This document shows positions 1 to 64,000 of a stretch of 64,000 nt of DNA, one piece after another. Source of the stretch: Nitrospira japonica (GTDB taxonomy: Bacteria > Nitrospirota > Nitrospiria > Nitrospirales > Nitrospiraceae); NCBI RefSeq assembly GCF_900169565.1, contig NZ_LT828648.1, forward strand, positions 3,446,501 to 3,510,500, in the 5' to 3' direction. A program made the position numbers and the translations under genes. The number at the start of each line of letters is the position of its first letter. Positions within the stretch are counted from its first letter, which is position 1. Under the pieces are notes generated by a model that was not told the DNA's origin, made no database searches, and worked only from the letters and a program-made list of their open reading frames with translations.

Positions 1-97
1 GCTCAAGACACGCTTTCCCTTTGATCGTCAACAGGCCGGGATCCCCCGGACCGGCGCCGACCAAGTAGACTTTTCCCGATGACGCGCCGCTCGTCAT
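1..97 (-). CDS. cobA: Uroporphyrinogen-III C-methyltransferase (SUMT), N-terminal part only
   Basis: Only the first 32 codons lie in the window. They encode a start followed by GKVYLVGAGPGDPGLLTIKG, the classic N-terminal glycine-rich motif of the tetrapyrrole methylase family, where SAM-dependent methylation of uroporphyrinogen III to precorrin-2 takes place. The ATG (97-95) overlaps the hemC stop codon as ATGA, so translation is probably coupled to hemC in a ccsA-hemA-hemC-cobA operon. A C-terminal fusion to HemD is common in such operons but cannot be seen here because the gene runs off the edge. Confidence 0.85.
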   Translation of the reverse strand, partial: MTSGASSGKVYLVGAGPGDPGLLTIKGKACLE

Positions 98-1041
98 GCT
101 TTGCCGTAAATCGACTGGAGGATTCTGTCGCCTCCGCGAGCCAAGACCCGTTCCCCCACGCGAACTCCGAGAGACTCCGCCTCTTCCGCCGCACCCTCGG
201 CTCGTTCACGGACGATTTCCTTTCCGTCCAGACCGGCTACGAGCGCGTCGATCGACACTCGGGCCCCGTGCATCGTCGCGTACGCGGCGATCGGAACCTG
301 GCAGCCCCCCTGCAAGCGGCGAAGGAGCGCCCGTTCAGCCATGACGGTCGTCCTGGTTTCCCGATCTTCCATCCCGCTCAACAACGAACGGACAAAGTCG
401 TCATCCTCCCGGCCTTCGATACCGAGCGCGCCTTGCCCGATGGCCGGAAGACAGGTCTCAAAATCCAGGAGTTCGGTGATTTCTTTCGCCCATCCCAAGC
501 GCCGGAGTCCGGCCGCCGCCAATACGATCGCGTCATACTGGCCTTCGCGCAGTTTTCGCAACCGCGTATCGAGATTCCCTCTGAGCATCTCGATCGAAAA
601 ATCCGGTCTGACCCGCAGCAATTGCGCTTGGCGGCGGAGACTACTCGTTCCGATCCTCGCCCCATGCGGCAGATCCTTGAACGACCGGCCATCGCGGCTG
701 ATCAACGCATCTCTGGGATCTTCCCGACGCGGAACGCACAGCAACGCCAAACCGGGCTGCAATTCGGCCGGAACGTCTTTCATGCTGTGTACGGCCAGAT
801 CGATCTCACGGTGCAGCAGCGCTTCCTCGATCTCTTTGACGAAGAGTCCCTTGCCGCCGATCTTGGCCAGAGGCACATCGAGGATTTTGTCTCCGGAAGT
901 CTGAATGCGGCGCAACGTGACGTCGACGTCCGGCGCGAGTTCCTTCAACCTCGCTTGCACCCATTCACTCTGGCAGACGGCCAATTTGCTGCCTCTGGTA
1001 CCGAGCACGAGTCTCGACCGGGCCTGCGTCAGGGGCGTCAT
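94..1041 (-). CDS. hemC: Porphobilinogen deaminase (hydroxymethylbilane synthase)
   Basis: This 315-residue protein polymerises four porphobilinogens into hydroxymethylbilane in the cytoplasm. It has the family's usual length. The N-terminal LGTRGSKLAVCQ motif, the HSMKDVP motif near residue 85-91 with the catalytic Asp, and the arginine-rich SLRRQAQLL segment are all present. Cys247 in LQGGCQVPIAAY is the residue expected to carry the dipyrromethane cofactor. It lies about 100 bp downstream of hemA on the same strand and overlaps cobA, consistent with one tetrapyrrole operon. Confidence 0.97.
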   Translation of the reverse strand: MTPLTQARSRLVLGTRGSKLAVCQSEWVQARLKELAPDVDVTLRRIQTSGDKILDVPLAKIGGKGLFVKEIEEALLHREIDLAVHSMKDVPAELQPGLALLCVPRREDPRDALISRDGRSFKDLPHGARIGTSSLRRQAQLLRVRPDFSIEMLRGNLDTRLRKLREGQYDAIVLAAAGLRRLGWAKEITELLDFETCLPAIGQGALGIEGREDDDFVRSLLSGMEDRETRTTVMAERALLRRLQGGCQVPIAAYATMHGARVSIDALVAGLDGKEIVRERAEGAAEEAESLGVRVGERVLARGGDRILQSIYGKA

Positions 1042-1144
1042 ACCTTCCGCTCGCGGCTGCCCGGCGTAACTCCAGGCCCCGTCCTTTCCGCCGCTCCATC
1101 CGGCGCGGGCTTACGCCGGGAGTTCTCCTGTTGTTGTCGGCGGA

Positions 1145-2509
1145 TCACGGCGTATTCCTCCCCGTCCGTTGCGTTGGCTCCGTTTCCTCGCCGGCCTCCT
1201 TGAGCAGAGTGGAGGCCGAACCGTTGACTCCCTGCAATTCCGCGTCGGTCAAGTTGAAGAACCGCCTGGCCGCTTCGACGAATGCGGCCCCGTCGGCGGA
1301 TGCGACCTCCGTTTTCAACGTGACCATGGTATGGTGAATGAGCTTGTTGACGATGGACGAGGCCATGCCCTCGACCAATTCTCGCTCCTGCGGCGACAGG
1401 TGCGCGAGCCGGCCGATGGCCTTCTCGACCTCCGACCGCCTGATATCCTCCGCGCGCGTCCTCAGCGCCACGATGGTCGGCGTCACTTCGAGCGAGCGAA
1501 GCCACTGCTGGATGATTCCGACTTCATCGACGACCATGCGCTCGGCCTTCTCCGCTTCCTGGACCCGCTCGCCTTTGTTGCGCTCGACGCGCAACTTCAG
1601 ATCGTCGATATCGAAGAGAAACGCATTGTCCACATGACGTACGGCCGGATCGATATTGCGCGGGACCGAAATGTCGATGAGAAACATCGGCCGGTTCATT
1701 CGCTGCTTGACCGCCCGCTGCACGTCCTCGGCGCCGATCAGATAATGCGCGGCTCCGGTCGATACGAGCACGATGTCCGCGGAGGCCATGTCCTCCCGAA
1801 ACTGCTCGAACAGGATAGCTGTGCCGCCGAAACGGTCGGCCAGCTCGATTCCATGCTGCGGATTCCGGGTGGTCACGCACACGTTGCGGACGCCGTTTGC
1901 GATGAAATGCCGGGCCGCCAGTTTCGCCATTTCTCCGGCGCCGACCAACAGCACCGTCTTGTCGCTCAAGTCGGAGAAGATTTTCTTCGCCAACTCGACC
2001 GCCGCGTAGCTGACGGACACGGCCATTTCCGAGATCTTCGTCTCCGTCCGTACGCGTTTCGCGACGGAAATCGCCTTCTTGACCACTTTGTTCAGAATCA
2101 AACCCGTGGCCTTGTGGGCAAGAGCGGCATCAAACGCGTCCTTGATCTGCCCGAGAATCTGGGATTCCCCCACGATCATGGAGTCCAGACTGGACGCAAC
2201 GCGGAACAAATGAGCAATCGCACGGTCCCCGGTCTGCCAATAGAGATGCGGCGTCAACTGCTCCGACGACAAGGACATGTGCGCATCGGCCAGAAACTCT
2301 TGAATGCGGCCGTAGCCCACGTCCAATTCATCGACGACGGCATACACTTCGACGCGGTTGCAGGTGCACAGCAGCATGCCTTCGCGCACGCCGGAATAGG
2401 AACACAATCTCCCCAGCGCTTCGCCGAGCCGGCTTTCCGGAATCGCGAGCTTTTCCCGGATCTCCACCGGGGCGGTCTTGTGGCTGAGTCCGACGACGAC
2501 GATATGCAT
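1145..2509 (-). CDS. hemA: Glutamyl-tRNA reductase
   Basis: A 454-residue enzyme that reduces glutamyl-tRNA(Glu) to glutamate-1-semialdehyde, the first step of C5-pathway haem synthesis. The start was placed at the ATG encoding MHIVVVGLSHKTAPVEIREK because that is the conserved family N-terminus; the open frame continues about 61 codons further upstream but those overlap ccsA and are not conserved. The nucleophile is Cys50 in CTCNRVE. The NADPH-binding motif LLVGAGEMAKLAARHF and the C-terminal dimerisation helices are present. Only 2 bp separate it from ccsA upstream. Confidence 0.97.
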   Translation of the reverse strand: MHIVVVGLSHKTAPVEIREKLAIPESRLGEALGRLCSYSGVREGMLLCTCNRVEVYAVVDELDVGYGRIQEFLADAHMSLSSEQLTPHLYWQTGDRAIAHLFRVASSLDSMIVGESQILGQIKDAFDAALAHKATGLILNKVVKKAISVAKRVRTETKISEMAVSVSYAAVELAKKIFSDLSDKTVLLVGAGEMAKLAARHFIANGVRNVCVTTRNPQHGIELADRFGGTAILFEQFREDMASADIVLVSTGAAHYLIGAEDVQRAVKQRMNRPMFLIDISVPRNIDPAVRHVDNAFLFDIDDLKLRVERNKGERVQEAEKAERMVVDEVGIIQQWLRSLEVTPTIVALRTRAEDIRRSEVEKAIGRLAHLSPQERELVEGMASSIVNKLIHHTMVTLKTEVASADGAAFVEAARRFFNLTDAELQGVNGSASTLLKEAGEETEPTQRTGRNTP

Positions 2510-2511
2510 GG

Positions 2512-3312
2512 TCAGGACACGGCTCCGGAACTCTTGATGGCCACTCCAACCAACGTCAGAATCACGCAGGCAAATCCGATGATCGTCAAATACGCCGCCC
2601 GCTTGGCCCGCCATCCCACGGTCAACCGGCCCACGAGCACCACGAAATAGAACAACCAGGTCACGATGGCCCATGTCTGCTCGGGATTCCAATTCACATA
2701 CGCTCCGCGGGCGAACTCGGCCGAGATGGCGCCGGTGACGATCCCGAGCGTGAGCAGCGGGAACCCGAACACGATCGACTGTTGATTGAGTTCATCCAGA
2801 AAATCCAAGGCGGGCAGCTTGCTGTAGAGTACGTTGAAACGCTTGGACTTGAGAAGTCCGTCTTGAATCAGATACATGACACCCGCGACAAAGGCCACAG
2901 CGAAACCGACCGTTCCCAGCATGCTGAGAGTGACGTGCACCCACAAGGTCCGGAATACCGGCTGTAGCGTGGGAGCAGTTTCCGGCAAGGCAGCGGCGGA
3001 AACCAGCGACACCAGCGCCAGGGGGAGAATGAAGGACCCCAGGACATGTAATCGATGCCGAAACTCGACGACGAGGAAAACCAGGATCAGCATCCAGGAA
3101 AAGAACGACAAGGCCTCCTGAAAACTTGGCGGCGACGCGGTTGTCCCGACCATCCTGGCCACCAACGCCAGCGTATGGGTGACGAAGCCCGTTGCCGTAA
3201 TGCTGAGCGCGACCGTGGACAATGCTTCAGAGCGCCGCAACAATAGGGCGAGAAATACCATCGTCGCCGTAAAGTACAGCGCCATGGTGACCATGAAAAA
3301 CACGGCGGCCAT
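2512..3312 (-). CDS. ccsA: CcsA/HemX-type cytochrome c assembly membrane protein
   Basis: A 266-residue polytopic membrane protein with about eight hydrophobic helices. It carries the tryptophan-rich WNPEQTWAIVTWL segment typical of the haem-handling CcsA/CcmC/HemX superfamily, and candidate haem-ligand histidines in HTLALVARM and LWVHVTLSM. The ATG at 3312 is preferred because residues before it are not hydrophobic or conserved. It is the first gene of the haem operon, 2 bp before hemA. Family members either deliver haem to cytochrome c synthase (System II) or, as HemX, modulate HemA levels; the sequence alone does not separate these. Confidence 0.85.
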   Translation of the reverse strand: MAAVFFMVTMALYFTATMVFLALLLRRSEALSTVALSITATGFVTHTLALVARMVGTTASPPSFQEALSFFSWMLILVFLVVEFRHRLHVLGSFILPLALVSLVSAAALPETAPTLQPVFRTLWVHVTLSMLGTVGFAVAFVAGVMYLIQDGLLKSKRFNVLYSKLPALDFLDELNQQSIVFGFPLLTLGIVTGAISAEFARGAYVNWNPEQTWAIVTWLFYFVVLVGRLTVGWRAKRAAYLTIIGFACVILTLVGVAIKSSGAVS

Positions 3313-3375
3313 AGCGGAGCTATCCTCGCAACTTGTAAGGGCAAAACCCTGACTTTTAAACGGAGAATTATATCG

Positions 3376-4179
3376 ATGAGGGCAGAAGGGAGTCAACCAA
3401 AGAGCTCGCGGATAAGCCCCGCCCCGGCAACTCCGAAACCGGGAACCCTGTATGTTCTCGGCACTCCCATCGGTGATCCCGACGACATTACCATCCGCGC
3501 ACTGCGTGTCTTGAAGACGGTTCCGATCATTGCGGCGGAAGATCCTCGGGCTACCCAGGCGCTGTTGGCGCACCACGGCGTCACAGACGGGATCGCCGGT
3601 ACCGTCACGAGTTATGGGCCGGGAAACCTCGAAGAAAAAATCCCGCTGCTTCTTCGCCGGCTCGAATGCGGAGAGGACGTCGCGTTGGTTTCAGATTGCG
3701 GAATGCCGGTGATCCACGATCCCGGCTGCAACCTGATTGCGGCAGCCCAGCAAGCCGGGATGCCGGTAACATGTCTTCCCGGACCGTCGGCGCTCACGGC
3801 GGCAGCTGCTCTGTCCGGATTCTCCGCCGACCGTCTCGTGTTCGACGGACGTCCGCCGAGGGCCCGGCGGCAGCTCATACCGTTTCTTCGGCAGCGGTGT
3901 AGGGATCGAAGCGCCTCGATCTTCTTCGTCGAGGAACGGGACCTCGCACCCATGCTCGAAGTTCTCGCCGCCATATGGCCGGTCAGGATGATCGTCCTAG
4001 CGCAGAACCTGACGATGGAAGACGAATCGATTCGACGAGGAACGGCGCGCTCGCTGCTCGAATTGGGAATTCCCATACTTCGGGGAATACACAGGAAACT
4101 GAACACGACCCTCGTCGTGGAAGGCACGACAACCACGCTGCGGCCGGCAGGCCGGCGGAAGGCCGGGAGGTCCGCCTAG
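3376..4179 (+). CDS. rsmI: RsmI-like 16S rRNA (cytidine-2'-O)-methyltransferase
   Basis: A 267-residue tetrapyrrole-methylase-fold protein. It has the RsmI signatures LYVLGTPIGDPDDITIRAL near residue 25, IIAAEDPRATQ, ALVSDCGMPVIHDPG and LPGPSALTAAAALSGF. RsmI methylates the 2'-OH of C1402 of 16S rRNA. This copy differs from the usual SDAGTP and DTRHT motifs (SDCGMP, DPRAT), so it may be a divergent RsmI or a related SAM methylase. It is divergent from ccsA, and its stop overlaps the convergent tusA stop. Confidence 0.75.
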   Translation: MRAEGSQPKSSRISPAPATPKPGTLYVLGTPIGDPDDITIRALRVLKTVPIIAAEDPRATQALLAHHGVTDGIAGTVTSYGPGNLEEKIPLLLRRLECGEDVALVSDCGMPVIHDPGCNLIAAAQQAGMPVTCLPGPSALTAAAALSGFSADRLVFDGRPPRARRQLIPFLRQRCRDRSASIFFVEERDLAPMLEVLAAIWPVRMIVLAQNLTMEDESIRRGTARSLLELGIPILRGIHRKLNTTLVVEGTTTTLRPAGRRKAGRSA

Positions 4180-4418
4180 TCGTCTCCGCCTTTGCGGATG
4201 ACGACACGATGCATCTGCTCGGTCTGCTCCTGTGAGACGATCGTATGACCTTCGTTGCGAAGGCTTTGAGGAACGTTTCTGATCGGCTCACCGTCATCCA
4301 GGAGGATGGCCAGCACCTCGCCCTCCTCCATGGTATCCAGCTTGAGCTTGGTCTTGACGAAATTAAACGGACAGCTTACGCCTCTGAGATCCAGTTCCGC
4401 ATCCGGCCGCACTGTCAT
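4176..4418 (-). CDS. TusA-family sulfurtransferase-like protein
   Basis: An 80-residue protein of the TusA/SirA fold: a beta strand ending in LDLRGVSCPFNFVKTKLKL, then acidic and hydrophobic segments matching the usual two-layer alpha/beta sandwich. Cys16 in CPFN corresponds to the catalytic persulfide-carrying cysteine of the CPxP motif; the second proline is replaced by Asn. TusA proteins relay sulfur for tRNA thiolation, molybdenum cofactor or sulfur oxidation. The specific partner is unknown. Its stop overlaps the rsmI stop by 3 bp in convergent orientation. Confidence 0.85.
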   Translation of the reverse strand: MTVRPDAELDLRGVSCPFNFVKTKLKLDTMEEGEVLAILLDDGEPIRNVPQSLRNEGHTIVSQEQTEQMHRVVIRKGGDD

Positions 4419-4561
4419 ATCGACCTCGCTTCGCGCAACTCAGTCATCATTCGTTTCACAGCACGGTGATCGGCGTCGCATCCCCAAAGAGGATGCCCGT
4501 CTCACTGAGCCTGTTCCATGGAGTTGAACGAGGCCACGTTGTCGTCGGGTCACTTCCAGGA

Positions 4562-4592
4562 AATAAAAAGGGGCAGCTTGCGCTGCCCCTTT
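4562..4592 (-). terminator. Rho-independent terminator of the secreted-protein gene
   Basis: A perfect 11-bp stem (AAAGGGGCAGC / GCTGCCCCTTT) with a 4-nt loop lies just after the stop of the gene at 4621-5382. On the minus strand it is followed by a T-rich tail (CTTTTTATTT). Confidence 0.9.
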
Positions 4593-4620
4593 CGACTTGT
4601 ACGACTCGGCTCGAACCGGT

Positions 4621-5382
4621 TTACTGCAGACCCTTGACGAGGTTCGGCTTGGCCACATCCGTTCCGTAATCAGACTTGTTCGGCATCTTGGTCTCAGGAG
4701 CCACGGTGTTGTAGCCCCAGCCCGGCTGTGGTTCGCAGTTCCAGCAGGGCGCCGCACCGGTGAACTCGCTGACGCCAGTGGTCACGGTGCCGGTCGCAGT
4801 GCCGGGCAACACACCACCCACCGGTCCTCCGGACACGCTTCCGCTGTTCGTATTGATCCCGCGCTCGGTCATCGGATTCGGGCGCTGCCCGAGTCCGCCG
4901 AAACCGGCCAGCTTCTCATTGCCGCGAAGCACGGTGACCTCACGAACCAACTTGCGACCAGTGCCGTAAGGCTGGTTCGCACTGGTCTCTTCAACGGCCA
5001 TGATCATGACGTCGTCCCCGGTCTCGATGGTTCGCATCTGATCCATGTTCGTCCGGTCATCGAGATAGACCGTCCGATACACCATGGATCCTGCGCCAGC
5101 GCGTCCCTCATCGTGAGAGCTCCCGCCGCTTTCCAGATGCAGCTTCTTGCCGGGAATATCGATGCCCAATATCCGGCCATACACCGTTTCAGGCTGCGAC
5201 AGCCGATCAAGGAATTGCTGACGATCGAACGTGGTTACGCGGGTGCTGGACCCTGACACGTCACCCACTCCTTCGCCGACGCCCATACCGGACTGGTTGG
5301 ACTGCAAGCGTTCCTGGGCCATGGATACACTCACGGAGCCGACAAGAAGAACTGCCGCTCCTAGTGCCAACACGTTACGCAT
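4621..5382 (-). CDS. Secreted protein of unknown function with a DUF5666-like segment
   Basis: A 253-residue protein with a clear Sec signal peptide (MRNVLALGAAVLLVGSVSVS, cleavage after MA). The ATG at 5382 is preceded by AAGGAGG. Residues about 60-160 (ETVYGRILGIDIPGKKLHLESGG to IETGDDVMIMAVEE) have the alternating beta pattern of small OB-fold-like DUF5666 domains; this resemblance is by eye only. The C-terminal third is Gly/Pro/Thr-rich with a CWNCEP motif. It stands alone between tusA and tRNA-Leu and has its own terminator. Function is unknown; a periplasmic location is likely. Confidence 0.75.
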   Translation of the reverse strand: MRNVLALGAAVLLVGSVSVSMAQERLQSNQSGMGVGEGVGDVSGSSTRVTTFDRQQFLDRLSQPETVYGRILGIDIPGKKLHLESGGSSHDEGRAGAGSMVYRTVYLDDRTNMDQMRTIETGDDVMIMAVEETSANQPYGTGRKLVREVTVLRGNEKLAGFGGLGQRPNPMTERGINTNSGSVSGGPVGGVLPGTATGTVTTGVSEFTGAAPCWNCEPQPGWGYNTVAPETKMPNKSDYGTDVAKPNLVKGLQ

Positions 5383-5590
5383 GTGCTGCCTCCTTGGTGA
5401 GTTAGAGATAAGTAATGAAGTAAATGACGGACGCAAAGGACGAAAACTCTCGAAACATGAAGATGTTGAAATACGTATGATCATATCCCTAGCGGGCGGA
5501 CTATAGGCCACATCCGAACACAAGTCAAGGGGGATCTCGTTCCTTGGAACGCGAGATGTAGCGTATTGAGCCTCACTGCTCCCGTCCATC

Positions 5591-5677
5591 TGGTGCCCGG
5601 AGGGAGGGTCGAACTCCCACTCTCTTGCGAGAACCGGATTTTGAGTCCGGCGCGTCTGCCAGTTCCGCCATCCGGGC
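5591..5677 (-). tRNA. tRNA-Leu (CAA anticodon)
   Basis: The reverse complement folds as a class II tRNA: a 7-bp acceptor GCCCGGA/TCCGGGC, a D-arm region, an anticodon stem CCGGA/TCCGG with loop CTCAAAA (anticodon CAA), a variable arm of about 13 nt (TTCTCGCAAGAGA), a T-arm with GTTCGA and an encoded CCA end. It reads UUG leucine codons. Confidence 0.97.
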
Positions 5678-5861
5678 ATCACGTGTCTGCAACAAATCGA
5701 AGGGCGCCTCTTCTAACATGACGCCATCCAAGGGTCAATCATCCGTTATCTGTCTCTACACATAGTCGGCCCGTGCACCGCGTCCCTCTTTCATCCGATC
5801 AACTCGGATGCTAGAATCTCTCACGAGGGCCGTTTCTTTTTTTGAGGAGGATGTTGCGATC

Positions 5862-6143
5862 ATGACCGAGGTGCAATGCGTCACGTGTGGACAAAGCGGA
5901 GAAGCGATCACCGATCCCCTGTTCATGGGGAAACTCGAAACGGAAATCAAATCCAAGGTGTGCAAGCCCTGCTGGAAAAAGTGGGAGGCCATGCGAGTGA
6001 TGGTCATCAACGAATACCAGGTCAATCTCGGGGACGAGAGCGGCCGCGAGCTGGTCAAGAAGCAGATGAAGGCTTTTCTGAAAATCGGCGGCGAGCCGAC
6101 GGACACGAGCAAGTTGGACCAGAATTATCGACCGCAATCGTGA
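5862..6143 (+). CDS. YggX-like Fe(II)-trafficking protein with two CxxC motifs
   Basis: A 93-residue protein. The second half (CWKKWEAMRVMVINEYQVNL then VKKQMKAFL) matches the YggX/Fe(2+)-trafficking fold, where WxxW, LINE and QMxxF are conserved. YggX protects Fe-S proteins from oxidants. Unlike the E. coli protein, which has a single cysteine, this one has C6, C9, C34 and C37 as two CxxC pairs, suggesting a bound zinc or Fe-S centre. The ATG at 5862 was chosen because GAGGAGG lies about 11 bp upstream; the frame is open a further 18 codons. Confidence 0.75.
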   Translation: MTEVQCVTCGQSGEAITDPLFMGKLETEIKSKVCKPCWKKWEAMRVMVINEYQVNLGDESGRELVKKQMKAFLKIGGEPTDTSKLDQNYRPQS

Positions 6144-6294
6144 AGCGATCTCCCGACTCTCCTCGACGATCGTTCCGCCGTGCTCGCCGGATTCTTCCGA
6201 GATCCGGCCGACTTCGTTGACAGGCCAAAAACGGAAATGATAAAGTCCCCTGCTTCTTGTCCGTTTTCGGAATCGAAAACGGCGGGAGGTCATT

Positions 6295-6762
6295 ATGATC
6301 ACGCAAATGCACCTCAAAGGGTTGATGTTCGACCCATATAATAACGCCTACATCGTGGTGCTCCGCGATGAGGACGGTTCCGAGATGCTGCCGATCTGGG
6401 TCGGAAAATCCGAGGCCAACTCGATCAGCATGGCCTTGGAAAACGTGGGCCCGCCCCGCCCGATGACTCATGACTTCATGAAATCGTTTCTCGATGCCTA
6501 CGATGCCAAACTTCTGAGCGTCGTCATTACCGATCTGGCCGACCACACGTACTTCGCCAAGATTCACCTGATGTATGGCGATTCGGAATACACGGTCGAT
6601 GCGCGCCCGAGCGATGCCATCGCCTTGGCCCTCCGTTCCCAGGCCCCGATCTTCGCAAAGGAATCCGTGCTGACGAAACAGAGTTCCGAGGAACTCGAGC
6701 AATGGCTGGAAAATCTGAAGCCGGAAGACTTCGGCAAATTGGACTCCGGAGAAGAGAAGTGA
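6295..6762 (+). CDS. Bifunctional nuclease (BFN/DUF151) family protein
   Basis: A 155-residue BFN-domain protein: residues 5-135 contain VVLRDEDGSEMLPIWVGKSEA, RPMTHDFMKSF and the highly conserved DARPSDAIALALRSQAPIF motif. Plant homologues of this fold have DNase/RNase activity; the role in bacteria is uncertain. It is followed after 1 bp by a second BFN gene, and the pair precedes rplM-rpsI on the same strand. GGGAGGT about 7 bp upstream supports the ATG. Confidence 0.9.
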   Translation: MITQMHLKGLMFDPYNNAYIVVLRDEDGSEMLPIWVGKSEANSISMALENVGPPRPMTHDFMKSFLDAYDAKLLSVVITDLADHTYFAKIHLMYGDSEYTVDARPSDAIALALRSQAPIFAKESVLTKQSSEELEQWLENLKPEDFGKLDSGEEK

Positions 6763-6763
6763 G

Positions 6764-7264
6764 ATGAGCCAGAGCGACGTGCCGCAGAACCAGCCGCTCG
6801 TGGAGTATCAGATCGACCGCGTGGTCGACGAGACCAGCACCGAAACCAGGATCGTGGTCCTCTCCCGAAAGGACGGCGATCCCGACGCGTTTCCGATCTG
6901 GATCGGCGCAGCCGAGGGTCACGCCATCAAGCTGGCATTGGACGCCACCGTCACCCCGCGCCCGATGAGCCACGATCTGATCAAGAGCTTCGCGGGGCAC
7001 CTGGGCGTCACGGTCCACCGCGTGGTCATCTCGGACGTCCGGAACAGCACGTACTATGCCTCCGTCCATCTGGGCAACAACGGAGTGGAGCGTACGCTCG
7101 ACGCGCGGCCGAGCGATGCCCTGGCGTTGGCCGTGCGGGTGCAATGCCCCATTTATATCGCGCAGGATGTCCTGTCGCGGCGGAACACGGCCAACCTGGA
7201 CGCATGGCTCGTAAAGTTGGAGTCGAAGCGCATCGGTGCGCAGCCCGAAGTCCGCGAGATCTGA
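6764..7264 (+). CDS. Second bifunctional nuclease (BFN/DUF151) family protein
   Basis: A 166-residue paralogue of the preceding gene. It shares the AFPIWIGAAEGHAIKLAL, RPMSHDLIKSF and DARPSDALALAVRVQCPIY motifs but has a longer N-terminus. The 1-bp gap to its neighbour implies co-transcription and probably coupled translation. A tandem pair suggests either a heteromer or division of substrates, which is inference. The gene lies 34 bp before rplM, so the BFN pair may share the ribosomal-protein transcript. Confidence 0.9.
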   Translation: MSQSDVPQNQPLVEYQIDRVVDETSTETRIVVLSRKDGDPDAFPIWIGAAEGHAIKLALDATVTPRPMSHDLIKSFAGHLGVTVHRVVISDVRNSTYYASVHLGNNGVERTLDARPSDALALAVRVQCPIYIAQDVLSRRNTANLDAWLVKLESKRIGAQPEVREI

Positions 7265-7298
7265 ATCATTACTTCGACCTGAAGGAGCGAAACGAACA

Positions 7299-7727
7299 AT
7301 GTCGACGTATCTACAAAATCCGATGGACGTGCAGGAAAAATGGTATCTGGTCGATGCGGAAGGTAAGACCTTGGGACGCTTGGCGGCTCGTGTCGCGGCC
7401 ATCCTCCGCGGCAAGCATCGCCCTACGTTTACGCCCAACGTGGACATGGGCGACCACGTCGTGATCGTGAACGCGGAGAAAATCCATCTCACCGGCGACA
7501 AGCTGGAAACGAAGCTCTACCGCACGCATTCGGGCTACCCCGGCGGTTTGAAGACGTCGACGGCCAAGCATGTGTACCGCAAAGACCCCACGCGGTTGCT
7601 GACGTCGGCGATCGAAGGCATGCTGCCGAAGACGCCGCTGGGCAAGCATATGGCGAAAAAGCTCCGCGTGTATGTCGGCACCACGCATCCCCATCTAGCT
7701 CAGCAGCCGGAGACGATCACGCTCTAA
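7299..7727 (+). CDS. rplM: 50S ribosomal protein L13
   Basis: A 142-residue L13 protein of usual length, with the WYLVDAEGKTLGRLAARVAAILRG N-terminus, VIVNAEKIHLTGDK, YRTHSGYPGG and the GMLPKTPLG segment. L13 is an early-assembly protein of the large subunit. The ATG at 7299 is preceded by GAAGGAG; upstream in-frame codons overlap the BFN gene and are not L13-like. It is followed by rpsI after 54 bp, the near-universal rplM-rpsI pair. Confidence 0.98.
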   Translation: MSTYLQNPMDVQEKWYLVDAEGKTLGRLAARVAAILRGKHRPTFTPNVDMGDHVVIVNAEKIHLTGDKLETKLYRTHSGYPGGLKTSTAKHVYRKDPTRLLTSAIEGMLPKTPLGKHMAKKLRVYVGTTHPHLAQQPETITL

Positions 7728-7781
7728 CCCACATGGAAACGACTTCGATATTCTGCTAACTCAAGAAGGAGGCACGGCAGT

Positions 7782-8174
7782 ATGGCAGCGGCAATGCAAT
7801 ATGCGACGGGACGGCGGAAATGCGCGATCGCGCGCGCCTGGGTGACAGGAACCGCCGGCGATATTACGGTCAACGATCAACCACTGGAAAAGGCCTTTCC
7901 ACGGTTGACTCTCAGGCAGATCATCCAATTGCCGCTCGAACTCGCCGGCGTCTCGGGAAAGTTTTCAATCAAGGCGACCGTGCACGGCGGCGGACCGACG
8001 GGACAGGCTGGCGCGCTTCGCCATGCCATCGCGAGGGCGCTCGTGGAATTGAGCCAGCCGCTTCGCGCGCCGCTCAAGAAGGAAGGACTGCTCACGCGAG
8101 ACTCGCGCGTCAAAGAACGTAAGAAATACGGCCAAAAGGGCGCGAGAAAACGGTTCCAGTATTCCAAGCGCTAA
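7782..8174 (+). CDS. rpsI: 30S ribosomal protein S9
   Basis: A 130-residue S9 protein. It carries the YATGRRKCAIARAWV N-terminus, VHGGGPTGQAGALRHAIARAL and the basic C-terminal tail ending in KYGQKGARKRFQYSKR, which reaches the decoding site. AGAAGGAGG precedes the ATG. A strong intrinsic terminator follows at 8194-8226, ending the rplM-rpsI unit. Confidence 0.98.
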   Translation: MAAAMQYATGRRKCAIARAWVTGTAGDITVNDQPLEKAFPRLTLRQIIQLPLELAGVSGKFSIKATVHGGGPTGQAGALRHAIARALVELSQPLRAPLKKEGLLTRDSRVKERKKYGQKGARKRFQYSKR

Positions 8175-8193
8175 ATTGCCGGAGCCGGCATCG

Positions 8194-8226
8194 AAAAAAG
8201 GGAAGGCTCGCGGCCTTCCCTTTTTT
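8194..8226 (+). terminator. Rho-independent terminator after rpsI
   Basis: The stem GGGAAGGC/GCCTTCCC with a 5-nt loop is flanked by A6 on the left and T6 on the right, so it could work in both directions. It ends the ribosomal-protein unit 20 bp after the rpsI stop. Confidence 0.92.
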
Positions 8227-8255
8227 ATGTCCGCCGTCGTGCGCGCGAGAAACAC

Positions 8256-9320
8256 ATGAAGAAAATCCGCGTCGGGATCGCAGGAGCCAGCGGCTACGCC
8301 GGTGCGGAACTGCTGCGACTGGTCGCGCTCCATCCGCAACTCGAGCTGGCGACCGTCACCTCGGAAAAATCGGCCGGAACGGCCGTGGGCTCGGTCTTCC
8401 CGAGCCTGGCCGGCCTCGTCAGCCATTCGTTTCAGTCCCTCGCCCCGGAGACCTTGCTGGCGGACGCGGATGCCGTCTTCCTCGCGCTGCCCCATACGAA
8501 ATCGCTCGATCCCGTCGCCGCCTGCATGAAAGCCGGCAAGCCCGTCGTGGATCTCAGTGCCGATTACCGGCTGAAAAATCCCGCCGTTTACGAACAGTGG
8601 TATCAGACTCCGCATCGCCATGCGCACCTCTTGAAAGATGCGGTCTATGGCCTCCCGGAATTGCATCGCGACGCCATTGCCAAGGCACGGCTGGTCGCCT
8701 CGCCCGGCTGCTATCCGACGGCGGCGATTCTGCAGTTGGCCCCGCTGTTCGCGCACGATCTCGTGCAACCGGACACGATCGTGATCGACGCCAAGTCCGG
8801 CATCTCGGGCGCCGGACGAAGTCCCGCTCTGCTGTACCACTTTCCGGAGGCCCATGAATCCCTGGAGCCGTACAAGATCGGCCAGCACCGTCATATTCCG
8901 GAAATTGAGCAGGAGCTGAACGCATTGCTTCCGGGGAATCCGGCCTCGAACAAGCCGGCGTCGATGGTCGCCTTTACGCCTCATCTCGTCCCGATGAACC
9001 GCGGAATCCTGAGCACCGCCTACTGTCGCCTGAAACACCCCGCAGCGCTGGCCGACCTGCGCGCGCTCTACCGGACGTACTATAAAGGAGCCTCCTTCGT
9101 GAGGCTGTCCGACGATATCGTCCCCAATCCCCGCTACATCAAGGGATCGAACTATTGCGACATCGGCGTCTATGCCGACCAACGCGCCGGATGGGTGGTC
9201 ACGGTTGCCGCCGTCGACAACCTCGTCAAGGGCGCGGCCGGCCAGGCGATTCAAGCGATGAACCTCATGTTGGCGCTGCCAGAAGACATGGGCCTCACGG
9301 CTCCCGCCGCCTACCCCTGA
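8256..9320 (+). CDS. argC: N-acetyl-gamma-glutamyl-phosphate reductase
   Basis: A 354-residue arginine-biosynthesis enzyme that reduces N-acetylglutamyl phosphate to the semialdehyde with NADPH. The N-terminal Rossmann motif VGIAGASGYAGAELLRL and the catalytic Cys152 in ASPGCYPTAAIL are present, together with the GISGAGRSP and GQHRHIPEIEQ motifs. It starts 30 bp after the rpsI terminator and is followed 17 bp later by argJ, so argC-argJ is an arginine operon. Confidence 0.97.
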   Translation: MKKIRVGIAGASGYAGAELLRLVALHPQLELATVTSEKSAGTAVGSVFPSLAGLVSHSFQSLAPETLLADADAVFLALPHTKSLDPVAACMKAGKPVVDLSADYRLKNPAVYEQWYQTPHRHAHLLKDAVYGLPELHRDAIAKARLVASPGCYPTAAILQLAPLFAHDLVQPDTIVIDAKSGISGAGRSPALLYHFPEAHESLEPYKIGQHRHIPEIEQELNALLPGNPASNKPASMVAFTPHLVPMNRGILSTAYCRLKHPAALADLRALYRTYYKGASFVRLSDDIVPNPRYIKGSNYCDIGVYADQRAGWVVTVAAVDNLVKGAAGQAIQAMNLMLALPEDMGLTAPAAYP

Positions 9321-9337
9321 TCCGAATCGTCACCTCC

Positions 9338-10561
9338 ATGTCCACGGAAACCGCCAAGTCCAAGCACAGCCAGGGCGTCACGGCCCCCAAAGGGTTTCGT
9401 GCGGCCGGAATCCATTGCGGCATCAAGAAGCCCGGCCTGCTCGATCTGGCTCTCGTGGTCTCGGATCGGCCCGGACCGATCGCCGGAGTGTTCACGAACA
9501 ATCAGGTGGTCGCCGCGCCGGTCGTCCTCGACCGTCAGCATTTGCGCAACGGCGTGGGACGCGCGATCCTGATCAACAGCGGTAACGCGAACGCCTGTAC
9601 GGGGCCAGCGGGTTTGGCCGCCGCCCGCCGCACCGCCGCGGCGCTGGCAAAGCGCTTGAACGGTCCGTTGCACGAGGCATTCATCGGATCCACTGGCGTG
9701 ATCGGACGCCGCTTGCCGGTTGAACGGATTCTCCGGAGTCTTCCCGAGTTGGTTCGGCAACTGAGTCCCCGCGGCGGGTTGTCCGCCGCGAAGGCGATCA
9801 TGACCACCGACCTTCGTCCCAAGTCGGCGGCACTCCGCGCCGATATCAATGGAGCTGTCGTCACGATCGGCGGCATGGCGAAGGGTTCCGGCATGATCCA
9901 TCCGAACATGGCGACGATGCTCGGCTATCTGACCACGGATGCCGCGATCGCGAGCAGGACCCTGCAGACGGCCCTGATTGAGGCGGTGAACGCCTCGTTC
10001 AATTGCATCTCGGTCGACGGTGACACCAGTACCAACGATACGGTGCTCTGCCTGGCCAACGGTCTGGCCGACAACCGCGTCATTCGGGAGGGCACGGCAG
10101 GCTATCGCCGCTTTACCGACCTGTTGACGGAAGCCTGTCGAACGCTGGCCCTGGCGATCTGTCGCGACGGTGAAGGCGTCACCAAGGTCGTCAAGATCGA
10201 GGTCGCGGGCGCGCGCACCGTGGAAGAGGCCCGCCAGGTTGCCCGCACGATCGGCACCTCCAATCTCGTGAAAACGGCGTTTTTCGGCGAAGATGCCAAT
10301 TGGGGCCGGGTAATGGCCGCCGTGGGACGGTCCGGAGTCCCAATCGTTCCTTCGAAAATCGCCTTGTCCTTCGATGGAATTGCCATGGTCAGCAAAGGCG
10401 TCGGACTCGGTCTAGCCGCCGAACGCCGCATTGCCCGGGTCTTTCGGCGCAAGGAGTTCACCGTCCGGGTGGAGTTGGGCCAGGGGCGCCACGAGGCGCA
10501 ACTGTGGACCACCGACCTGTCCTTTGATTACGTCCGCATCAACGCCAGCTATCGCTCATGA
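9338..10561 (+). CDS. argJ: Bifunctional glutamate N-acetyltransferase / amino-acid acetyltransferase
   Basis: A 407-residue ArgJ precursor that recycles the acetyl group from N-acetylornithine to glutamate. The family's self-cleavage site is intact: KGSGMIHPNMATML, with Thr193 as the nucleophile after Ala192. The C-terminal part has FGEDANWGRVMAAVGRSG and ends in DLSFDYVRINASYRS, the usual ArgJ tail. The ATG at 9338 was chosen because the codons upstream overlap argC and are not conserved. Whether it also makes N-acetylglutamate from acetyl-CoA cannot be told from sequence alone. Confidence 0.96.
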   Translation: MSTETAKSKHSQGVTAPKGFRAAGIHCGIKKPGLLDLALVVSDRPGPIAGVFTNNQVVAAPVVLDRQHLRNGVGRAILINSGNANACTGPAGLAAARRTAAALAKRLNGPLHEAFIGSTGVIGRRLPVERILRSLPELVRQLSPRGGLSAAKAIMTTDLRPKSAALRADINGAVVTIGGMAKGSGMIHPNMATMLGYLTTDAAIASRTLQTALIEAVNASFNCISVDGDTSTNDTVLCLANGLADNRVIREGTAGYRRFTDLLTEACRTLALAICRDGEGVTKVVKIEVAGARTVEEARQVARTIGTSNLVKTAFFGEDANWGRVMAAVGRSGVPIVPSKIALSFDGIAMVSKGVGLGLAAERRIARVFRRKEFTVRVELGQGRHEAQLWTTDLSFDYVRINASYRS

Positions 10562-10790
10562 GCGGACGCGATCGTCCCACGTTCATCTTGTAATGCCAGA
10601 AACAATCTGCTACTGTTCCAAGGCTTTGGGGCCGAAGAAGCAAGCTGCCGGTACGCGTATTTCTGCGAGCCGGACCACGAAACAAATTCACATCGACGCG
10701 AGGAAGCGTCGCTCGGCTTGAGAATAAGGGGGCTGGTCCCCCTCGCTGGTTTCGGCCGGCGCTCTGCAAGCCTTGAGGGGAGGTGAAGGC

Positions 10791-11564
10791 ATGGGAGTGA
10801 TCGCGATCAAGGAATTGTTGGAAGCCGGTGTCCACTTTGGCCATCAGACCAATCGGTGGAACCCGAAGATGAAGAAGTTTCTCTTCGGCGAGCGGAACGG
10901 TATCTACATCATCGACCTGCAGCAGACCGTCACGCGCATGGACGACGCCTATGCCTTCGTCCGTGACACCGTCGCGTCGGGCCAAACCATCCTGTTCGTC
11001 GGCACGAAGCGTCAGGCCGCGGAAATTCTCCAAGAGGAAGCCGTGCGGGCCAACATGTTTTACGTGAACCAGCGCTGGCTCGGCGGCATGCTCACCAACT
11101 TCCAGACCATTCGCCGCAGCATCGACAAGATGAAAAAGATCGAGGGCATGCTGGCCGACCCGGCCCAGCACGGCCTGACGAAAAAGGAAATCTCGCAGAA
11201 GCAAAAAGAACTCGTCAAACTGCAAAAGTTCCTCACCGGCATCAAGAACATGCGCGGCCTTCCCGGCGCCGTGTTCATTCTCGACACCAGGATCGAGCGG
11301 ATCGCGGTGCAGGAGGCCACGCGCTTGGATATCCCGGTCATCGCGATTGTGGACAGCAACTGCGACCCCGACCATATCACCTACCCCATTCCGGGCAACG
11401 ATGACGCCATCCGCTCCATCAAGCTGATCACCTCGAAGATCGCCGAAGCCTGCATCGAAGGCAACCATCTTCGGACCCAGCGCGAAGAAGCGGAGTTCCA
11501 GTCGAGCCCGGCTGGAGACGACAAGGTCGGTACCGCCACGTTGGCCGCGGCTCCGGCATCCTGA
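10791..11564 (+). CDS. rpsB: 30S ribosomal protein S2
   Basis: A 257-residue S2 protein starting [24 protein letters not shown], with the conserved [25 protein letters not shown] and [13 protein letters not shown] segments. AGGGGAGGTGA precedes the ATG at 10791. The 229-bp upstream region includes a small GGGGG-CTGGT-CCCCC hairpin (about 10728-10742) that could be part of a leader. It heads the rpsB-tsf-pyrH-frr run common in bacteria. Confidence 0.98.
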
Positions 11565-11760
11565 GATCGCGGCACCCTTCTCCGCGGGATATTCAGCAGC
11601 ACGTTGCCGTGTCCGCTTTCCGATCCGGAACGCCGGGGGTCTCACGTCCCTCCGCGACGGAACCGGGACCGGCCTCGCGCCGTGCGCGGCCGCCGGGCCG
11701 GACCGGCAGGATTGGACAACAGTTTCACTTCATTCACCGTCGAGCAAAGGACTGTCAAGC

Positions 11761-12357
11761 ATGGCTGGTTCAAGTCAACTCGTCAAAGAACTCAGGGAGA
11801 AAACGGGTGCCGGAATCCTCGATTGCCAAAAGGCGCTCCAGGAAAACGGCGACGACATCGAAAAGGCCGTGGACTATCTGCGGCAGAAAGGCCTCGCCGC
11901 CGCCCAGAAGAAGGCGGGCCGCGAGACCAACCAGGGCCTGATCCATGCTTACATCCACATGGGAGGCAAGATCGGGGTGCTGATCGAAGTCAATTGCGAA
12001 ACCGATTTCGTGGCGCGCAACGAGGAGTTCAAGGCCTTCGTCAACGATCTCGCCCTGCAGATCGCCGCGGCCAAACCGCAATATGTCCGGCGGGAGGACG
12101 TCCCGACCGCCACCGTCGACAAGGAGCGCACGATCTATGAGGGCCAGGCCAAGGAAATGGGCAAGCCGCCCGCCGCATGGCCCAAGATCGTGGAAGGCAA
12201 GCTTGAGAAATTCTTTCAGGAGAGCTGCCTGATCGAACAGGCGTTCATCAAGGACCCGGCGGTGACCGTGAAAGACCTGCTGTCGCAGAAGATCGCCAAG
12301 ATCGGCGAGAACATGAACATCCGGCGCTTTACCCGCTTTCAATTGGGCGAATCATGA
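11761..12357 (+). CDS. tsf: Elongation factor Ts
   Basis: A 198-residue EF-Ts, the short form (E. coli has about 283 residues). The nucleotide exchange factor for EF-Tu is identified by [21 protein letters not shown], the [22 protein letters not shown] motif and the C-terminal [16 protein letters not shown] segment. Its last bases overlap the pyrH start (ATGA), implying translational coupling. It lies 196 bp after rpsB. Confidence 0.97.
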
Positions 12358-13079
12358 CCTCGACCAACTATCGGCGCATCCTCCTGAAAGTCAGTGGAGA
12401 GATGCTGGCCGGTGAGCAGGGTTACGGCATCCAGCCTTCAGTCCTGGAAGGGCTCGCGTCGGAGATCGCCTCCGTCGTCGCGCTCGACATCGAAGTGGCG
12501 GTCGTCATCGGCGGAGGGAACATCTTCCGCGGCATCGCCGCCAGTGCCAGCGGCATGGAGCGCGCCTCGGCCGACTACATGGGCATGCTGGCCACCGTCC
12601 TCAACGCGCTCGCCCTGCAGAATGCGTTGGAACGCGCCGGCGTCATGACCCGCGTCCAATCCGCCATCGAAATGCGCCAATTGGCCGAGGGATATATCCG
12701 ACGGCGCGCGATCCGCCACCTGGAAAAGAAACGCGTCGTCATCTTCGCCGGTGGAACCGGCAACCCCTACTTTTCGACCGACACCGCCGCTGCGCTCCGC
12801 GCCATGGAAATCGGAGCCCAGGTCATCATGAAGGGCACCAAAGTCGATGGCATCTACGACGCGGACCCCGTGAAAAATCCCAACGCCAAGAAGTACCAGG
12901 AAATTTCCTTCCTCGCCATCCTGAACCAAAATCTGAAGGTCATGGACGCGACCGCCATCAGCCTGTGCATGGACAACAGCTTGCCGCTGATCGTCTTCAG
13001 CCTCAAGCAGCAGGGAAATTTCAAGCGCGTCGCCACGGGCGAGCCGCTCGGCACGCTCGTCACCGCCGAGCGCCACTAA
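12354..13079 (+). CDS. pyrH: UMP kinase
   Basis: A 241-residue bacterial UMP kinase of the amino-acid-kinase fold that phosphorylates UMP to UDP. The N-terminal [41 protein letters not shown] and [10 protein letters not shown] motifs are intact and the length is normal. The start overlaps the tsf stop by 4 bp. It lies 15 bp before the frr ATG. Confidence 0.98.
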
Positions 13080-13094
13080 CGATTGGGAGCCGTT

Positions 13095-13658
13095 ATGTCG
13101 AACGCCGCCGAAATACGACAAGCCGTCACGGGAAAGATGGACGGTGCGCTGGAGCACCTGAAGCGGGACCTGGCCGGACTGCGGACAGGCCGCGCGTCCA
13201 TCGCCCTGTTGGACAACGTCCGGGTGGACTATTACGGAACCATGACGCCGCTCAGGCAGGTCGCCAACCTGTCGACGCCCGAGGCGCGCCTGATCACGAT
13301 CCAGCCGTGGGAGCCGCAGCTCATCAAGGAAATCGAAAAGGCTCTTTCCGTGTCGGGACTCGGCGTCACGCCCTCCAACGACGGAAAGATCATTCGCGTT
13401 CCGCTTCCCCCGTTGACGGAAGAACGGCGGAAGGAACTGACCAAGATCTGCAAGAAGCACGGCGAGGACACCAAGGTTCACATCCGGGGCTTTCGACGGG
13501 ATGCGAACGAAGAGTTGAAGAAACTGCAGAAAGATGCCAAATTGACCGAAGACGAGCTCAGAAAATCCGAAGCCGACATTCAAAAGCTGACCGATCAATA
13601 CACGCAGAAAATCGACGATGTCATCAAGAAAAAAGAGCAGGAGATTCTGGAAGTATGA
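13095..13658 (+). CDS. frr: Ribosome recycling factor
   Basis: A 187-residue RRF that, with EF-G, splits post-termination ribosomes. It has KMDGALEHLKRDLAGLRTGRAS, the domain-II VDYYGTMTPLRQVANLSTPE segment and the C-terminal helix SEADIQKLTDQYTQKIDDV. The ATG at 13095 is chosen because GGGAG precedes it at good spacing; an in-frame TTG four codons upstream is possible but less likely. Confidence 0.97.
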   Translation: MSNAAEIRQAVTGKMDGALEHLKRDLAGLRTGRASIALLDNVRVDYYGTMTPLRQVANLSTPEARLITIQPWEPQLIKEIEKALSVSGLGVTPSNDGKIIRVPLPPLTEERRKELTKICKKHGEDTKVHIRGFRRDANEELKKLQKDAKLTEDELRKSEADIQKLTDQYTQKIDDVIKKKEQEILEV

Positions 13659-13703
13659 CGCGGCGGCATTGCTCGGCCTGCCGCGTTAAGAACGACTTCG
13701 ATC

Positions 13704-14816
13704 GTGCTCACCACCTACGCTCACATCGACCTCGCCGCCCTCGTCCATAACCTTACGCAGATCCGACGATACCTTTCCGGAAACGCCGCCGTCCTGGCCG
13801 TCATCAAGGCCAATGCGTACGGGCATGGCGCCGAAGAAATGGCTAAGACGCTGGTGCGCCACGGCGTGTCCCATCTCGGCGTCGTGTCGGTCACCGAGGG
13901 GCGTGCGTTACGGGAGTCCGGTATCACGACGGATATCATCGTGCTCGGTCCCACCTTCGACGAACAACTCCCCGACGCCTTGCACAGCCGGCTGACGCTC
14001 GTCGTCGGCGATCGGCCGCGATTGACCGCCTTGGCCCGGGCCGCCGCCGAGAAAGGCTTGTCCGTCCCCGTTCATCTGAAAGTCGAAACCGGCATGGGCC
14101 GACTCGGCTTCTCGGTGGACGAGATGCCCGTCGTGCTCGACTCGCTTCGCAACCATTCTTCCCTCAGGGTCGAAGGGCTGATGACGCACCTTTCGGATGC
14201 CGACGGAAAGACGTCGGACTATACCGAGCAACAACTCGCGACGTTTCATCAGACGCTGGAGCTTCTTGCGGCCCGCGGGCTTCATCCCCCGCTGATTCAT
14301 GCGGCCAACAGCGCGGCAATCGTCCGATACCCCACGTCACACTTTTCCTTGGTGCGGCCCGGCATCATGCTGTACGGCTATCATACTCTCCCTGGCTCCG
14401 TCCCCGCCCCGTCGCTCAAGCCGGTCATGACGTTGCGGACCACCATCGCCCATTTGCGGACGGTCAAACCGGAAACCTCCATCAGCTACAACCGCACATT
14501 CGTTGCGGCGCGTCCGAGCACGATCGCCGTCCTACCGATCGGATATGCCGACGGATACAGCCGCCGGCTCTCCAATCGCGGAGCCGTGCTGATTCATGGT
14601 CAGCGCGCTCCGATCGTCGGAACAATCTGCATGGACATGACCATGGTGGACGTGACGGACATTCCGGCGGCGCAGGTCGGCGACCAGGTCATCATTATTG
14701 GACATCAGGGCCGGGACACCATCGGGGCCGACGAGATTGCCGAATGGACCGCCACCATTCCCTACGAGGTCCTCTGCGGGATCGGTCCCCGAGTACCGAG
14801 AATTTACGGCTCGTGA
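13704..14816 (+). CDS. alr: Alanine racemase
   Basis: A 370-residue PLP enzyme that interconverts L- and D-alanine for peptidoglycan. Lys35 in AVIKANAYGHGA forms the PLP aldimine. The opposite catalytic Tyr lies in ISYNRTF, and the GTICMDMTMVDVT segment is conserved. It starts with GTG at 13704, 45 bp after frr. The stop codon lies inside a 13-bp perfect inverted repeat (14806-14836). Confidence 0.96.
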   Translation: MLTTYAHIDLAALVHNLTQIRRYLSGNAAVLAVIKANAYGHGAEEMAKTLVRHGVSHLGVVSVTEGRALRESGITTDIIVLGPTFDEQLPDALHSRLTLVVGDRPRLTALARAAAEKGLSVPVHLKVETGMGRLGFSVDEMPVVLDSLRNHSSLRVEGLMTHLSDADGKTSDYTEQQLATFHQTLELLAARGLHPPLIHAANSAAIVRYPTSHFSLVRPGIMLYGYHTLPGSVPAPSLKPVMTLRTTIAHLRTVKPETSISYNRTFVAARPSTIAVLPIGYADGYSRRLSNRGAVLIHGQRAPIVGTICMDMTMVDVTDIPAAQVGDQVIIIGHQGRDTIGADEIAEWTATIPYEVLCGIGPRVPRIYGS

Positions 14817-14836
14817 TCATGCAGATCACGAGCCGT
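14806..14836. terminator. Inverted repeat spanning the alr stop, probable terminator
   Basis: A perfect 13-bp stem (ACGGCTCGTGATC / GATCACGAGCCGT) with a 5-nt loop lies between the convergent alr and FadL-type genes and contains the alr TGA. There is no clear U tract, so it may act as a bidirectional or Rho-assisted barrier or as a 3' stabiliser. Confidence 0.6.
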
Positions 14837-14873
14837 TGCTGCGCATGAACCGCCATTTCCAGCCGCCCTCACT

Positions 14874-16340
14874 CTAGAACAACAGTCGCAAGGAGAGCCC
14901 TCCGGTGTGCAGTGTCGTCCTATACGTGCCGTTCACGGTTGGATTCCGGTTGCCGGCGATCGTCCTCGGCTCGTAGAGAGAAGCCTGGTAGGACAGATCG
15001 AGTCCGATGCCTTTCATGCTGAGCGAGCCCGCCCCGGCCTTTCCGCAACGGATCAATCCGAAGAGCGAACCGCCCGCGCGGCACAGAAATCCCACCCCGC
15101 CTCCCACGATATTCACGTCCGCAGAAGGCACCCCGGGATCGAACGACACGTCCGGCATCTGCGTTTGCTGATTGGTATAGCCGGCGCGTACCGCCACATC
15201 CCACGCAGGCAAGGTCTCCAGCGCAAGCCACTTGTATTCCGTACCGACCATCACGGCATAGGTATTCTGCCAATTCAGCGGTTGAGGAATTGTCGCCCCG
15301 TTTGCCAGATGGACATCAAGATTCTTCACCACACGCCAACCGACCCGATCGACATTGAGTTCCACCTTCCATTCACGGCTGGCAGCGCGATAGGGCCAGA
15401 AGGCCACGGCACCGGTGATCACCGAGGGCAACACCAATGTTGCCGTGGCGTCGGACACCTTGGTTCCGTTGGCCAGCAGGGCGCCCGAGAGATGCAGTGT
15501 CGCCTGACTTCTATAGACAAACCCGATGTTGACGAGGGGCCGTCCGTCTGAGTTCCGCAGCGCCGTGTAGAGTAGGCCCGCGTTGAAACCAGCCGCAGTA
15601 TCGGCGCCCGACAACTCGATTCGAGCCCCGGCTGGAATGCCGAATCCTCCTGGCCAGATCGATTGCCGTTCGACTTGTCCCTCCCCCACCAACTTCGAAA
15701 ATGTGTAGATATCGACTCCCGCTCCCAACGACAGATCACGAGTCAGCCCATAGGCCACCGTGGGTTTGATGTCCAGCAGCGGAAGCGTGTTGAAGATCGT
15801 CGCGCTACGAAAGGGTCCGTCGGCAGGCCAACGCATCAGCGACCCGAACGGAGACGTCACACCGATCCCCGCCGATAACGGCCCCAAGGCGGTTAGTCCG
15901 AGATCCTGAACATTTGCGGTCAGATAGACGTGAGCAGGCGGCGGCCAAGCGACATTGCCGTTGCGATCTCCGGTGGCCGTCACACCGGTCGGTCCGGTAA
16001 ACTGGGTTGTGCCACCCGAGAGCAGCAATCCTCCCATGAACTCGACACCGTGCAGGTTGGTGAGTCCGGCCGGGTTGTAGTGAATGGCCGAGGGATCGTC
16101 CGCTTGGGCAGAGAAGGCATTGCCCATGGCGGAGGCCGCTGTGCCCTGTCCTTGTATGCGAGGCACCTGGGCCGACGCCACGCGGGAGGAAACGGCCAGG
16201 TCGCATAACCATAGTAGCGTGCATGCCAGTATAGTGATCGCCCCGGGCCATCGACCCACTCGACCTCTTCTGCAACCTGATGGGTATCGAGTCCGGTCCA
16301 GCGGACGACCTCCGGCTTGCTCCACGACGGCCTGCCTCAT
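14874..16340 (-). CDS. FadL/TodX-family outer-membrane transport protein
   Basis: A 488-residue outer-membrane beta-barrel of the OmpP1/FadL family, which carries long-chain fatty acids or hydrocarbons. The mature N-terminus has the family hallmark GQGTAASAMGNAFSAQADDPSAIHYNPAGL, and the protein ends in a terminal aromatic beta strand (GGLSLRLLF). A hydrophobic signal segment lies at about residues 33-58, unusually far in, so the true start may be downstream. The gene begins 11 bp after the histidine kinase stop, with GGGAG between, so it is probably co-transcribed with that kinase. Confidence 0.9.
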   Translation of the reverse strand: MRQAVVEQAGGRPLDRTRYPSGCRRGRVGRWPGAITILACTLLWLCDLAVSSRVASAQVPRIQGQGTAASAMGNAFSAQADDPSAIHYNPAGLTNLHGVEFMGGLLLSGGTTQFTGPTGVTATGDRNGNVAWPPPAHVYLTANVQDLGLTALGPLSAGIGVTSPFGSLMRWPADGPFRSATIFNTLPLLDIKPTVAYGLTRDLSLGAGVDIYTFSKLVGEGQVERQSIWPGGFGIPAGARIELSGADTAAGFNAGLLYTALRNSDGRPLVNIGFVYRSQATLHLSGALLANGTKVSDATATLVLPSVITGAVAFWPYRAASREWKVELNVDRVGWRVVKNLDVHLANGATIPQPLNWQNTYAVMVGTEYKWLALETLPAWDVAVRAGYTNQQTQMPDVSFDPGVPSADVNIVGGGVGFLCRAGGSLFGLIRCGKAGAGSLSMKGIGLDLSYQASLYEPRTIAGNRNPTVNGTYRTTLHTGGLSLRLLF

Positions 16341-16351
16341 CCGGCGGCTCC

Positions 16352-19027
16352 CTAGCGCGCAGGTTCGCCGGTCCCAAACCAGGTGTTCACCACCTGTTCC
16401 AATTCACCGGCATGAAACGGCTTTAACAGATAGGCTTGGGCGCCCATCCCGATGGCCCGCACGGCGGTATCTCTGCCACCCGACGCCGTCACCATGACGA
16501 TCGGAACCCGCTGATCCCGCTGACGGATCCGCTTCAGAAGCTCCATGCCGTCGATCGACGGAAGACCGATGTCCAGAATCATTCCCGAGAAGGTTTCCCG
16601 GCAGACCGCCTCCATCGCCTGCAGTCCGTCGCTTTCCGACCGAACGTCGTAGCCCTTGGCCCGCAGGCGGTCTTCGAGATACTGGCGAATATCGGAATCA
16701 TCATCGACGACCAAGACCGGCGCCGTCCGATTGATCGCCCCTTTCACCCGCGTGTCCTGCGGAGACCAGAGGGGAAGCGTGACCGAAAATTCCGCCCCCG
16801 CGTCCTTGCCCGTTCGCGCCTCGATGGCACCCCCGTGCAATTCGACCAGCATGCGCACGATGGAAAGCCCCAGCCCCAATCCCTTGGTCTCGGTTCGCGC
16901 TTTCAGCTTGAAAAATGGATCGAAGACCTTATCGATGAACTCCGAGGGGATGCCCGGCCCGGAATCCTGAACGGAGATCTTGGCGGCACGCGGCGGCTCC
17001 GTCGTGACCTTGACGGTGATGCGTCCGGACTCCGGCGTAAATTTCACCGCGTTCTGGACCAGGTTGGTGACAATTTGGAACAGCCGATCCCGGTCGGCCC
17101 AGACGATCAACGGAACGGAGGGATACAGGGCCTCCAGTCTGTGCCGCTTCGCTTGGGCCAGCGGCCTGAGCTGCTCCACGGCGTCGGACACGACATGAGC
17201 CAGATCGATTTCCTCCGGAACCAACTCCAGCCGCCCGGTCTGAATCCTGGTCTGATCGAGGAGATCGTCGATCATGCGGATGAGCCGCTCGGAATTCTCC
17301 AGGACTCGGATCAAATATCGCTGCTGCTTTTCGTTCATCGGCCCGGTCAGTCCATCCAGCATGTTCTGTAGAAAACCTTTGATCGAGGTCAGCGGAGTTT
17401 TGAGTTCGTGGGACACGTGCGAGAGAAACTGGGAACGCAGCCGGTCCGCTTGCTCCAATTCGGCGGTGCGTTCCCTGACCTTGGCTTCCAACCCCACGTT
17501 GAGCTCTTCGATTTGGCGGTACGCGGAAGCGTTGTCGAGTGCGCCGGCCGCCTGATGGGCAAAGGTGACCAGGAGTTCGAGATCCTCGAGCGTCAGACAA
17601 TGTTCCTGCATGCGGTCGACCATCAGACACCCGAGGATGCGGTCTTTGGCCTTTAGCGGCACGACGATGAACGCCTTGGTCCCGATCAACATCGCCAGCT
17701 GCTTGGTCGAGGGATGCAGGCGTCCCCACACCGTCCGGATATCACCGATCAGCAGCGGGGTTCCACGCAACAGCACCGTTCCCTCCGGACTTTCGGGATC
17801 CGACACAGGAATGACGCTGGCGCGGGCCCGAGCCGTGACCTCGGGGGACACACCGACGAGCCTCGCGTCCTTGGTGACCTGCCGCTCCTGGTCGTAGAAC
17901 GAGATCATGGCTCTGTCGAAATGCAGGTCTCTGGTGAGGGTCTCCAAGACTTGCTGGAGCAACACCTCGCGGTCGAGCATGGAGTTGAACAACAGTCCCG
18001 CCTGATGCAACACGGTCAGATGACTGATCTTTCTCCGGAGCTCCACCCGAGTCTGTTCCTGCTCCAGATAGGCTTCACGAAGCTCCTCGTGGCGGGACTC
18101 CACATCGGCGATCTGTTCCTTGATCAACGCCTCCCGGTGGCGGCTTTGCCGGTGCAGCCGCCGATTGATCAACGTTCCGGACACGAACACCGGCAGGAGC
18201 GCCGCAAGAGTCAGCTCACCGACGCTCACCCCCGGAGCCCAAGATCGCATCGCGGCCGCCGTCAGCACGCCGGCCGCGGCTCCCCAGATATGCCAGGCGA
18301 CATGGCGGCTTGACTGTGGCTGCCATCGCACCTCCCACTCGCAGTGCTCGTCGCCCCGAACGATGCACGATCGATCCGTCACAGTGGACGGCGGCAACCG
18401 ATGCAGCATGGCGGGAACCATGGCCAGCCGTCCCTTCACGGACTCGCAGATCTGCGCCGCGCAGGCTTTTCGGTACGGCCCGAATTGCTCATAGACCCGT
18501 TGCGTCAAGCTCACGCGCAGCACCGCCGACGAGTCCGTCACCGTCACCACCGAGTATTCCAGGCCGCGGGCGAATTTCTTGGCGTAATACGGATACATCC
18601 GATGAACTTGCGCCAGGCTGAAGGGCCGTCCCAACGCCTGCACCAAGGGAGAGATGTGCTTCTCGCATCCGACGTTCCGATAAAACGCGGGATCCTCCGA
18701 CAGCTCCCGGCCAAACTCTCTCAGGTACGAGGTGAATTCGTACGAGTAGCTGTTCCAGACGTTACGTAACTGGTCGAGCGTCACGTGGTGCGAGGGATCG
18801 CGCAAGCGTCCATTGAGCAACCGGCACAACTCCTCGATCGCCAGCCGTGCCGCCTCCTTTCCTTTGGTTCGCGTCACCCACTCTTCCAGGTAGTCGACAT
18901 TGTCGCGGATGACGATGCCGCTCACGTCCCGAATCGGTTCTCCCTGCGCATCGACGCCGAACGGCACGAAGTGCATGGTTCTCCGTTCCAGAATCGTATG
19001 GTCCTGTGACAGCAAGTGAATCGACAT
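16352..19027 (-). CDS. Hybrid sensor histidine kinase with GAF and receiver domains
   Basis: An 891-residue signalling protein. Residues 1-235 form an N-terminal sensory region ending in CIVRGDEHCEWEVRW, resembling the tail of V4R/XylR-N-type ligand-binding domains. Two hydrophobic stretches (about 245-290) and a coiled coil follow, then a GAF domain (about 340-500). The HisKA box has phospho-acceptor His540 in SHVSHELKTPLTS. The ATPase domain has NLVQNAVKFTP, DSGPGIP and GLGLGLSIV, and a C-terminal receiver has VLVVDDDSDI and the phospho-Asp in MILDIGLPS. It overlaps nothing and sits directly upstream of the FadL porin, suggesting a role in sensing hydrophobic compounds (inference). Confidence 0.93.
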   Translation of the reverse strand: MSIHLLSQDHTILERRTMHFVPFGVDAQGEPIRDVSGIVIRDNVDYLEEWVTRTKGKEAARLAIEELCRLLNGRLRDPSHHVTLDQLRNVWNSYSYEFTSYLREFGRELSEDPAFYRNVGCEKHISPLVQALGRPFSLAQVHRMYPYYAKKFARGLEYSVVTVTDSSAVLRVSLTQRVYEQFGPYRKACAAQICESVKGRLAMVPAMLHRLPPSTVTDRSCIVRGDEHCEWEVRWQPQSSRHVAWHIWGAAAGVLTAAAMRSWAPGVSVGELTLAALLPVFVSGTLINRRLHRQSRHREALIKEQIADVESRHEELREAYLEQEQTRVELRRKISHLTVLHQAGLLFNSMLDREVLLQQVLETLTRDLHFDRAMISFYDQERQVTKDARLVGVSPEVTARARASVIPVSDPESPEGTVLLRGTPLLIGDIRTVWGRLHPSTKQLAMLIGTKAFIVVPLKAKDRILGCLMVDRMQEHCLTLEDLELLVTFAHQAAGALDNASAYRQIEELNVGLEAKVRERTAELEQADRLRSQFLSHVSHELKTPLTSIKGFLQNMLDGLTGPMNEKQQRYLIRVLENSERLIRMIDDLLDQTRIQTGRLELVPEEIDLAHVVSDAVEQLRPLAQAKRHRLEALYPSVPLIVWADRDRLFQIVTNLVQNAVKFTPESGRITVKVTTEPPRAAKISVQDSGPGIPSEFIDKVFDPFFKLKARTETKGLGLGLSIVRMLVELHGGAIEARTGKDAGAEFSVTLPLWSPQDTRVKGAINRTAPVLVVDDDSDIRQYLEDRLRAKGYDVRSESDGLQAMEAVCRETFSGMILDIGLPSIDGMELLKRIRQRDQRVPIVMVTASGGRDTAVRAIGMGAQAYLLKPFHAGELEQVVNTWFGTGEPAR

Positions 19028-19371
19028 GGCCTAGCTTATTCGGATTCCGAACTGTATCACAGACACGCGGCCCCTCGCGGCACTATCGTGTAGCGCCCGA
19101 ACCCCTCGACCAGGGCCGTTGTGCTCTAATCGATTAGGGCCGCCGGTACAGGGATGCCTCACGACGAACGCGCATTACGCTTGCGGTTCTTCGCATTACG
19201 CAAAGGACGTACCCTTGCGGCTCAATTTCCAGCCGATAGAATCGGCTGAATCTCGCTTGATTCACCGGGAGAGGAAAGGAAAGGATCTTGTGAGGCAACT
19301 GGTCAGTATTGATTGAGATACAAAACGGGCGGGAAAGATACAGCGCTCATGCCGTCACAACGAATGTCCCG
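19028..19371. other. Intergenic region, no gene recognised
   Basis: This 344-bp stretch lies between the histidine kinase start and the end of the thiamine-binding-like gene. It holds a perfect 12-bp palindrome CTAATCGATTAG at 19126-19137, a plausible regulatory dyad upstream of the kinase, and a small GCCGAT/ATCGGC hairpin near 19233. No conserved coding frame was seen. Confidence 0.5.
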
Positions 19372-19680
19372 TCAGGTTCGCACTCGGCGCTTCAGCCGGC
19401 GTTCCACACTCTTCACTTTGCCGGACAACCGGCCGGAATGACCTTTGCGGAAATCGATCTTCACCGAACAGGAAATCCGGTTACAATCCTTCTTCATGCG
19501 CTCATAGCACTTCTTCACCACGGCCATGACCTCGTCCCAGTCCCCTTCCAGGACAGTGCCCATCGGATTCAACCGATAATCGACGCCGCTCTTATCGACG
19601 ATATCCAATGATCGGGCGACGTACTTTCCCACGCTCTCACTCTTACCCAGCGGGGACATACTGAACTCCAACAACACCAT
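19372..19680 (-). CDS. MTH1187/YkoF-family thiamine-binding-like protein
   Basis: A 102-residue protein of the DUF77/MTH1187 family: LLEFSMSPLGKSESVGKYVARSLDIV, then GVDYRLNPMGTVLEGDWDEVMAVVKKCYERM. This is a ferredoxin-like fold that binds thiamine or HMP in some members. The ATG at 19680 is used because it begins the conserved strand. It lies 19 bp after the precorrin-2 dehydrogenase gene on the same strand, likely one transcript. Confidence 0.9.
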   Translation of the reverse strand: MVLLEFSMSPLGKSESVGKYVARSLDIVDKSGVDYRLNPMGTVLEGDWDEVMAVVKKCYERMKKDCNRISCSVKIDFRKGHSGRLSGKVKSVERRLKRRVRT

Positions 19681-19699
19681 GGCCGTCACTCCTCTTGTT

Positions 19700-20353
19700 T
19701 CAGGATTTCGCCGGGCTTTCGGTCTTCTGCTGAGACCGGTGGTCGATCCACACCTTCGGATACTGAACCTTGCCCAGCAATCGGAATCCATCCAGCGCTT
19801 CCCGTAACATCGTCCGCCGTTTCTCGACGTCCGGCTGATCCCTCTTCGCCTGTTCCCGCAGCTCACCCAGCCAATCCAGAAAGGCCGAGAATTCGCTGTC
19901 GAGAATGCGTTCCAAATCCTCTTTCATGAAACCGGAGAGCGCGGGAGCCATGCCGCTCGTGCTGATCGCAATGCGCATGTGTCCCGTCGCAACCACCGCC
20001 GGCATGATCGCGCTCGAGGCTTCGGGAAAATCCACCGACCACAACAGCACCTTCTTCTCGCGGGCCTTGGCAAACAAGGACCTGGCGAAGTCCCGATCCC
20101 CGCGCACCATGTTCAGGATCAGAATGGTGTTTTCCATGTCGGACACGCGGAAATGGCGCCCCCGGTGAACCACCTTTGCCGATGCCGCCAGTTGCTTCAG
20201 ATGATCGTGCAGCGTGGGGGCGACGACGGTCACTTTGGCCCCGGCGTCCAACAATCGCTGCGTTTTCTCCGCCGCCTCCTCGTCGCCGCCGAGCACCACC
20301 ACGTGATAACCTCTGACATCGAGCGACAAGGGAAAACCCGGATTCGCAGGCAT
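19700..20353 (-). CDS. Precorrin-2 dehydrogenase (siroheme synthase N-terminal type)
   Basis: A 217-residue NAD-dependent enzyme that oxidises precorrin-2 to sirohydrochlorin and may also insert iron. It has FPLSLDVRGYHVVVLGGDEEAAEKTQRLLDAGAKVTVVAP (Rossmann fold), NMVRGDRDF, and the VATGHMRIAISTSGMAPALSGFMKEDLE motif that defines CysG N-terminal/Met8p proteins. It supplies the branch from the cobA product at the start of the window towards siroheme or haem d1. Confidence 0.9.
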   Translation of the reverse strand: MPANPGFPLSLDVRGYHVVVLGGDEEAAEKTQRLLDAGAKVTVVAPTLHDHLKQLAASAKVVHRGRHFRVSDMENTILILNMVRGDRDFARSLFAKAREKKVLLWSVDFPEASSAIMPAVVATGHMRIAISTSGMAPALSGFMKEDLERILDSEFSAFLDWLGELREQAKRDQPDVEKRRTMLREALDGFRLLGKVQYPKVWIDHRSQQKTESPAKS

Positions 20354-20610
20354 GTGTATCCTCCAATTCTTTCTTCCGGATGCTCACAACGGTCGTCCGG
20401 CAGGCCACCGCGCTTCGGTGCGCCACAGTCCATGCAATGCGAGAACGACGCCGGAAGTCGTGTTCAGCACGCTGGTCGCATCATACAACAGACACTTTTC
20501 CAGCGTAAACCTCGCCCTCCCCTTTTCCGCTGAGCCTCGGTATAATGCGCCGCGCGCCGGGCGAATTGTTTGCCGGCTCGTGATCGGAACCATCAAGAAA
20601 GGCACTCCTC

Positions 20611-21063
20611 GTGGCGGCAATGACATCGAAAGCAATCGGCATGGCCACCGGCATCATCGGACTGGCGGCCATCGCAGCGTGGCTGGGCCTGGCCCATAGC
20701 TGCGATCCGCAAAGCGGCGAACCGGTGATCGGCGGACAGGTCCAGATCTCTCCGGCGCTCGCCAATCAGGTGCGCCCAACAGACGTTCTATTCGTGATCG
20801 TACGCCGTCCCGGCGGGCCCCGTCCGATCGCGGCGAAGCGGATCGACCAGCCGGTGTTTCCCGTGCCGTTCGAAATCACCAACGCCGACGTCATGGTTCA
20901 AGGTTCGGAATTACGCGGGATGGTGGACGTGGTGGCAAGGCTCGATCGGGACGGTCAAGCCGGCCCGGCGCAACCAGGAGACATCGAAGGACGATACGCG
21001 AAGAATCCGACGCTGCCGGGCGGGCGAAACCTGGAAATTATCTTGGACTCGGTGAAGCAGTGA
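20611..21063 (+). CDS. Stand-alone CcmI C-terminal-domain protein (cytochrome c biogenesis)
   Basis: A 150-residue protein with an N-terminal membrane helix (residues 6-28), then a domain matching the periplasmic C-terminal part of CcmI/CcmH-type TPR proteins: GQVQISPALANQVRPTDVLF, RPGGPRPIAAKRI, LRGMVDVVARLDRDGQAGPAQPGDIEG. In CcmI that domain follows TPR repeats and chaperones apocytochrome c; here it stands alone without TPRs. GTG at 20611 is preferred, with AAAGG 8 bp upstream. It is probably a periplasmic membrane-anchored factor for haem-protein maturation. Confidence 0.75.
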   Translation: MAAMTSKAIGMATGIIGLAAIAAWLGLAHSCDPQSGEPVIGGQVQISPALANQVRPTDVLFVIVRRPGGPRPIAAKRIDQPVFPVPFEITNADVMVQGSELRGMVDVVARLDRDGQAGPAQPGDIEGRYAKNPTLPGGRNLEIILDSVKQ

Positions 21064-21108
21064 GAAAGGCCTCTGAGAGAACGCCGCGGGAAGCTATCTG
21101 AATCCGCC

Positions 21109-21228
21109 AGACTGTTCAAACGCATTGTCGGCAAGGCCGCAGCAAGCGAATGTCCGAGGCGTACTCCCCTCGTACGTCGAGGACTTGAGCGCAGCGAGAA
21201 CGATGCCGACGATGTGTTTCAACAGTCT
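21109..21228. repeat. Palindromic element P, copy 1
   Basis: A 120-bp imperfect palindrome with terminal arms AGACTGTTCAAACGCATTG and CGATGTGTTTCAACAGTCT. Its core is GAGGCGTACTCCCCTCGTACGTCGAG and it contains GCGAGAACG. It lies between two convergent genes, directly against the stop of the HNH gene. Three more copies are at 24106, 28865 and 31274. Confidence 0.85.
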
Positions 21229-21230
21229 GC

Positions 21231-21776
21231 TTAGGGGCCGGAGGGATCGGCGTCCAGCTCCATATTCCAATACAGATAGTCCCGCCAGCTTTCAGGCGTG
21301 TTTCTGATTCCAATGGTAATCGTGACGATCGGACTCCAGCGCGGCTTCACCGGCCGTTTCATCAGGCGCATGCCGGCTTCATCCGGCGTACGACCGCTCT
21401 TGCGGTTGTTGCACCGCCAACAGGCGGTGACGATGTTCTCCCACGTCTTTCGGCCGCCCTTGGCGATGGGCACGACGTGATCGAAGGTGAGTTCTTCCGT
21501 CCTATACTTGGACCGGCAATATTGGCAGGTATAGCCGTCTCTGGTAAAAATGTTGATGCGCGAGAACTTGACCGCCCGATGACTGTCCTTCAGACGAACC
21601 AGCTTGAGCAGCCGCATGACCGACGGCAGCTTGAAGGAGATCGAGACTCCGTGGACCTCGCGATCGTACACCTCCAGCACTTCGACTTTTCCTTGCCAGA
21701 GCAGCGCAATCGCTTTTTGCCAATGGACGACACGCAGGGGTTCATAGGTGGAGTTGAGCAGGAGGGTCATTTCCAT
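21231..21776 (-). CDS. HNH endonuclease family protein
   Basis: A 181-residue protein. The N-terminal half (LLLNSTYEPLRVVHWQKAIALLWQGKVEVLE) is the usual lead-in of a widespread chromosomal HNH family. The HNH core has CQYCRSKYRTEELTFDHVVPIAKGGRKTWENIVTACWRCNNRKSGRTPDEAG, with two zinc-binding CxxC knuckles and catalytic His in DHVVP. This family is usually a chromosomal gene of unknown role rather than part of a mobile element. Palindromic element P lies 2 bp past its stop. Confidence 0.92.
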   Translation of the reverse strand: MEMTLLLNSTYEPLRVVHWQKAIALLWQGKVEVLEVYDREVHGVSISFKLPSVMRLLKLVRLKDSHRAVKFSRINIFTRDGYTCQYCRSKYRTEELTFDHVVPIAKGGRKTWENIVTACWRCNNRKSGRTPDEAGMRLMKRPVKPRWSPIVTITIGIRNTPESWRDYLYWNMELDADPSGP

Positions 21777-21949
21777 TCGGAAACCTCATTCCCAACCGAG
21801 GCTCCTTCGTCAAGAAGGCCTTGTGCCGGTCTGGGTACGCTCACGTATGTCTATGCCATAAGGCAGCCGCTAAATCAAGCTCCTGGCCGTTCCGGGATGC
21901 CACAGCCCTTTCCGGCCCGTTTGGCAGAAGTAGGAGACGAGTAACCACG

Positions 21950-22282
21950 ATGTCGGATTTCGTCACAGTCGCGACGGTCGATCAGATTCCGCCGGGAAGC
22001 GGACGAACCGTCGAAGTGCACGGCGTGCGGATCGCGCTCTTCAACGTCGATGGGACGTTCTATGCGGTGGACAATACCTGTCCCCATGCGGGCGGACCGC
22101 TGGGCGAAGGGTTCGTGTGCGGCGATGCCGTCGAATGTCCCTGGCACGGATGGAAATTCAACCTTCGCACCGGCGAACGGTGCGGTAGTCCCAACATCAC
22201 CGTCGCCTGCTGTCTGGTTCAAGTCGCTGACGGAACGATTCAGGTCGCGCTGCCGCCTGACTTCAATCCGCAAGGAGCCTGA
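21950..22282 (+). CDS. Rieske [2Fe-2S] protein (NirD/ferredoxin-like)
   Basis: A 110-residue single-domain Rieske protein. The cluster ligands are in CPHAGGPLGEG (Cys-x-His) and CPWHGWKFN (Cys-x2-His). It most resembles soluble NirD-type and dioxygenase ferredoxin components. The partner oxidoreductase is not adjacent. ATG at 21950 is preceded by AGGAG. It is convergent with the next gene with only 1 bp between stops. Confidence 0.93.
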   Translation: MSDFVTVATVDQIPPGSGRTVEVHGVRIALFNVDGTFYAVDNTCPHAGGPLGEGFVCGDAVECPWHGWKFNLRTGERCGSPNITVACCLVQVADGTIQVALPPDFNPQGA

Positions 22283-22283
22283 C

Positions 22284-22745
22284 TCAGGCCGGTCCGCGCG
22301 CGCCGGGGAATTGCGGTACGGACGGCCCGGAGGGATCCGTTTGGTCCGGCTCCTTGGGCGTCACCCCGTCAGCCGGCAGGGACGCCGCATTCACCTTCTT
22401 CAGCGAGAGATTCGCGTGCCAGATGAACTCGCGTTCGAACCACTGCCCGCTGACTCCCTGATCGCGCAGTTGCACGCGGATTTCGTACAGGTCCCCGTCC
22501 ACCTGCTTCACCCGCCACTCGCCGAGCCTGGCGTTCAGCCCGCGATCCTTCATGGACCGCACATGCTCGGTCATGGCCTGCAGGATGGTGGGATACCCCA
22601 ACGCGCGGTGGGTCTGTACCAAGGCCAGCGCGTCGGCGCTCCGCCGATCGATCATGGGATTGACGACGGGAGGCTTCGTCCAGATAAAGTAAGCCGCCCC
22701 GAGCACCAAGACGACGACGGCGAGATAGTGAAGCGCTTTGACCAT
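22284..22745 (-). CDS. Membrane-anchored protein of unknown function
   Basis: A 153-residue protein with one N-terminal transmembrane helix (about residues 4-24, ALHYLAVVVLVLGAAYFIW) and a polar periplasmic domain that contains EWRVKQVDGDLYEIRVQLRDQG and ends in a proline-rich tail. I do not recognise the family. The ATG at 22745 gives a sensible anchor; codons before it run into the repeat tract upstream. Confidence 0.65.
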   Translation of the reverse strand: MVKALHYLAVVVLVLGAAYFIWTKPPVVNPMIDRRSADALALVQTHRALGYPTILQAMTEHVRSMKDRGLNARLGEWRVKQVDGDLYEIRVQLRDQGVSGQWFEREFIWHANLSLKKVNAASLPADGVTPKEPDQTDPSGPSVPQFPGARGPA

Positions 22746-22805
22746 AGGAAAGACGTTCGCATCATAGGAAGCCGGTGTTCGGGAAGTCAACCAAGGGACA
22801 CCATT

Positions 22806-23108
22806 TGGCAAGAGAAAGCTCGACATACGAAGTTCGAAATTCGAAACCTTGGATGAGGACAAAATTCCAAAACACCAATTGCCAAATACCAAAAAAGAAA
22901 ATCAGAAATTCGAAGCTCGAAATTCGAAACCGTTCGGATTTAAGAACTTGGGCTTTCGAATTCTCCTCTTGAGATTTGTCGCTTGGGTTTCCGGTATCGG
23001 TTTCGAGTTTCGTGCTTTGGATGTCGAGTTTGGCCTCTGGATTTTGGGATTTGTAGCTTCGACTCGTTGTTTGTTTCGGATTTCGAGCTTCGGATTTCGA
23101 GTTTCGGC
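22806..23108. repeat. Degenerate TTCGAAA-type repeat tract with inverted halves
   Basis: An AT-rich tract made of imperfect units such as CGAAGTTCGAAATTCGAAAC on the left (22806-22935) and the opposite-strand form TTCGGATTTCGAGCTTCGG on the right (22955-23108). The two halves can pair. It has no coding signal and lies upstream of the gamma-glutamylcyclotransferase-like gene. A shorter tract of the same kind is at 27511-27601. Confidence 0.8.
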
Positions 23109-23222
23109 TTTGGTAGCCCAGCAGCTTGTGCGTTCGAAAGGCGATATGTTACAAGTACCCGTTTGGCGATATCGCATCGCTCGATGCATGCATCCGGCAT
23201 AATCTGAGGCGTTGGACCATCC

Positions 23223-23666
23223 ATGAAATTTTTTCTCTACGGCGACAATGTCAATCCGACCCAGCTCAAGCGTCGGGCTCCGGAACACCAGTTCGTGACG
23301 CTGGCCACGCTCCCGGAACATACGATCCAGTTCGGCCGTTGGTCGTCCCAATGGCGATGCGGTCTGGCCAACGTGGCGCCCTCACCGGGGGAAAAAGTCT
23401 GGGGCGCCGTCTTTGAAGTGACGGAGGAGGACATCAAGCTCCTGGACCAGTTCGAGGAGGACGTGCCGCAGGGTGCGTTCCGCCACGTGCAGGTGACCGT
23501 GCACGACCAGGCGGGCGAGAAAATGCTCGTGACCACCTATGCCGCCGAATCGATCGGCAAATTCAAGCCGAAGGACCATTATCTCGATTGGGTGTTGAAG
23601 GGACTGAAACACTGGAAGTTCCCGGATGAATGCATCGAACAGTGGCAGCTGTACAGACCGAAGTAA
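23223..23666 (+). CDS. Gamma-glutamylcyclotransferase-like (AIG2/GGCT fold) protein
   Basis: A 147-residue protein of the GGCT-like fold. The N-terminal FFLYGDNVNPTQLKRRAP matches the YGxN substrate-cradle motif, followed by the WGAVFEVTEEDIKLLDQFE segment where the catalytic Glu normally lies, and a C-terminal YLDWVLKGLKHW helix. Family members cyclise gamma-glutamyl amines to 5-oxoproline. The actual substrate is unknown. It is 92 bp upstream of the thioredoxin-like ferredoxin. Confidence 0.85.
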   Translation: MKFFLYGDNVNPTQLKRRAPEHQFVTLATLPEHTIQFGRWSSQWRCGLANVAPSPGEKVWGAVFEVTEEDIKLLDQFEEDVPQGAFRHVQVTVHDQAGEKMLVTTYAAESIGKFKPKDHYLDWVLKGLKHWKFPDECIEQWQLYRPK

Positions 23667-23758
23667 ACCCGGGAGCCTATGGCTTATAGCGTATAGCAGG
23701 CTGGAGGACGGACCGCTGTACGTGCCATACGCCATTCGATCTTAAAGAAGGAGCACTC

Positions 23759-24085
23759 ATGCCGAAGCCGAAATATCACATCGTCGTCTGCACCAACGCC
23801 CGGCCTCCGGGTCACCCAAAACCCTCCTGCGGCAGCCAAGGCTCGGCGCAGTTGCTCATGGCGTTCAATATGGGCCTGATGCAGCGTGGCGTCATGCCGG
23901 GGGAAGTGCTGGTCAGCGGGTCGTCCTGCCTCGGCCCCTGCGAGCAGGGCCCAACGGTCGTCGTGTATCCGGATGGCACCTGGTATTCCAAAGTCACGGA
24001 AGCGGACGTCGCCACGATCCTCGACGAACACATCAAGGGCGGGAAGCCGGCGGCCAAGCTCAATCCCGACGCCGTCTGGAAATAG
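23759..24085 (+). CDS. Thioredoxin-like [2Fe-2S] ferredoxin
   Basis: A 108-residue protein of the thioredoxin-fold 2Fe-2S family (as in NuoE and Aquifex Fd4). Ligand cysteines are seen as C11 plus C24 and the pair in GSSCLGPCEQGP. KEEGGAGC-like spacing upstream (AAGAAGGAG) supports the ATG at 23759. It is followed by palindromic element copy 2 and moaB. A role as electron carrier is likely; the partner is not identified. Confidence 0.88.
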   Translation: MPKPKYHIVVCTNARPPGHPKPSCGSQGSAQLLMAFNMGLMQRGVMPGEVLVSGSSCLGPCEQGPTVVVYPDGTWYSKVTEADVATILDEHIKGGKPAAKLNPDAVWK

Positions 24086-24105
24086 GAATACTCTCCGAAA
24101 ACTCT

Positions 24106-24226
24106 AGGATGATCAAAACGCCATCCAGCTAGGCCGCAGCGAGCGAGGATACGAGGCATACTCTTTTCGGTATGTCGAGTGTCCGAGCAACGCGAGAACG
24201 ACGCTGGAGGACGTTTTCATCATCCT
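24106..24226. repeat. Palindromic element P, copy 2
   Basis: A 121-bp copy with arms AGGATGATCAAAACGCCATCC and the matching GGACGTTTTCATCATCCT. Its core is GAGGCATACTCTTTTCGGTATGTCGAG. It ends only 10 bp before the moaB start, so it would lie in the 5' UTR of moaB. Confidence 0.85.
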
Positions 24227-24235
24227 CCATGGAAT

Positions 24236-24748
24236 ATGACCAGCCACGCCGCCCACGAACACAAGTCCGAAGCACCCAGCCAGATCGGCTGCATGGTGAT
24301 CACCTGCAGCGACACCCGCACCAGGGACACCGACACCAGCGGACGTCGCATCATGCACCTGCTCAAGGACGCCGGCCACACCATCGTGGACTATTACATC
24401 GTCAAGGACGAACCGGCCAAGATCAAAGCCAAGATCAAAGCCGGCACCGCCAACAAGCGGATCCATGCCATCATCATTAACGGCGGCACCGGCATTTCCA
24501 GGCGGGATTCTACTTTTGAAGCCGTGGATGGAATGTTGGAAAAGCGGCTGGACGGATTCGGCGAAGTCTTCCGTTATCTGACGTACCAAGAAATCGGCTC
24601 ACCCGCAATCATGAGCCGGGCAACCGCCGGCATCATCAAAGGCCGCGTACTGTTTTCGACGCCGGGATCGGAAAATGCCGTTCGCCTGGCCATGGAAAAG
24701 CTCATCCTTCCCGAACTGGGTCACATTCTCCAGCAGCTGCGCAAATAA
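24236..24748 (+). CDS. moaB: MoaB/Mog-family molybdenum cofactor biosynthesis protein
   Basis: A 170-residue MogA/MoaB-fold protein that adenylates molybdopterin. It shows GCMVITCSDTRTRDTDTSGRRI, IIINGGTGISRRDSTFEAV, and YQEIGSPAIMSRATAG, the normal molybdopterin-binding motifs, at the family's usual length. The ATG at 24236 is close behind palindromic element copy 2 and lacks a strong Shine-Dalgarno sequence. Confidence 0.93.
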   Translation: MTSHAAHEHKSEAPSQIGCMVITCSDTRTRDTDTSGRRIMHLLKDAGHTIVDYYIVKDEPAKIKAKIKAGTANKRIHAIIINGGTGISRRDSTFEAVDGMLEKRLDGFGEVFRYLTYQEIGSPAIMSRATAGIIKGRVLFSTPGSENAVRLAMEKLILPELGHILQQLRK

Positions 24749-24831
24749 ACGCCTTGGCGGGGACTTCGCCGGCGGTGCCTGCCGCGTGCTGCTCTATGTC
24801 ACCGACGTCATCATGGACCTGAAAACACGCC

Positions 24832-24850
24832 GGGCGCTCTACGAGCGCCC
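24832..24850. terminator. Possible terminator hairpin between convergent genes
   Basis: GGGCGCT/AGCGCCC with a 5-nt loop forms a 7-bp stem between moaB and the CBS-domain gene. There is no clear U tract, so the call is tentative. Confidence 0.4.
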
Positions 24851-24888
24851 CGCACCGAGCACGAAGGTACCACCGTCTTCAGCAGCCG

Positions 24889-25323
24889 CTAATCCTGTCC
24901 GATCTTTGGTTCGGAATACTGCTCCACCTGCGGGATCTTCGACTGCGCATAGCGTTTGTAATGCATCAGCAGATCGCGCACCGAGACGATGCCGACGATG
25001 TTCCCGTTCTGCGTCACCGCGAGATGGCGCACGCCCAGATCTCCCATCATGTCCTGCGCGTCGTCCACCGATTGGCTGCCTTCAAGGGTACACACCGGGG
25101 AGGTCATGATTTTTTGGACGGTCAGCTTGCCCAGCGGCTTGCCGCTGGAGACCGCGCGCCGGACAACGTCGGTATCCGTCACGATGCCGACGAACTGCTT
25201 GCCCTTCTTCACCAAGAGCGCCCCGATGCGGGACGACTTCATGGTTTTGGCCGCGCTGACAACCGAGGTCGTCGGACCGACGCTCTTGACCGGCTTCTTC
25301 ATGATCTTCGCCACTGTCGACAT
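24889..25323 (-). CDS. CBS-domain pair protein
   Basis: A 144-residue protein made of two CBS domains (residues about 8-60 and 70-125): AAKTMKSSRIGALLVKKGKQFVGIVTDTDVVRR, then DAQDMMGDLGVRHLAVTQNGNIVGIVSVRDLL. Such stand-alone pairs bind adenosine nucleotides and regulate other proteins. ATG at 25323 is used because AAAGGAG precedes it by 5 bp; a GTG two codons earlier overlaps that site. Confidence 0.93.
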   Translation of the reverse strand: MSTVAKIMKKPVKSVGPTTSVVSAAKTMKSSRIGALLVKKGKQFVGIVTDTDVVRRAVSSGKPLGKLTVQKIMTSPVCTLEGSQSVDDAQDMMGDLGVRHLAVTQNGNIVGIVSVRDLLMHYKRYAQSKIPQVEQYSEPKIGQD

Positions 25324-25485
25324 GCCCACTCCTTTCGTTCGATGAATCTCGAACCAGTTCCGGAACCAGTTACTGCCCTATTCTATCCGCAACGGACCGG
25401 AACCTCAAAACCTCTTGTAGAGACGAGCACGATATTACCTAAAAACTCTCTCCGACAACAGCTGCTCTCGACAGGAAGCTCCACT

Positions 25486-26418
25486 TTAGAAGTTCAACGT
25501 CCCTTCAACAACCATGACGCACTGCCCCCCCACCTTGACCGTCTGAATCATGTCGTCGTCCGACTCTACCTGCACCAGAATCCGCGAAGGACGCTCGATT
25601 TCGTACCCCTGCTCGATCGTGATCTCGGTCATGGGGCCGACATCGACGACGCCGTGCTGCACCAAGTAGGAGCCCAGCGCGCCCGCGGCGCTACCGGTCG
25701 CGGGATCCTCCATAATGCCGATGGACGGCGCGAACATTCGCGCGTGAACCGTGGCAAACGGCTCGACCGTCATCGTCGTGAACACCATGAGGCCGTTGGC
25801 GCCGAACTGCCGGCACAGCTCGATGATCGCCGACGAATCGGGCCGGATCGATCGGACTGCCGTCAGGGTCCGCACCGGCACCATCAAGACCGGCAGACCG
25901 GTTGAAACGACCACGAGAGGCCACTTGGTGTCCGCGATCGTGTGTTTGGCAATGCCCAGCGCATTGGCGACTTTATAGAGGTCTTCGGTGTCGTCGACGG
26001 TCTCCAGAAACTGGGGCGCCGGTTGTGTCATCACGACGCGGAGCACGCGGCCGTCCCGCACGTGCAGATCGACGGGAAAGAGTCCGATGTTGCACTCCTG
26101 CACGACGCGCGTGACCGGGTCGGAGGTGGCAATCAACCCCAGCGAGGTCAGGACGAACATGGTGCCCACGACCGGATGGCCGGCGAAGGGAATCTCTTGC
26201 GTCGGGGTGAAGATGCGCAGCCGCACGACCGCTGCAGGATCGAGGGGAGGAAAGACGAACACGGTTTCGGACAGGTTCATCTCCCGCGCGATTTGCTGCA
26301 ATTGGTCGTCCGACAGCCCTTTCGCGTCGGGAAACACGGCCACCGGGTTTCCGCCGAAGGGTTGGGTCGTGAAGACGTCGGCTTGGTAGAACTTCAGCGA
26401 GCGGCGTCCGGAATCCAT
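25486..26418 (-). CDS. PhzF-family isomerase
   Basis: A 310-residue protein of the PhzF/diaminopimelate-epimerase-like fold, with YQADVFTTQPFGGNPVAVFPDA, the catalytic Glu in REMNLSETVFVF, IFTPTQEIPFAGHPVVGT and the second-half EDPATGSAAGALGSYL motif. PhzF proteins isomerise trans-2,3-dihydro-3-hydroxyanthranilate in phenazine synthesis, but most homologues are uncharacterised isomerases; no phenazine genes are nearby. The ATG at 26418 begins the conserved domain. Confidence 0.93.
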   Translation of the reverse strand: MDSGRRSLKFYQADVFTTQPFGGNPVAVFPDAKGLSDDQLQQIAREMNLSETVFVFPPLDPAAVVRLRIFTPTQEIPFAGHPVVGTMFVLTSLGLIATSDPVTRVVQECNIGLFPVDLHVRDGRVLRVVMTQPAPQFLETVDDTEDLYKVANALGIAKHTIADTKWPLVVVSTGLPVLMVPVRTLTAVRSIRPDSSAIIELCRQFGANGLMVFTTMTVEPFATVHARMFAPSIGIMEDPATGSAAGALGSYLVQHGVVDVGPMTEITIEQGYEIERPSRILVQVESDDDMIQTVKVGGQCVMVVEGTLNF

Positions 26419-26623
26419 AATGGCGGCACTGTAGGTCAGAGGCGATAGGCCTGTCAAACCGTCGCGTTGGGATTCTTTGGGAACGGAGCGGAGGGACCGT
26501 CGGAGGAGCCGTGGGAAGGACCAGCCAGACGGCCATCAAAGCCAATTGCCGACCTTGATGGCTGTCGATTGGTTTTGACAACCCCGACATACGACGTGCC
26601 ATACTCCCGATTCCATCGTTGAA

Positions 26624-27502
26624 TTGGATCTGATCAACTCGTCTACCATCAGAAGTGACGGCCGTGTGACACGCATCCACGATAACCAACCACCGGATAT
26701 TTCGTACTACTGCGACAAGTGGACACTGTCCTTCCCCATTCGACTGGCCCAAACTCCCACCAGTGCTCTCTTTCGTGTCACCCGCCTGGATCAGCAAGCG
26801 ATCCTCAAGGTCCTGACTCCAAAAGGCCGGACGCTTGAAGGGAATGGTTCCAGTGCCCTGAAATGCTTTCAAGGACCAAGAGCCGTCAAGCTACTGGACT
26901 CCGATGACGGGGCCATGTTGTTGGAACACCTCGACGGAGGCGAACTGTCACACCTGGTCAAGCAGGGGTCGGATGCTCAGGCCGCACACATCATCTGTGA
27001 CGTATTGGACGCCCTTCACAGCTATGCAGGAGAAACTCCCGCTGGGATACAAGGGTTGCACCACGAATTCCAGTCGTTATTCACACGAGCACGAGGCGAG
27101 AAACCGGATTCCATCTTCCGGAGAGCGGCGAAGGTGGCGGAGACCCTCATCGCGACGGAATCGAACAGAAGGCTGCTTCACGGTGACATTCATCATGGGA
27201 ATATCTTGAAGAGTTCATCGAGGGGATGGGTGGCCATCGATCCGCAAGGTCTATTCGGCGAAAGAACCTATGACGTGGCAAACTCATTCTTCAATCCGGA
27301 CGAAGTGCCTCACATGGTGGGAACCAGAGAAAGAATCGACCTGCTTGCGACAATCTTTTCCGAACGCTTACAGGTCGATCGGCTGCGAATCCTTCAATTT
27401 GCCTATGCTCATGGCAGCTTAAGTGCCTCTTGGCACATTGACGACGGCGAAAGTCCGCAGTGGCGCCTGCACATGACATCGCTCATAGAGAAACTCTTGT
27501 AA
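26624..27502 (+). CDS. Aminoglycoside/hydroxyurea phosphotransferase-like kinase
   Basis: A protein of up to 292 residues of the APH(6)/hydroxyurea-kinase family. The catalytic loop LLHGDIHHGNIL (about residue 195) and the metal-binding VAIDPQGLFGERTYDVANSF segment are intact, with an N-terminal lobe containing QQAILKVLTP (ATP-binding Lys). Related APH(6) enzymes inactivate streptomycin, but many chromosomal members have unknown substrates. The start is uncertain: TTG at 26624 or GTG at 26666. It is divergent from the PhzF gene, and the coding sequence has lower GC than most neighbours. Confidence 0.85.
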   Translation: MDLINSSTIRSDGRVTRIHDNQPPDISYYCDKWTLSFPIRLAQTPTSALFRVTRLDQQAILKVLTPKGRTLEGNGSSALKCFQGPRAVKLLDSDDGAMLLEHLDGGELSHLVKQGSDAQAAHIICDVLDALHSYAGETPAGIQGLHHEFQSLFTRARGEKPDSIFRRAAKVAETLIATESNRRLLHGDIHHGNILKSSSRGWVAIDPQGLFGERTYDVANSFFNPDEVPHMVGTRERIDLLATIFSERLQVDRLRILQFAYAHGSLSASWHIDDGESPQWRLHMTSLIEKLL

Positions 27503-27510
27503 GAAGATTT

Positions 27511-27601
27511 GGAGGGAAATTCGAATCTCGAAATACGAAACGTCAACTTCTAAAAATACGAAATTCGAAGCACGAAACTCGAAAATGGAAAACTGGAACT
27601 T
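27511..27601. repeat. Degenerate TTCGAAA-type repeat tract, short copy
   Basis: An AT-rich stretch of units such as GAAATTCGAATCTCGAAATACGAAACG and AAATTCGAAGCACGAAACTCGAAA. It is the same repeat type as 22806-23108 and lies between two convergent genes. Confidence 0.75.
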
Positions 27602-27606
27602 ACGAT

Positions 27607-28845
27607 CTACGCAGTAATGGAGTAGTTTTCGTAGGACTGCACCAGCGGATTGGACACGTAGTCTTCCACGTAGTTCTTCACCAAACAGTTTCGCCACAGG
27701 AGCCGGTTAGCGAACCTCGTGTCGATCTTATGCAGCACGGATACTTTGACGCCGGTTTTCCTCGTAAACTGCTCCGGGCTGACGCCGCCGATATCCGTAT
27801 AGAGGCCCCGGCCTGACTGCATCATGCACTTCGGCACGTGGATGCGCTTCTGCGTCGTGACGCTCCTGGCGATGTCGTCGAACGTGAGCAGGACGGAGCA
27901 GTCCGAATCCCCTCCCAGGGTCGCGTTCGGCACCATCAGGAACCTCGCGCGGTTCTTCCGGTACATGTTGAGGATCTTGTAGACGCTCTTCGCCATCACG
28001 ACCGTGTCCTTCTTTTCCAATTCAAGCGAATCGAACGCGCTCACGATCCGCTTGCGGTTCATGAAGGCCGTGATCGGCGCCTCGGTTTGAATCGTCTGGA
28101 CGTTGGGCAGTCCCAGATCGTAGAGACGCCTGGCCTCGTCCGGCAGATACTTCCTCCCCTGCCGCATCAAATCCGCGGTCGGCTCCTTGATGCCTTTCAC
28201 AGGTGTGAGGCAGCCCATCCAGAGCACGCACTTCTGATTCACCGCCGAGATGGCTTGCGCGTCCTTCGACATCGTATGGACGTCGAACGAATAGAAGTTC
28301 GCCGACGAAACCGCCGGCCCGTCCAGCACCTTCATCAGATGCTTCACCGAAGGGGCATGGGGCATGAGCCGCTGGCGATAGTCGCCGAGCGTGATGACCG
28401 ACAGCTCGAAGTTGATGCGGCCCGGATATTTCGCGGCCAACTGATGGATCTTGGGCACCTGCACATAGCCGACCGTGAAGAACGTGATGTTCTTGTCCGT
28501 GGAGGTCAGAAAGTCCTCGACCCACTCCATGGCCTTGGGATGAAGGAACAGATCCGTCCACTCCATGTACTCGTTGCCGCCGAGACACCAGAACTGCATC
28601 GGGTCCGTCGGCTTCTTGTTGAGGTAGTCGATGATGAACTTCCAATCCTCGTCGGTCGTCTTGGGCGGGTCCAGCGTTTCGCGGTAGGAGTGATCGATCT
28701 CGTAGCAGAACTCGCACTTCACCGGACAGGTCTTCCCGAGGCTGATGGGGATCTTGCCCCCTTCCAGCTCTCGGATGAGCACGTCGCGGTAGTCCTTGTT
28801 CTTGAAGACGGGCGGCGCCTTGAGTATCGGTATGATTGTCGCCAT
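27607..28845 (-). CDS. Radical SAM protein of unknown function
   Basis: A 412-residue radical SAM enzyme. The [4Fe-4S] motif CPVKCEFCYE (Cx3Cx2C) is at residues 40-47, followed by typical TIM-barrel segments such as FWCLGGNEYMEWTDLFLHPKAMEWV. The C-terminal third has GGDSDCSVLLTFDDIARSV, which resembles the GLLTGxD region of DUF512 proteins (a weak, by-eye match). No B12-binding domain is seen. It is upstream on the same side as two B12-binding radical SAM paralogues. Palindromic element copy 3 lies 20 bp before its start. Confidence 0.85.
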   Translation of the reverse strand: MATIIPILKAPPVFKNKDYRDVLIRELEGGKIPISLGKTCPVKCEFCYEIDHSYRETLDPPKTTDEDWKFIIDYLNKKPTDPMQFWCLGGNEYMEWTDLFLHPKAMEWVEDFLTSTDKNITFFTVGYVQVPKIHQLAAKYPGRINFELSVITLGDYRQRLMPHAPSVKHLMKVLDGPAVSSANFYSFDVHTMSKDAQAISAVNQKCVLWMGCLTPVKGIKEPTADLMRQGRKYLPDEARRLYDLGLPNVQTIQTEAPITAFMNRKRIVSAFDSLELEKKDTVVMAKSVYKILNMYRKNRARFLMVPNATLGGDSDCSVLLTFDDIARSVTTQKRIHVPKCMMQSGRGLYTDIGGVSPEQFTRKTGVKVSVLHKIDTRFANRLLWRNCLVKNYVEDYVSNPLVQSYENYSITA

Positions 28846-28864
28846 GGCGTCAGATCAGATTATC

Positions 28865-28989
28865 ACAGGGTGGTCAAAAAGGCCGTCAACAAGGCAGCAG
28901 CGAGTGAAGGTCCGAGGCGTACGTCCCTTGGTACGTTGAGGGCCTGAACGATGCGAGAACGAAGTTGGCGGCATTTTTCAACACCCTGT
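28865..28989. repeat. Palindromic element P, copy 3
   Basis: A 125-bp copy with terminal arms ACAGGGTGGTCAAAAAGGC and GCATTTTTCAACACCCTGT. Its core is GAGGCGTACGTCCCTTGGTACGTTGAG. It fills most of the space between two divergent genes, so it sits where both promoters should be. Confidence 0.85.
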
Positions 28990-29028
28990 AGAATTGATTC
29001 CTTATCGGATACTTGTCACACTGCAAAC

Positions 29029-29289
29029 ATGGACGAGGAGGCAATTTATAAAGAAGTGGCCCACGCGCTGGAACTTCTTGGGCTCACGCTTCCGACGACC
29101 AAGGAAGAACTCGAACGGGCGCGTCAACTACAGCTCTCCACCTGGAACCCGTCCCGCTATGCCAATCTGACCAACAATCCCAAACAGTACATGAAGAACT
29201 ACAAGAGAGCCGAGGAGATGACCAAGAAGATTGAAGCGGCCTACAGTCTCCTTAGCGCGGTCTTGGTTCCCGAGGATGAATCGTCCTAA
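29029..29289 (+). CDS. Small protein resembling a degenerate J-domain
   Basis: An 86-residue protein. The helix pattern (YKEVAHALELLGLTLPTTKEELERARQLQL, then NYKRAEEMTKKIEAAYSLLS) is like that of a DnaJ J-domain, in which the last helix commonly reads IxxAYxxL. The HPD tripeptide needed to stimulate Hsp70 is missing (STWNPSRY lies there). The ATG at 29029 is used. Its stop overlaps the convergent B12 radical SAM gene by 4 bp. Function is unknown. Confidence 0.6.
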   Translation: MDEEAIYKEVAHALELLGLTLPTTKEELERARQLQLSTWNPSRYANLTNNPKQYMKNYKRAEEMTKKIEAAYSLLSAVLVPEDESS

Positions 29290-31247
29290 CTGCCCGCGCC
29301 GTGACTCATCACCCGGCTCATGCCCTCTTTTCCGTCCTCTCCCTCGCCCATGGAAACGGGCCACGTGACCAACCCCGAGACACTATCTGACGCTCCCACC
29401 GTCTGCCGCTGCGCGTAGATCTGCGGCAGCCTGTTCGTCCCGAACTTCGAGATATAGAGGAAGACGTGCTCGCGGGCGTTCACGCGGACGGCCCAAGGCT
29501 GAAAGTCGTTCTTGTAGAACTCCTCGCAGAGCTGCATCGCATCCATGCAGGAAATCCCCACCGGCTCGTTCAACGTGTAATAGTAGTCCAGCGGGAGGTC
29601 GTACTCCTCCTGCTTGTGGATCGTAATGCCGAACTTCTCCGGATTGCGCACCATCGGCGTGTGCCGGTAGGCCACGAAATAGAACAGCTCGACCGAGTGG
29701 ATCACGGGCTGATTGTCGATCACGAACTGCCTGGTCTCCAACGCCTCGTCCATCGTCTCGCCGGGGAATCCGTAGAAGGCCATCACGTGGTTCCAGATGC
29801 CGGCTTTCGCCGCCTGATGCAGATTATTCTGGATCACGCTCTTCTTCGCATGCTTGTCCATGAGATTCAGCACGCGCTCGTTCGCCGACTCCATGCCGTA
29901 ATAGAGGGTGCAGCAGCCGGCCTTCGCCGCCAGATCCCAGACGGCTTGATCTTGCAGCGTTTCCTCAAAACGGATCAGCGTGGTCCACTTGATGCCCACA
30001 TTCTGGTCCACAAGTATCTGGGACACCCTCTTGAAGAGGGCCGGCGGATAGGATTCGTCTGCAAACAGGAAATGCCGGCACTGATACTTGTCCCGCAACG
30101 CCTTGACCTGCTCAACGACCAGCTGCGCCGTCATGCCCCGGTATTGATCGAAATACCCCTGCCCATGGTCGCAAAACGTGCAGCGCCCCCAGTAGCACCC
30201 GCGCGTCGCGAGGTAGGGAATGATCCGCTCCGGCACGAAATAGAGATCGAGCGGAAAGCCGTCAAAGTCTGGCAGCGGCAAGGCCGTCGTCTTCTCCGTA
30301 TAGACTTCCTTGTTCTGTTGAACACCTGCCGCCGTCCGATACATGAGGTTCGGAACGGACGCGATGTCCCGCTGGCCGTTCAATGCTTCGATCAGCCAGA
30401 GCAGCGCATGTTCACCTTCATAAAGGATCGCTGAATCAAAGACTTCCCCGAAAAACCTCTCGTGATTCGGGAGCTCTTCCTGGAGACGCGTGATCACGTT
30501 ACCACCGACCACGATGTGCACGTTGGGGAACGTCTCCTTGATCATCTTACAGAACGTGAGTCCCGCGATGAGCTGCATCTGCGTGCCGATCGAGATGCCC
30601 ACCACTTGCGGCTTCTCCTTGCTCACCGACGGAAGCACCAGCTGGTTGCAGATGTCGCGGTAGACGTTCACCTGCTCGTCGTCGAGACAAGCGAGGAGTT
30701 CCTTCGAGACGCCCGGCCTGTACCCGAGGTTGCTCTCCATTGGATAGAACACCAGCGAAGCCGGATAGTAGGCGGAGGAGATGAACTGCATCGTTTCCCG
30801 GAATGAGTTCAACGCAGCCTCGAGCTTATCCGCCTCGTAGAACTGCTGCCCACGCACGACGTTCTTGGCCTCCTCTGCCCGCGCCGCGAGGTCGAACACG
30901 TCGAGCGTCATCACCTGCTCCAGGATCGACAACTGGCCGGCCTCGTGGTCCGTCAGCTCTCCCCGCTTCTCCTTCATCTGCAACGCCTTGAGGTGCATGG
31001 CCTGCCGCGCCCTGACCCAGATCAGGAACTCCGTGGTGAAGAAGTGGTCGTACATCTCGATGTTGATGTCACGCTGCACGACGGTATGCCCCGCTCCGCG
31101 GAGAATGGCGGTCAAGCATGGCAAGGCCAGATAAGGCGCCGTCGGCACCCACTCAGGCGGAAACAGCAGCATGACCTTCGAGGTCTTGTGGTCTTCCTTC
31201 TTGATGGGCGTTAGCCCGTCGATCTGTACTAAGCCAGTGGTGCTCAT
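29286..31247 (-). CDS. B12-binding-domain radical SAM protein
   Basis: A 653-residue class B-type radical SAM enzyme. The N-terminal part (VMLLFPPEWVPTAPYLALPCLTAILRGAGHTVVQRD) has the cobalamin-binding Rossmann fold seen in BchE/HpnJ-like proteins, extended by a long helical insertion (about 75-200). The cluster motif CYWGRCTFCDHG (Cx3Cx2C) is near residue 350, followed by ESYPPALF and GFPGETMDEA, which are usual in this class. Such enzymes methylate or rearrange unactivated carbons; no substrate can be named. It has a close paralogue upstream (31402-33303). Confidence 0.9.
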   Translation of the reverse strand: MSTTGLVQIDGLTPIKKEDHKTSKVMLLFPPEWVPTAPYLALPCLTAILRGAGHTVVQRDINIEMYDHFFTTEFLIWVRARQAMHLKALQMKEKRGELTDHEAGQLSILEQVMTLDVFDLAARAEEAKNVVRGQQFYEADKLEAALNSFRETMQFISSAYYPASLVFYPMESNLGYRPGVSKELLACLDDEQVNVYRDICNQLVLPSVSKEKPQVVGISIGTQMQLIAGLTFCKMIKETFPNVHIVVGGNVITRLQEELPNHERFFGEVFDSAILYEGEHALLWLIEALNGQRDIASVPNLMYRTAAGVQQNKEVYTEKTTALPLPDFDGFPLDLYFVPERIIPYLATRGCYWGRCTFCDHGQGYFDQYRGMTAQLVVEQVKALRDKYQCRHFLFADESYPPALFKRVSQILVDQNVGIKWTTLIRFEETLQDQAVWDLAAKAGCCTLYYGMESANERVLNLMDKHAKKSVIQNNLHQAAKAGIWNHVMAFYGFPGETMDEALETRQFVIDNQPVIHSVELFYFVAYRHTPMVRNPEKFGITIHKQEEYDLPLDYYYTLNEPVGISCMDAMQLCEEFYKNDFQPWAVRVNAREHVFLYISKFGTNRLPQIYAQRQTVGASDSVSGLVTWPVSMGEGEDGKEGMSRVMSHGAGS

Positions 31248-31273
31248 GATGTACCAGTTATCATGCTACCCTA

Positions 31274-31397
31274 CGGGATGTTCAAAAAGGTCTTGCAGCA
31301 AGGCCGCAGCAAGCGAGGGCACGAGGCATACTCCGTTCTGTATGTCGAGTGTCCGAGCGAAGCGAGAACGCTGCTGGAAGCCTTTTTCAACATCCCG
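31274..31397. repeat. Palindromic element P, copy 4
   Basis: A 124-bp copy with arms CGGGATGTTCAAAAAGG and CCTTTTTCAACATCCCG. Its core is GAGGCATACTCCGTTCTGTATGTCGAG. It lies in the 154-bp gap between two same-strand radical SAM genes, 4 bp after the upstream gene's stop, where a transcript would fold into a long hairpin. Confidence 0.88.
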
Positions 31398-31401
31398 CAC
31401 G

Positions 31402-33303
31402 TCACATCTTACCTGCCAGCGTCGGCTGGACGCCCGCCGTCTTCACTGCCCGGTATTGTAAGTCCGGCAGTTTCACAAGTCCGAATTTGCAAATGTACAA
31501 GAAGATATATTCCCTGATGTACAAGCGCAGATCCCAGCCCGCGTAATGATTGCGTTCGAATTCCTGGAACACCCGCTCTGCTTCTTCGATGCTCAGGCCA
31601 TTCTTCACGGTGAAATAGTAGTCCAGCGCCAGGTCCCAGTCCGGGTTCTTGTAGGCCGTCAGGCCCCACTTCTCTGGGTTCTTGGCCACCGGGTTGTGCC
31701 GGCCGAGGTCGAACGTGCCGAAGCCGAGTGAATGGACGTAGTCCTTGTTCTGCTCCAGGAACTGCACCGACTGCCAGGCTTCATCTCGCGTTTCGCCGGG
31801 GAACCCGAAGAAGCCCATGCAGTGGTTCCAGATACCGGCCTCCGCCGTGTACTTGAGGTGCTGCGTCATGATCTCGGTCGTGGTCGCCTTGTCCATCAGC
31901 TTCAACACCCGCTCGTTGCCGGATTCATAGCCAAAGTGCAAATAACGGCAACCCGAGTCTTTTGCATCCTGCCAGACGGCGTCTTCCAACAGGCTCTTCT
32001 CGAACCGCATGTGCGTCGTCCAGAAGATGTCCATCTTGCTGTCGACCAGACCACGAGCCAGCTTGCGGAAGAGGGCCGGCGGATACGACTCATCGGTGAA
32101 ATGAAAATGCCGGGCGCCGTATTTGTCTCGCAGATGCTTGATTTCTGCCAGCACGTCCTGGATTTTCTTCGATCGGTAGCCGGCCGTATAGCCCTCGCCA
32201 TGGTCGCAGAACTCGCAGCGGCCCCAGTAGCAGCCGCGCGTCGCCAGATACGGAAGCGTCCTCGTCGGCACGAAGTATTTTTCCAGCGGTAGCCCGTCGA
32301 AATCCGGCGGAGGCAGCTCCCCCATGTCCTCGGCATAGCTCAGGGTCGAGACATGGACGCCCTTGTCGTCCTTATAGATGGTGTTGGGCACCTGAGAGAG
32401 ATCCCACTTGGCTCCCACGGCTCCGACCAGTTGGACGAAGGCCGTCTCCCCTTCATAGACCACCGCGCTGTCGAAATATTGGAACAGCGGCGACTCCGGC
32501 AGGACATCGCGCAGCCGCGTCACGGTGTTCCCGCCGATCGTGATGTGGATGTCGGGAAAGTGCTGCTTGATGAGCGCGCAGAAGGTCATGGACGAGAACA
32601 TCTGCTGTTGGAGAACGATGGAGATGCCGATCACGTCAGGCTTCTCCGATTCGATCGCCGGCTTCACGATGTGATCGAACACGTCCCGGTAGACATTGAC
32701 CTGTTCGTCATGGACTGCGTCGATGACCTCGCTCGACACGAAGACCTTGTATGACAGGTCGGTCTCCATCGGCGGCATACAAATGCGGGCCGGCGCATAG
32801 ACCAACGAAATGACCGACGTGACTTCACGAAAGACTTGAATGGCCCATTCTAACCGATCGATATCGTAGAACTTATCATCTCCACGTACGATGCTCTTCG
32901 CTTGCTCAGCCTTCTTGATCAGTTCGTCGATTCTCTGGCGGGTGAGGTCACACAACGCCATCTGTACGTCCATTTCGCCATCGGTCAGTTCGCGCTTCCT
33001 GGAGAGCTTGCGGAGGCGGTCGAGCTGTTGGGGAACCTTGCGGAGGACCTTCTTCAAAAAGTCCTCGCTGAAGTACCAGTCCCACATCTCCAGATTCACG
33101 TCTTTCTGGATGACGGTATGGCCGGCTCTCCGAAGCACCGCAGTGAGGGATGGAAGGCTGAGATAGGGTTCGGAAGGATACCAGTCGGGCGGGAAGATGA
33201 GCATGACCTTCATCTTCCGGCCGCTGACTTCGAAGGAGGTTTTGCGATGGAGCTGGATCAACTCATCGGACGCCCGTTGACCCTTGGAGTACTCAATCCG
33301 CAT
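31402..33303 (-). CDS. B12-binding-domain radical SAM protein, paralogue
   Basis: A 633-residue paralogue of the gene at 29286-31247. It shares VMLIFPPDWYPSEPYLSLPSLTAVLRRAGHTVIQKDVNLEMWD, the same helical insertion, the CYWGRCEFCDHGEGY cluster motif near residue 350, FTDESYPPALFRKL and GFFGFPGETRDEA. The pair probably arose by duplication and would act on related substrates. The ATG at 33303 has a weak upstream site; an internal Met (KMKVMLIF) at about residue 31 begins the conserved domain. Confidence 0.9.
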   Translation of the reverse strand: MRIEYSKGQRASDELIQLHRKTSFEVSGRKMKVMLIFPPDWYPSEPYLSLPSLTAVLRRAGHTVIQKDVNLEMWDWYFSEDFLKKVLRKVPQQLDRLRKLSRKRELTDGEMDVQMALCDLTRQRIDELIKKAEQAKSIVRGDDKFYDIDRLEWAIQVFREVTSVISLVYAPARICMPPMETDLSYKVFVSSEVIDAVHDEQVNVYRDVFDHIVKPAIESEKPDVIGISIVLQQQMFSSMTFCALIKQHFPDIHITIGGNTVTRLRDVLPESPLFQYFDSAVVYEGETAFVQLVGAVGAKWDLSQVPNTIYKDDKGVHVSTLSYAEDMGELPPPDFDGLPLEKYFVPTRTLPYLATRGCYWGRCEFCDHGEGYTAGYRSKKIQDVLAEIKHLRDKYGARHFHFTDESYPPALFRKLARGLVDSKMDIFWTTHMRFEKSLLEDAVWQDAKDSGCRYLHFGYESGNERVLKLMDKATTTEIMTQHLKYTAEAGIWNHCMGFFGFPGETRDEAWQSVQFLEQNKDYVHSLGFGTFDLGRHNPVAKNPEKWGLTAYKNPDWDLALDYYFTVKNGLSIEEAERVFQEFERNHYAGWDLRLYIREYIFLYICKFGLVKLPDLQYRAVKTAGVQPTLAGKM

Positions 33304-33414
33304 ACCGGCCTGAATCCCTCGCTAAGAATGGCCCAAACTGCTACAAAGCCAATAGGTTAGCCCAGGAAGTGGACATTGTACGGGGGGTGGAGAAGGAGAT
33401 GCAAGCGGGAGACT

Positions 33415-33610
33415 GGGAGATCCCGCTACTTTCGCTGGACACGGGCCTTGTTGGCCGCCGTTCGGCCTCGTGTTCGCTTGGCCCATAAACTCGGTCCGTT
33501 CGCAATGTGAACGGACCATCAAACATATGTGCCACCCACTACGCGGGTCGCTCCACTTCGTTAACGGCGGAAACACAAGGCCCAATAGCCACGAAAGTAG
33601 CGGCACCTCC
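33415..33610. repeat. Long imperfect inverted repeat with an inner perfect hairpin
   Basis: The left arm 33415-33462 (GATCCCGCTACTTTCGCTGG to GCCGCCGTT) pairs imperfectly with the right arm 33562-33610 (AACGGCGGAAACACAAGGCC to CGAAAGTAGCGGC). In the middle a perfect 9-bp hairpin GGTCCGTTC/GAACGGACC lies at 33493-33517. A third, degraded copy of the right arm is at about 33809-33852. No gene is present between 33304 and 33852. Confidence 0.7.
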
Positions 33611-33639
33611 CCCCTCGCAATTTAGAAAGGGGGAAGAAA

Positions 33640-33800
33640 AAGGCTGTGCTCGCACACCTGCCCGGTGTGGCGTTCCCCGCTGCGGGCGCTCGGTGAAAGG
33701 CGCGTCTTGGCGCGCCGGGGCGGGAGGGTGAAAACCGTCGCCCGAGGTCGGCACCACCCGAAAGCTAAGTGGGGCTTGAATGCTCCCAGGAGGTGGCGTG
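33640..33800 (+). ncRNA. Candidate structured RNA, possibly related to HEARO/omega RNA
   Basis: This GC-rich block inside an otherwise AT-richer gap forms a series of stems on the plus strand: CACACC/GGTGTG (33653-33669), CCCGC/GCGGG (33676-33686), GGCGCG/CGCGCC (33699-33716) and GGGCG/CGCCC (33718-33743) closing over GGTGAAAACC. An unpaired GAAAGCTAAGT follows at about 33760. The succession of hairpins with single-stranded purine-rich joints looks like a structured RNA. The similarity to the HEARO class associated with IscB is a memory-based guess. No IscB gene is next to it, so if it is one it would be an orphan. The strand is inferred from motif direction only. Confidence 0.35.
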
Positions 33801-33852
33801 GAAGAAGAGACGGCGGAGACACAAGCCAGAATGGTCGCGAAACTTTGGAGGT

Positions 33853-35124
33853 TCAACCTTTTGCCACTGCAGCATCATAAACTCGCCGAATGGCAGCATG
33901 TATTTTTGATCTCGGCACTTGCGACGCGATCACTTCATAGTAGCCAATCTCCTCGTTCAGAATATCAGCGATCGCGATTGCGTCCTCAGACTTTCTGATC
34001 GAGGTAATCATCGAAGAGAACACATCCATGGCTGCAAAGCGATTACACTTTACTGCCGCTATTAGTGTGGCAGCGATTGCAGCTGCTTTTATAGACGGCT
34101 CCTCTGCATGATCAAAAATGGCCTTCATCTTATTAGCAACGACCTCTGCATAGGAAAAGCTATAATTTCCAATCGCTGACTCAATTATCTGTCTGTAGGA
34201 AACTAGGACGCGATGGAGGGATGGCGACAGATGCCTAGCCAGCACAGGCAGTACTTCTCTGGGAATGCGATCAAATTGCTCGATGAATGTCTCTGGCTCG
34301 CCTGCAAATCGAAGAAGAACAACCATAAGCTTTTCGAGATTTTCCGTTTGATACTGCCCCCGCTCTGCAAGACCAGTTATCTCCTGGATGATAAGCTCGT
34401 ATTCTTGATCGGGGCTAGCTCCAGGTGACTTCGAGGAGACATAGCTCAGGACCGCGTCTAACAAGCTTCCAACTGATTGGTATCGATTATCGGGCTGCTG
34501 TTGCGTTGCTTTCTCAATGATATAGGTCAAACCAGAAGGAATTTTGCTTCGCTCTATTAGCGCAGGTGTCTCCTTTGTGAGCATTTCATACAGTGTTTTT
34601 CCCAACTGATAGACGTCTGTCCTTGCATCCGCACCGCGGCTCCCACCGGGTATTAGTTGCTCAGGCGCACAGTACACACGGGTACCCAGAAAAGCTGCTG
34701 TTTGAGTGAGAGTGGTAGTATCTCTAGGATCTAACTTTATCAAGCCGAAATCCGAGATAACCACATTTCCATCCATCATTCGCATAATGTTATCTGGCTT
34801 GATATCTCTATGGGTGCCCCCTGCATTGTGAATTGCTTGTACTCCCAAGCAGATTTGTTTGAATATATTTAGCGTCTCCTCTTCAGATAGTCCCTTAATG
34901 ATTTCAGCAGAAATCGATTGTTGAGCGAGGGGCATCGTGAAATACGCAGGCAAATAATCAGTATTTTGAGAAATGACCTGCATTACATGGGGGTGATTGA
35001 CGCTGGCCATGAATCGAACTTCTCTTGCGAAGCGCTTAATCATTGAATCGTCATCCGAAAAGCAAAGCTTCAGGGCCACCACTTCTCTCGCTGGTACAGT
35101 CTCCACCTGATAAACGACACCCAT
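33853..35124 (-). CDS. Eukaryotic-type Ser/Thr protein kinase with helical C-terminal region; N-terminus broken by an apparent frameshift
   Basis: The intact frame gives 423 residues. Lys19 in VVALKL, HRDIKPDNIM (catalytic Asp107), ISDFGLIKL (Asp125) and GTRVYCAPEQL are intact, so the catalytic core looks functional. The N-terminus starts at MGVVYQVE, in the middle of the glycine loop. The missing first part (IIDSKYHILACIGQG) is encoded just upstream in another frame, so one base seems to be lost in the C6 run at 35125-35130. The C-terminal 190 residues are predicted helical and unrecognised. The gene is AT-richer than its surroundings, suggesting transfer. No membrane segment is seen. Confidence 0.88.
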   Translation of the reverse strand: MGVVYQVETVPAREVVALKLCFSDDDSMIKRFAREVRFMASVNHPHVMQVISQNTDYLPAYFTMPLAQQSISAEIIKGLSEEETLNIFKQICLGVQAIHNAGGTHRDIKPDNIMRMMDGNVVISDFGLIKLDPRDTTTLTQTAAFLGTRVYCAPEQLIPGGSRGADARTDVYQLGKTLYEMLTKETPALIERSKIPSGLTYIIEKATQQQPDNRYQSVGSLLDAVLSYVSSKSPGASPDQEYELIIQEITGLAERGQYQTENLEKLMVVLLRFAGEPETFIEQFDRIPREVLPVLARHLSPSLHRVLVSYRQIIESAIGNYSFSYAEVVANKMKAIFDHAEEPSIKAAAIAATLIAAVKCNRFAAMDVFSSMITSIRKSEDAIAIADILNEEIGYYEVIASQVPRSKIHAAIRRVYDAAVAKG

Positions 35125-35189
35125 CCCCCCTGCCCAATACAGGCAAGAATGTGATACTTGGAATCTATGATCTCACCCGGCTCGTACAC
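35125..35189 (-). other. Out-of-frame N-terminal part of the Ser/Thr kinase
   Basis: Reading from the GTG at 35189 gives a peptide ending in GEIIDSKYHILACIGQG, the usual start of a bacterial Ser/Thr kinase domain. It would join to GMGVVYQVE of the downstream frame if the G6 run (minus strand) were G7. This may be a sequencing or assembly error, a true mutation, or a slip site. Confidence 0.7.
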
Positions 35190-35470
35190 TTCTAAAAGCC
35201 TACTGTGTATTGTCTAGCTAGAGCTATGTACCAAGTATCATGTTCTTTATCAGGCTGCAACTTAAGAGGGTTTGAATAAGGTCTCAAGAATCGTTACGTT
35301 GCGGGAAAGAGGAAAGGCGTCAGGAACCATTTCGCGCAGCCTGGTAGCTTCTGCGGGAGCGATGCTTTCGTCGTAGTCCAGGCTCCCATTAAGAAAACAG
35401 GATGCGCATCTTCTCCCATCCATTGAGGCAAGAGATGCTCAATGCGCTCCTTTAGAAGTGCCCTTGCGGA

Positions 35471-35645
35471 ACAAGAAAAGGGGACAGGGAACAAGAAAAG
35501 GGGACAGGCTACTTTTCTAAGTCCTCAAATCCCCTAGCGCGGCCGAACGCCGATGCGATGATCAGCACGTGAAGACGACCATGAAGGCTGCTCGCCAGAC
35601 CGCAACTCTTCTCAACGCCTCCGCCGCCGCCCGCCAGCAGTCTTA
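35471..35645. repeat. RAYT-type repeat A (tandem) joined to repeat B, copy 1
   Basis: Two tandem AACAAGAAAAGGGGACAGG units (35471-35507) run into GGCTACTTTTCTAAGTCCTCAA and TCCCCTA, then into unit B (35540-35645), which contains AACGCCGATGCGATGATCAG and ends in CCAGCAGTCTTA. The same order A-then-B recurs at 43563. The remainder of the 35190-35713 gap has no convincing gene. Confidence 0.75.
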
Positions 35646-35713
35646 ACTATCAACCCCCAAACACTCCCTTGCTTTCGCGGCGCACCGTGCCGCCCCGATA
35701 GGTGCTGCACTCC

Positions 35714-36490
35714 TCACGGTTTCCATCCGGACAGCACGCAGCGCTGAGCGACCAGCGGGACGAAGCTCGGGACATCCTCCGACACTGCTGTCATGACCGT
35801 ATCAGCCAGTCGGGGGTCCTCAAAGCACTCGTACACGTCGTCGAGAAATCCCCCGCGCAACAACGGATCATGCAAAAAGGCCTGTCCGTGACCAGCCACG
35901 ACTTCCAAGGGATATTCGCTGACGACAATGCGTTCGAAGCCGAGCTTGTGCAGCCAGCCACGACCTTCTTCAGCAGACGGTCGTTCAGCGATATAGGCTT
36001 CAAGCCGACGTCGTTCGGTGCGTAACTGCCGCACCGCCATTTCCTGATCAACTCGCCGCCACAGCGAATCGAACGTGCCAAGCGATGGAAACGTCACGAC
36101 GATTTGCCCGCCCGGTTTCAGGTGTGCTGACAAACCCTCGAGCGTCGCAAAGCGATCGGGACGGAAGAACATGACCGACAGGTTCCCAGTGATTCGATCG
36201 AAACTGGGCAGGTTTGCTGGCAGCGAGCGCACATCAAGACACTGGAAACTTAACCACCGGAGCTGATCCCCTTGAATCATCCTCGCACTCGCCACCTGAC
36301 GCGCATTGACATCGATCCCCAGCACCTGTCCGGAAGGACCGACATGCTCGGCAAGATAGAAGGCAGGAATTCCGTGCCCCGAAGCCACATCCAAAATCGT
36401 CGCTCCTGTAAACAGATCCAGGTGCTTGAGCAACGATTCGGCGAACGGCGTCGACCAGTAATCATGCTTGGGAAGAGACCACGCCCCCAT
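35714..36490 (-). CDS. Class I SAM-dependent methyltransferase
   Basis: A 258-residue methyltransferase. Motif I is ILDVASGHGIPAFYLAEHVGP (residues 32-52), motif II acidic residue in VLGIDVNARQV, and the post-motif FDRITGNLSVMFF. It is similar to UbiE/methyltransf_11-type enzymes acting on small molecules; the substrate is unknown. It is a single gene on the minus strand with repeat sequences downstream. Confidence 0.88.
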   Translation of the reverse strand: MGAWSLPKHDYWSTPFAESLLKHLDLFTGATILDVASGHGIPAFYLAEHVGPSGQVLGIDVNARQVASARMIQGDQLRWLSFQCLDVRSLPANLPSFDRITGNLSVMFFRPDRFATLEGLSAHLKPGGQIVVTFPSLGTFDSLWRRVDQEMAVRQLRTERRRLEAYIAERPSAEEGRGWLHKLGFERIVVSEYPLEVVAGHGQAFLHDPLLRGGFLDDVYECFEDPRLADTVMTAVSEDVPSFVPLVAQRCVLSGWKP

Positions 36491-36698
36491 GGCAGCCCTT
36501 TCATAATGATCCGGATAGGTGAGAGCCGGCTCGTAACGAAGGTTTCAACGATATGCAGAGGATGCGCCTATGCATGCCTGCGATGCAACAGATTCGCGGA
36601 GGGGAAGATAAAGGGGTCCAGCCTGAAAGACGCTCAATGCCTGTCCTCTACTCCTTCCTTACCTTGCTCAGTGGTCCGGTTTAATTTAATCTGCCGTG

Positions 36699-37088
36699 AT
36701 GGGACGACGATACGATCATGTTGATGTAAGAGTGCGTAGTCTGAACAAGGTCCGTGAATTTTACAGGACCATCTTGCCGGCGCTCGGATTCACGCACAAG
36801 GTAGACCTCGATGGCTGGCTACAGTTCGAAGCCGCCGATCATGTCGAGGCGAGGGAGTTTTTCGGCGTCACGGAATCCGCCAGCCATGTTCCGAACGAGT
36901 GCCGCATTGCGTTCTGGGCCGAGAGCACAAACGAGGTCGACAGGCTTGCAGATATCGTTATCCGAGCAGGTGCTCGCAATGTCGAAGGCCCTGGTTACGA
37001 TGAAGGCCTAGGATACTACGCGGTCTTTTTCGAAGATCCCGATGGCAATCACCTTGAGATTTGCCATCGAGAAGAAGGATCCAGATGA
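36699..37088 (+). CDS. VOC-superfamily (glyoxalase-like) protein
   Basis: A 129-residue protein of the vicinal-oxygen-chelate fold with RRYDHVDVRVRSLNKVREFYRTILPALGF and the closing FFEDPDGNHLEICHREEG motif. It has metal-ligand candidates His8 and Glu122 (approximate). The family includes lyases, dioxygenases and antibiotic-binding proteins; no specific function is assigned. An in-frame GTG directly before the ATG is also possible. There is no clear Shine-Dalgarno sequence. Confidence 0.88.
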   Translation: MGRRYDHVDVRVRSLNKVREFYRTILPALGFTHKVDLDGWLQFEAADHVEAREFFGVTESASHVPNECRIAFWAESTNEVDRLADIVIRAGARNVEGPGYDEGLGYYAVFFEDPDGNHLEICHREEGSR

Positions 37089-37099
37089 CTGTACCCGAG

Positions 37100-37200
37100 A
37101 CAAGAAAAGGGGACAGACAAGAAAAGGGGACAGGCTAGTTTTTCAGCAGCATCGGACGACGAACCATCAGAAATAAGAAGCCTGTCCCCTTTTTAGCCCC
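37100..37200. repeat. RAYT-type repeat A, copy 2 in inverted (BIME-like) arrangement
   Basis: Two direct CAAGAAAAGGGGACAG units (37101-37135) face an inverted unit AAGAAGCCTGTCCCCTTTTTAG (37177-37195) across a spacer of about 35 bp. The stretch can fold as a hairpin. It lies between the VOC gene and the reductase-like gene. Confidence 0.8.
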
Positions 37201-37221
37201 AGTTAAGGAAAGGAAGTCGGT

Positions 37222-37752
37222 ATGGCTAAGCTCGTGTTCGGAATGAACCAGTCCCTGGATGGCTACGTCGATCATATGGCGTTTGCGCCAGGCCCCACCC
37301 TCTTCCGCCACTTCATCGAGGAGGCTCAGGGGCAGGCAGGCAGTGTGTACGGGCGCCACATGTATGAAATCATGCGTTACTGGGACGACGATCATCCTGA
37401 ATGGAGTGCAGATGAACATGCCTTCGCGGCGGCGTGGCGGAACCAGCCGAAATGGGTCGTCTCGCGCTCGTTGAAGTCGGTCGGCCCGAACGCCAGGCTT
37501 GTTGGGGATGATATTGAGGGCGCGATCCGCAAGCTGAAGGTCGAGTGCGACGGGGAGATCGAGGTTGCCGGGCCGAACTTGGCGCGAAGCCTCACCGAAC
37601 TTGGCCTGATCGATGAGTATCGCATCTACCTGCACCCCGTCGTACTTGGTCACGGCAAGCCGTATTTCGCGGGACCCCGGCCGCGACTTCGCCTTATGAC
37701 GAATGATCGGATGGGCGAAGATGTGATCAGATTGACCTACGTTCCTGCGTAG
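37222..37752 (+). CDS. Dihydrofolate reductase/RibD C-terminal family protein
   Basis: A 176-residue protein of the RibD_C fold: LVFGMNQSLDGYVDH at the N-terminus, VYGRHMYEIMRYWDD in the middle and the EIEVAGPNLARSLTELGLIDEYRIYLHPVVLGHGKPYF C-terminal core. This family uses NADPH on unknown small molecules. AAAGGAAG precedes the ATG. A second, unlike member is at 58764-59438. Confidence 0.9.
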   Translation: MAKLVFGMNQSLDGYVDHMAFAPGPTLFRHFIEEAQGQAGSVYGRHMYEIMRYWDDDHPEWSADEHAFAAAWRNQPKWVVSRSLKSVGPNARLVGDDIEGAIRKLKVECDGEIEVAGPNLARSLTELGLIDEYRIYLHPVVLGHGKPYFAGPRPRLRLMTNDRMGEDVIRLTYVPA

Positions 37753-38304
37753 CCAAGAAAAAAGGGTTGGACGCCGACGCGATGATTGAGCATTTCGCGG
37801 CGGTAAGCCGCCCGGCGGTATGAAGCCTATCTTCTCAGCTAGTTTGATCACAGTATGGAAAACGGATGTTTATCCGACTGCATACAATCTGGGCCGCGAG
37901 TGGTACGGCCAATCGCAGAGGGATGGAGAGAGCAATAGAGGTGAGCAATAGCAAATCATGGAGACCAATCGTTCCGCGCATGTGCCTCATCAAATCCATC
38001 ATTGTCGCCTCTAACTCCCTGCGGCTGACCGAACGAGGTCCTGCTGCCTTTCTCTCCCGCACCCTCTGTTCTGTGCGGTCACTCAGTACGTCGACGGCAT
38101 GCAGAAAAGGTTCATGTGGAGTTGGTGAGTCTTTTCTTGACAGCAAAATGCTGGTTTCGAAGACAAGAAAAGGGGACAGGCTACTTTTGTAACTCCTTGG
38201 TTATTTGAAAAACGGAGTCAGGAACTATTTTCCGGCGCATGGCCGCTCGCGTCTTCTCCGTGAACTAGACGTGATGGACGAGAAAAACTAGAATAGCCAC
38301 ACTT
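37753..38304. other. Gene-poor stretch with repeat fragments
   Basis: This stretch holds a shortened repeat with a B core (AAGAAAAAAGGGTTGG at 37754-37770 then ACGCCGACGCGATGATTGAG), a repeat A copy (AAGAAAAGGGGACAGGCTACTTTT at 38165-38188), and a GAGTCAGGAACTATTTTC motif at about 38215-38232. A 103-codon minus-strand frame at 37835-38146 has no recognisable family and is not called. Confidence 0.55.
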
Positions 38305-39138
38305 GTGAGCCGAAAACTCGAACTGATTCGTGAGGAAAAGCTCTTCCGCCTTCTACCGGGCAGGACGAAGCATAGCCGGCTGGAAGCGAGCGGAGTCGCA
38401 CTCGTCGACGACACCACTGCGCTAGTTGTGTTCGACAATCTCAATCAGGTGGCGCGGATCAATCTTTCCCTCAAGCACCACGCGACTAACACGCTTCTAC
38501 CCGCCCCAAGCTTAGGATCGGGATTCGAGGACATCAGCATCGACCAACGACACCGTAGAGTGTTCTGTCAGGTCGAGTCAGTGGAGGACTTCGATGGGCT
38601 GCTCCGAGGATTTGTGGCTGAATATGATGAAGGCGCGCGCTTCATCCGCTGTACCCGGCTGCCTTCCCCGCTGACAAAGCACAACAAGGGCTTCGAAGGT
38701 CTCGCCCACATGTGGCGCGGCCGCAGGGAATACCTGTATGCGCTCTGTGAGGCCGGTCACAACGGCAAGGGTCGCATCGAAGTTTTCGTTCGCGCCCGGG
38801 ATGGTGGCTGGAAGGCCTCGCACCGGATCCTACTGCCCCCAAAGGCTGAGTTCGAGGACTATGCGGCTCTCGCATATCGCGACCGCCGGCTTGCCGTGGT
38901 CTCGCAGGCCTCCGCCCGCCTGTGGGTCGCTCAGATCGATGAAAAGGCCCGAGCAGTGACGCCTGAGTCGGAGGCCGTCTACCGCTTCCCTAGCAAGAGC
39001 TATGGCAACGTTGAAGGCATTGCGTGGCTCGACCGGCACACCCTTGTGGCTGTCTCCGACCGGAAGAAAAAACGGCAGCCCGGTCGTTGCTCAGACAAGG
39101 ATCAAAGCATCCATCTTTTTCGGATCCCCGCGAGATAG
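38305..39138 (+). CDS. Probable beta-propeller (esterase-like phytase/DUF3616-like) protein
   Basis: A 277-residue protein with repeated short motifs typical of propellers: ASGVALVDDTTALVVFDN, GFEDISIDQRHRRVFC, GFEGLAHMWRGRREYLYALCEAG and YGNVEGIAWLDRHTLVAVSDRKKK. The spacing and the GFEG-LA/VEGIA pattern recall SdiA-regulated and phytase-like beta-propellers, but no signal peptide is visible. It starts with GTG at 38305. Function is unknown. Confidence 0.75.
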   Translation: MSRKLELIREEKLFRLLPGRTKHSRLEASGVALVDDTTALVVFDNLNQVARINLSLKHHATNTLLPAPSLGSGFEDISIDQRHRRVFCQVESVEDFDGLLRGFVAEYDEGARFIRCTRLPSPLTKHNKGFEGLAHMWRGRREYLYALCEAGHNGKGRIEVFVRARDGGWKASHRILLPPKAEFEDYAALAYRDRRLAVVSQASARLWVAQIDEKARAVTPESEAVYRFPSKSYGNVEGIAWLDRHTLVAVSDRKKKRQPGRCSDKDQSIHLFRIPAR

Positions 39139-39351
39139 CCGCGCCATCACATACAAGCGTCCTCAGAAAACGCTGCGCTAGCGCCCGGACGCCGAAAACT
39201 TCCTCATCGCCGCCGCCGGCCATCCCCGCCGGCAATCGGATCCGACTCCCCTCTCCGCTCAGCAAACGTATAGATACGCTTCTGCCATTGCGCTACACTG
39301 TCGGACCTACGCGCATAAATGTGCTGGGCCGTCACATCGGAGACTATCACC

Positions 39352-40380
39352 ATGCCTGCTACTTCCGTCAGTCACGCAGCAATTCCACCTCATGCGCAAC
39401 TGGTGCAAATGGCCACGGCGCATTGGGTATCTCATATCCTCTATGTTGCCGCCAAGCTGAGTCTCGCCGACCACCTGGCTAGCGGACCGAAGCGCGTTGA
39501 CGAATTGGCAACGGCCACGAAAACCCACGCGCATTCTCTCGGCCGATTGCTGCGAACACTCGCACACCTCGGACTCGTTACGGAACACGGAACCCAATTC
39601 ACCTTGACACCGCTCGGTGAAGCGCTCAAGACCGGCGCTCCGGGCGGAGCTCGTTCGGCAACGCTCACGCTGGCGAGTCCGTGGATGACGGGCGGATGGG
39701 AACGCTTGATGGAATCGGTTCAGACCGGAAGATCCGGCTTGGAACAAGCCCTGGGCATGCCTATTTTTGACTGGCTGGCCCAGCACCCCGATGAGGCTTC
39801 ACTCTTCAGCGAGACGATGGTCAGTTTCCATGGCGCCGAACCCGCGGCGGTGGCCGCTGCGTACGATTTCGCCAACATGACGGCGATCGTCGATGTCGGC
39901 GGAGCGACCGGCAATCTGTTGGCAGCCATTTTGGACAAGTATCACGGATCACGCGGCATTTTGTACGACCTTCCACATGTCGTGCGTGATGCCCCAAAAT
40001 TAATTCAGGCACGCGGTCTTGCTGATCGCGTCACCGTCATGCCCGGCAGTTTCTTTGAGCGAGTGCCTGAAGGAGGAGATGCGTACCTGCTCTCACACAT
40101 CATTCACGATTGGAGCGAGGAGCAGTGCCTCACGATCCTAGGCCATTGTCGGCGCGTCATGAAGCCGACCGCCCGTGTGTTGATTATCGAGATGGTGTTA
40201 CCGGCCGGCAACGTCCAGCACCCGGGAAAGATGCTCGACATGATGATGCTCGTCGGACCAGGCGGCCAGGAACGAACTGAACCTGAATATGGCACCCTGC
40301 TGAATAAAGCGGGACTTCGACTGACCAAAGTCGTACCGACGGATTCAGCGGTGAGTGTCGTAGAGGCCATGATCAAATAG
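39352..40380 (+). CDS. SAM-dependent O-methyltransferase (acetylserotonin OMT-like)
   Basis: A 342-residue methyltransferase of the plant-type O-methyltransferase family. The N-terminal winged-helix dimerisation domain (residues 15-90, AAKLSLADHLASGPKRVDELATATKTHAHSLGRLLRTLAHLGLV) is followed by the SAM domain with VDVGGATGNLLAAIL and the catalytic segment SHIIHDWSEEQCLTILGHC, in which His is the base. Such enzymes methylate small phenolics and secondary metabolites. The ATG at 39352 is preceded by GGAG at 39339. Confidence 0.92.
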   Translation: MPATSVSHAAIPPHAQLVQMATAHWVSHILYVAAKLSLADHLASGPKRVDELATATKTHAHSLGRLLRTLAHLGLVTEHGTQFTLTPLGEALKTGAPGGARSATLTLASPWMTGGWERLMESVQTGRSGLEQALGMPIFDWLAQHPDEASLFSETMVSFHGAEPAAVAAAYDFANMTAIVDVGGATGNLLAAILDKYHGSRGILYDLPHVVRDAPKLIQARGLADRVTVMPGSFFERVPEGGDAYLLSHIIHDWSEEQCLTILGHCRRVMKPTARVLIIEMVLPAGNVQHPGKMLDMMMLVGPGGQERTEPEYGTLLNKAGLRLTKVVPTDSAVSVVEAMIK

Positions 40381-40387
40381 ACCAATC

Positions 40388-40488
40388 ACCGACGCGGTGA
40401 GTCAGCACATGAAGACGCCTAGCGAGGACGCGCGCCAGACCGACGCGCTCCTCATGCCGCCGCCGACCGCTCCCGCAAGCAGTCTTAT
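40388..40488. repeat. Repeat B, copy without adjoining A unit
   Basis: ACCGACGCGGTGAGTCAGCACATGAAGACG leads to CGCGCCAGACCGACGCGCTC and ends GCAAGCAGTCTTA, matching 35548-35645 with scattered changes. It follows the O-methyltransferase stop by 7 bp. Confidence 0.65.
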
Positions 40489-40560
40489 CAGACGACTTGA
40501 TCACGATCACATCCAACTTCCAATTCATCCTCGTTTCGCTAGTCTAGAGGGGAGGTTCCT

Positions 40561-40860
40561 ATGATCGCTGTCATGGTGCGGTTCCAGTACGACACGGAAT
40601 TCAACGAGGCACATCTACAGCAGATCGCCGAAGGGGCTCGCAGCAAGTTTCAAGGCATGCCGGGTCTTCGGTCTAAGGCCTTTACCGTTGATGCAGCCAG
40701 GCGCCAAGCTCTCAACTTTTACATGTGGGAGTCAGAAGACGCGGCACGGAAGTTTTTCTCGCCTCAAATGATTGATGCGGTCGCTAAAATCTACGGCGTT
40801 CGGCCGAGTATCGATTATCTGAAGCTTGCCACTCTCGTTGAAAACCCGTCATCGGTTTAG
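40561..40860 (+). CDS. YdhR-like putative mono-oxygenase
   Basis: A 99-residue ferredoxin-like-fold protein with AVMVRFQYDTEFNEAHLQQIAEGARSKFQGMPGLRSKAFTVDAARRQALNFYMWESEDAARKFFS, typical of the YdhR/antibiotic-mono-oxygenase superfamily. GGGGAGG lies 6 bp upstream of the ATG. Its stop overlaps the convergent RAYT stop by 3 bp. Its substrate is unknown. Confidence 0.85.
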   Translation: MIAVMVRFQYDTEFNEAHLQQIAEGARSKFQGMPGLRSKAFTVDAARRQALNFYMWESEDAARKFFSPQMIDAVAKIYGVRPSIDYLKLATLVENPSSV

Positions 40861-41543
40861 GAGAGAGAAACGGGGCCAAGATAAGGGACAGGCTTCTTTT
40901 CCGCCGTCTTCGACGGCCGTCCCCGTCTCCGCAAGGTTGATTCCAACCCTAGTGCGGCAGCCGTAGCCGTTTGCCACGCCTCTTCCCCGAACCGTTGCTG
41001 TCGATTGACGCAGAGGCGTAGTTTCGTGAGTTCGTGCTCGAAGAGCGGCTGATCAATCCATTCAAGCCAATTCTTCGGCGTCTCGATGGGTATCGGATCG
41101 CTGAGCTGCGGGAACCGCAAGCTGGACCACGGCCAATCCATCACGCAGTCCGCAAGCCCCGATCGGACCGGATTACGCAGTACATACCTCATGACAGTGA
41201 GAAGATGCGCATCTTGCTGGATCGGGAAACTCTTGAACCTCCCCTGCCACACATGTCCATGCGTTCGATAATGTCGGTGATATCGCCGTACATGGCTGGT
41301 CATCCACCACTGCATGGACGAACTGAGAACCGCTTCAGCGGCCGGCTGCACAACCACATGGAAATGGTTGGGCATGACGCACACGCTCAGAACCTTGACG
41401 GGGAATTTCTCTCTTGCCCGAGCAAGCAACGCGAAGAAAGCGGAATAGTCACCATCTTTGTGAAAGACCGCCGTCCCACCATTTCCTCGATTTAAAACGT
41501 GATAGGCATATCCACCCACTTGTCCACGCGGGATTCGAGGCAT
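40857..41543 (-). CDS. REP-associated tyrosine transposase (RAYT, Y1 family)
   Basis: A 228-residue Y1/HUH-type transposase. His60 and His62 of MPNHFHVVV form the metal-binding HUH pair, and Tyr120 in VMRYVLRNP is the expected nucleophile. HVWQGRFKSFPI and DWPWSSL are RAYT signatures. The ATG at 41543 (MPRIPRGQVGGYAYHVLNRGN) is preferred over a start nine codons earlier. The protein's last residues KKPVPYLGPVSLS are encoded by a repeat A copy. Repeat A also lies inverted 40 bp upstream, so the gene is framed by its putative substrates. Confidence 0.93.
   Translation of the reverse strand: MPRIPRGQVGGYAYHVLNRGNGGTAVFHKDGDYSAFFALLARAREKFPVKVLSVCVMPNHFHVVVQPAAEAVLSSSMQWWMTSHVRRYHRHYRTHGHVWQGRFKSFPIQQDAHLLTVMRYVLRNPVRSGLADCVMDWPWSSLRFPQLSDPIPIETPKNWLEWIDQPLFEHELTKLRLCVNRQQRFGEEAWQTATAAALGLESTLRRRGRPSKTAEKKPVPYLGPVSLS
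40874..40899. repeat. RAYT-type repeat A, copy inside the RAYT 3' end
   Basis: AAGATAAGGGACAGGCTTCTTTT is a variant of the AAGAAAAGGGGACAGGCTACTTTT unit and is part of the transposase reading frame on the minus strand. Confidence 0.7.
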
Positions 41544-41583
41544 GGAGGCGGACAGTATGGCAACCACCATTTTCGATGCAAGA

Positions 41584-41630
41584 CAAAGTAGCCTGTCCCC
41601 TTTTTGAGCCTCTTGTCCCCTTTTTGAGCC
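41584..41630. repeat. RAYT-type repeat A, inverted tandem copy upstream of the RAYT
   Basis: AAAGTAGCCTGTCCCCTTTT followed by GAGCCTCTTGTCCCCTTTTTGAGCC. Its orientation is opposite to the copy at 40874, so the two flank the transposase as inverted repeats. The rest of 41544-41858 shows no gene. Confidence 0.8.
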
Positions 41631-41858
41631 TGTGGCTCGCTACCACTTTTATTTAGAACCTTTCTCTGACGGCTTCGACAAACCAGTAGTAGCGACAGCC
41701 GAGCATTCAATAGAAGACCTATGGTCCGGTCTCGGCTATACGGAGTTGACAGTATTCGCATGGCGCAGTCATATCATTTCCTGCAGCAGATAGTAGGAGC
41801 TGACTCCGTAGATCGCTCCGACTCATTGAAGGGCAGCTATCTAATGAGGGAGGCGGAC

Positions 41859-42674
41859 ATGCACGAAGAATCACGCAAACAATCGGACCGTGATCAATCC
41901 TTGTCGAGGCGAGGATTGCTTATAAGGGCTGGGTTAATGAGTGTTGGAGCTTTGCAAGGATCCGGTCTTGTGAATGGTTTGACCTCAGACGGGCTGGCAG
42001 AGGAACACCAGGACTGGGTGTACCGGGTCCAACGATCTCAGGATTCACCAAGCATGGGTGAATTGATGAATATTCTTAGAACTCAACCGGGCGGGGCTGA
42101 TGCCCTTGAAAAGGCTCGTCGTGGAGGGGCCAATATTCCAGGAGAAAATCCGAGCTACCCGAAATTGGGGAAAAGTCCCGATCCTGTTCCGTCTCCGAAC
42201 TTTTCGGTGAAATTTTCATTGGGGCACCTGAAGGAAGGAGAAAATCTGATGAGGTTTCAGCAGGTATCCATTCTGGAGAATGGAACCGTCAGGCTTCTCA
42301 AAAGTATGGATAACGGAAACTTTACGCCCTCAGGTTTTGGGGCCTCAGGCACGCCTGAGGTCTTTATTCAATTTAGACCGCCTGCCGACGGATGGTATCT
42401 CTTTAATCTGCGAGGTGTAATTGACGCCTATTGGCAAGTGTCCGCCGCGCTCAGATGGAGTTACTCGCTCTCGGGCGCCGAGCCTATCCAAACATGGACA
42501 TATGGAAAGAGTCGTCAGCCAGGCATCCGATCGTTCCCCGCAGTGTTTTGGTATAGCCCGACCAGCGCTCCCACCTCACCCCCCAGATTGCAGTTTTCCT
42601 TATCAGAGACCTATCTTGACTTTGTGGATGCAATGGTGGCTTGGATTCCATATGTTTCGCAGTCCAAGAAGTAG
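41859..42674 (+). CDS. Tat-exported protein of unknown function (first of a tandem pair)
   Basis: A 271-residue protein. The N-terminus SLSRRGLLIRAGLMSVGALQ is a twin-arginine signal, so it is probably folded and exported to the periplasm. It shares with its downstream neighbour the segment MNILRTQPGGADALEKARRGGANI, then beta-rich sequence with GWYLFNLRG and IQTWTYG and a final aromatic strand. I do not recognise the family. GGGAGG lies 5 bp before the ATG at 41859; an in-frame ATG five codons earlier overlaps that site. Confidence 0.75.
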   Translation: MHEESRKQSDRDQSLSRRGLLIRAGLMSVGALQGSGLVNGLTSDGLAEEHQDWVYRVQRSQDSPSMGELMNILRTQPGGADALEKARRGGANIPGENPSYPKLGKSPDPVPSPNFSVKFSLGHLKEGENLMRFQQVSILENGTVRLLKSMDNGNFTPSGFGASGTPEVFIQFRPPADGWYLFNLRGVIDAYWQVSAALRWSYSLSGAEPIQTWTYGKSRQPGIRSFPAVFWYSPTSAPTSPPRLQFSLSETYLDFVDAMVAWIPYVSQSKK

Positions 42675-42778
42675 GAGTCACAGACGCTGAAGAGATCGGA
42701 GCCCTTGCGCATTTCTCTTGAACATCGTCATAGCACGCAGACATTGATGACGAACGACCACGAAGAAAGGAGCCCACG

Positions 42779-43537
42779 ATGAACCAGGTTCCTCTAATGA
42801 CTACCGATGAACACGCGCAAATGTCCCGTCGAACGTTTTTCAGAAAAGCCGGCTTGATTGGGATTGGGGTATCGTTGATGGACCTGGCACCCAAGGTCTT
42901 GTTACCAAGCGCCCGAGCAGAGAGAACACTCGCATCGAGTTCTCAGTCAGATCCGCAAACGACGCAATCCAGACTCAGGACTCGCACAGAGTTATTGACG
43001 ATTCTCCAAGGTCACCCCGGTGGGGCTCAGGCTATTGAGACAGCGCGTAGGCGAGGAGCAAACTTCTCTCTGGGAACCAATCCGACCCAACCACCACAGG
43101 TGCAGGGCACCCCACCCGTGACTTTATTTAGCTTCTCACTTTTGCTTGTTCCGGGACAATTGCAAGTAGGACAGAGCTGGGTCATGTTTCATGTGGTGGA
43201 CATCCTCAAGAATTCGGCGATAAATCTCCGCGTTTCCAGCACCAAGTCATGGGCTTCCTTTCAAATCGATTTCCCTAAGAATGGCTGGTATCTATTGAAC
43301 ATTGAAGGACTTCAAACTTCTGGTGGAGCTATTTCAGCCAGGTTGGTCAAGAACGAGCAAGGCGGGCCAATAGTTCAAACGTGGTCGTACCCGTCCGTTC
43401 CCGGTACGAGCGAGCAAAAACCCATTCACCGATCGTTCCCTGCAATGTTTGAATACACAGGAGGAACAAAGGGTGCGATCTTATATCTCGATAATGGCAG
43501 TTTTTCCTTTGTGCAATTTAGTGCAGAATCCCTTTAG
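42779..43537 (+). CDS. Tat-exported protein of unknown function (second of a tandem pair)
   Basis: A 252-residue paralogue of the previous gene. The signal is MSRRTFFRKAGLIGIGVSL, a full twin-arginine consensus, followed by LLTILQGHPGGAQAIETARRRGANF and a beta-rich domain with WYLLNIEGLQ and IVQTWSYPS. The L-x2-L-x4-PGGA-x-A-x-E-x-AR-GAN block and the GWYL and QTWxY motifs are shared by both. AAAGGAG precedes the ATG. Function is unknown; the pair probably forms one periplasmic unit. Confidence 0.78.
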   Translation: MNQVPLMTTDEHAQMSRRTFFRKAGLIGIGVSLMDLAPKVLLPSARAERTLASSSQSDPQTTQSRLRTRTELLTILQGHPGGAQAIETARRRGANFSLGTNPTQPPQVQGTPPVTLFSFSLLLVPGQLQVGQSWVMFHVVDILKNSAINLRVSSTKSWASFQIDFPKNGWYLLNIEGLQTSGGAISARLVKNEQGGPIVQTWSYPSVPGTSEQKPIHRSFPAMFEYTGGTKGAILYLDNGSFSFVQFSAESL

Positions 43538-43562
43538 GCTAAATACACGAGGTTGAATGGCG

Positions 43563-43650
43563 CAAGAAAAGGGGACAGGCTACTTTTCTAAGTGCTCAAT
43601 CCCCTACCCGCACTCGGACTTCGACGCGATGATTCTGCATCGCCGCAGCG
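43563..43650. repeat. RAYT-type repeat A joined to repeat B, copy 6
   Basis: AAGAAAAGGGGACAGGCTACTTTTCTAAGTGCTCAATCCCCTA then CGACGCGATGATTCTGCATCG. It has the same A-then-B order as 35491-35570. Confidence 0.75.
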
Positions 43651-43674
43651 CTTGAGAGAAGCCAGCTTGTCCAA

Positions 43675-44193
43675 TTACCGATCCCGTCGAAAGATGATCG
43701 TTGAGGCGTTTTGCATCCGCTGTCCATTTTCAGATTTTCCCGTATACGTGATGGTTCCCCCTGAAAAGATTGCACCGGCAGGACACTTCTGTGCCCCGAG
43801 TGTCACATCTGTTAACTGAACGGCTTTCGTCTTGAGCCTGCCCCTCTGATCAGGCAGCAAATTTTGTTCTTCTGCAACTTTATCGAGCGCAATGTTTGTG
43901 GTGATACGGCCCGCTATACAGGTGTAGTGCCCTGAACCTCCTACACTCGTATAAGAAATGCCGCTGTCATGATCTTCGGCAATCAATGTCAATTGAATAT
44001 TCTGCCCCTCCTGGACTTGCACGGTCTGACCACTTCGTGTAACCCGGCTATCCGCTATCCCCCATTGGATCGCAGGCGGATTCGTATCGGCATTGCGGGG
44101 GTCCGCTGATTTGCACGCTGACCCCAGAAGCGAACATGCACACAGGCACGCACACCATCGAATCACTCTAGACGATGCCATTCCTAAGCTCAT
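43675..44193 (-). CDS. Predicted lipoprotein of unknown function
   Basis: A 172-residue protein with a signal and lipobox (CACLCACSLLGSAC, lipidated Cys near residue 27) and a beta-rich mature part with QVQEGQNIQLTLIAEDHDSGISYTSVGGSGHYTC, which looks like an Ig-like or cadherin-type strand pattern. I do not recognise a family. ATG at 44193 is preferred since it starts the signal peptide. Confidence 0.7.
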   Translation of the reverse strand: MSLGMASSRVIRWCACLCACSLLGSACKSADPRNADTNPPAIQWGIADSRVTRSGQTVQVQEGQNIQLTLIAEDHDSGISYTSVGGSGHYTCIAGRITTNIALDKVAEEQNLLPDQRGRLKTKAVQLTDVTLGAQKCPAGAIFSGGTITYTGKSENGQRMQNASTIIFRRDR

Positions 44194-44296
44194 CCTGGCT
44201 TTCTCCTCCCTCACTGAGAACATCTTCCCTACGCAATAAGGACAAACGAAAACCTCTCCACCTGGGATGAGGTTATAGCGCCAGACTTCCATATAA

Positions 44297-44323
44297 GACA
44301 ACAAAAGAGACAGGATAGTTTTC
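44297..44323. repeat. RAYT-type repeat A, degenerate copy 7
   Basis: ACAACAAAAGAGACAGGATAGTTTTCT is a worn form of the repeat A unit, between the lipoprotein and the sigma-54 activator. The 44194-44503 gap otherwise shows no gene. Confidence 0.55.
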
Positions 44324-44503
44324 TACACTGCTTCCCTGCTAGGAGCATCGTATGCGATCCGCTTTCTTGCTTTACAGCCTAGTCGAGTGACTGGCCTATG
44401 GAACGTCCAAAAGACTGGACGATGGGATTGTGAGTGAAAATTGCCGCTGATAGAATACCCCCCAAGAGTCCTGCCCGCTTCATCACCGCGTGTGGTTTGC
44501 TTG

Positions 44504-46009
44504 ATGGATCCTTCATTTCGGCCCTCTCGAGAACAACTTTCGGCACTGTTGGCCATCAGTCGTCTTCTGACCTCCTCGGTCGATCTTCCGTCCCTACTCA
44601 AACTGATTGTCACCTCGGTGACAGAACTTCTTGAATGTGAAGCGAGCAGTCTGTTCTTGATCGATGCAACAGGCGAACAACTCATACTCAGCGTAGTGAC
44701 AGGCCCGGTCGGCGGTGAAATCAAGGAACTTCGCATCGACGTTGGTGAAGGCATCGCAGGATGGGTTGCGAAGAATCGAAAGAGTCTGATCGTCAATGAC
44801 GCCAAGCATGATCCCCGGTTTTCTCCAGCTGTGGACAAAGCAACAGGGTTTCAAACCCGTTCAATTCTTGCCGTGCCTTTGATGGATCACGGACAAATTG
44901 TGGGCGTGCTTGAAATACTCAACACGGCCAAGGCCAAACAGTTCGATCAATCGGATGTGGACCTTTTGTCGGCGTTTGGGTCATACGCCTCCGTGGCATT
45001 GAGGAATGCCGGGTTATTGGCCACGATGCGAGAGGAAAGCCAGATACTCAAGGGGTCGGCAGACGAACGGTATCGGACACTGATTGTGGAAAGCCCTCGT
45101 ATGCATGAGGTAGTGGACACGTTACGAAGAGCAGCCCGGAGCAATAGCACGGTATTGTTGCTGGGAGAAAGCGGCGTGGGAAAGGAAATCCTGGCTCGAT
45201 CCGTCCATAACTGGAGTCCTCGGGCGAGTAAACCATTTGTGGCCGTCAACTGTGTTGCATTGTCGGATCAATTGCTTGAAAGCGAATTGTTCGGGCACGA
45301 GAAAGGCGCCTTTACCGGCGCCCACCAACAAAAGAAGGGCTTGTTGGAGGTCGCTCAAGGCGGAACGATCTTTCTCGATGAAATTGGCGATATGAAGCCG
45401 AATCTGCAGGCGAAGTGGCTTCGCGTCTTGCAAGACCGGGAATTTGATCGTGTAGGAGGGACACAACCCATCAGAGTGGACGTTCGGGTCATCGCAGCAA
45501 CAAATCAAGACCTGAAGGAGGCCATCAAAGACGGCCGATTTCGGAAAGACTTGTTCTTTCGCTTGAACGTCGTCACCGTGACGACTCCGCCTCTGCGTGA
45601 GCGACGGGATGACATTCCAGCGCTTGCGAGGTTTTTTGTTGGCCGGTATGCCAAAGACATGAAGCGTCCACACGTGTCCATTGATCCAAAGGCCATTGAA
45701 GCGCTGCGTCAATATGACTGGCCAGGAAACGTGCGCGAACTGGCCAACGTCATCGAACGAGCGGTGGTTCTCGCAAGCCGGGATGTTATTTCTGTGGATG
45801 ACTTGACCCTCGAGGCAATGGAGCCGAATGCCCGACCCACGGAAGAACTGATGGACCTTCCGTTCCACAAGTCGGTCGAGCACTTTAAACGCATGCGGTT
45901 ACAAACGGCTATTGCCAAAACCAGGGGAAGCAAAACCAAAGCTGCTCAGGCTCTCCAGCTTCAGCCGACCTACCTCTCTCGCCTATGCAAGCAAATGGGA
46001 ATTTCATAA
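44504..46009 (+). CDS. Sigma-54-dependent transcriptional activator with GAF sensor
   Basis: A 501-residue enhancer-binding protein. A GAF domain (about 15-165) is followed by an AAA+ domain with Walker A GESGVGKE (221-228), the sigma-54-contact loop GAFTGA (268-273), Walker B TIFLDE and the arginine-finger region, then a Fis-type HTH (KTKAAQALQLQPTYLSRLCKQMGI). There is no receiver domain, so a ligand bound by the GAF domain probably controls it. A near-consensus -24/-12 promoter and an upstream dyad lie 190-300 bp downstream, in front of the lipoprotein gene. The ATG at 44504 starts the domain; a TTG 21 codons earlier is less likely. Confidence 0.93.
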   Translation: MDPSFRPSREQLSALLAISRLLTSSVDLPSLLKLIVTSVTELLECEASSLFLIDATGEQLILSVVTGPVGGEIKELRIDVGEGIAGWVAKNRKSLIVNDAKHDPRFSPAVDKATGFQTRSILAVPLMDHGQIVGVLEILNTAKAKQFDQSDVDLLSAFGSYASVALRNAGLLATMREESQILKGSADERYRTLIVESPRMHEVVDTLRRAARSNSTVLLLGESGVGKEILARSVHNWSPRASKPFVAVNCVALSDQLLESELFGHEKGAFTGAHQQKKGLLEVAQGGTIFLDEIGDMKPNLQAKWLRVLQDREFDRVGGTQPIRVDVRVIAATNQDLKEAIKDGRFRKDLFFRLNVVTVTTPPLRERRDDIPALARFFVGRYAKDMKRPHVSIDPKAIEALRQYDWPGNVRELANVIERAVVLASRDVISVDDLTLEAMEPNARPTEELMDLPFHKSVEHFKRMRLQTAIAKTRGSKTKAAQALQLQPTYLSRLCKQMGIS

Positions 46010-46200
46010 TCTGCGACGTGACCCCGTGGCTCAAGGAATTGATACCCGCCAATTCCATGATGGAACCTTATCTGATTTCGTAAGATATTATCTGTTCGGA
46101 TAGTCATACAGACACCTCGCCGCTGGCTTCTCTGATCTCACCCCTCGGCTCTGATCCTTCTCAGATGACCAGACTTCATCCGGTGATTCGGTGATTTGAT

Positions 46201-46224
46201 GTGGGATTCTCCATTGAATCCCAC
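46201..46224. promoter_or_regulatory. Perfect inverted repeat, candidate enhancer site for the sigma-54 activator
   Basis: GTGGGATTC-TCCATT-GAATCCCAC is a 9-bp perfect dyad centred about 105 bp upstream of the expected start site of the -24/-12 promoter at 46293. This is the usual place for a Fis-type activator to bind. The 46010-46364 gap contains no gene. A terminator role for the upstream gene is a weaker alternative, since the hairpin is 190 bp past that gene's stop and has no U tract. Confidence 0.55.
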
Positions 46225-46292
46225 TCCTTCCCCTATGCTCCTTGTTCCAACTCACCATCAATGAATGTTTGCTCGTGCTGACGTTGTGCGAG

Positions 46293-46308
46293 TGGCATGG
46301 CAGTTGCG
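46293..46308 (+). promoter_or_regulatory. Sigma-54 (-24/-12) promoter
   Basis: TGGCATGGCAGTTGCG matches the consensus TGGCACrNNNNTTGCw at all but two positions and keeps the diagnostic GG-N10-GC spacing (GG 46294-46295, GC 46306-46307). Transcription would start near 46319, about 45 bp before the lipoprotein ATG. Confidence 0.7.
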
Positions 46309-46364
46309 CATAGGACGAAGCAACTGCAGCAGAAGGCTCAGCATTCTAACCAGGAGGGATTGCC

Positions 46365-47288
46365 ATGAAGACACTTGCCAACATGAATGTGGTTTCGAGA
46401 AAAACGCAGCAGGGACTGGTCAAGAAGTTCACGAGACCGGCCCAGTTGGTTTTTGTATTGGGGGTGGGATTGAACTTGTTGGGGTGTGGAGATGGGGGCG
46501 ACGGCGCAGTTTCTGCACAACAGGGAACAGGCACGGCTTTCGTTGCGCCGACCGTGTTCCAGGCTGCCGGACCAACCGTTGCCTCGATTCAAAACACCGT
46601 CGATCAGTACAGGACTGCTCTGGGAGCAACAAACAATGGCAATACGCCCGGGCCGCTTCCCACGAACAGTGGTCACCGTGAAATCAATTGGGACGGTGGA
46701 GGCGTCGATACGACAACGGCGCCAGTCACGCCATTCACCACATTCCTGAATACGCGCGGCGCCCAGTTCACCACGCCGGGCACAGGGCTTTCGCAGGCTC
46801 CCCCTTCTGGCGGGCCCCAAGGCGGCCTGGCGACGCTCTTCAACAATCCAAGCTACGGCACCATCTATAACACGTTTAGCCCTTTGCGACTGTTCACTCC
46901 AGTGGACAGCAATATCACCGAGGCGCTGTTCTTCGTACCAGGTTCCAATGGAACTGTGCCGGCAAAGGTCAGCGGTTTCGGCATCGTGTTCACGGACGTT
47001 GACCTGCCCGACGGGAGCGGGCCTAGCAATACGAACGGAGGCCGCAAGGCCAGCACCCAAATCGAGTGCTTCGGCATCAATGGAGAGCTCCTCTTCAGTA
47101 ATGTTGCTCCGGCCTCGCCGGGAGATGGAAACCTTTCCTTCATCGGTATCGTCTTTGCCGACGCGCGAATCGCCAAAGTCCGGATCACGAGCGGCGATGC
47201 CGCGCCAGGGCCCAATGACGATGGGACACATGACATCGTCATGATGGATGACGTCCTTTATGGCGAACCGCAGCCAATACACCCGTAA
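46365..47288 (+). CDS. Secreted lipoprotein with GHREINWDG motif
   Basis: A 307-residue protein. A signal with lipobox LNLLGCGDGG places it in an outer or inner membrane as a lipoprotein. The mature protein carries GHREINWDGGG at about residue 104, then a fold with FSPLRLFTPVDSNITEALFFVPGSNG and FGIVFTDVD, ending in VMMDDVLYGE. I have seen this motif set in secreted proteins of unknown function, but no activity can be named. AGGAGG precedes the ATG, and the gene sits directly behind the candidate sigma-54 promoter. Confidence 0.78.
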   Translation: MKTLANMNVVSRKTQQGLVKKFTRPAQLVFVLGVGLNLLGCGDGGDGAVSAQQGTGTAFVAPTVFQAAGPTVASIQNTVDQYRTALGATNNGNTPGPLPTNSGHREINWDGGGVDTTTAPVTPFTTFLNTRGAQFTTPGTGLSQAPPSGGPQGGLATLFNNPSYGTIYNTFSPLRLFTPVDSNITEALFFVPGSNGTVPAKVSGFGIVFTDVDLPDGSGPSNTNGGRKASTQIECFGINGELLFSNVAPASPGDGNLSFIGIVFADARIAKVRITSGDAAPGPNDDGTHDIVMMDDVLYGEPQPIHP

Positions 47289-47299
47289 CCGATGTCGGC

Positions 47300-47333
47300 A
47301 TGCCCCACGGGATCGATTGATCTTGTGGGGCAT
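47300..47333 (+). terminator. Terminator hairpin after the lipoprotein gene
   Basis: ATGCCCCACGGGATC and GATCTTGTGGGGCAT form a 15-bp stem with two mismatches and a GATT loop, 12 bp past the stop. It separates the gene from the FecR gene. A T-tract is weak. Confidence 0.7.
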
Positions 47334-47382
47334 TCGCTCTAATAATAGAGGCAGCTTGCGGTACTCTATCAAGGAGATTGCC

Positions 47383-48507
47383 ATGGCTGTCGCCGCGTCA
47401 CGCTGGGCCGGATCCGGGTTTCTCCGATGCCCATTCCATGTATCGTGGAGGACGCTCGCAGCGATCATTGTGTGCACGTGGAGCCTGGCAATCTCTGGAC
47501 AGGTCTTCGGCGGTGAGTCCGCACCCGCGATCCTCGGCGTGTTGGCCGGAGAGGTCACGATTATCCCGCCGGAAGGAGGGGACGCGAAGCCGGTATCAAA
47601 CGGCATGACCGTCGCCGTCGGGACTAGAGTACAGACGGGCAAGAAGTCCACCGCGCTGGTCACGTTCCTGGACGGGAGCACCCTCACGGTCCAGCCCGAA
47701 TCAGATGTTGCAATCAAGCAAGCGGACATCGGCAAGACACGAGCGCGTGTGACCGTCGGAGTCAACGTGGGCACCGTCTGGGCCCGCATTGTCAAACTCG
47801 TCGACCCGGAATCGTCGTTCTCTTTGCAGTCGAACACGGCGACGGCGACCGTGCATGACGGTTTGATCGGCTCCCGTCAAGAGCCGGACAACACCTTCAC
47901 GTGCTGGACCAGAGCCGGCGATCTCTGGGTGCTCGAACCCACCGGCCGTGTCAGGGCCATATTGAAACCGGGTCAGATGGAGACAGTGAAGGCCGGGGCC
48001 CCAGCGAACCCGCAGGCGTTTTTTTCCAATCACAGCGCCTTGCGGATCGAGACACCGGTCTCCGTACTGCCGGTCATCCTGATGCCGGACCGAGCCAGGA
48101 TGGCGGGCTTTACCGACCCGGACACGGACGTGAACCAGGTTTTCGGGTCCTATACAGGGCTGGACGGCGAAGGCCATCGGGTGGTGGAAGTGCCAGCGGG
48201 CGTGCCGGGACCCTTTACCCTGATTCTTCAGGGAGAACAGGACGGGCCGTTTCTGATCCGCATCGGTGCGCTCTACAAGGGCGTGCCTGTCGACCAACAT
48301 CAAGTGAGTGGCACATTGCAACGGGGCGCTCGGCTCGCGGCCCAGCTCACACCGCAGCTGGAAGGCATGACCAACGACGCAAAAACCGCAAAGGTGTCGG
48401 GCGTCATGATCGGACCGCTGGAATCCACGAACATGCAGCTCCCCGGCAAGGTCAGAGTTTCGGAGAATCCTTCAACACATCCTGCTCCAGCAGCTCATAG
48501 ACCCTGA
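47383..48507 (+). CDS. FecR-domain protein
   Basis: A 374-residue exported protein. A signal segment (residues 22-42, LAAIIVCTWSLAISGQVFG) is followed by a FecR domain: GVLAGEVTIIPPEGGDAKPVSNGMTVAVGTRVQTGKKSTALVTFLDGSTLTVQPESDV, then a periplasmic region. FecR proteins sense periplasmic signals and signal to sigma factors or partner proteins. AAGGAG precedes the ATG at 47383. Its last 56 bp overlap the 3' end of the convergent CHASE2 cyclase gene, a pair often found together. Confidence 0.88.
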   Translation: MAVAASRWAGSGFLRCPFHVSWRTLAAIIVCTWSLAISGQVFGGESAPAILGVLAGEVTIIPPEGGDAKPVSNGMTVAVGTRVQTGKKSTALVTFLDGSTLTVQPESDVAIKQADIGKTRARVTVGVNVGTVWARIVKLVDPESSFSLQSNTATATVHDGLIGSRQEPDNTFTCWTRAGDLWVLEPTGRVRAILKPGQMETVKAGAPANPQAFFSNHSALRIETPVSVLPVILMPDRARMAGFTDPDTDVNQVFGSYTGLDGEGHRVVEVPAGVPGPFTLILQGEQDGPFLIRIGALYKGVPVDQHQVSGTLQRGARLAAQLTPQLEGMTNDAKTAKVSGVMIGPLESTNMQLPGKVRVSENPSTHPAPAAHRP

Positions 48508-50323
48508 TGGGCTCGTCACGCCCTCTCAGCGTCACCTGATCGATCGGCCGATAGACGAACCGGTCCCCCGCGGCATTCCGCGTAGCGTCGGTCGTCAGCA
48601 CGTGCGTGCCAAATTCCTTGTTTAGGTTTTGCAGGCGAGAAGCGACATTCACTGCATCTCCGATGACTGTGTAGGCCAGCCGTTCCCGCGAACCCATGTT
48701 CCCGACCACCATGGGACCGGTATTGATGCCCACCCCGATATCCAGAGGCGGTAGGCCGTGCTGCGACCACGATGACCGAAGTCCGTCGATCTCGCGGACC
48801 ATGTCGAGTGCCGCCTGACAGGCAAGAGCCGCATGATCCGGCTGCTCTCGAGGAGCATTCCAGAAGGCCATGACTTCGTCTCCAATATATTTGTCAAGCA
48901 CACCGTCGTGACGGAAGATGATATCCGTCATGGCCGTCATGAAATCGTTCATGAAGGACACCACGAGGTGCGGCTCCATGGAGCGAGACAGCGTTGTGAA
49001 TCCACGAAGGTCGCAGAACAGCACCGTCATGACCCTGGTTTCTCCTCCGAGCGTGACCTGTCCCGGCTGTTGCAGCACCCACTGGCTGATCGAAGGCGAG
49101 AGATAGCGGGACATCAGGTCCTGAACCAGTTGCCGTTGACCCTGCTCGAAAAAAATCCGGTAGCCTTGAGTGGCCGTGAACCCCAGGAGCACCGCAGCTG
49201 GCGGATAGACCATATTGAGGAGCAGACCTCTATCGAACGACATGCTGGCGCCGACGAGATAGAGGAACAACGATGCCGCCAGGCCGCTAATTCCGTTAAG
49301 CGGGCGCGCGGCGACGGCAAAGATGGCCCCCGTCAATGCGGCGGCATAGATCAGTAAGACGGTCGTCGTCCGGGACGAGGGCAGCAAATATCGTTCAGCG
49401 AGTAATGTGTCGACGGCGCTCGCCTGGACTTCTACACCCCACATGCGGGTCGTGGATGTCGTCGGCGTGGCAAACTCATCAATACCGCGAATGGTCAGAC
49501 CCAGCAGCACGATCTTGTCCCGGACGAGACTCTCGTCGAATGATCCGTTGATGACGTCCACAAACGGTATGATCGGAAAGCCTCTGCTCACCCCTGGAGA
49601 TGACGGCGGACCGGAATAATTGATCAGCATCCGTCCGTTGTCGAGCACCGGGATCGTCCTGCCGGCTGCATAGATTGTGGCGCTCGTGGGGTCTTGATCC
49701 AGTATATTGGCTCGTCGGATGAAGCGGGAGATGATCGCAAGCGAAAGGGAAGGAATCACCTCCTCGCCCGACTCCAGCACGAGCGGAAGGCTACGGACGA
49801 CGGTATCACGATCCGTCGTGACATTGACGGATCCCTCGGCCACGGCCGCGGCCGCAATGCGCGGCGTAGCCCGGACGAAGACGTCAAAGACCTGGACGAC
49901 GCCAGGGCGGGGGTGAAAGACGCCCGGGCCCTGGCCCTCCACGGGAAAGACGACGTTGCCGGCGCGCGAGATGGCGTCAATCAGGCCGGAGTCCTCCGCT
50001 CCGGGAGCATCGAAAAACAGGTCGAGGGCAATGACACGGGCGCCTGCAGACCGCAACCGGTCGACCGCCTGTGCATAGAGCGCCCGCGACCATCCAACGA
50101 GAGGCCCGTGTCGGGGCAGCAGCTCTCGATAGCTCCGTTGGTCGATGCCGACGATCACAATGGATCCGGAGAAACTTTCGTTCTGATCGGTGAACAGAAA
50201 GTCGGTGCCGCGCAATTGAGCGTTGGCGAATAGCCCACTGAGAAACGCACCGGTTAAGAGACTCCCCACCAGGAGCGAGAGAAAGGCAGCGACGGCAAAT
50301 TGCTTCAGGCTGGGTGCTGGCAT
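48452..50323 (-). CDS. CHASE2-domain adenylate/guanylate cyclase
   Basis: A 623-residue class III cyclase. An N-terminal helix and a CHASE2 extracellular domain (residues about 35-310, VGIDQRSYRELLPRHGPLVGWSRALYA to FATPTTSTTRMWGVEVQA) are followed by three membrane helices and the catalytic domain with TVLFCDLRGFTTLSRS (metal-binding Asp), DKYIGDEVMAFWNAP and GINTGPMVVGNMGS. It probably makes cAMP in response to an extracellular signal. FecR plus CHASE2 cyclase is a recurring pair. Confidence 0.93.
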   Translation of the reverse strand: MPAPSLKQFAVAAFLSLLVGSLLTGAFLSGLFANAQLRGTDFLFTDQNESFSGSIVIVGIDQRSYRELLPRHGPLVGWSRALYAQAVDRLRSAGARVIALDLFFDAPGAEDSGLIDAISRAGNVVFPVEGQGPGVFHPRPGVVQVFDVFVRATPRIAAAAVAEGSVNVTTDRDTVVRSLPLVLESGEEVIPSLSLAIISRFIRRANILDQDPTSATIYAAGRTIPVLDNGRMLINYSGPPSSPGVSRGFPIIPFVDVINGSFDESLVRDKIVLLGLTIRGIDEFATPTTSTTRMWGVEVQASAVDTLLAERYLLPSSRTTTVLLIYAAALTGAIFAVAARPLNGISGLAASLFLYLVGASMSFDRGLLLNMVYPPAAVLLGFTATQGYRIFFEQGQRQLVQDLMSRYLSPSISQWVLQQPGQVTLGGETRVMTVLFCDLRGFTTLSRSMEPHLVVSFMNDFMTAMTDIIFRHDGVLDKYIGDEVMAFWNAPREQPDHAALACQAALDMVREIDGLRSSWSQHGLPPLDIGVGINTGPMVVGNMGSRERLAYTVIGDAVNVASRLQNLNKEFGTHVLTTDATRNAAGDRFVYRPIDQVTLRGRDEPIRVYELLEQDVLKDSPKL

Positions 50324-50469
50324 CGCGCCATTTTAGAAAACCAGCCCCGTCCGATCAATCGGGGGACTTGATCGGTTCAACCGTCTCAGCTAGAAGACGA
50401 TGCTTCCGCAAGCTATAGATGGATAAAAACCTGAGTAATTGGCCCCCAGATGAAAGGAGCAGAAGACAG

Positions 50470-50814
50470 ATGATCACTCACCTTTCAGCACAAGCTTCAA
50501 CGATCGGGTCGGCCCTGCTTGCCGGGTGCGTCCTTGTCATGCCAATGGCGCTGGCATCGGCAAAAAGCAGCAAGTCGTCCGTGGTGGTTGTGGACGCCAC
50601 ACAGGGGCCGGTGCCGTCAGTACAGGCAGAAGCCGTCCGCTTAAAACAGGCTGGCGCTGAGTCGGTCCATGTCAAACTGGAGAACATTTCCGAACTTCAC
50701 GATCCCCAACTCATTCCGCTTATCGAAGGCGAAGTGCAGGATATGCTCGCGAAAAATGGCTTCTCGCCAAAACAGATCTCATTCGAGCGGTGTCCCAAGA
50801 GCTGCCCTCGTTAG
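50470..50814 (+). CDS. Small exported protein of unknown function
   Basis: A 114-residue protein with a signal segment (STIGSALLAGCVLVMPMALASA) and a mature part with two alpha-beta segments (VHVKLENISELHDPQLIPLIEGEVQDMLAKNGFSPKQISFERCPKSC), ending in two cysteines. I do not recognise the family. ATG at 50470 has AAAGGAG about 10 bp upstream, better than the ATG 17 codons earlier. Confidence 0.6.
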   Translation: MITHLSAQASTIGSALLAGCVLVMPMALASAKSSKSSVVVVDATQGPVPSVQAEAVRLKQAGAESVHVKLENISELHDPQLIPLIEGEVQDMLAKNGFSPKQISFERCPKSCPR

Positions 50815-50873
50815 GAAACGGCATCGCGTGACGGAACATGGATTCCTTCGCGCCGGCGTGAGGACGAGTGGGC

Positions 50874-51413
50874 TTATCGCTTCTTGGCAGGAGGATACTT
50901 GGTAAACGCTTCCGCGACTCCGTCCTTGACGAGCTGCATATTCTCCTCCGATTCACTCTCCAGTGTGCTCACGATCCTGGCACGCCACACCAATTCATTC
51001 TTGGAGGATTCCGCCAGGTCCACAACCAATGTCCCCTCCTCATAATCATAGGTGGTCACACCACCGCCATAATACCCGGCACGCCAGCCGTATCGTGGCC
51101 CATAGGGGCCGGTGCTCTCGATTTGCTGTTTCTCTTTCACACCGACCCACAAATGCACCAATAGGTCAGGACGAGCGTCCAGGCCTACCCGATGCAGACC
51201 TTTTGCGGTCATCTGTTCAGCCACCACCCCTTCGATCTGCTTCCGAAGAATCGCATTATTCAGCAGACCTCCCTGATCCGTGTCTGTCAGACCAGTGAAC
51301 GCAAACGTGCGAAACGCGGTAAAGTCGGCCGTCGGATCCGACGTGGTCTGAACATTCGGCCCGGTACAGCCTGCGGCCGCCAAGAGCCACACACAGACGA
51401 TCAAGATTCTCAT
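50874..51413 (-). CDS. DUF4136-family lipoprotein
   Basis: A 179-residue lipoprotein. The signal has a lipobox WLLAAAGC. The mature part has DFTAFRTFAFTG near the N-terminus, VAEQMTAKGLHRVGLDARPDLLVHLWVG, and VDLAESSKNELVWRARIVSTL, which are typical of DUF4136. Function is unknown. GGAGA lies about 8 bp before the ATG at 51413. Confidence 0.85.
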   Translation of the reverse strand: MRILIVCVWLLAAAGCTGPNVQTTSDPTADFTAFRTFAFTGLTDTDQGGLLNNAILRKQIEGVVAEQMTAKGLHRVGLDARPDLLVHLWVGVKEKQQIESTGPYGPRYGWRAGYYGGGVTTYDYEEGTLVVDLAESSKNELVWRARIVSTLESESEENMQLVKDGVAEAFTKYPPAKKR

Positions 51414-51614
51414 AGTATTGGTCTCCATTGACGAGGGGTCGCGCGACGCATGATCGCAGAACATGTCAATTCATGCAAATAGTCGCTCATGCGGGAAGAT
51501 AACGGAGCCGCTTGAATCGCCGAACCAGCGCAGCGGATAATAGCTTTGGACCGACCGGCGCCTGTGGCCGGCCATCTATTTATTTATCTTGTTGAGATAA
51601 AGGAGGCGAGCGTC

Positions 51615-51962
51615 ATGGCATTACTGATCACCGCCGAATGTATCAACTGCGGAGCCTGTCTGCCGGAATGTCCGAACGAGGCCATCTTCGAGAATCGCAG
51701 CGACGCGGAAGCGAAGGGGCATCATGTGGGCGACGATCAGGGAGTGGGAGACGGCATCTATGTGATTACCCATGATCGCTGCACCGAGTGTGTCGGCCAT
51801 TTTGACGAACCTCAATGCGCGGCGGTCTGTCCAGTCGACAACTGCTGCATCTCCGATCCTGCCTACCCGGAAACAACGGATGTCTTGCTGGAAAAGGCAA
51901 AGACACTCAATCCTGACAAAGCCATCGATCCGGCAAAAGTGTGGAGCGGCGTGCGGAACTGA
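51615..51962 (+). CDS. YfhL-like 2[4Fe-4S] ferredoxin
   Basis: A 115-residue ferredoxin. The first cluster motif is CINCGACLPECPNEA and the second CTECVGHFDEPQCAAVCPVDNC, with the long insert between the first and second Cys pairs typical of YfhL/Alvin-type proteins. It carries electrons in the cytoplasm. AAAGGAGG is 6 bp before the ATG. No partner enzyme is adjacent. Confidence 0.93.
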   Translation: MALLITAECINCGACLPECPNEAIFENRSDAEAKGHHVGDDQGVGDGIYVITHDRCTECVGHFDEPQCAAVCPVDNCCISDPAYPETTDVLLEKAKTLNPDKAIDPAKVWSGVRN

Positions 51963-52029
51963 TCCCGGCTGAAGTACGAAGCGAAGAACCTCTACCTTTC
52001 TTGCTTTGGCAGAACCGGAACGATCAGTC

Positions 52030-52332
52030 ATGGCTGATAAAATTCCAAAAGTGATTTCAAGTGCTACCGTCATCAAAGCGTTGGCCAAGGTTTTTGCGTT
52101 CCAAGCCATCGAAATCAACCTATTACGGTTGCATGCAGGAATATCCGATGCCAAATGGAAGGCGCTCAAGACCGAAGCCTTCAAGAAAACGTACGCGAAG
52201 CAACGCTCCTTTTATGAAGATCGCTTGATGGGTGCGTTCGCTTTGGAGCGTATTTCACAGTCTGAACGTGAGACAAGACTCCTGGAACTCTGGCTCAAAC
52301 AGAGTGAGGATTCCCCTAAAGACGAACCCTGA
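52030..52332 (+). CDS. Small protein of unknown function
   Basis: A 100-residue, mostly helical and charged protein (FAFQAIEINLLRLHAGISDAKWKALKTEAFKKTYAK). No signal peptide or family was recognised. It follows the ferredoxin by 67 bp on the same strand and ends just before a strong terminator. ATG at 52030 is preferred over the TTG at 52006. Confidence 0.6.
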   Translation: MADKIPKVISSATVIKALAKVFAFQAIEINLLRLHAGISDAKWKALKTEAFKKTYAKQRSFYEDRLMGAFALERISQSERETRLLELWLKQSEDSPKDEP

Positions 52333-52333
52333 A

Positions 52334-52360
52334 CCAGTGCTCTCACCATGAGAGCACTGG
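52334..52360. terminator. Strong terminator hairpin
   Basis: A perfect 12-bp stem CCAGTGCTCTCA/TGAGAGCACTGG with a CCA loop directly follows a stop codon, trailed by CCTTTCCT. It ends the ferredoxin transcript. Confidence 0.85.
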
Positions 52361-52424
52361 CCTTTCCTGTCAGTGCCGTGTCTCCCGTGTCACAGCCCGT
52401 GCAAAGGAGATTCGAAGATCGTTC

Positions 52425-52985
52425 ATGAGGACTCTCCAATCGCTCGGGATCGGCTGCATCTTTCTCGCGGTTGCTGCTTGCGGCGGCATCGAGCACCGGG
52501 AACCCCTCACGACGGTGGCGACGGTCGATCTATCCCGATATGCCGGTACCTGGCATGAAATTGCGCGGCTGCCCATGTGGTTTCAGCGGCACTGCGTGGA
52601 TTCAAAAGCGATCTACACGAGTCGTCCCGACGGCACGGTCGGCGTGCACAACGAATGTACGACTGATTCCGGCGGACTTGATCAAGCGGACGGTGTGGCG
52701 ACCGTAGTCGATCACAATACGAATGCCCGTCTCGCCGTGGTCTTCGACAATTTCTTCTCGCGGCTCTTCGGTTCCTCACGTCAAGGCAACTACTGGATTC
52801 TCGATCTTGATCCCGACTATCGCGTTGCGATGGTGGGCACGCCTGATCGCCGATATCTCTGGATCTTGTCTCGTACACCTGACCTTGACGAACCCGCTTA
52901 CGAGCACCTCGTCGCAAAGGCTCAAGGGCTTGGGTTTCCCGTCGGGGACCTCATCCGGACGAGACGTCCCCTCCATAACCCGTAA
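52425..52985 (+). CDS. Lipocalin-family lipoprotein (Blc-like)
   Basis: A 186-residue outer-membrane lipoprotein with lipobox FLAVAAC. The lipocalin hallmark YAGTWHEIARLPMWFQR is at residues 39-53, then GTVGVHNECTTDSGGLDQADGVATV, a beta-barrel strand set and GNYWILDLDPDYRVAMVGTPDRRYLWILSRTP with the conserved C-terminal arginine. Blc proteins bind lipids or lysophospholipids during stress. GTG/ATG alternatives were not needed. Confidence 0.93.
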   Translation: MRTLQSLGIGCIFLAVAACGGIEHREPLTTVATVDLSRYAGTWHEIARLPMWFQRHCVDSKAIYTSRPDGTVGVHNECTTDSGGLDQADGVATVVDHNTNARLAVVFDNFFSRLFGSSRQGNYWILDLDPDYRVAMVGTPDRRYLWILSRTPDLDEPAYEHLVAKAQGLGFPVGDLIRTRRPLHNP

Positions 52986-53072
52986 TCCGTTTCGCGGGAA
53001 CGCAGAAAGAGGAGCGATTGGGGCAAGAAATGCTAAGGAGAAAGAGGGCCCACGGGAACGTGCAGCCTCTGC

Positions 53073-53795
53073 TCAAGCCGTCGCTTCCATATATAAGGAT
53101 TGTGGCTTGTACTCAGAGCCGTCCTCTTTGACCTCGAGGCCGAACGACTGCCAGTCAGGGATCGCGCTGTTATTGAAGCTCCGCACTCGAATATTGCCAA
53201 AGCCATTCTCTCGAAGCAGGTGAGCCAGGTTGCATTGGTCATACATCCATTGATGGGTCTCCCCTCTCGCGCGCGCATCTCCTAAGAGAAGATTTTCAAG
53301 CGCTCTCCGGAGGAACGGCTGGTGTCTCGTCCCATACGCCTCTCTTCGAACCATTTGTTCAATCATCTCTGAAACGTATCGTTCATGATCGCAAGCCGAA
53401 CTGGGATCGTCCTTGACCTGTGCGACATGCTGCAAATAGGCACGAGCCAAATACTCCAAGTCCGGGACCACAATTCGGTGAATGCCGCCGGAAACCAAGA
53501 CTCGTTTGACTTCCTGCAAAAATACAGGAGCCTTGCTCCGGTCTATATGTTCGAACATATGGGAATGGTACACCGCATCGACGCTGCGATCGTGAAACGG
53601 CAAGCCCTTCCGAATGTCATGAACCAGAATTGAGCGGTCCAACCCGCGAAGCTTGTTTCGCCTGTCCTCGCCCAGAACGATGGGCGAGCACAATCTAAAA
53701 AAATAGTTACTCTTGATCGTCAGATAAATCGACCAATCGATATTGATCGCCTTCGGGCTGGTCTTGGTGCCGCAACCTAAATTTAAGACCTTCAT
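53073..53795 (-). CDS. Class I SAM-dependent methyltransferase
   Basis: A 240-residue methyltransferase starting MKVLNLGCGTKTSPKAINIDW, in which motif I LNLGCGTKT lies at the very N-terminus, with AVYHSHMFEHIDRSKAPVFLQEVKRVLVSGGIHRIVVPDL as motifs IV-V. It resembles methyltransferases found with glycan synthesis. The first half is lower in GC than neighbours. The substrate is unknown. Confidence 0.9.
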   Translation of the reverse strand: MKVLNLGCGTKTSPKAINIDWSIYLTIKSNYFFRLCSPIVLGEDRRNKLRGLDRSILVHDIRKGLPFHDRSVDAVYHSHMFEHIDRSKAPVFLQEVKRVLVSGGIHRIVVPDLEYLARAYLQHVAQVKDDPSSACDHERYVSEMIEQMVRREAYGTRHQPFLRRALENLLLGDARARGETHQWMYDQCNLAHLLRENGFGNIRVRSFNNSAIPDWQSFGLEVKEDGSEYKPQSLYMEATA

Positions 53796-53920
53796 AAAGA
53801 TCTCATCATTCTCTTACCGGTTGAGGGGTCGCTTGGCGCTTCCGACACTGTGACCGGCTTCAGGAATGCGAAGACGCCCGACAGCGTCTTGGTCGATTGC
53901 CACGGGACAAGCTCGTCCGA

Positions 53921-54124
53921 TCAATAACGCCCAGGCTGGCTCCGGCTATACGGATCCATGCTTGAAGCCGGCGGACGTTCGTCGAAACGATACTGGCCCG
54001 ACTGCGGCGACCGCATATCGAGATTGTGCGAGGGGCGATTTCGATCGGATGGATCATTGGCACAGCCAATGATCATGGCACCGGCCATGAGGGTCAACGA
54101 GAGCGTGCAGAGAATGCGAATCAT
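53921..54124 (-). CDS. Small lipoprotein of unknown function
   Basis: A 67-residue lipoprotein with lipobox MAGAMIIGC and a short, polar, proline-rich mature part that looks disordered. GAAGGAGG lies 7 bp before the ATG at 54124. No family is recognised. Confidence 0.7.
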   Translation of the reverse strand: MIRILCTLSLTLMAGAMIIGCANDPSDRNRPSHNLDMRSPQSGQYRFDERPPASSMDPYSRSQPGRY

Positions 54125-54344
54125 GCTGGACCTCCTTCGTCATGTGGAGTTACTTCATCTTGCCATATCACTCCACGACCCCGATAGTGTTGATGGTGAC
54201 GGACAAGATAAAGGGACAACTCGTCCCATACAGATGGTGCAATAGCCCTGCCTAGGGGTTTGAACAGTGGGATAGATAGTGTGCGCTGCGTACAATCCAC
54301 TTTAACCATCACAATCCACTGCATGCTCAGAGGAGGGTTTACTC

Positions 54345-54770
54345 ATGACTGAAGCCGCATCACATGGAAAAGTGATCTCCCTGGAGTACACCGTCAAGCT
54401 GGAAGACGGCCAACTGGTGGACACGAATGTGGGACAAGACCCTCTGACCTACACGCAAGGCGCCAATCAGATTATCCGGGGCGTCGAGGCGGCAGTGGAG
54501 GGCATGGAGATCGGACAAACCAAACAGGCTATTGTGCCTCCAACGGAAGGCTATGGCGATCGAGACCCAAACGCAGTCCATGAAGTGCCAAAAGAGAAGG
54601 TGCCTCAGGAAGCCAAGGTCGGCACCATGCTGCATGGGAAAGATTCGAGCGGCCGTAAGATCCAACCGACTGTATCGGCAATCAAGGACGATACAGTGAT
54701 TCTAGACTTCAACCATCCGCTTGCGGGCAAGACCCTTCACTTCGATCTGAAGGTGCTGAACATCAGCTGA
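54345..54770 (+). CDS. FKBP-type peptidyl-prolyl isomerase (SlyD-like)
   Basis: A 141-residue SlyD-type PPIase. It has VISLEYTVKLEDGQLVDTNVGQDPLTYTQGANQIIRGVEAAVEGMEIGQTKQAIVPPTEGYG, the FKBP-plus-insert arrangement, and DFNHPLAGKTLHFDLKVLNI at the end, which is the SlyD consensus. It lacks the His-rich metal-binding tail of E. coli SlyD. AGAGGAGGG precedes the ATG. Confidence 0.95.
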   Translation: MTEAASHGKVISLEYTVKLEDGQLVDTNVGQDPLTYTQGANQIIRGVEAAVEGMEIGQTKQAIVPPTEGYGDRDPNAVHEVPKEKVPQEAKVGTMLHGKDSSGRKIQPTVSAIKDDTVILDFNHPLAGKTLHFDLKVLNIS

Positions 54771-54978
54771 TTGGAAGTGAGTCAGCGCACAACTCCGATT
54801 TGTTCCCTGACAAGTCGGACTCATTCTTACGGTTTCGCACAGTGTTCATACACGTATTTTGTGACTCCCATTCAACTCAACCCTCTTGCTTTGCTGACTC
54901 CGCAGTCCTAAGATTTGGTGCCGCGTAGACAGCCGAGCACGGATACGGGCCTCATTTCTGTTTAGGGTGAAGGCACCT

Positions 54979-56796
54979 ATGCTCGCCATCGAGCAAGCAT
55001 TATCCGGAACGCGTACCTCTCATCCCCTACCTCGTATTCGGCCTCTCCCCCATTCTGTGGTTGGTTTGTCCCTTCTGCACACAGGGAGTCGCACCCAGAT
55101 CGTGGTCCTGTTGTGCAGTCTTGTCGCAGGCTATGTTCTCGCCGGAAAGCTTGGCCTTCAACTGGCGACTTTTCATCCCAGTGCCACTCCGGTATGGCCT
55201 CCTACTGGAATCAGTCTGGCGGCCTTTCTTCTGCTGGGATATGGGGTGTGGCCGGCGATTTTTCTCGGAGCGTTTACGGTCAATGTCACCACGGCTGGTT
55301 CGATTGTCTCCTCTCTCGGAATCGCGACTGGAAATACCCTGGAGGGGCTCGTCGGCGCCTATCTGATCAACCGATTGGCGAACGGTCGCAAACTGTTCGA
55401 GCAACAAGGCGATACGCTGAGGTTTGTGCTTCTGGCGGCTCTGATCAGCACCACCGTGAGCGCAACGTTCGGAGTCACCACGCTCTCCCTGGGAGGGTAT
55501 GCAGCCTGGGAAAAGTATCGTGTGATTTGGACGACCTGGTGGCTCGGCGATGCCGTTGGCGCGCTCATCGTCACCCCGGCAATCATTCTCTGGGCATTGG
55601 AGCCGTCGCTCAATTGGGATCGCATCCGACTGCTGGAAATAGGCCTCTCAATCTCGCTGCTCTGCTTCGTCACATCGATTGTGTTTCAGAGCAGCCAGGC
55701 AATGACCGGTCCTAACTATCCGCTCGCCTTCCTTACTCTCTCTATCTTGATATGGGTGGCGGTCCGGCTAGGGCCTCGTGAGACCGTCACCGCCATTCTG
55801 CTGTGTGCTGGGATCGCCATCTGGGGCACGTTGCGAGGCTCCGGTCCCTTTGCCCGTATCGATCAACATGAAAGCTTGTTGCTGTTACAGGCTTTTATCG
55901 CCGTCATTGCCGTCACGGCATTGGTATTAGCCGTCGGCGTGTCCGAACGTCGACGCGCGGAACAGGATCTTGATGAGTTGAACCAAACCCTGGAACGAAG
56001 GATTCAGGATCGAACAAGCACCCTCCAAGCGACGGTCGAGCAGCTTCAAGAGTTCGATCGGCTGAAAAGTGCCTTTGTCGGCGTCGTCTCTCATGAATTA
56101 CGGACCCCGCTGACCTCGATCATGATCCTTTCGGAGAACTTGCTGGGCGAACTGGCGGGTCCATTAAATGAGAAGCAGGCGCACTATGCCTCCCGAATCC
56201 AATTCAATGCAGACCGGCTCAGGCACATGTTGAATGAATTGCTGAACCTGTCAAAAATTGAATCCGGCAAGGTGGAGCTTCACCCAACGGCGCTGTCGCT
56301 TCACGAACTACTCGCCGAGGTCGTCGAAGTTTTACAGCCTCTCGCTCAGCAAAAGTCGATCGCAATGAACATAGCCTCCATGGAGAGTCTCCCCAACGTT
56401 CGCGCGGATCGGGACAAACTCTACGAGGTGCTCGCCAATTTACTCGAGAATGCGATTAAATTTACGCCATCGGGTGGCAGTGTTCATATCGGGGCAGAGG
56501 TCTTGGACGATCGGCATATCAGGATGAACGTCTCGGATACAGGGTGTGGCATCTCCGAAGAGCATCTCCCCAGGATCTTTGACAAGTTTTATCGGGTACA
56601 GCCGAACTCTGGGACCGGATCTGGCCTAGGGCTCGCCATTGCGAAAGGGCTCGTGGAGTTGCATGGGGGAACCCTTGGAGTGGAGAGCGTTCTAGGAAAA
56701 GGGACTGACTTCTACCTCACTCTCCCCTATACAACCTCTCCTTCCTTCCCCCGTGCAACAATAGACTCGACCGGCAGTCGGGATAGCCTAGCCTAG
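54979..56796 (+). CDS. MASE1-domain sensor histidine kinase
   Basis: A 605-residue kinase. Residues about 30-330 are an eight-to-ten-helix MASE1 sensor (LAGKLGLQLATFHPSATPVWPPTGISLAAFLLLG). A coiled coil then leads to HisKA with VSHELRTPLTSIMILSENLL, and the ATPase with NLLENAIKFTPSG, DTGCGIS and GSGLGLAIAKGLVELHGG. There is no receiver. The response regulator is not adjacent. ATG at 54979 has GAAGG 7 bp upstream; a GTG four codons earlier is possible. Confidence 0.93.
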   Translation: MLAIEQALSGTRTSHPLPRIRPLPHSVVGLSLLHTGSRTQIVVLLCSLVAGYVLAGKLGLQLATFHPSATPVWPPTGISLAAFLLLGYGVWPAIFLGAFTVNVTTAGSIVSSLGIATGNTLEGLVGAYLINRLANGRKLFEQQGDTLRFVLLAALISTTVSATFGVTTLSLGGYAAWEKYRVIWTTWWLGDAVGALIVTPAIILWALEPSLNWDRIRLLEIGLSISLLCFVTSIVFQSSQAMTGPNYPLAFLTLSILIWVAVRLGPRETVTAILLCAGIAIWGTLRGSGPFARIDQHESLLLLQAFIAVIAVTALVLAVGVSERRRAEQDLDELNQTLERRIQDRTSTLQATVEQLQEFDRLKSAFVGVVSHELRTPLTSIMILSENLLGELAGPLNEKQAHYASRIQFNADRLRHMLNELLNLSKIESGKVELHPTALSLHELLAEVVEVLQPLAQQKSIAMNIASMESLPNVRADRDKLYEVLANLLENAIKFTPSGGSVHIGAEVLDDRHIRMNVSDTGCGISEEHLPRIFDKFYRVQPNSGTGSGLGLAIAKGLVELHGGTLGVESVLGKGTDFYLTLPYTTSPSFPRATIDSTGSRDSLA

Positions 56797-57317
56797 TGGA
56801 CCGACAACGGGGAGGACGGAACGTACTGAGGATCGATATTCTCCCACACGTTGTGCTTTCCGCTGGTGTCCCAGCCTCGCATGTACAGCAGTAACAGCAC
56901 CGGCTCGGTTTGGAATCGTTCAGCCGTCACTCGTCCGGCCACCGTGACGCGTCCCCAGTTTTGATAATTGGACGGAAGCTGTTTCTGCGGCACCGCGACC
57001 CAATATTCCCCGGCTTCCGGACCGCTCAGACTCGGCGGGCGATGAGGCTTGTAATCCTGATCGAGCGGGCGATTCTTGAGGTGCAGGAACACGTACTGTT
57101 CGTTCTGCTCCTCTTCGACAATGGTCCCTCCCAAGAGCACGACCTTTCCCACGTGGGCCGGCAGATCGGAACTCAGACTCGTCAGCGTGACGCTCGTATC
57201 GGCCATCCAGATATATCGCCGCGGCACGGAAGAACACCCGATCGCAACCACGACGCTGACAACTACGACGAGAGAGGAAGTCCATCGATAGAAACTGGTA
57301 CGGGCGGTCATCGTCAT
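56793..57317 (-). CDS. Slp-family outer-membrane lipoprotein
   Basis: A 174-residue lipoprotein with lipobox VVVAIGC. The mature part has the Slp pattern: HVGKVVLLGGTIVEEEQNEQYVFLHLKNRPLDQDYKPHRPPSLSGPEAGEYWVAVP. Slp proteins are stress-induced outer-membrane lipoproteins. Its stop overlaps the end of the convergent kinase by 4 bp. AAGGAG lies 5 bp before the ATG at 57317. Confidence 0.88.
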   Translation of the reverse strand: MTMTARTSFYRWTSSLVVVVSVVVAIGCSSVPRRYIWMADTSVTLTSLSSDLPAHVGKVVLLGGTIVEEEQNEQYVFLHLKNRPLDQDYKPHRPPSLSGPEAGEYWVAVPQKQLPSNYQNWGRVTVAGRVTAERFQTEPVLLLLYMRGWDTSGKHNVWENIDPQYVPSSPLSVH

Positions 57318-57383
57318 GCTTCTCCTTGAGCGATGAAAAAAAGACGGCACATTCTAGTGAGTCCGACATGCACAGTCCAGGTA

Positions 57384-57683
57384 CTATCTCACGGCAGAAT
57401 ATCGTCGGATATCCGCCTCGGCGGCGAGATGCCCCGTCAGCCCCACAATCGCATTCTTCAGGTGTTCGGTGGCAAAATGCGCCTGCTCGTCCACAGCACT
57501 CTCCCACTCTTCGACGGACACAAATTCTTGCGGATCCGATCGGTTCTGAAGAAACTCATAACTGATACACCCCGGCTCCTTGCGGGTCGCATCGACGAGC
57601 GCGATCAGAATCGCGCGGACCTGCTCCACGCTGCTCGTCTTCGCAGTCACTCTGGCCAGCACTCTCACTCGATTGTCCGGCAT
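57384..57683 (-). CDS. Antibiotic-biosynthesis mono-oxygenase (ABM)-family protein
   Basis: A 99-residue YgiN-like ABM protein with VRVLARVTAKTSSVEQVRAILIALVDATRKEPGCISYEFLQNRSDPQEFVSVEEWESAVDEQAHFAT. Such cofactor-free mono-oxygenases act on quinols or polyketides. It stands alone. Confidence 0.93.
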   Translation of the reverse strand: MPDNRVRVLARVTAKTSSVEQVRAILIALVDATRKEPGCISYEFLQNRSDPQEFVSVEEWESAVDEQAHFATEHLKNAIVGLTGHLAAEADIRRYSAVR

Positions 57684-57876
57684 GTCATTTCTCCGTTGAT
57701 TGGTTATTCGATACTTCCCGGCTTTCTGGCGGGCCAGCCTAGTCTGAACTCAGACGATGATCAAGAAGGAAGAAAGCCGTGGCATCAGGTCTAAGGACTG
57801 TCCTAAACAATTCGGAGAGCGGGACGAGTAGGAAAATAGGGCGGAAGACAATAGTGAAGGAAGGGACCACACCGGC

Positions 57877-58140
57877 TCAATACAACGGCTTGCCGGTTCC
57901 CGGAGGGTTAATTTTCTCAACGTGCATAGCGCCGACGCCGGCCTGTGCCTCTGCATCCCCTTTTTTTGCCGACTCCATGAATTCACGAAAGGCAGTGGGA
58001 TAGTCTTTGCGGTCAAACGCGGCGATGCCTCGCTGAGTATCGGCGTAGGATGGGATGCAATACAGGCAGAGACCGACCACAACGAACAGGCCAAGAGCCG
58101 ATCGGATCTCCGATGCTCGATGCCCCACCATGGCCTCCAA
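57877..58140 (-). CDS. Short exported Sel1/TPR-like protein, possibly truncated
   Basis: An 87-residue protein with an N-terminal signal (LGLFVVVGLCLYCIPSYA) followed by one Sel1-type repeat, GIAAFDRKDYPTAFREFMESAKKGDAEAQAGVG. Sel1 proteins usually have several repeats, so this may be a remnant or a short one-repeat protein. An in-frame ATG three codons in is also possible. Confidence 0.6.
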   Translation of the reverse strand: MEAMVGHRASEIRSALGLFVVVGLCLYCIPSYADTQRGIAAFDRKDYPTAFREFMESAKKGDAEAQAGVGAMHVEKINPPGTGKPLY

Positions 58141-58323
58141 CGCAAGTGCCGCTCAAAAGGAGAGGCCGTGATGCTACGCTTCCCCTCATCTTCTGGTCAA
58201 GCAAACCGGGTGCGAGACAAGAAGGTAGGCTGGCTGCATGGGACTTGATGGACATGGTAAAGTCCGATCCGTCCTTTGCGAACGATTCGAGACAGCGTGC
58301 CGACCCTGAGCACAAGGCCGTGG

Positions 58324-58716
58324 ATGAAAAATAAAAAGCCCATTCCTACACCTGATGAACCGTTTCCATGGAAGAGTCCGTTTGCGGCACTGAAGGATGC
58401 AATACCTCCGTCGCCAACCGAGTCAGCTGCCCGCAAGCCGGTTGATAGGCTGGCACCCGCTCCAACACGAAATCGTGGGCGTGTGGATATCCTTCGTTCA
58501 ACCGCACATCGAGGCAGTAAGACCGTGACCGTGATCACAGGTTTTGTCGGCATCAGCCAGTCCGAAAAGGAGCGCCTGGCGAAAGCAATGCAAAAGGCTT
58601 GTGGCGCGGGAGGCACCGTGAAAGAAGGACGGATCGAGATTCAAGGTGATCACCGTGACGCCGTCGCACACATCTTGAGCGACGCGGGCTTCCGTCCCGT
58701 CTTCGCCGGAGGCTGA
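58324..58716 (+). CDS. SUI1/YciH-family translation factor
   Basis: A 130-residue protein whose last 70 residues form the SUI1/eIF1-like fold (KTVTVITGFVGISQSEKERLAKAMQKACGAGGTVKEGRIEIQGDHRDAVAHILSDAGFRP). The first 55 residues are proline-rich and linker-like, longer than in E. coli YciH. Its role in bacterial initiation is not well established. The ATG at 58324 begins MKNKKPIPTPD. Confidence 0.9.
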   Translation: MKNKKPIPTPDEPFPWKSPFAALKDAIPPSPTESAARKPVDRLAPAPTRNRGRVDILRSTAHRGSKTVTVITGFVGISQSEKERLAKAMQKACGAGGTVKEGRIEIQGDHRDAVAHILSDAGFRPVFAGG

Positions 58717-58763
58717 GCCGCTTTACATGCCCTGATCCATTTTATAGAGAGGACACATGAGTC

Positions 58764-59438
58764 ATGCGTAAAGTAGTTGTCGGCGCGATGGTTTCCATGG
58801 ACGGCGTCATGCAGGCCCCCGGCGGACCTGAGGAAGACCCCACCGGCGGCTTCACGTTCGGGGGCTGGACCGCTGTACTGGGAGACGATCCGGTTTTCGG
58901 CGAAGCGCTCGGGAAGTTGTTCGATGAGCCGTTCGACTTGCTGCTCGGACGACGCACCTATGAGATCTTCGCCGCCTACTGGCCCTACGCCGAGGGCGGG
59001 CCGTCCGACGACATCGCCAGGATTTTCAATCGCGTCACCAAGTACGTGGCGACGCGCAAGGGCATGGACCTGACCTGGAACGGCTCCAGAACACTACGCG
59101 ATGCCGTCAAGGATGTGGCGAAACTGAAGCAAGAGGATGGCCCGACCCTCCTCACTCAAGGCAGCACGGAGCTCGTGCACGCGTTGCTTTCCGCCGGCCT
59201 TGTCGATGAGATCTGCACCTTCACCTTTCCCCTGCTGCTCGGCAAGGGCAAACGGCTGTTCAACGCCGACAGCCAGCCACGCACATTCAAATTGACGCAC
59301 AGCGCCGTTTCGCCGAACGGACTCGTCGCCGCGACGTATGTGCGCGGTGGCGAAGTGAAGACAGGGACCGTCGGCGGGCCTGTCGAGCCCTCGACCGCCG
59401 AACTGGCACGCCGCGAGAGGCTGAGGCATGAAGACTAA
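58764..59438 (+). CDS. Dihydrofolate reductase/RibD C-terminal family protein
   Basis: A 224-residue RibD_C-fold protein with RKVVVGAMVSMDGVMQAPGGPEEDPTGGFTFGGW, LLLGRRTYEIFAAYWP, and GPTLLTQGSTELVHALLSAGLVDEICTFTFPLLLGKGKRLF. It has an extra 30-residue charged tail. An NADPH-dependent reductase activity on an unknown small molecule is likely. Confidence 0.93.
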   Translation: MRKVVVGAMVSMDGVMQAPGGPEEDPTGGFTFGGWTAVLGDDPVFGEALGKLFDEPFDLLLGRRTYEIFAAYWPYAEGGPSDDIARIFNRVTKYVATRKGMDLTWNGSRTLRDAVKDVAKLKQEDGPTLLTQGSTELVHALLSAGLVDEICTFTFPLLLGKGKRLFNADSQPRTFKLTHSAVSPNGLVAATYVRGGEVKTGTVGGPVEPSTAELARRERLRHED

Positions 59439-59479
59439 AGCAACACGGATGATCCCGAAGCTTGTCTGTTAAGCATGGA

Positions 59480-60139
59480 TCATGCGCGACCCGAAAACAA
59501 CGCGGCACATCCCACAACTTCAACAGTCACTGCGTTCAGATGCTCTGACAGGATCGATCTCAATCCTTGGAGGTCGTCTCCATCGTTCGTAAAAATCCCC
59601 TTCGAGTTGTAGAAGGCCATCAGTCGTCTCGCCGCCCAGCTCTTGTCCACGCCCTTGGATAACAGCGTAGCCCCGAACATGACTCCCCCACGATTCAACA
59701 ACGGTTTGAGATGCCGGAATACGGCGCTCTTCCTTTTGATCGTCCCCGGCAGGCAATGCAGTAGGTACGTCATGCTGACGGAATCGAAACGCGGTATCTC
59801 GAGGCCGATCGGATCGAGTACGTTCGCCCGATAGACTTCCGGGCGGTACCGGGCCACCCGAGTGGCGGCCGCATCCAGGCACGTGGGGTTCAAATCCATC
59901 AAGCCCAGCCGCTTGCGATCGTTCGGAAAACGGCAACGATCGAGAAAGTAGCCGGTGCCCACCCCGACATCGAGATGATTTCCCGTCACATGCCGGTCGT
60001 AGAGAGCAAGAATTCGCGCCGAGGGACATGTCCAAATCAGCCGATTCGAGAATCGCAACACCAACCAGTCGTAGATCGCCAGCGTTGACTTCGAATAGAC
60101 GGCTTGGCCGGCCTCGACTTGTTCCGCTGTGATGCTCAT
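59480..60139 (-). CDS. Class I SAM-dependent methyltransferase
   Basis: A 219-residue methyltransferase. Motif I is NHLDVGVGTGYFLDRC (about residues 54-69), followed by LGLMDLNPTCLDAAATRVARY, and FDSVSMTYLLHCLPG as motif IV. It resembles small-molecule methyltransferases with a pathway unknown. It is convergent with the reductase-like gene upstream. Confidence 0.9.
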   Translation of the reverse strand: MSITAEQVEAGQAVYSKSTLAIYDWLVLRFSNRLIWTCPSARILALYDRHVTGNHLDVGVGTGYFLDRCRFPNDRKRLGLMDLNPTCLDAAATRVARYRPEVYRANVLDPIGLEIPRFDSVSMTYLLHCLPGTIKRKSAVFRHLKPLLNRGGVMFGATLLSKGVDKSWAARRLMAFYNSKGIFTNDGDDLQGLRSILSEHLNAVTVEVVGCAALFSGRA

Positions 60140-60395
60140 GGGGATTTCCTCTCGTCCTGCATCGTCCTGGAGGCTCCTCCGTCAGATCTTTTCACCGACA
60201 TAGACCAGCCCCCTCGACGAAGACCAACCGGAAGGCACGGTAAGTTCTCATGGCCGCAAAGTCAAATGAAGGTCAGAGGGCTTGGGGCGCGGCCGGGATC
60301 TGAACCCATTGTGGAATTTGCGCGGACCGAGTACCCTCCCTAGGCAATCCTCTTCTCCGGTCTGAACGACATGGTTCACCACTAAGGGAGCCCGA

Positions 60396-61466
60396 ATGCT
60401 GAACAGACTAACTTTGGGATGCATCCTTGCAGCGGTCCTGTCGCTCCCTGGAGAGACAAGAATACCCACTGCGAGCGCAGAACCACTTGCCGCCTGCACC
60501 GCCGTGAGCACGCCGTATCAGTTGAAAATTCCTTTCGGCCTCGAGGACGACGTCAAACAGTATCTGCCCGCGGACAATCCACTCACCGTCGAGAAGGTGG
60601 AATTGGGCAAACTGCTGTTCTTCGATTCACGCCTCTCCCGTGACAATACGATATCCTGCGCAAGCTGCCACAAACCGGAGCTGGCCTGGACCGATGGGAC
60701 AAAGCTTTCGATGGGCATTGGCAACCAGCTCTCCTCTCGCAACAGCATGACCGTCATCAATCGCCTCTACGGCCGCGCCCAGCTCTGGCACGGTAAGATG
60801 GCGACCCTGGAAGACCAGGCGAAGAATCCGTTGACCAAAGCTGTGCGGATGGGTATGCCGACTGCCGACGAGGAAGTGGCGAAGCTGAACGCCATCAAGG
60901 GGTATCGGGAGCGGTTCCAAAAGGTGTTCTGCACCAATGCGACGATGGATGGAATCGCCAAGGCAATCGCGGCGTTCGAAAGGACCATTCTCTCCGGCAA
61001 TAGTCCGGCCGATCGATTCGACATGGGCGGCGAGGACACGGCTATCTCGGAGTCAGCCAAGCGAGGGCTGGCTGTCTTTCAAGGCAAAGGTCGATGCACA
61101 CGATGCCATTCCGGGTTTAATTTCAGCGACGAAGAATTCCACAATCTGGGTATCGACTGGGACCGGAACAGCGCCGACCTCGGAAGATATAGTGTCGAGA
61201 GACATCCCGGCACCGTGGGCGGATTCAAGACGCCGACCCTGAGGGAGATCGCCAGAACGGCGCCGTACATGCATGATGGACGCTTTGCGACGCTCGAAGA
61301 AGTCGTCGAATTCTATGACCAAGGCGGCATCACGAACCCGCATCTCTCAAATCTCATCATTCCGCTCCGGTTGACGGCGCAAGAAAAGAAGGATCTGGTC
61401 GAATATATGCGGGCGCTCAACGGGGACGGATGGCAAGTTGCTGGGCCGACTGAATTTCCTCAATGA
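60396..61466 (+). CDS. Di-haem cytochrome c peroxidase (CcpA/MauG family)
   Basis: A 356-residue periplasmic protein. A signal peptide (residues 1-27) is followed by two haem-c sites, CASCHKPELAWTDG (about 87-91) and CTRCHSGFNFSD (about 230-234), plus the FFDSRLSRDNTISCASCH lead-in and the C-terminal FKTPTLREIARTAPYMHDGRFATLEEVVEFYD region carrying the distal-haem Met/His ligands. It reduces H2O2 using cytochrome c, or acts like MauG on a partner. Confidence 0.95.
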   Translation: MLNRLTLGCILAAVLSLPGETRIPTASAEPLAACTAVSTPYQLKIPFGLEDDVKQYLPADNPLTVEKVELGKLLFFDSRLSRDNTISCASCHKPELAWTDGTKLSMGIGNQLSSRNSMTVINRLYGRAQLWHGKMATLEDQAKNPLTKAVRMGMPTADEEVAKLNAIKGYRERFQKVFCTNATMDGIAKAIAAFERTILSGNSPADRFDMGGEDTAISESAKRGLAVFQGKGRCTRCHSGFNFSDEEFHNLGIDWDRNSADLGRYSVERHPGTVGGFKTPTLREIARTAPYMHDGRFATLEEVVEFYDQGGITNPHLSNLIIPLRLTAQEKKDLVEYMRALNGDGWQVAGPTEFPQ

Positions 61467-61577
61467 CCGCATTTCAGTCCCGGGCAGGAAAACCGTTTCG
61501 AAGTGCGCGCCCGCGACATACTCCACGCATCCACATCCTGAATGAGCGGCAGAGATCAAGTCTTTATCCGGCAAGTC

Positions 61578-63896
61578 CTATTCCTTGACTGGAACTCTTA
61601 AAATGACAACATCCCCTTCAAATGTCCTGAATGCCAGACCGTTAGCTCCCCAACGAATAAGACTACTCGTATCTATAAATCCAAATGGACAATTTAGTCC
61701 TTGAATCTGATTCGACGCGATAGGGTGAAAGCTGACTTGATCATACGCAAGAAGGTTAATTGGCCCGCAGCTTCCAGCAGTGCTCGGCAAGAAGAACGTT
61801 CGACCAATCGTTACATCGGGTCTCACTAGAGCTCCTCCAGCTGGAGTACCTGGAAACTGGCCTAGCACCACTCCTGAACCAGGATCGATGATGTGCCCCG
61901 TATCCGTATAAAGCATGTTGCCGTTAAACTGCAGATCTCTGACAATAGCTCCCGGAGAAATGTTTGCTACCGTGGAAAGAGCCAGGCCGTCGCTGGTAAT
62001 TGAGAACCGAAACAATTGAGGACTCGCACCATCGAAAGCGTATAACACGCTTGGTGAGTTTGAGAACTCAATGAAGTCGGCTAGAATCCTCACACCGCCC
62101 GGATTGACTTGCTGGACTATGTTGGGACGCTGTATCCCGTCATCATAAATGACCAATTCACTAAATCGTGGGGTGCAGCCGGAATGGTACTTGGATACCG
62201 CTATTGCATTGGGGACCCCCGGAAGAGGTTCGATATCCCCAACCACAACCGCACCACAACCAGGTACCGGATTGGAACCAAGGGGTATGAGGAGTTCGGC
62301 CATAAACCCAACCAAATCGACTCGTCGGATCGCCGCCTCCCCATCTAACCCGACATAGAGCAATTGACCGTTATGCGAGATTGCGAGCTTGTTGGGCTGA
62401 TTGCCCACGTCAATGGATCGCCCTAATGCTCCTGTCGAAGGATCCAGACTTATGATCTTGCCAGGATTTCCCGGAACAGAGGCATAGATTGTGTTCCTTG
62501 CTTCGTCATATACGAGATCGTTCGTCTTGAGTGCCAATTTTCTGATTTGTACACCTTGTGAATTCTCCACACCATCGACCACGGAGCGCACGAGTTCTTC
62601 CGTCTCGGTTTCAGTCTGACCCCCACCCTGAACGATCAACGTTCTCTTTATTTCACCGATGTTCTGTGCGAACCAAGAAGTTTCCTTCCCACGGACAATA
62701 GCTGTATTGGTCTCTGGAACCAGGAGAACCTGTGTTCTTTCCATTTTCAACGTCTTCAAGAACTCTCCAGCCACAACTTTGACATTCTCGAAACCTACGG
62801 CTTGAATTTCATCCGTCAGATCGAAGGGCTCTCCAGCAACTGTCACTCGCCTTCTGTTCAAAGCGACAAATGGATTTCCGAGTGGCAATGGAAAATGAAC
62901 GGCTCGGTACGGTACCACTTGGGAAGTCAGCGTGTCTGTGGAATCATTGCTTCCATAAGCAGTGATTCCGCTCGCATCTTTCAAGATGTAAGCTTCCTCC
63001 GAACGTCCATTGTTCTCGGGATTGCTTTGACGGACTACCGTGGTCTCAAGATTATTGATGACTTTCGTACCTGGTACGGCGAACGTATTGCTGAACATCT
63101 GTACTGATTTCCCGATTGTTGATGTCGTCTTCTGATATTCCCAGAAATTCCCTTGTCTAAAGGGAAAGAAATTCCCAATGTCCCCTGGTCCCTGTGTCGT
63201 TTGTCCGATTGCTCCTGTAGAGGCCACATATCCCGCGATCTGTGCGTTTCCGTTTATCGCTGCCTTGACTAACCGCACCGCCTGGTCAACTGACGTGACG
63301 GTCCCCGTGCCCTGCAATGCGGCGATTAATCCAACGGCGTTGTGGATGTCGGATACTTCCTGAATGGTGAGATTCGTCAATGATCCACTGCCCAGTGCCT
63401 CAAGGATTAGCTGACATGCCGCTTCAGATACGGGGCTGATATCAGCAACTGTTCCAACGACGAACGCGCGCATCTCCTTTCCACCCGGACCAGCTACTCG
63501 AACGATAAAATCGTTTGCAGGTTGCAACCCAAGGGTGGCGAGATTGAACGCATACCGTCCTCCCAAGGTTGTGGTGGTTGACAACACATTGAAGGTCGTC
63601 GCAGTGGAATTGAGTCTTGCTAACTGAACAACCGTGTTATCGGGTACGTTAGCGAGCCCTGTTAGAGCAGCATAGGCCTCTGAGACAAATACATCTCCGA
63701 AACCTTTCTGCCTAAAGAAAGCTATCTGCCCGGCCGGTGCTTGGACTGATCCTGAAACAACATTTAGAGAAGGTGCCGCGACAGCCGGTGCTCCTGCATC
63801 ACCACTCTCACTTCCTCCGCCAGAACAGCCCGAAAGAGATAGGAGGAAAGCAGAAATGAGAATGGGCTGAATCGCAATGAGACTGCACCTGTCCAT
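61578..63896 (-). CDS. Large lipoprotein with a C-terminal beta-propeller
   Basis: A 772-residue lipoprotein (lipobox LSLSGC, then a Gly/Ser linker). Residues about 45-180 look like a surface beta-domain, 240-450 a second domain with GNFWEYQKTTS, and 460-770 YVTN-type propeller repeats such as LVYDEARNTIYASVPGNPGKIISLDPSTGALGRSIDVGNQPNKLAISHNGQLLYVGLDGEAAIRRVDL. It is AT-richer than most neighbours. Function is unknown; a role on the cell surface is inferred. The gene begins close to the window end. Confidence 0.78.
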   Translation of the reverse strand: MDRCSLIAIQPILISAFLLSLSGCSGGGSESGDAGAPAVAAPSLNVVSGSVQAPAGQIAFFRQKGFGDVFVSEAYAALTGLANVPDNTVVQLARLNSTATTFNVLSTTTTLGGRYAFNLATLGLQPANDFIVRVAGPGGKEMRAFVVGTVADISPVSEAACQLILEALGSGSLTNLTIQEVSDIHNAVGLIAALQGTGTVTSVDQAVRLVKAAINGNAQIAGYVASTGAIGQTTQGPGDIGNFFPFRQGNFWEYQKTTSTIGKSVQMFSNTFAVPGTKVINNLETTVVRQSNPENNGRSEEAYILKDASGITAYGSNDSTDTLTSQVVPYRAVHFPLPLGNPFVALNRRRVTVAGEPFDLTDEIQAVGFENVKVVAGEFLKTLKMERTQVLLVPETNTAIVRGKETSWFAQNIGEIKRTLIVQGGGQTETETEELVRSVVDGVENSQGVQIRKLALKTNDLVYDEARNTIYASVPGNPGKIISLDPSTGALGRSIDVGNQPNKLAISHNGQLLYVGLDGEAAIRRVDLVGFMAELLIPLGSNPVPGCGAVVVGDIEPLPGVPNAIAVSKYHSGCTPRFSELVIYDDGIQRPNIVQQVNPGGVRILADFIEFSNSPSVLYAFDGASPQLFRFSITSDGLALSTVANISPGAIVRDLQFNGNMLYTDTGHIIDPGSGVVLGQFPGTPAGGALVRPDVTIGRTFFLPSTAGSCGPINLLAYDQVSFHPIASNQIQGLNCPFGFIDTSSLIRWGANGLAFRTFEGDVVILRVPVKE

Positions 63897-64000
63897 AGCG
63901 GTTCAACTATTAGGCTTGTGAACACAGAACTTGTCAACGGTAGGAACAGACTCTTTAGTAGGGGAATCCTACTACGAATGGTGAATTAAGCAGTATGAAA

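Follow-up and report, generated by a model that had tools for sequence, protein, structure and literature searches.

Paralogous, predicted cobalamin-dependent radical SAM enzymes of Nitrospirales and their possible link to the periplasmic NXR system

Among proteins of known structure, the nearest in sequence to r653, one of the enzymes described here, is MgmA (E 2e-5), the glutamine C-methyltransferase of MCR (PDB 9ccb, TIGR04014), in which a Rossmann-type B12 domain is combined with a radical SAM core, as it is in r653 and its paralogue r633. MgmA has been linked to the maturation of a single key energy enzyme and lies near the operon of that enzyme in some lineages (PMC11796369). The two-domain fold of r633 is also common to OxsB, TsrM, CysS, and TokK from antibiotic pathways. 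In Mmp10 and other DUF512 proteins, the radical SAM domain is instead followed by a C-terminal DUF512, which is reported to bind cobalamin (PMC11659888). We analysed a window of 64,000 nucleotides from a Nitrospira-type genome, in which the first-pass annotation had placed three radical SAM genes at 27607-33303; the ORF list gives exactly these coordinates, with all three genes on the minus strand (Table 1).

Table 1. Radical SAM genes and flanking features in the window
Feature	Position	Strand	Description
GGCT-like	23223-23666	+	Name is our own reading of the sequence
Thioredoxin-like 2Fe-2S ferredoxin	23759-24085	+	Name is our own reading of the sequence
MogA-like	24179-24748	+	Pfam
CBS-domain protein	24889-25329	-	Pfam
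PhzF-family isomerase	25486-26457	-	PhzF 249.8 bits
r412	27607-28845	-	412 aa; radical SAM enzyme, DUF512-like C-terminus (residues 283-371)
J-domain-like protein	about 29029-29289	+	86 aa; without HPD motif; between r653 and r412
r653	29286-31247	-	653 aa; paralogue of r633, architecture as in r633
r633	31402-33303	-	633 aa; predicted cobalamin-dependent radical SAM enzyme; B12 (Rossmann) domain split by a helical insertion; CX4CX2C (Pfam, AF2 model)

The three radical SAM genes do not make up an unbroken operon: the gap between r653 and r412 contains the small conserved J-like gene on the opposite strand, whose ORF can be extended upstream to 28951 and whose match to DnaJ in Pfam is weak (E 0.084). 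Across Nitrospirales the gene order is r633, r653, the J-like gene, r412 where present, and the PhzF gene, and this neighbourhood is kept in 28 of 28 regions. The PhzF gene occurs in all 28 whether r412 is present or not, and the J-like gene in 26. Further out, the GGCT-like gene is retained in 27 of the 28 regions, the ferredoxin in 23, the MogA-like gene in 27 and the CBS-domain gene in 20; the tie of this outer flank to the radical SAM genes is one of synteny, a functional link being unproven. None of the classic partners (precursor-peptide, hopanoid, or bacteriochlorophyll genes) adjoins r633, r653, or r412, just as the first-pass annotation had stated, however the lack of context that it thereby implied is contradicted by the conserved neighbourhood, and also by a tie to NXR accessory genes that appears through a third paralogue and in Nitrospina.

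The earlier identification of r633 and r653 as B12-binding radical SAM paralogues stands. Both pass the Radical_SAM profile PF04055 (61.7 bits for r633 and 57.6 for r653, cut-off 29.5), while on the B12-binding profile PF02310 (cut-off 32.1) r633 scores above the threshold at 42.5 and r653 marginally below it at 32.0. They share 46% identity across 626 aa, and their cluster-binding motif is CX4CX2C (CYWGRCxFC) in place of the usual CX3CX2C, a feature found in 35 of 35 family members. The AF2 model of r633 (pLDDT 89.9, pTM 0.89) contains the long helical insertion that had been proposed, made of helices at residues 69-168 and 190-197 and flanked by strands 63-68 and 173-175/224-228. Residues 27-592 match the fold of OxsB (Z 24.2), followed by TsrM (23.0), MgmA (21.9), CysS (20.9), and TokK (19.7), with AprD4 also among the nearest folds. 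Identity to OxsB, TsrM, CysS, and TokK is only 14-19%, and in contrast to these the B12 domain of the r633 type is split by the helical insertion of roughly 100-130 residues. MgmA, which occurs in other organisms, has a chain about 200 residues shorter than r633 with no space for such a large insertion, and r633 and r653 score 47-60 bits on the MgmA profile against a cut-off of 360. By their domains and fold, r633 and r653 are assigned to the class-B cobalamin-dependent radical SAM enzymes as an uncharacterised subfamily, predicted to use B12 and SAM and to methylate.

Membership of a named subgroup was judged by the curated NCBIfam cut-offs, and both proteins fall below the cut-off of every one, in keeping with the first-pass view of an unknown product. 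Their best relatives are TIGR04479 (PhpK P-methyltransferase; 149.7 and 126.5 bits for the two proteins, cut-off 600) and TIGR03975 (RiPP C-methyltransferase; 113 and 133.8 bits, cut-off 281.85), both of which align over the B12 and radical SAM cores. From these matches one could suppose that r633 and r653 are rSAM_ocin/PhpK-like enzymes that modify a secreted metabolite in a RiPP or other natural-product pathway. However, the scores are far below the cut-offs, no phosphonate or RiPP context exists at r633/r653, and the conserved neighbourhood showed neither a precursor peptide nor an exporter or NRPS/PKS gene. A natural-product cluster would also hardly be near-universal in Nitrospirales and recur in two further phyla, so that we consider such a role highly improbable.

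Of 56 sampled Nitrospirales, 55 carry r633, r653, or both. The sole further match in Nitrospirota at E<=1e-60 is a remote homologue, and in nine other Nitrospiria genomes no more than three remote homologues turned up at E<=1e-20. A tblastn search of plasmids with r653 and r592, the third paralogue, returned relatives at 24-29% only, with unrelated neighbours. In a family tree built with FastTree, the r653, r633, and r592 clades each span several phyla (supports 0.994, 0.978, and 0.876, respectively). The two enzymes are a pair, as had been claimed, yet not the product of a recent tandem duplication; they are old paralogues that split before the family entered three phyla. Decay of r653 in comammox genomes was considered and dropped, since the truncated copies turned out to be N-gap drafts in two genomes, a short contig in a third, and an internal partial repeat in a fourth.

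The third paralogue, r592, belongs to a gene cluster that in 10 of 10 Nitrospirales genomes includes NxrC-like gamma subunit genes and the genes of a TorD-type chaperone and of TatA. A ferredoxin and multihaem cytochromes are also encoded in this cluster. In the Nitrospirales, NXR genes are not adjacent to r633 and r653.

Besides Nitrospira, Nitrospina and anammox-type planctomycetes are the other lineages with periplasmic NXR. Nitrospina carries orthologues of r653 (52%), r633 (56%), and r592 (44%). On its r653 contig lies a gene homologous (36%, E 6e-56) to one of 336 aa in the r592 cluster of Nitrospira, and a further paralogue is located near an NxrC-like gene. Linkage with NXR subunit or accessory genes is seen for r592 (10/10) and, in Nitrospina, for r653 and one paralogue. 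The anammox planctomycete Ca. Loosdrechtia has r633 (58%) and r592 (50%), and r653 was not found in anammox-type genomes. As in Nitrospira, r592 is followed by a kinase and a sigma-54 regulator in Ca. Loosdrechtia and in most of the planctomycete regions read. The Nitrospina r633 groups with that of anammox bacteria (support 0.999), and in the NxrA phylogeny Nitrospina is likewise grouped with anammox (PMC3578206). For co-occurrence, the genome's own NxrB was taken as the marker; TIGR03478 was dropped as not specific. Among planctomycetes carrying r633/r592-type genes, 17 of 19 have NxrB at 62-68%. NxrB homologues also occur in 4 of 26 planctomycetes with remote paralogues only, and in 5 of the 20 sampled that had no match to the family. 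The Nitrospina MAG, which is probably incomplete, yielded no NxrB. A strict rule that the family occurs if and only if periplasmic NXR occurs fails on the 5 of 20 family-free genomes, and because NxrB homologues exist without these enzymes, the link to NXR is correlative.

Given these patterns, we see roughly even chances that r633, r653, and r592 travel with the periplasmic NXR module and mature or support it, most plausibly by methylation, with r412 adding an extra step. In the cytoplasm, the three paralogues would load methylcobalamin from SAM, generate a 5'-deoxyadenosyl radical, and methylate an unreactive carbon of their target or form a C-C bond there. The target would be something that the NXR respiratory chain requires, most plausibly NXR or an accessory subunit before Tat export, or otherwise a shared cofactor; by analogy, MgmA and Mmp10 acting on MCR may serve as a model for such maturation. 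The pair may instead carry out sequential methylation or ring-forming steps on a product, as first suggested, yet it is no less plausible that the target is a protein. N. marina ceases to oxidize nitrite when B12 is lacking, which fits the NXR-supporting role and is not specific to it (PMC8115632). The text of the published 3.0 Å NXR structure mentions no such modification. The narrower proposal, that NXR or dedicated accessory proteins bear carbon methylations from r592, r633, and r653 (plus r412 in strict nitrite oxidizers) as a counterpart of MgmA and Mmp10 on MCR, gained with NXR across three phyla, seems to us unlikely.

Alternatively, the enzymes may produce a small molecule or a constituent of the membrane, such as a methylated lipid, a quinone, a modified haem, or another cofactor, and be co-inherited with NXR through ecology and transfer while not acting on it. 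The adjoining PhzF-type isomerase is a small-molecule enzyme, the ladderane-cluster B12 radical SAM, HpnJ, and BchE profiles match at 55-76 bits, and many genes were transferred between these slow-growing chemolithoautotroph lineages, a history that could account for their co-occurrence even if no functional coupling exists (PMC3578206). Against this stands the specific location of r592 in the NXR accessory cluster. Beside r633/r653, neither the window nor the conserved regions have genes of lipid, hopanoid, or tetrapyrrole pathways, and the BchE, HpnJ, ladderane-cluster, BzaD, MgmA, HpnR, and ArsL profiles reach at most 76.3 bits, far under their cut-offs of 360-650. Such a product appears possible, if somewhat improbable. 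One candidate weighed was the 11-methyl fatty acid of Nitrospira, but nothing observed connects it with r633, r653, or their paralogues.

Nitrite oxidizers are the source of most nitrification-derived nitrate in nature. A group of B12 enzymes accompanying periplasmic NXR in Nitrospirota, Nitrospinota, and Planctomycetota would suggest that a step needed to build or operate the NXR system has been overlooked and, if true, would give a further reason for the B12 need of nitrite oxidizers and tie B12 supply to nitrification. No earlier report linking these enzymes to nitrite oxidizers or NXR was found in the papers searched, as judged from titles and abstracts.

The remaining enzyme, r412, had been described as lacking a B12 domain, which now looks doubtful. 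r412 itself has no Pfam domain above threshold, and its Nitrospina orthologue just passes PF04055 (29.6, cut-off 29.5). Weak C-terminal matches to DUF512 occur in 12 of 22 family members (best E 2.3e-5; 16.4-20.6 bits in single members, under the cut-off of 25). The CX3CX2C motif at residues 40-47 is followed by a tyrosine, and Cys40/44/47 and Tyr48 are invariant in the family, matching C39/43/46 and Y47 of pfDUF512 (PMC11659888). From this arrangement, r412 probably binds cobalamin in the manner of DUF512/Mmp10 proteins. It has no sequence match in the PDB, and its model is poor (pLDDT 59), so the Foldseek search, which gave no match at E<=0.001, was not used, the model being too weak to judge the fold. 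tblastn against plasmids found no relatives of r412. Of 39 Nitrospirales that lack AMO, 37 have r412, as does Nitrospina, whereas it is missing from all 17 comammox and all 19 anammox-type genomes. It therefore marks strict nitrite oxidizers, and within the NXR-supporting role it would carry out a further step needed only where nitrite is the sole livelihood. The same distribution would also be expected if r412, and perhaps r653, supported growth on nitrite as the sole source of nitrogen and energy, for example by helping to assimilate nitrite nitrogen, and did not serve NXR itself; comammox genomes indeed lack assimilatory nitrite reductases (PMC6311188). We regard this as doubtful, since neither nirA nor other N-assimilation genes adjoin r412 in the window or in Nitrospina, and any trait separating these lifestyles could give the r412 pattern. 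r412 could serve as a genomic marker to tell strict nitrite oxidizers apart from bacteria of the comammox and anammox types, and as a lead to the differing needs of these lifestyles.

The first-pass annotation had described a cluster of three radical SAM genes, two of them B12-binding duplicates with a helical insertion, and all three open reading frames are real and lie where it had placed them. The two paralogous enzymes r633 and r653 are adjacent, with 154 bp between them, and share 46% identity over 626 aligned residues. A Pfam profile search confirmed radical SAM and B12-binding domains in both. In an AlphaFold2 model of r633 (alignment of 35 relatives; pLDDT 89.9), the Rossmann B12 domain is split by helices 69-168 and 190-197, with the radical SAM barrel after it, which confirms the insertion. 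The nearest solved structures in a fold search, OxsB (Z 24.2), TsrM (23.0), AprD4 (22.4) and MgmA (21.9), with CysS (Z 20.9) and TokK (Z 19.7) as further matches, are all cobalamin radical SAM enzymes or fold relatives of these, and a CX4CX2C cysteine motif is common to the whole r633/r653 family. As for membership in a characterised subgroup, r633 and r653 fall under every NCBIfam cut-off, and the best profiles over 35 family members are still PhpK-, RiPP- and HpnJ-type. The pair is a putative variant within a known enzyme kind. The best reading of sequence and model is that r633, r653 and r592, a 592-aa relative (35% identity) encoded elsewhere in the same closed 4.08 Mb genome, would use B12 for radical chemistry, most probably to methylate an unreactive carbon.

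Positions of the radical SAM genes, their neighbours and NXR-related genes
Feature	Sequence	Position	Strand
PhzF (isomerase)	window	25486-26457	-
APH(6)/hydroxyurea-kinase-like gene	window	26624-27502	+
r412	window	27607-28845	-
J-like gene	window	29029-29289	+
r653	window	29286-31247	-
r633	window	31402-33303	-
Ser/Thr kinase ORF	window	33853-35124	-
336-aa protein	locus L074	13275-14285	
NxrB copy	window's genome, contig C1	759646-760932	
NxrB copy	window's genome, contig C1	884210-885496	
NxrB copy	window's genome, contig C1	2095965-2097251	

The duplicate B12 enzymes of that annotation stood, but the lack of context it implied did not: a check of neighbourhood conservation found the order r633-r653-J-like (opposite strand)-(r412)-PhzF kept across 28 Nitrospirales regions. 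The J-like gene and r412 are divergent. PhzF is present in 28/28 regions and is often followed by quinone-oxidoreductase-like, CBS, MogA-like, ferredoxin-like and GGCT-like genes, the first of which is missing from the window. PhzF and r412 are separated by an inserted APH(6)/hydroxyurea-kinase-like gene (177 bits); only one other region (genome G187) showed a member of its cluster, which places it outside the conserved set. The Ser/Thr kinase ORF matches Pkinase from profile position 13 onward, lacks the N-terminal start of the kinase fold and is not conserved in relatives.

The family occurs in all 56 Nitrospirales among 198 Nitrospirota genomes, with r633 and/or r653 in 55, and elsewhere in the phylum we found only one remote homologue (28%) at E<=1e-60. 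When 84,980 species were scanned using an alignment headed by this homologue, the best 80 of 304 relatives comprised Nitrospirales, one Nitrospina, one anammox planctomycete (Ca. Loosdrechtia aerotolerans, Brocadiales) and the oddities Parafrankia, Devosia and one other bacterium. Orthologues are present in a Nitrospina MAG (r653 52%, r633 56%, r592 44%, r412 57%) and in Loosdrechtia (r633 58%, r592 50%). Among 294 Planctomycetota, six genomes hold r633-type and about 19 r592-type genes, and in the regions read r592 is mostly followed by a histidine kinase and a sigma-54 regulator, as in Nitrospira. The r653, r633 and r592 clades are separate (supports 0.994, 0.978 and 0.876), r653 and r633 grouping with support 1.0, and each clade mixes phyla, thus duplication predates spread. 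Anammox sequences group with the Nitrospina r633 (0.999); a Nitrospina-anammox grouping has been published for NxrA, with transfer between these lineages proposed (PMC3578206).

The r592 gene lies in a single cluster in 10/10 genomes covering both Nitrospirales families. Its partners there are NxrC-like gamma subunits of the ethylbenzene-dehydrogenase type (9/10 genomes have two), a TorD/nitrate-reductase-delta-type chaperone, TatA, a ferredoxin, proteins with NHL or TPR repeats, multihaem cytochromes and, in most cases, a two-component pair; the names TatA and cytochrome come from our reading of the sequences. In Nitrospina, several family genes stand beside homologues of this cluster (NxrC-like, NHL, TPR, 336-aa protein). 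The 336-aa protein, which has no Pfam domain and is conserved in the cluster, has a homologue (36%, E 6e-56) on the contig that carries r653 in Nitrospina and is possibly another unrecognised factor of nitrite oxidoreductase (NXR). Several extra B12 radical SAM paralogues accompany NHL, TPR and NxrC-like genes at Nitrospina loci L251-L254, an expansion not seen in Nitrospira. The window's genome carries three NxrB copies, 100% identical.

The r592 cluster, the gene neighbourhoods in Nitrospina and the joint occurrence across phyla lead us to infer a link of r633, r653 and r592 to NXR; we found no earlier report of such a tie to nitrite oxidation. NxrB at 62-68% identity occurs in 17/19 planctomycetes with r633/r592-type genes, which, Loosdrechtia apart, we infer to be anammox-type. 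NxrB homologues also occur in 5/20 planctomycetes without the family and 4/26 with remote paralogues only, so NXR does not strictly require the set. Planctomycete loci L305-L307 and related genomes without r592/r633 hold NxrB homologues at 62-68%. NXR alpha bears a Tat signal. Its folding, with a TorD-type chaperone, would be cytoplasmic, so modification could possibly take place there, ahead of export. A precedent is methyl-coenzyme M reductase, modified by the B12 radical SAM enzymes MgmA (Rossmann-type) and Mmp10 (DUF512-type) (PMC11796369, PMC8828468). Methylation goes unmentioned in the 3.0 A Kuenenia NXR paper; with such a resolution and fingerprint MS it could have escaped notice. A role directed at a lipid or small molecule is nearly as likely for these enzymes as NXR modification.

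The annotation had r412 without a B12 domain, which is now doubtful. Pfam matches of r412 itself are weak, and 14/22 family members match Radical_SAM (best 9e-7) and 12/22 DUF512 (best 2.3e-5), a reported cobalamin-binding domain also present in Mmp10 (PMC11659888). r412 retains Cys40/44/47 and an invariant Tyr48, resembling Cys39/43/46 and Tyr47 of pfDUF512. These matches and this pattern suggest that all three enzymes may use B12, r412 presumably so.

Ammonia monooxygenase (AMO) genes, which mark comammox, occur in 17/56 Nitrospirales genomes, with r412 in 0/17 of these and in 37/39 without AMO (Fisher p = 1.7e-12, relatedness not corrected for). The two exceptions are G175, inside comammox in the locus tree, and G018, a draft without the entire locus. 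r653 and PhzF lie 1558-3802 bp apart where r412 is present versus 105-553 bp where it is missing (1079 bp in one odd draft), and r412 is cleanly absent from the single-contig comammox genome G147 too. r412 is found in Nitrospina and in 0/19 anammox-type genomes (17 listed in addition to G199 and G430-type members, with no match among them). By this distribution, r412 is a marker of NXR organisms living solely on nitrite. Assimilatory nitrite reductases are absent from comammox genomes (PMC6311188).

At comammox loci L104-L110, L138 and others, r412 is cleanly missing between the J-like gene and PhzF. Three comammox drafts, L138 (G135), L146 (G191) and L148 (G195), show an interruption or partial repeat of r653 near residues 528-560; given their assembly gaps or contig ends, real decay is one possible reading. 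Comammox falls into two genus-level groups, each also with r412-bearing members. Since most comammox sequences come together in the r653 gene tree, r412 may have been lost independently anywhere from one to three times. The r633 trees do not unite these two genera, a conflict that suggests recombination or transfer within the locus.
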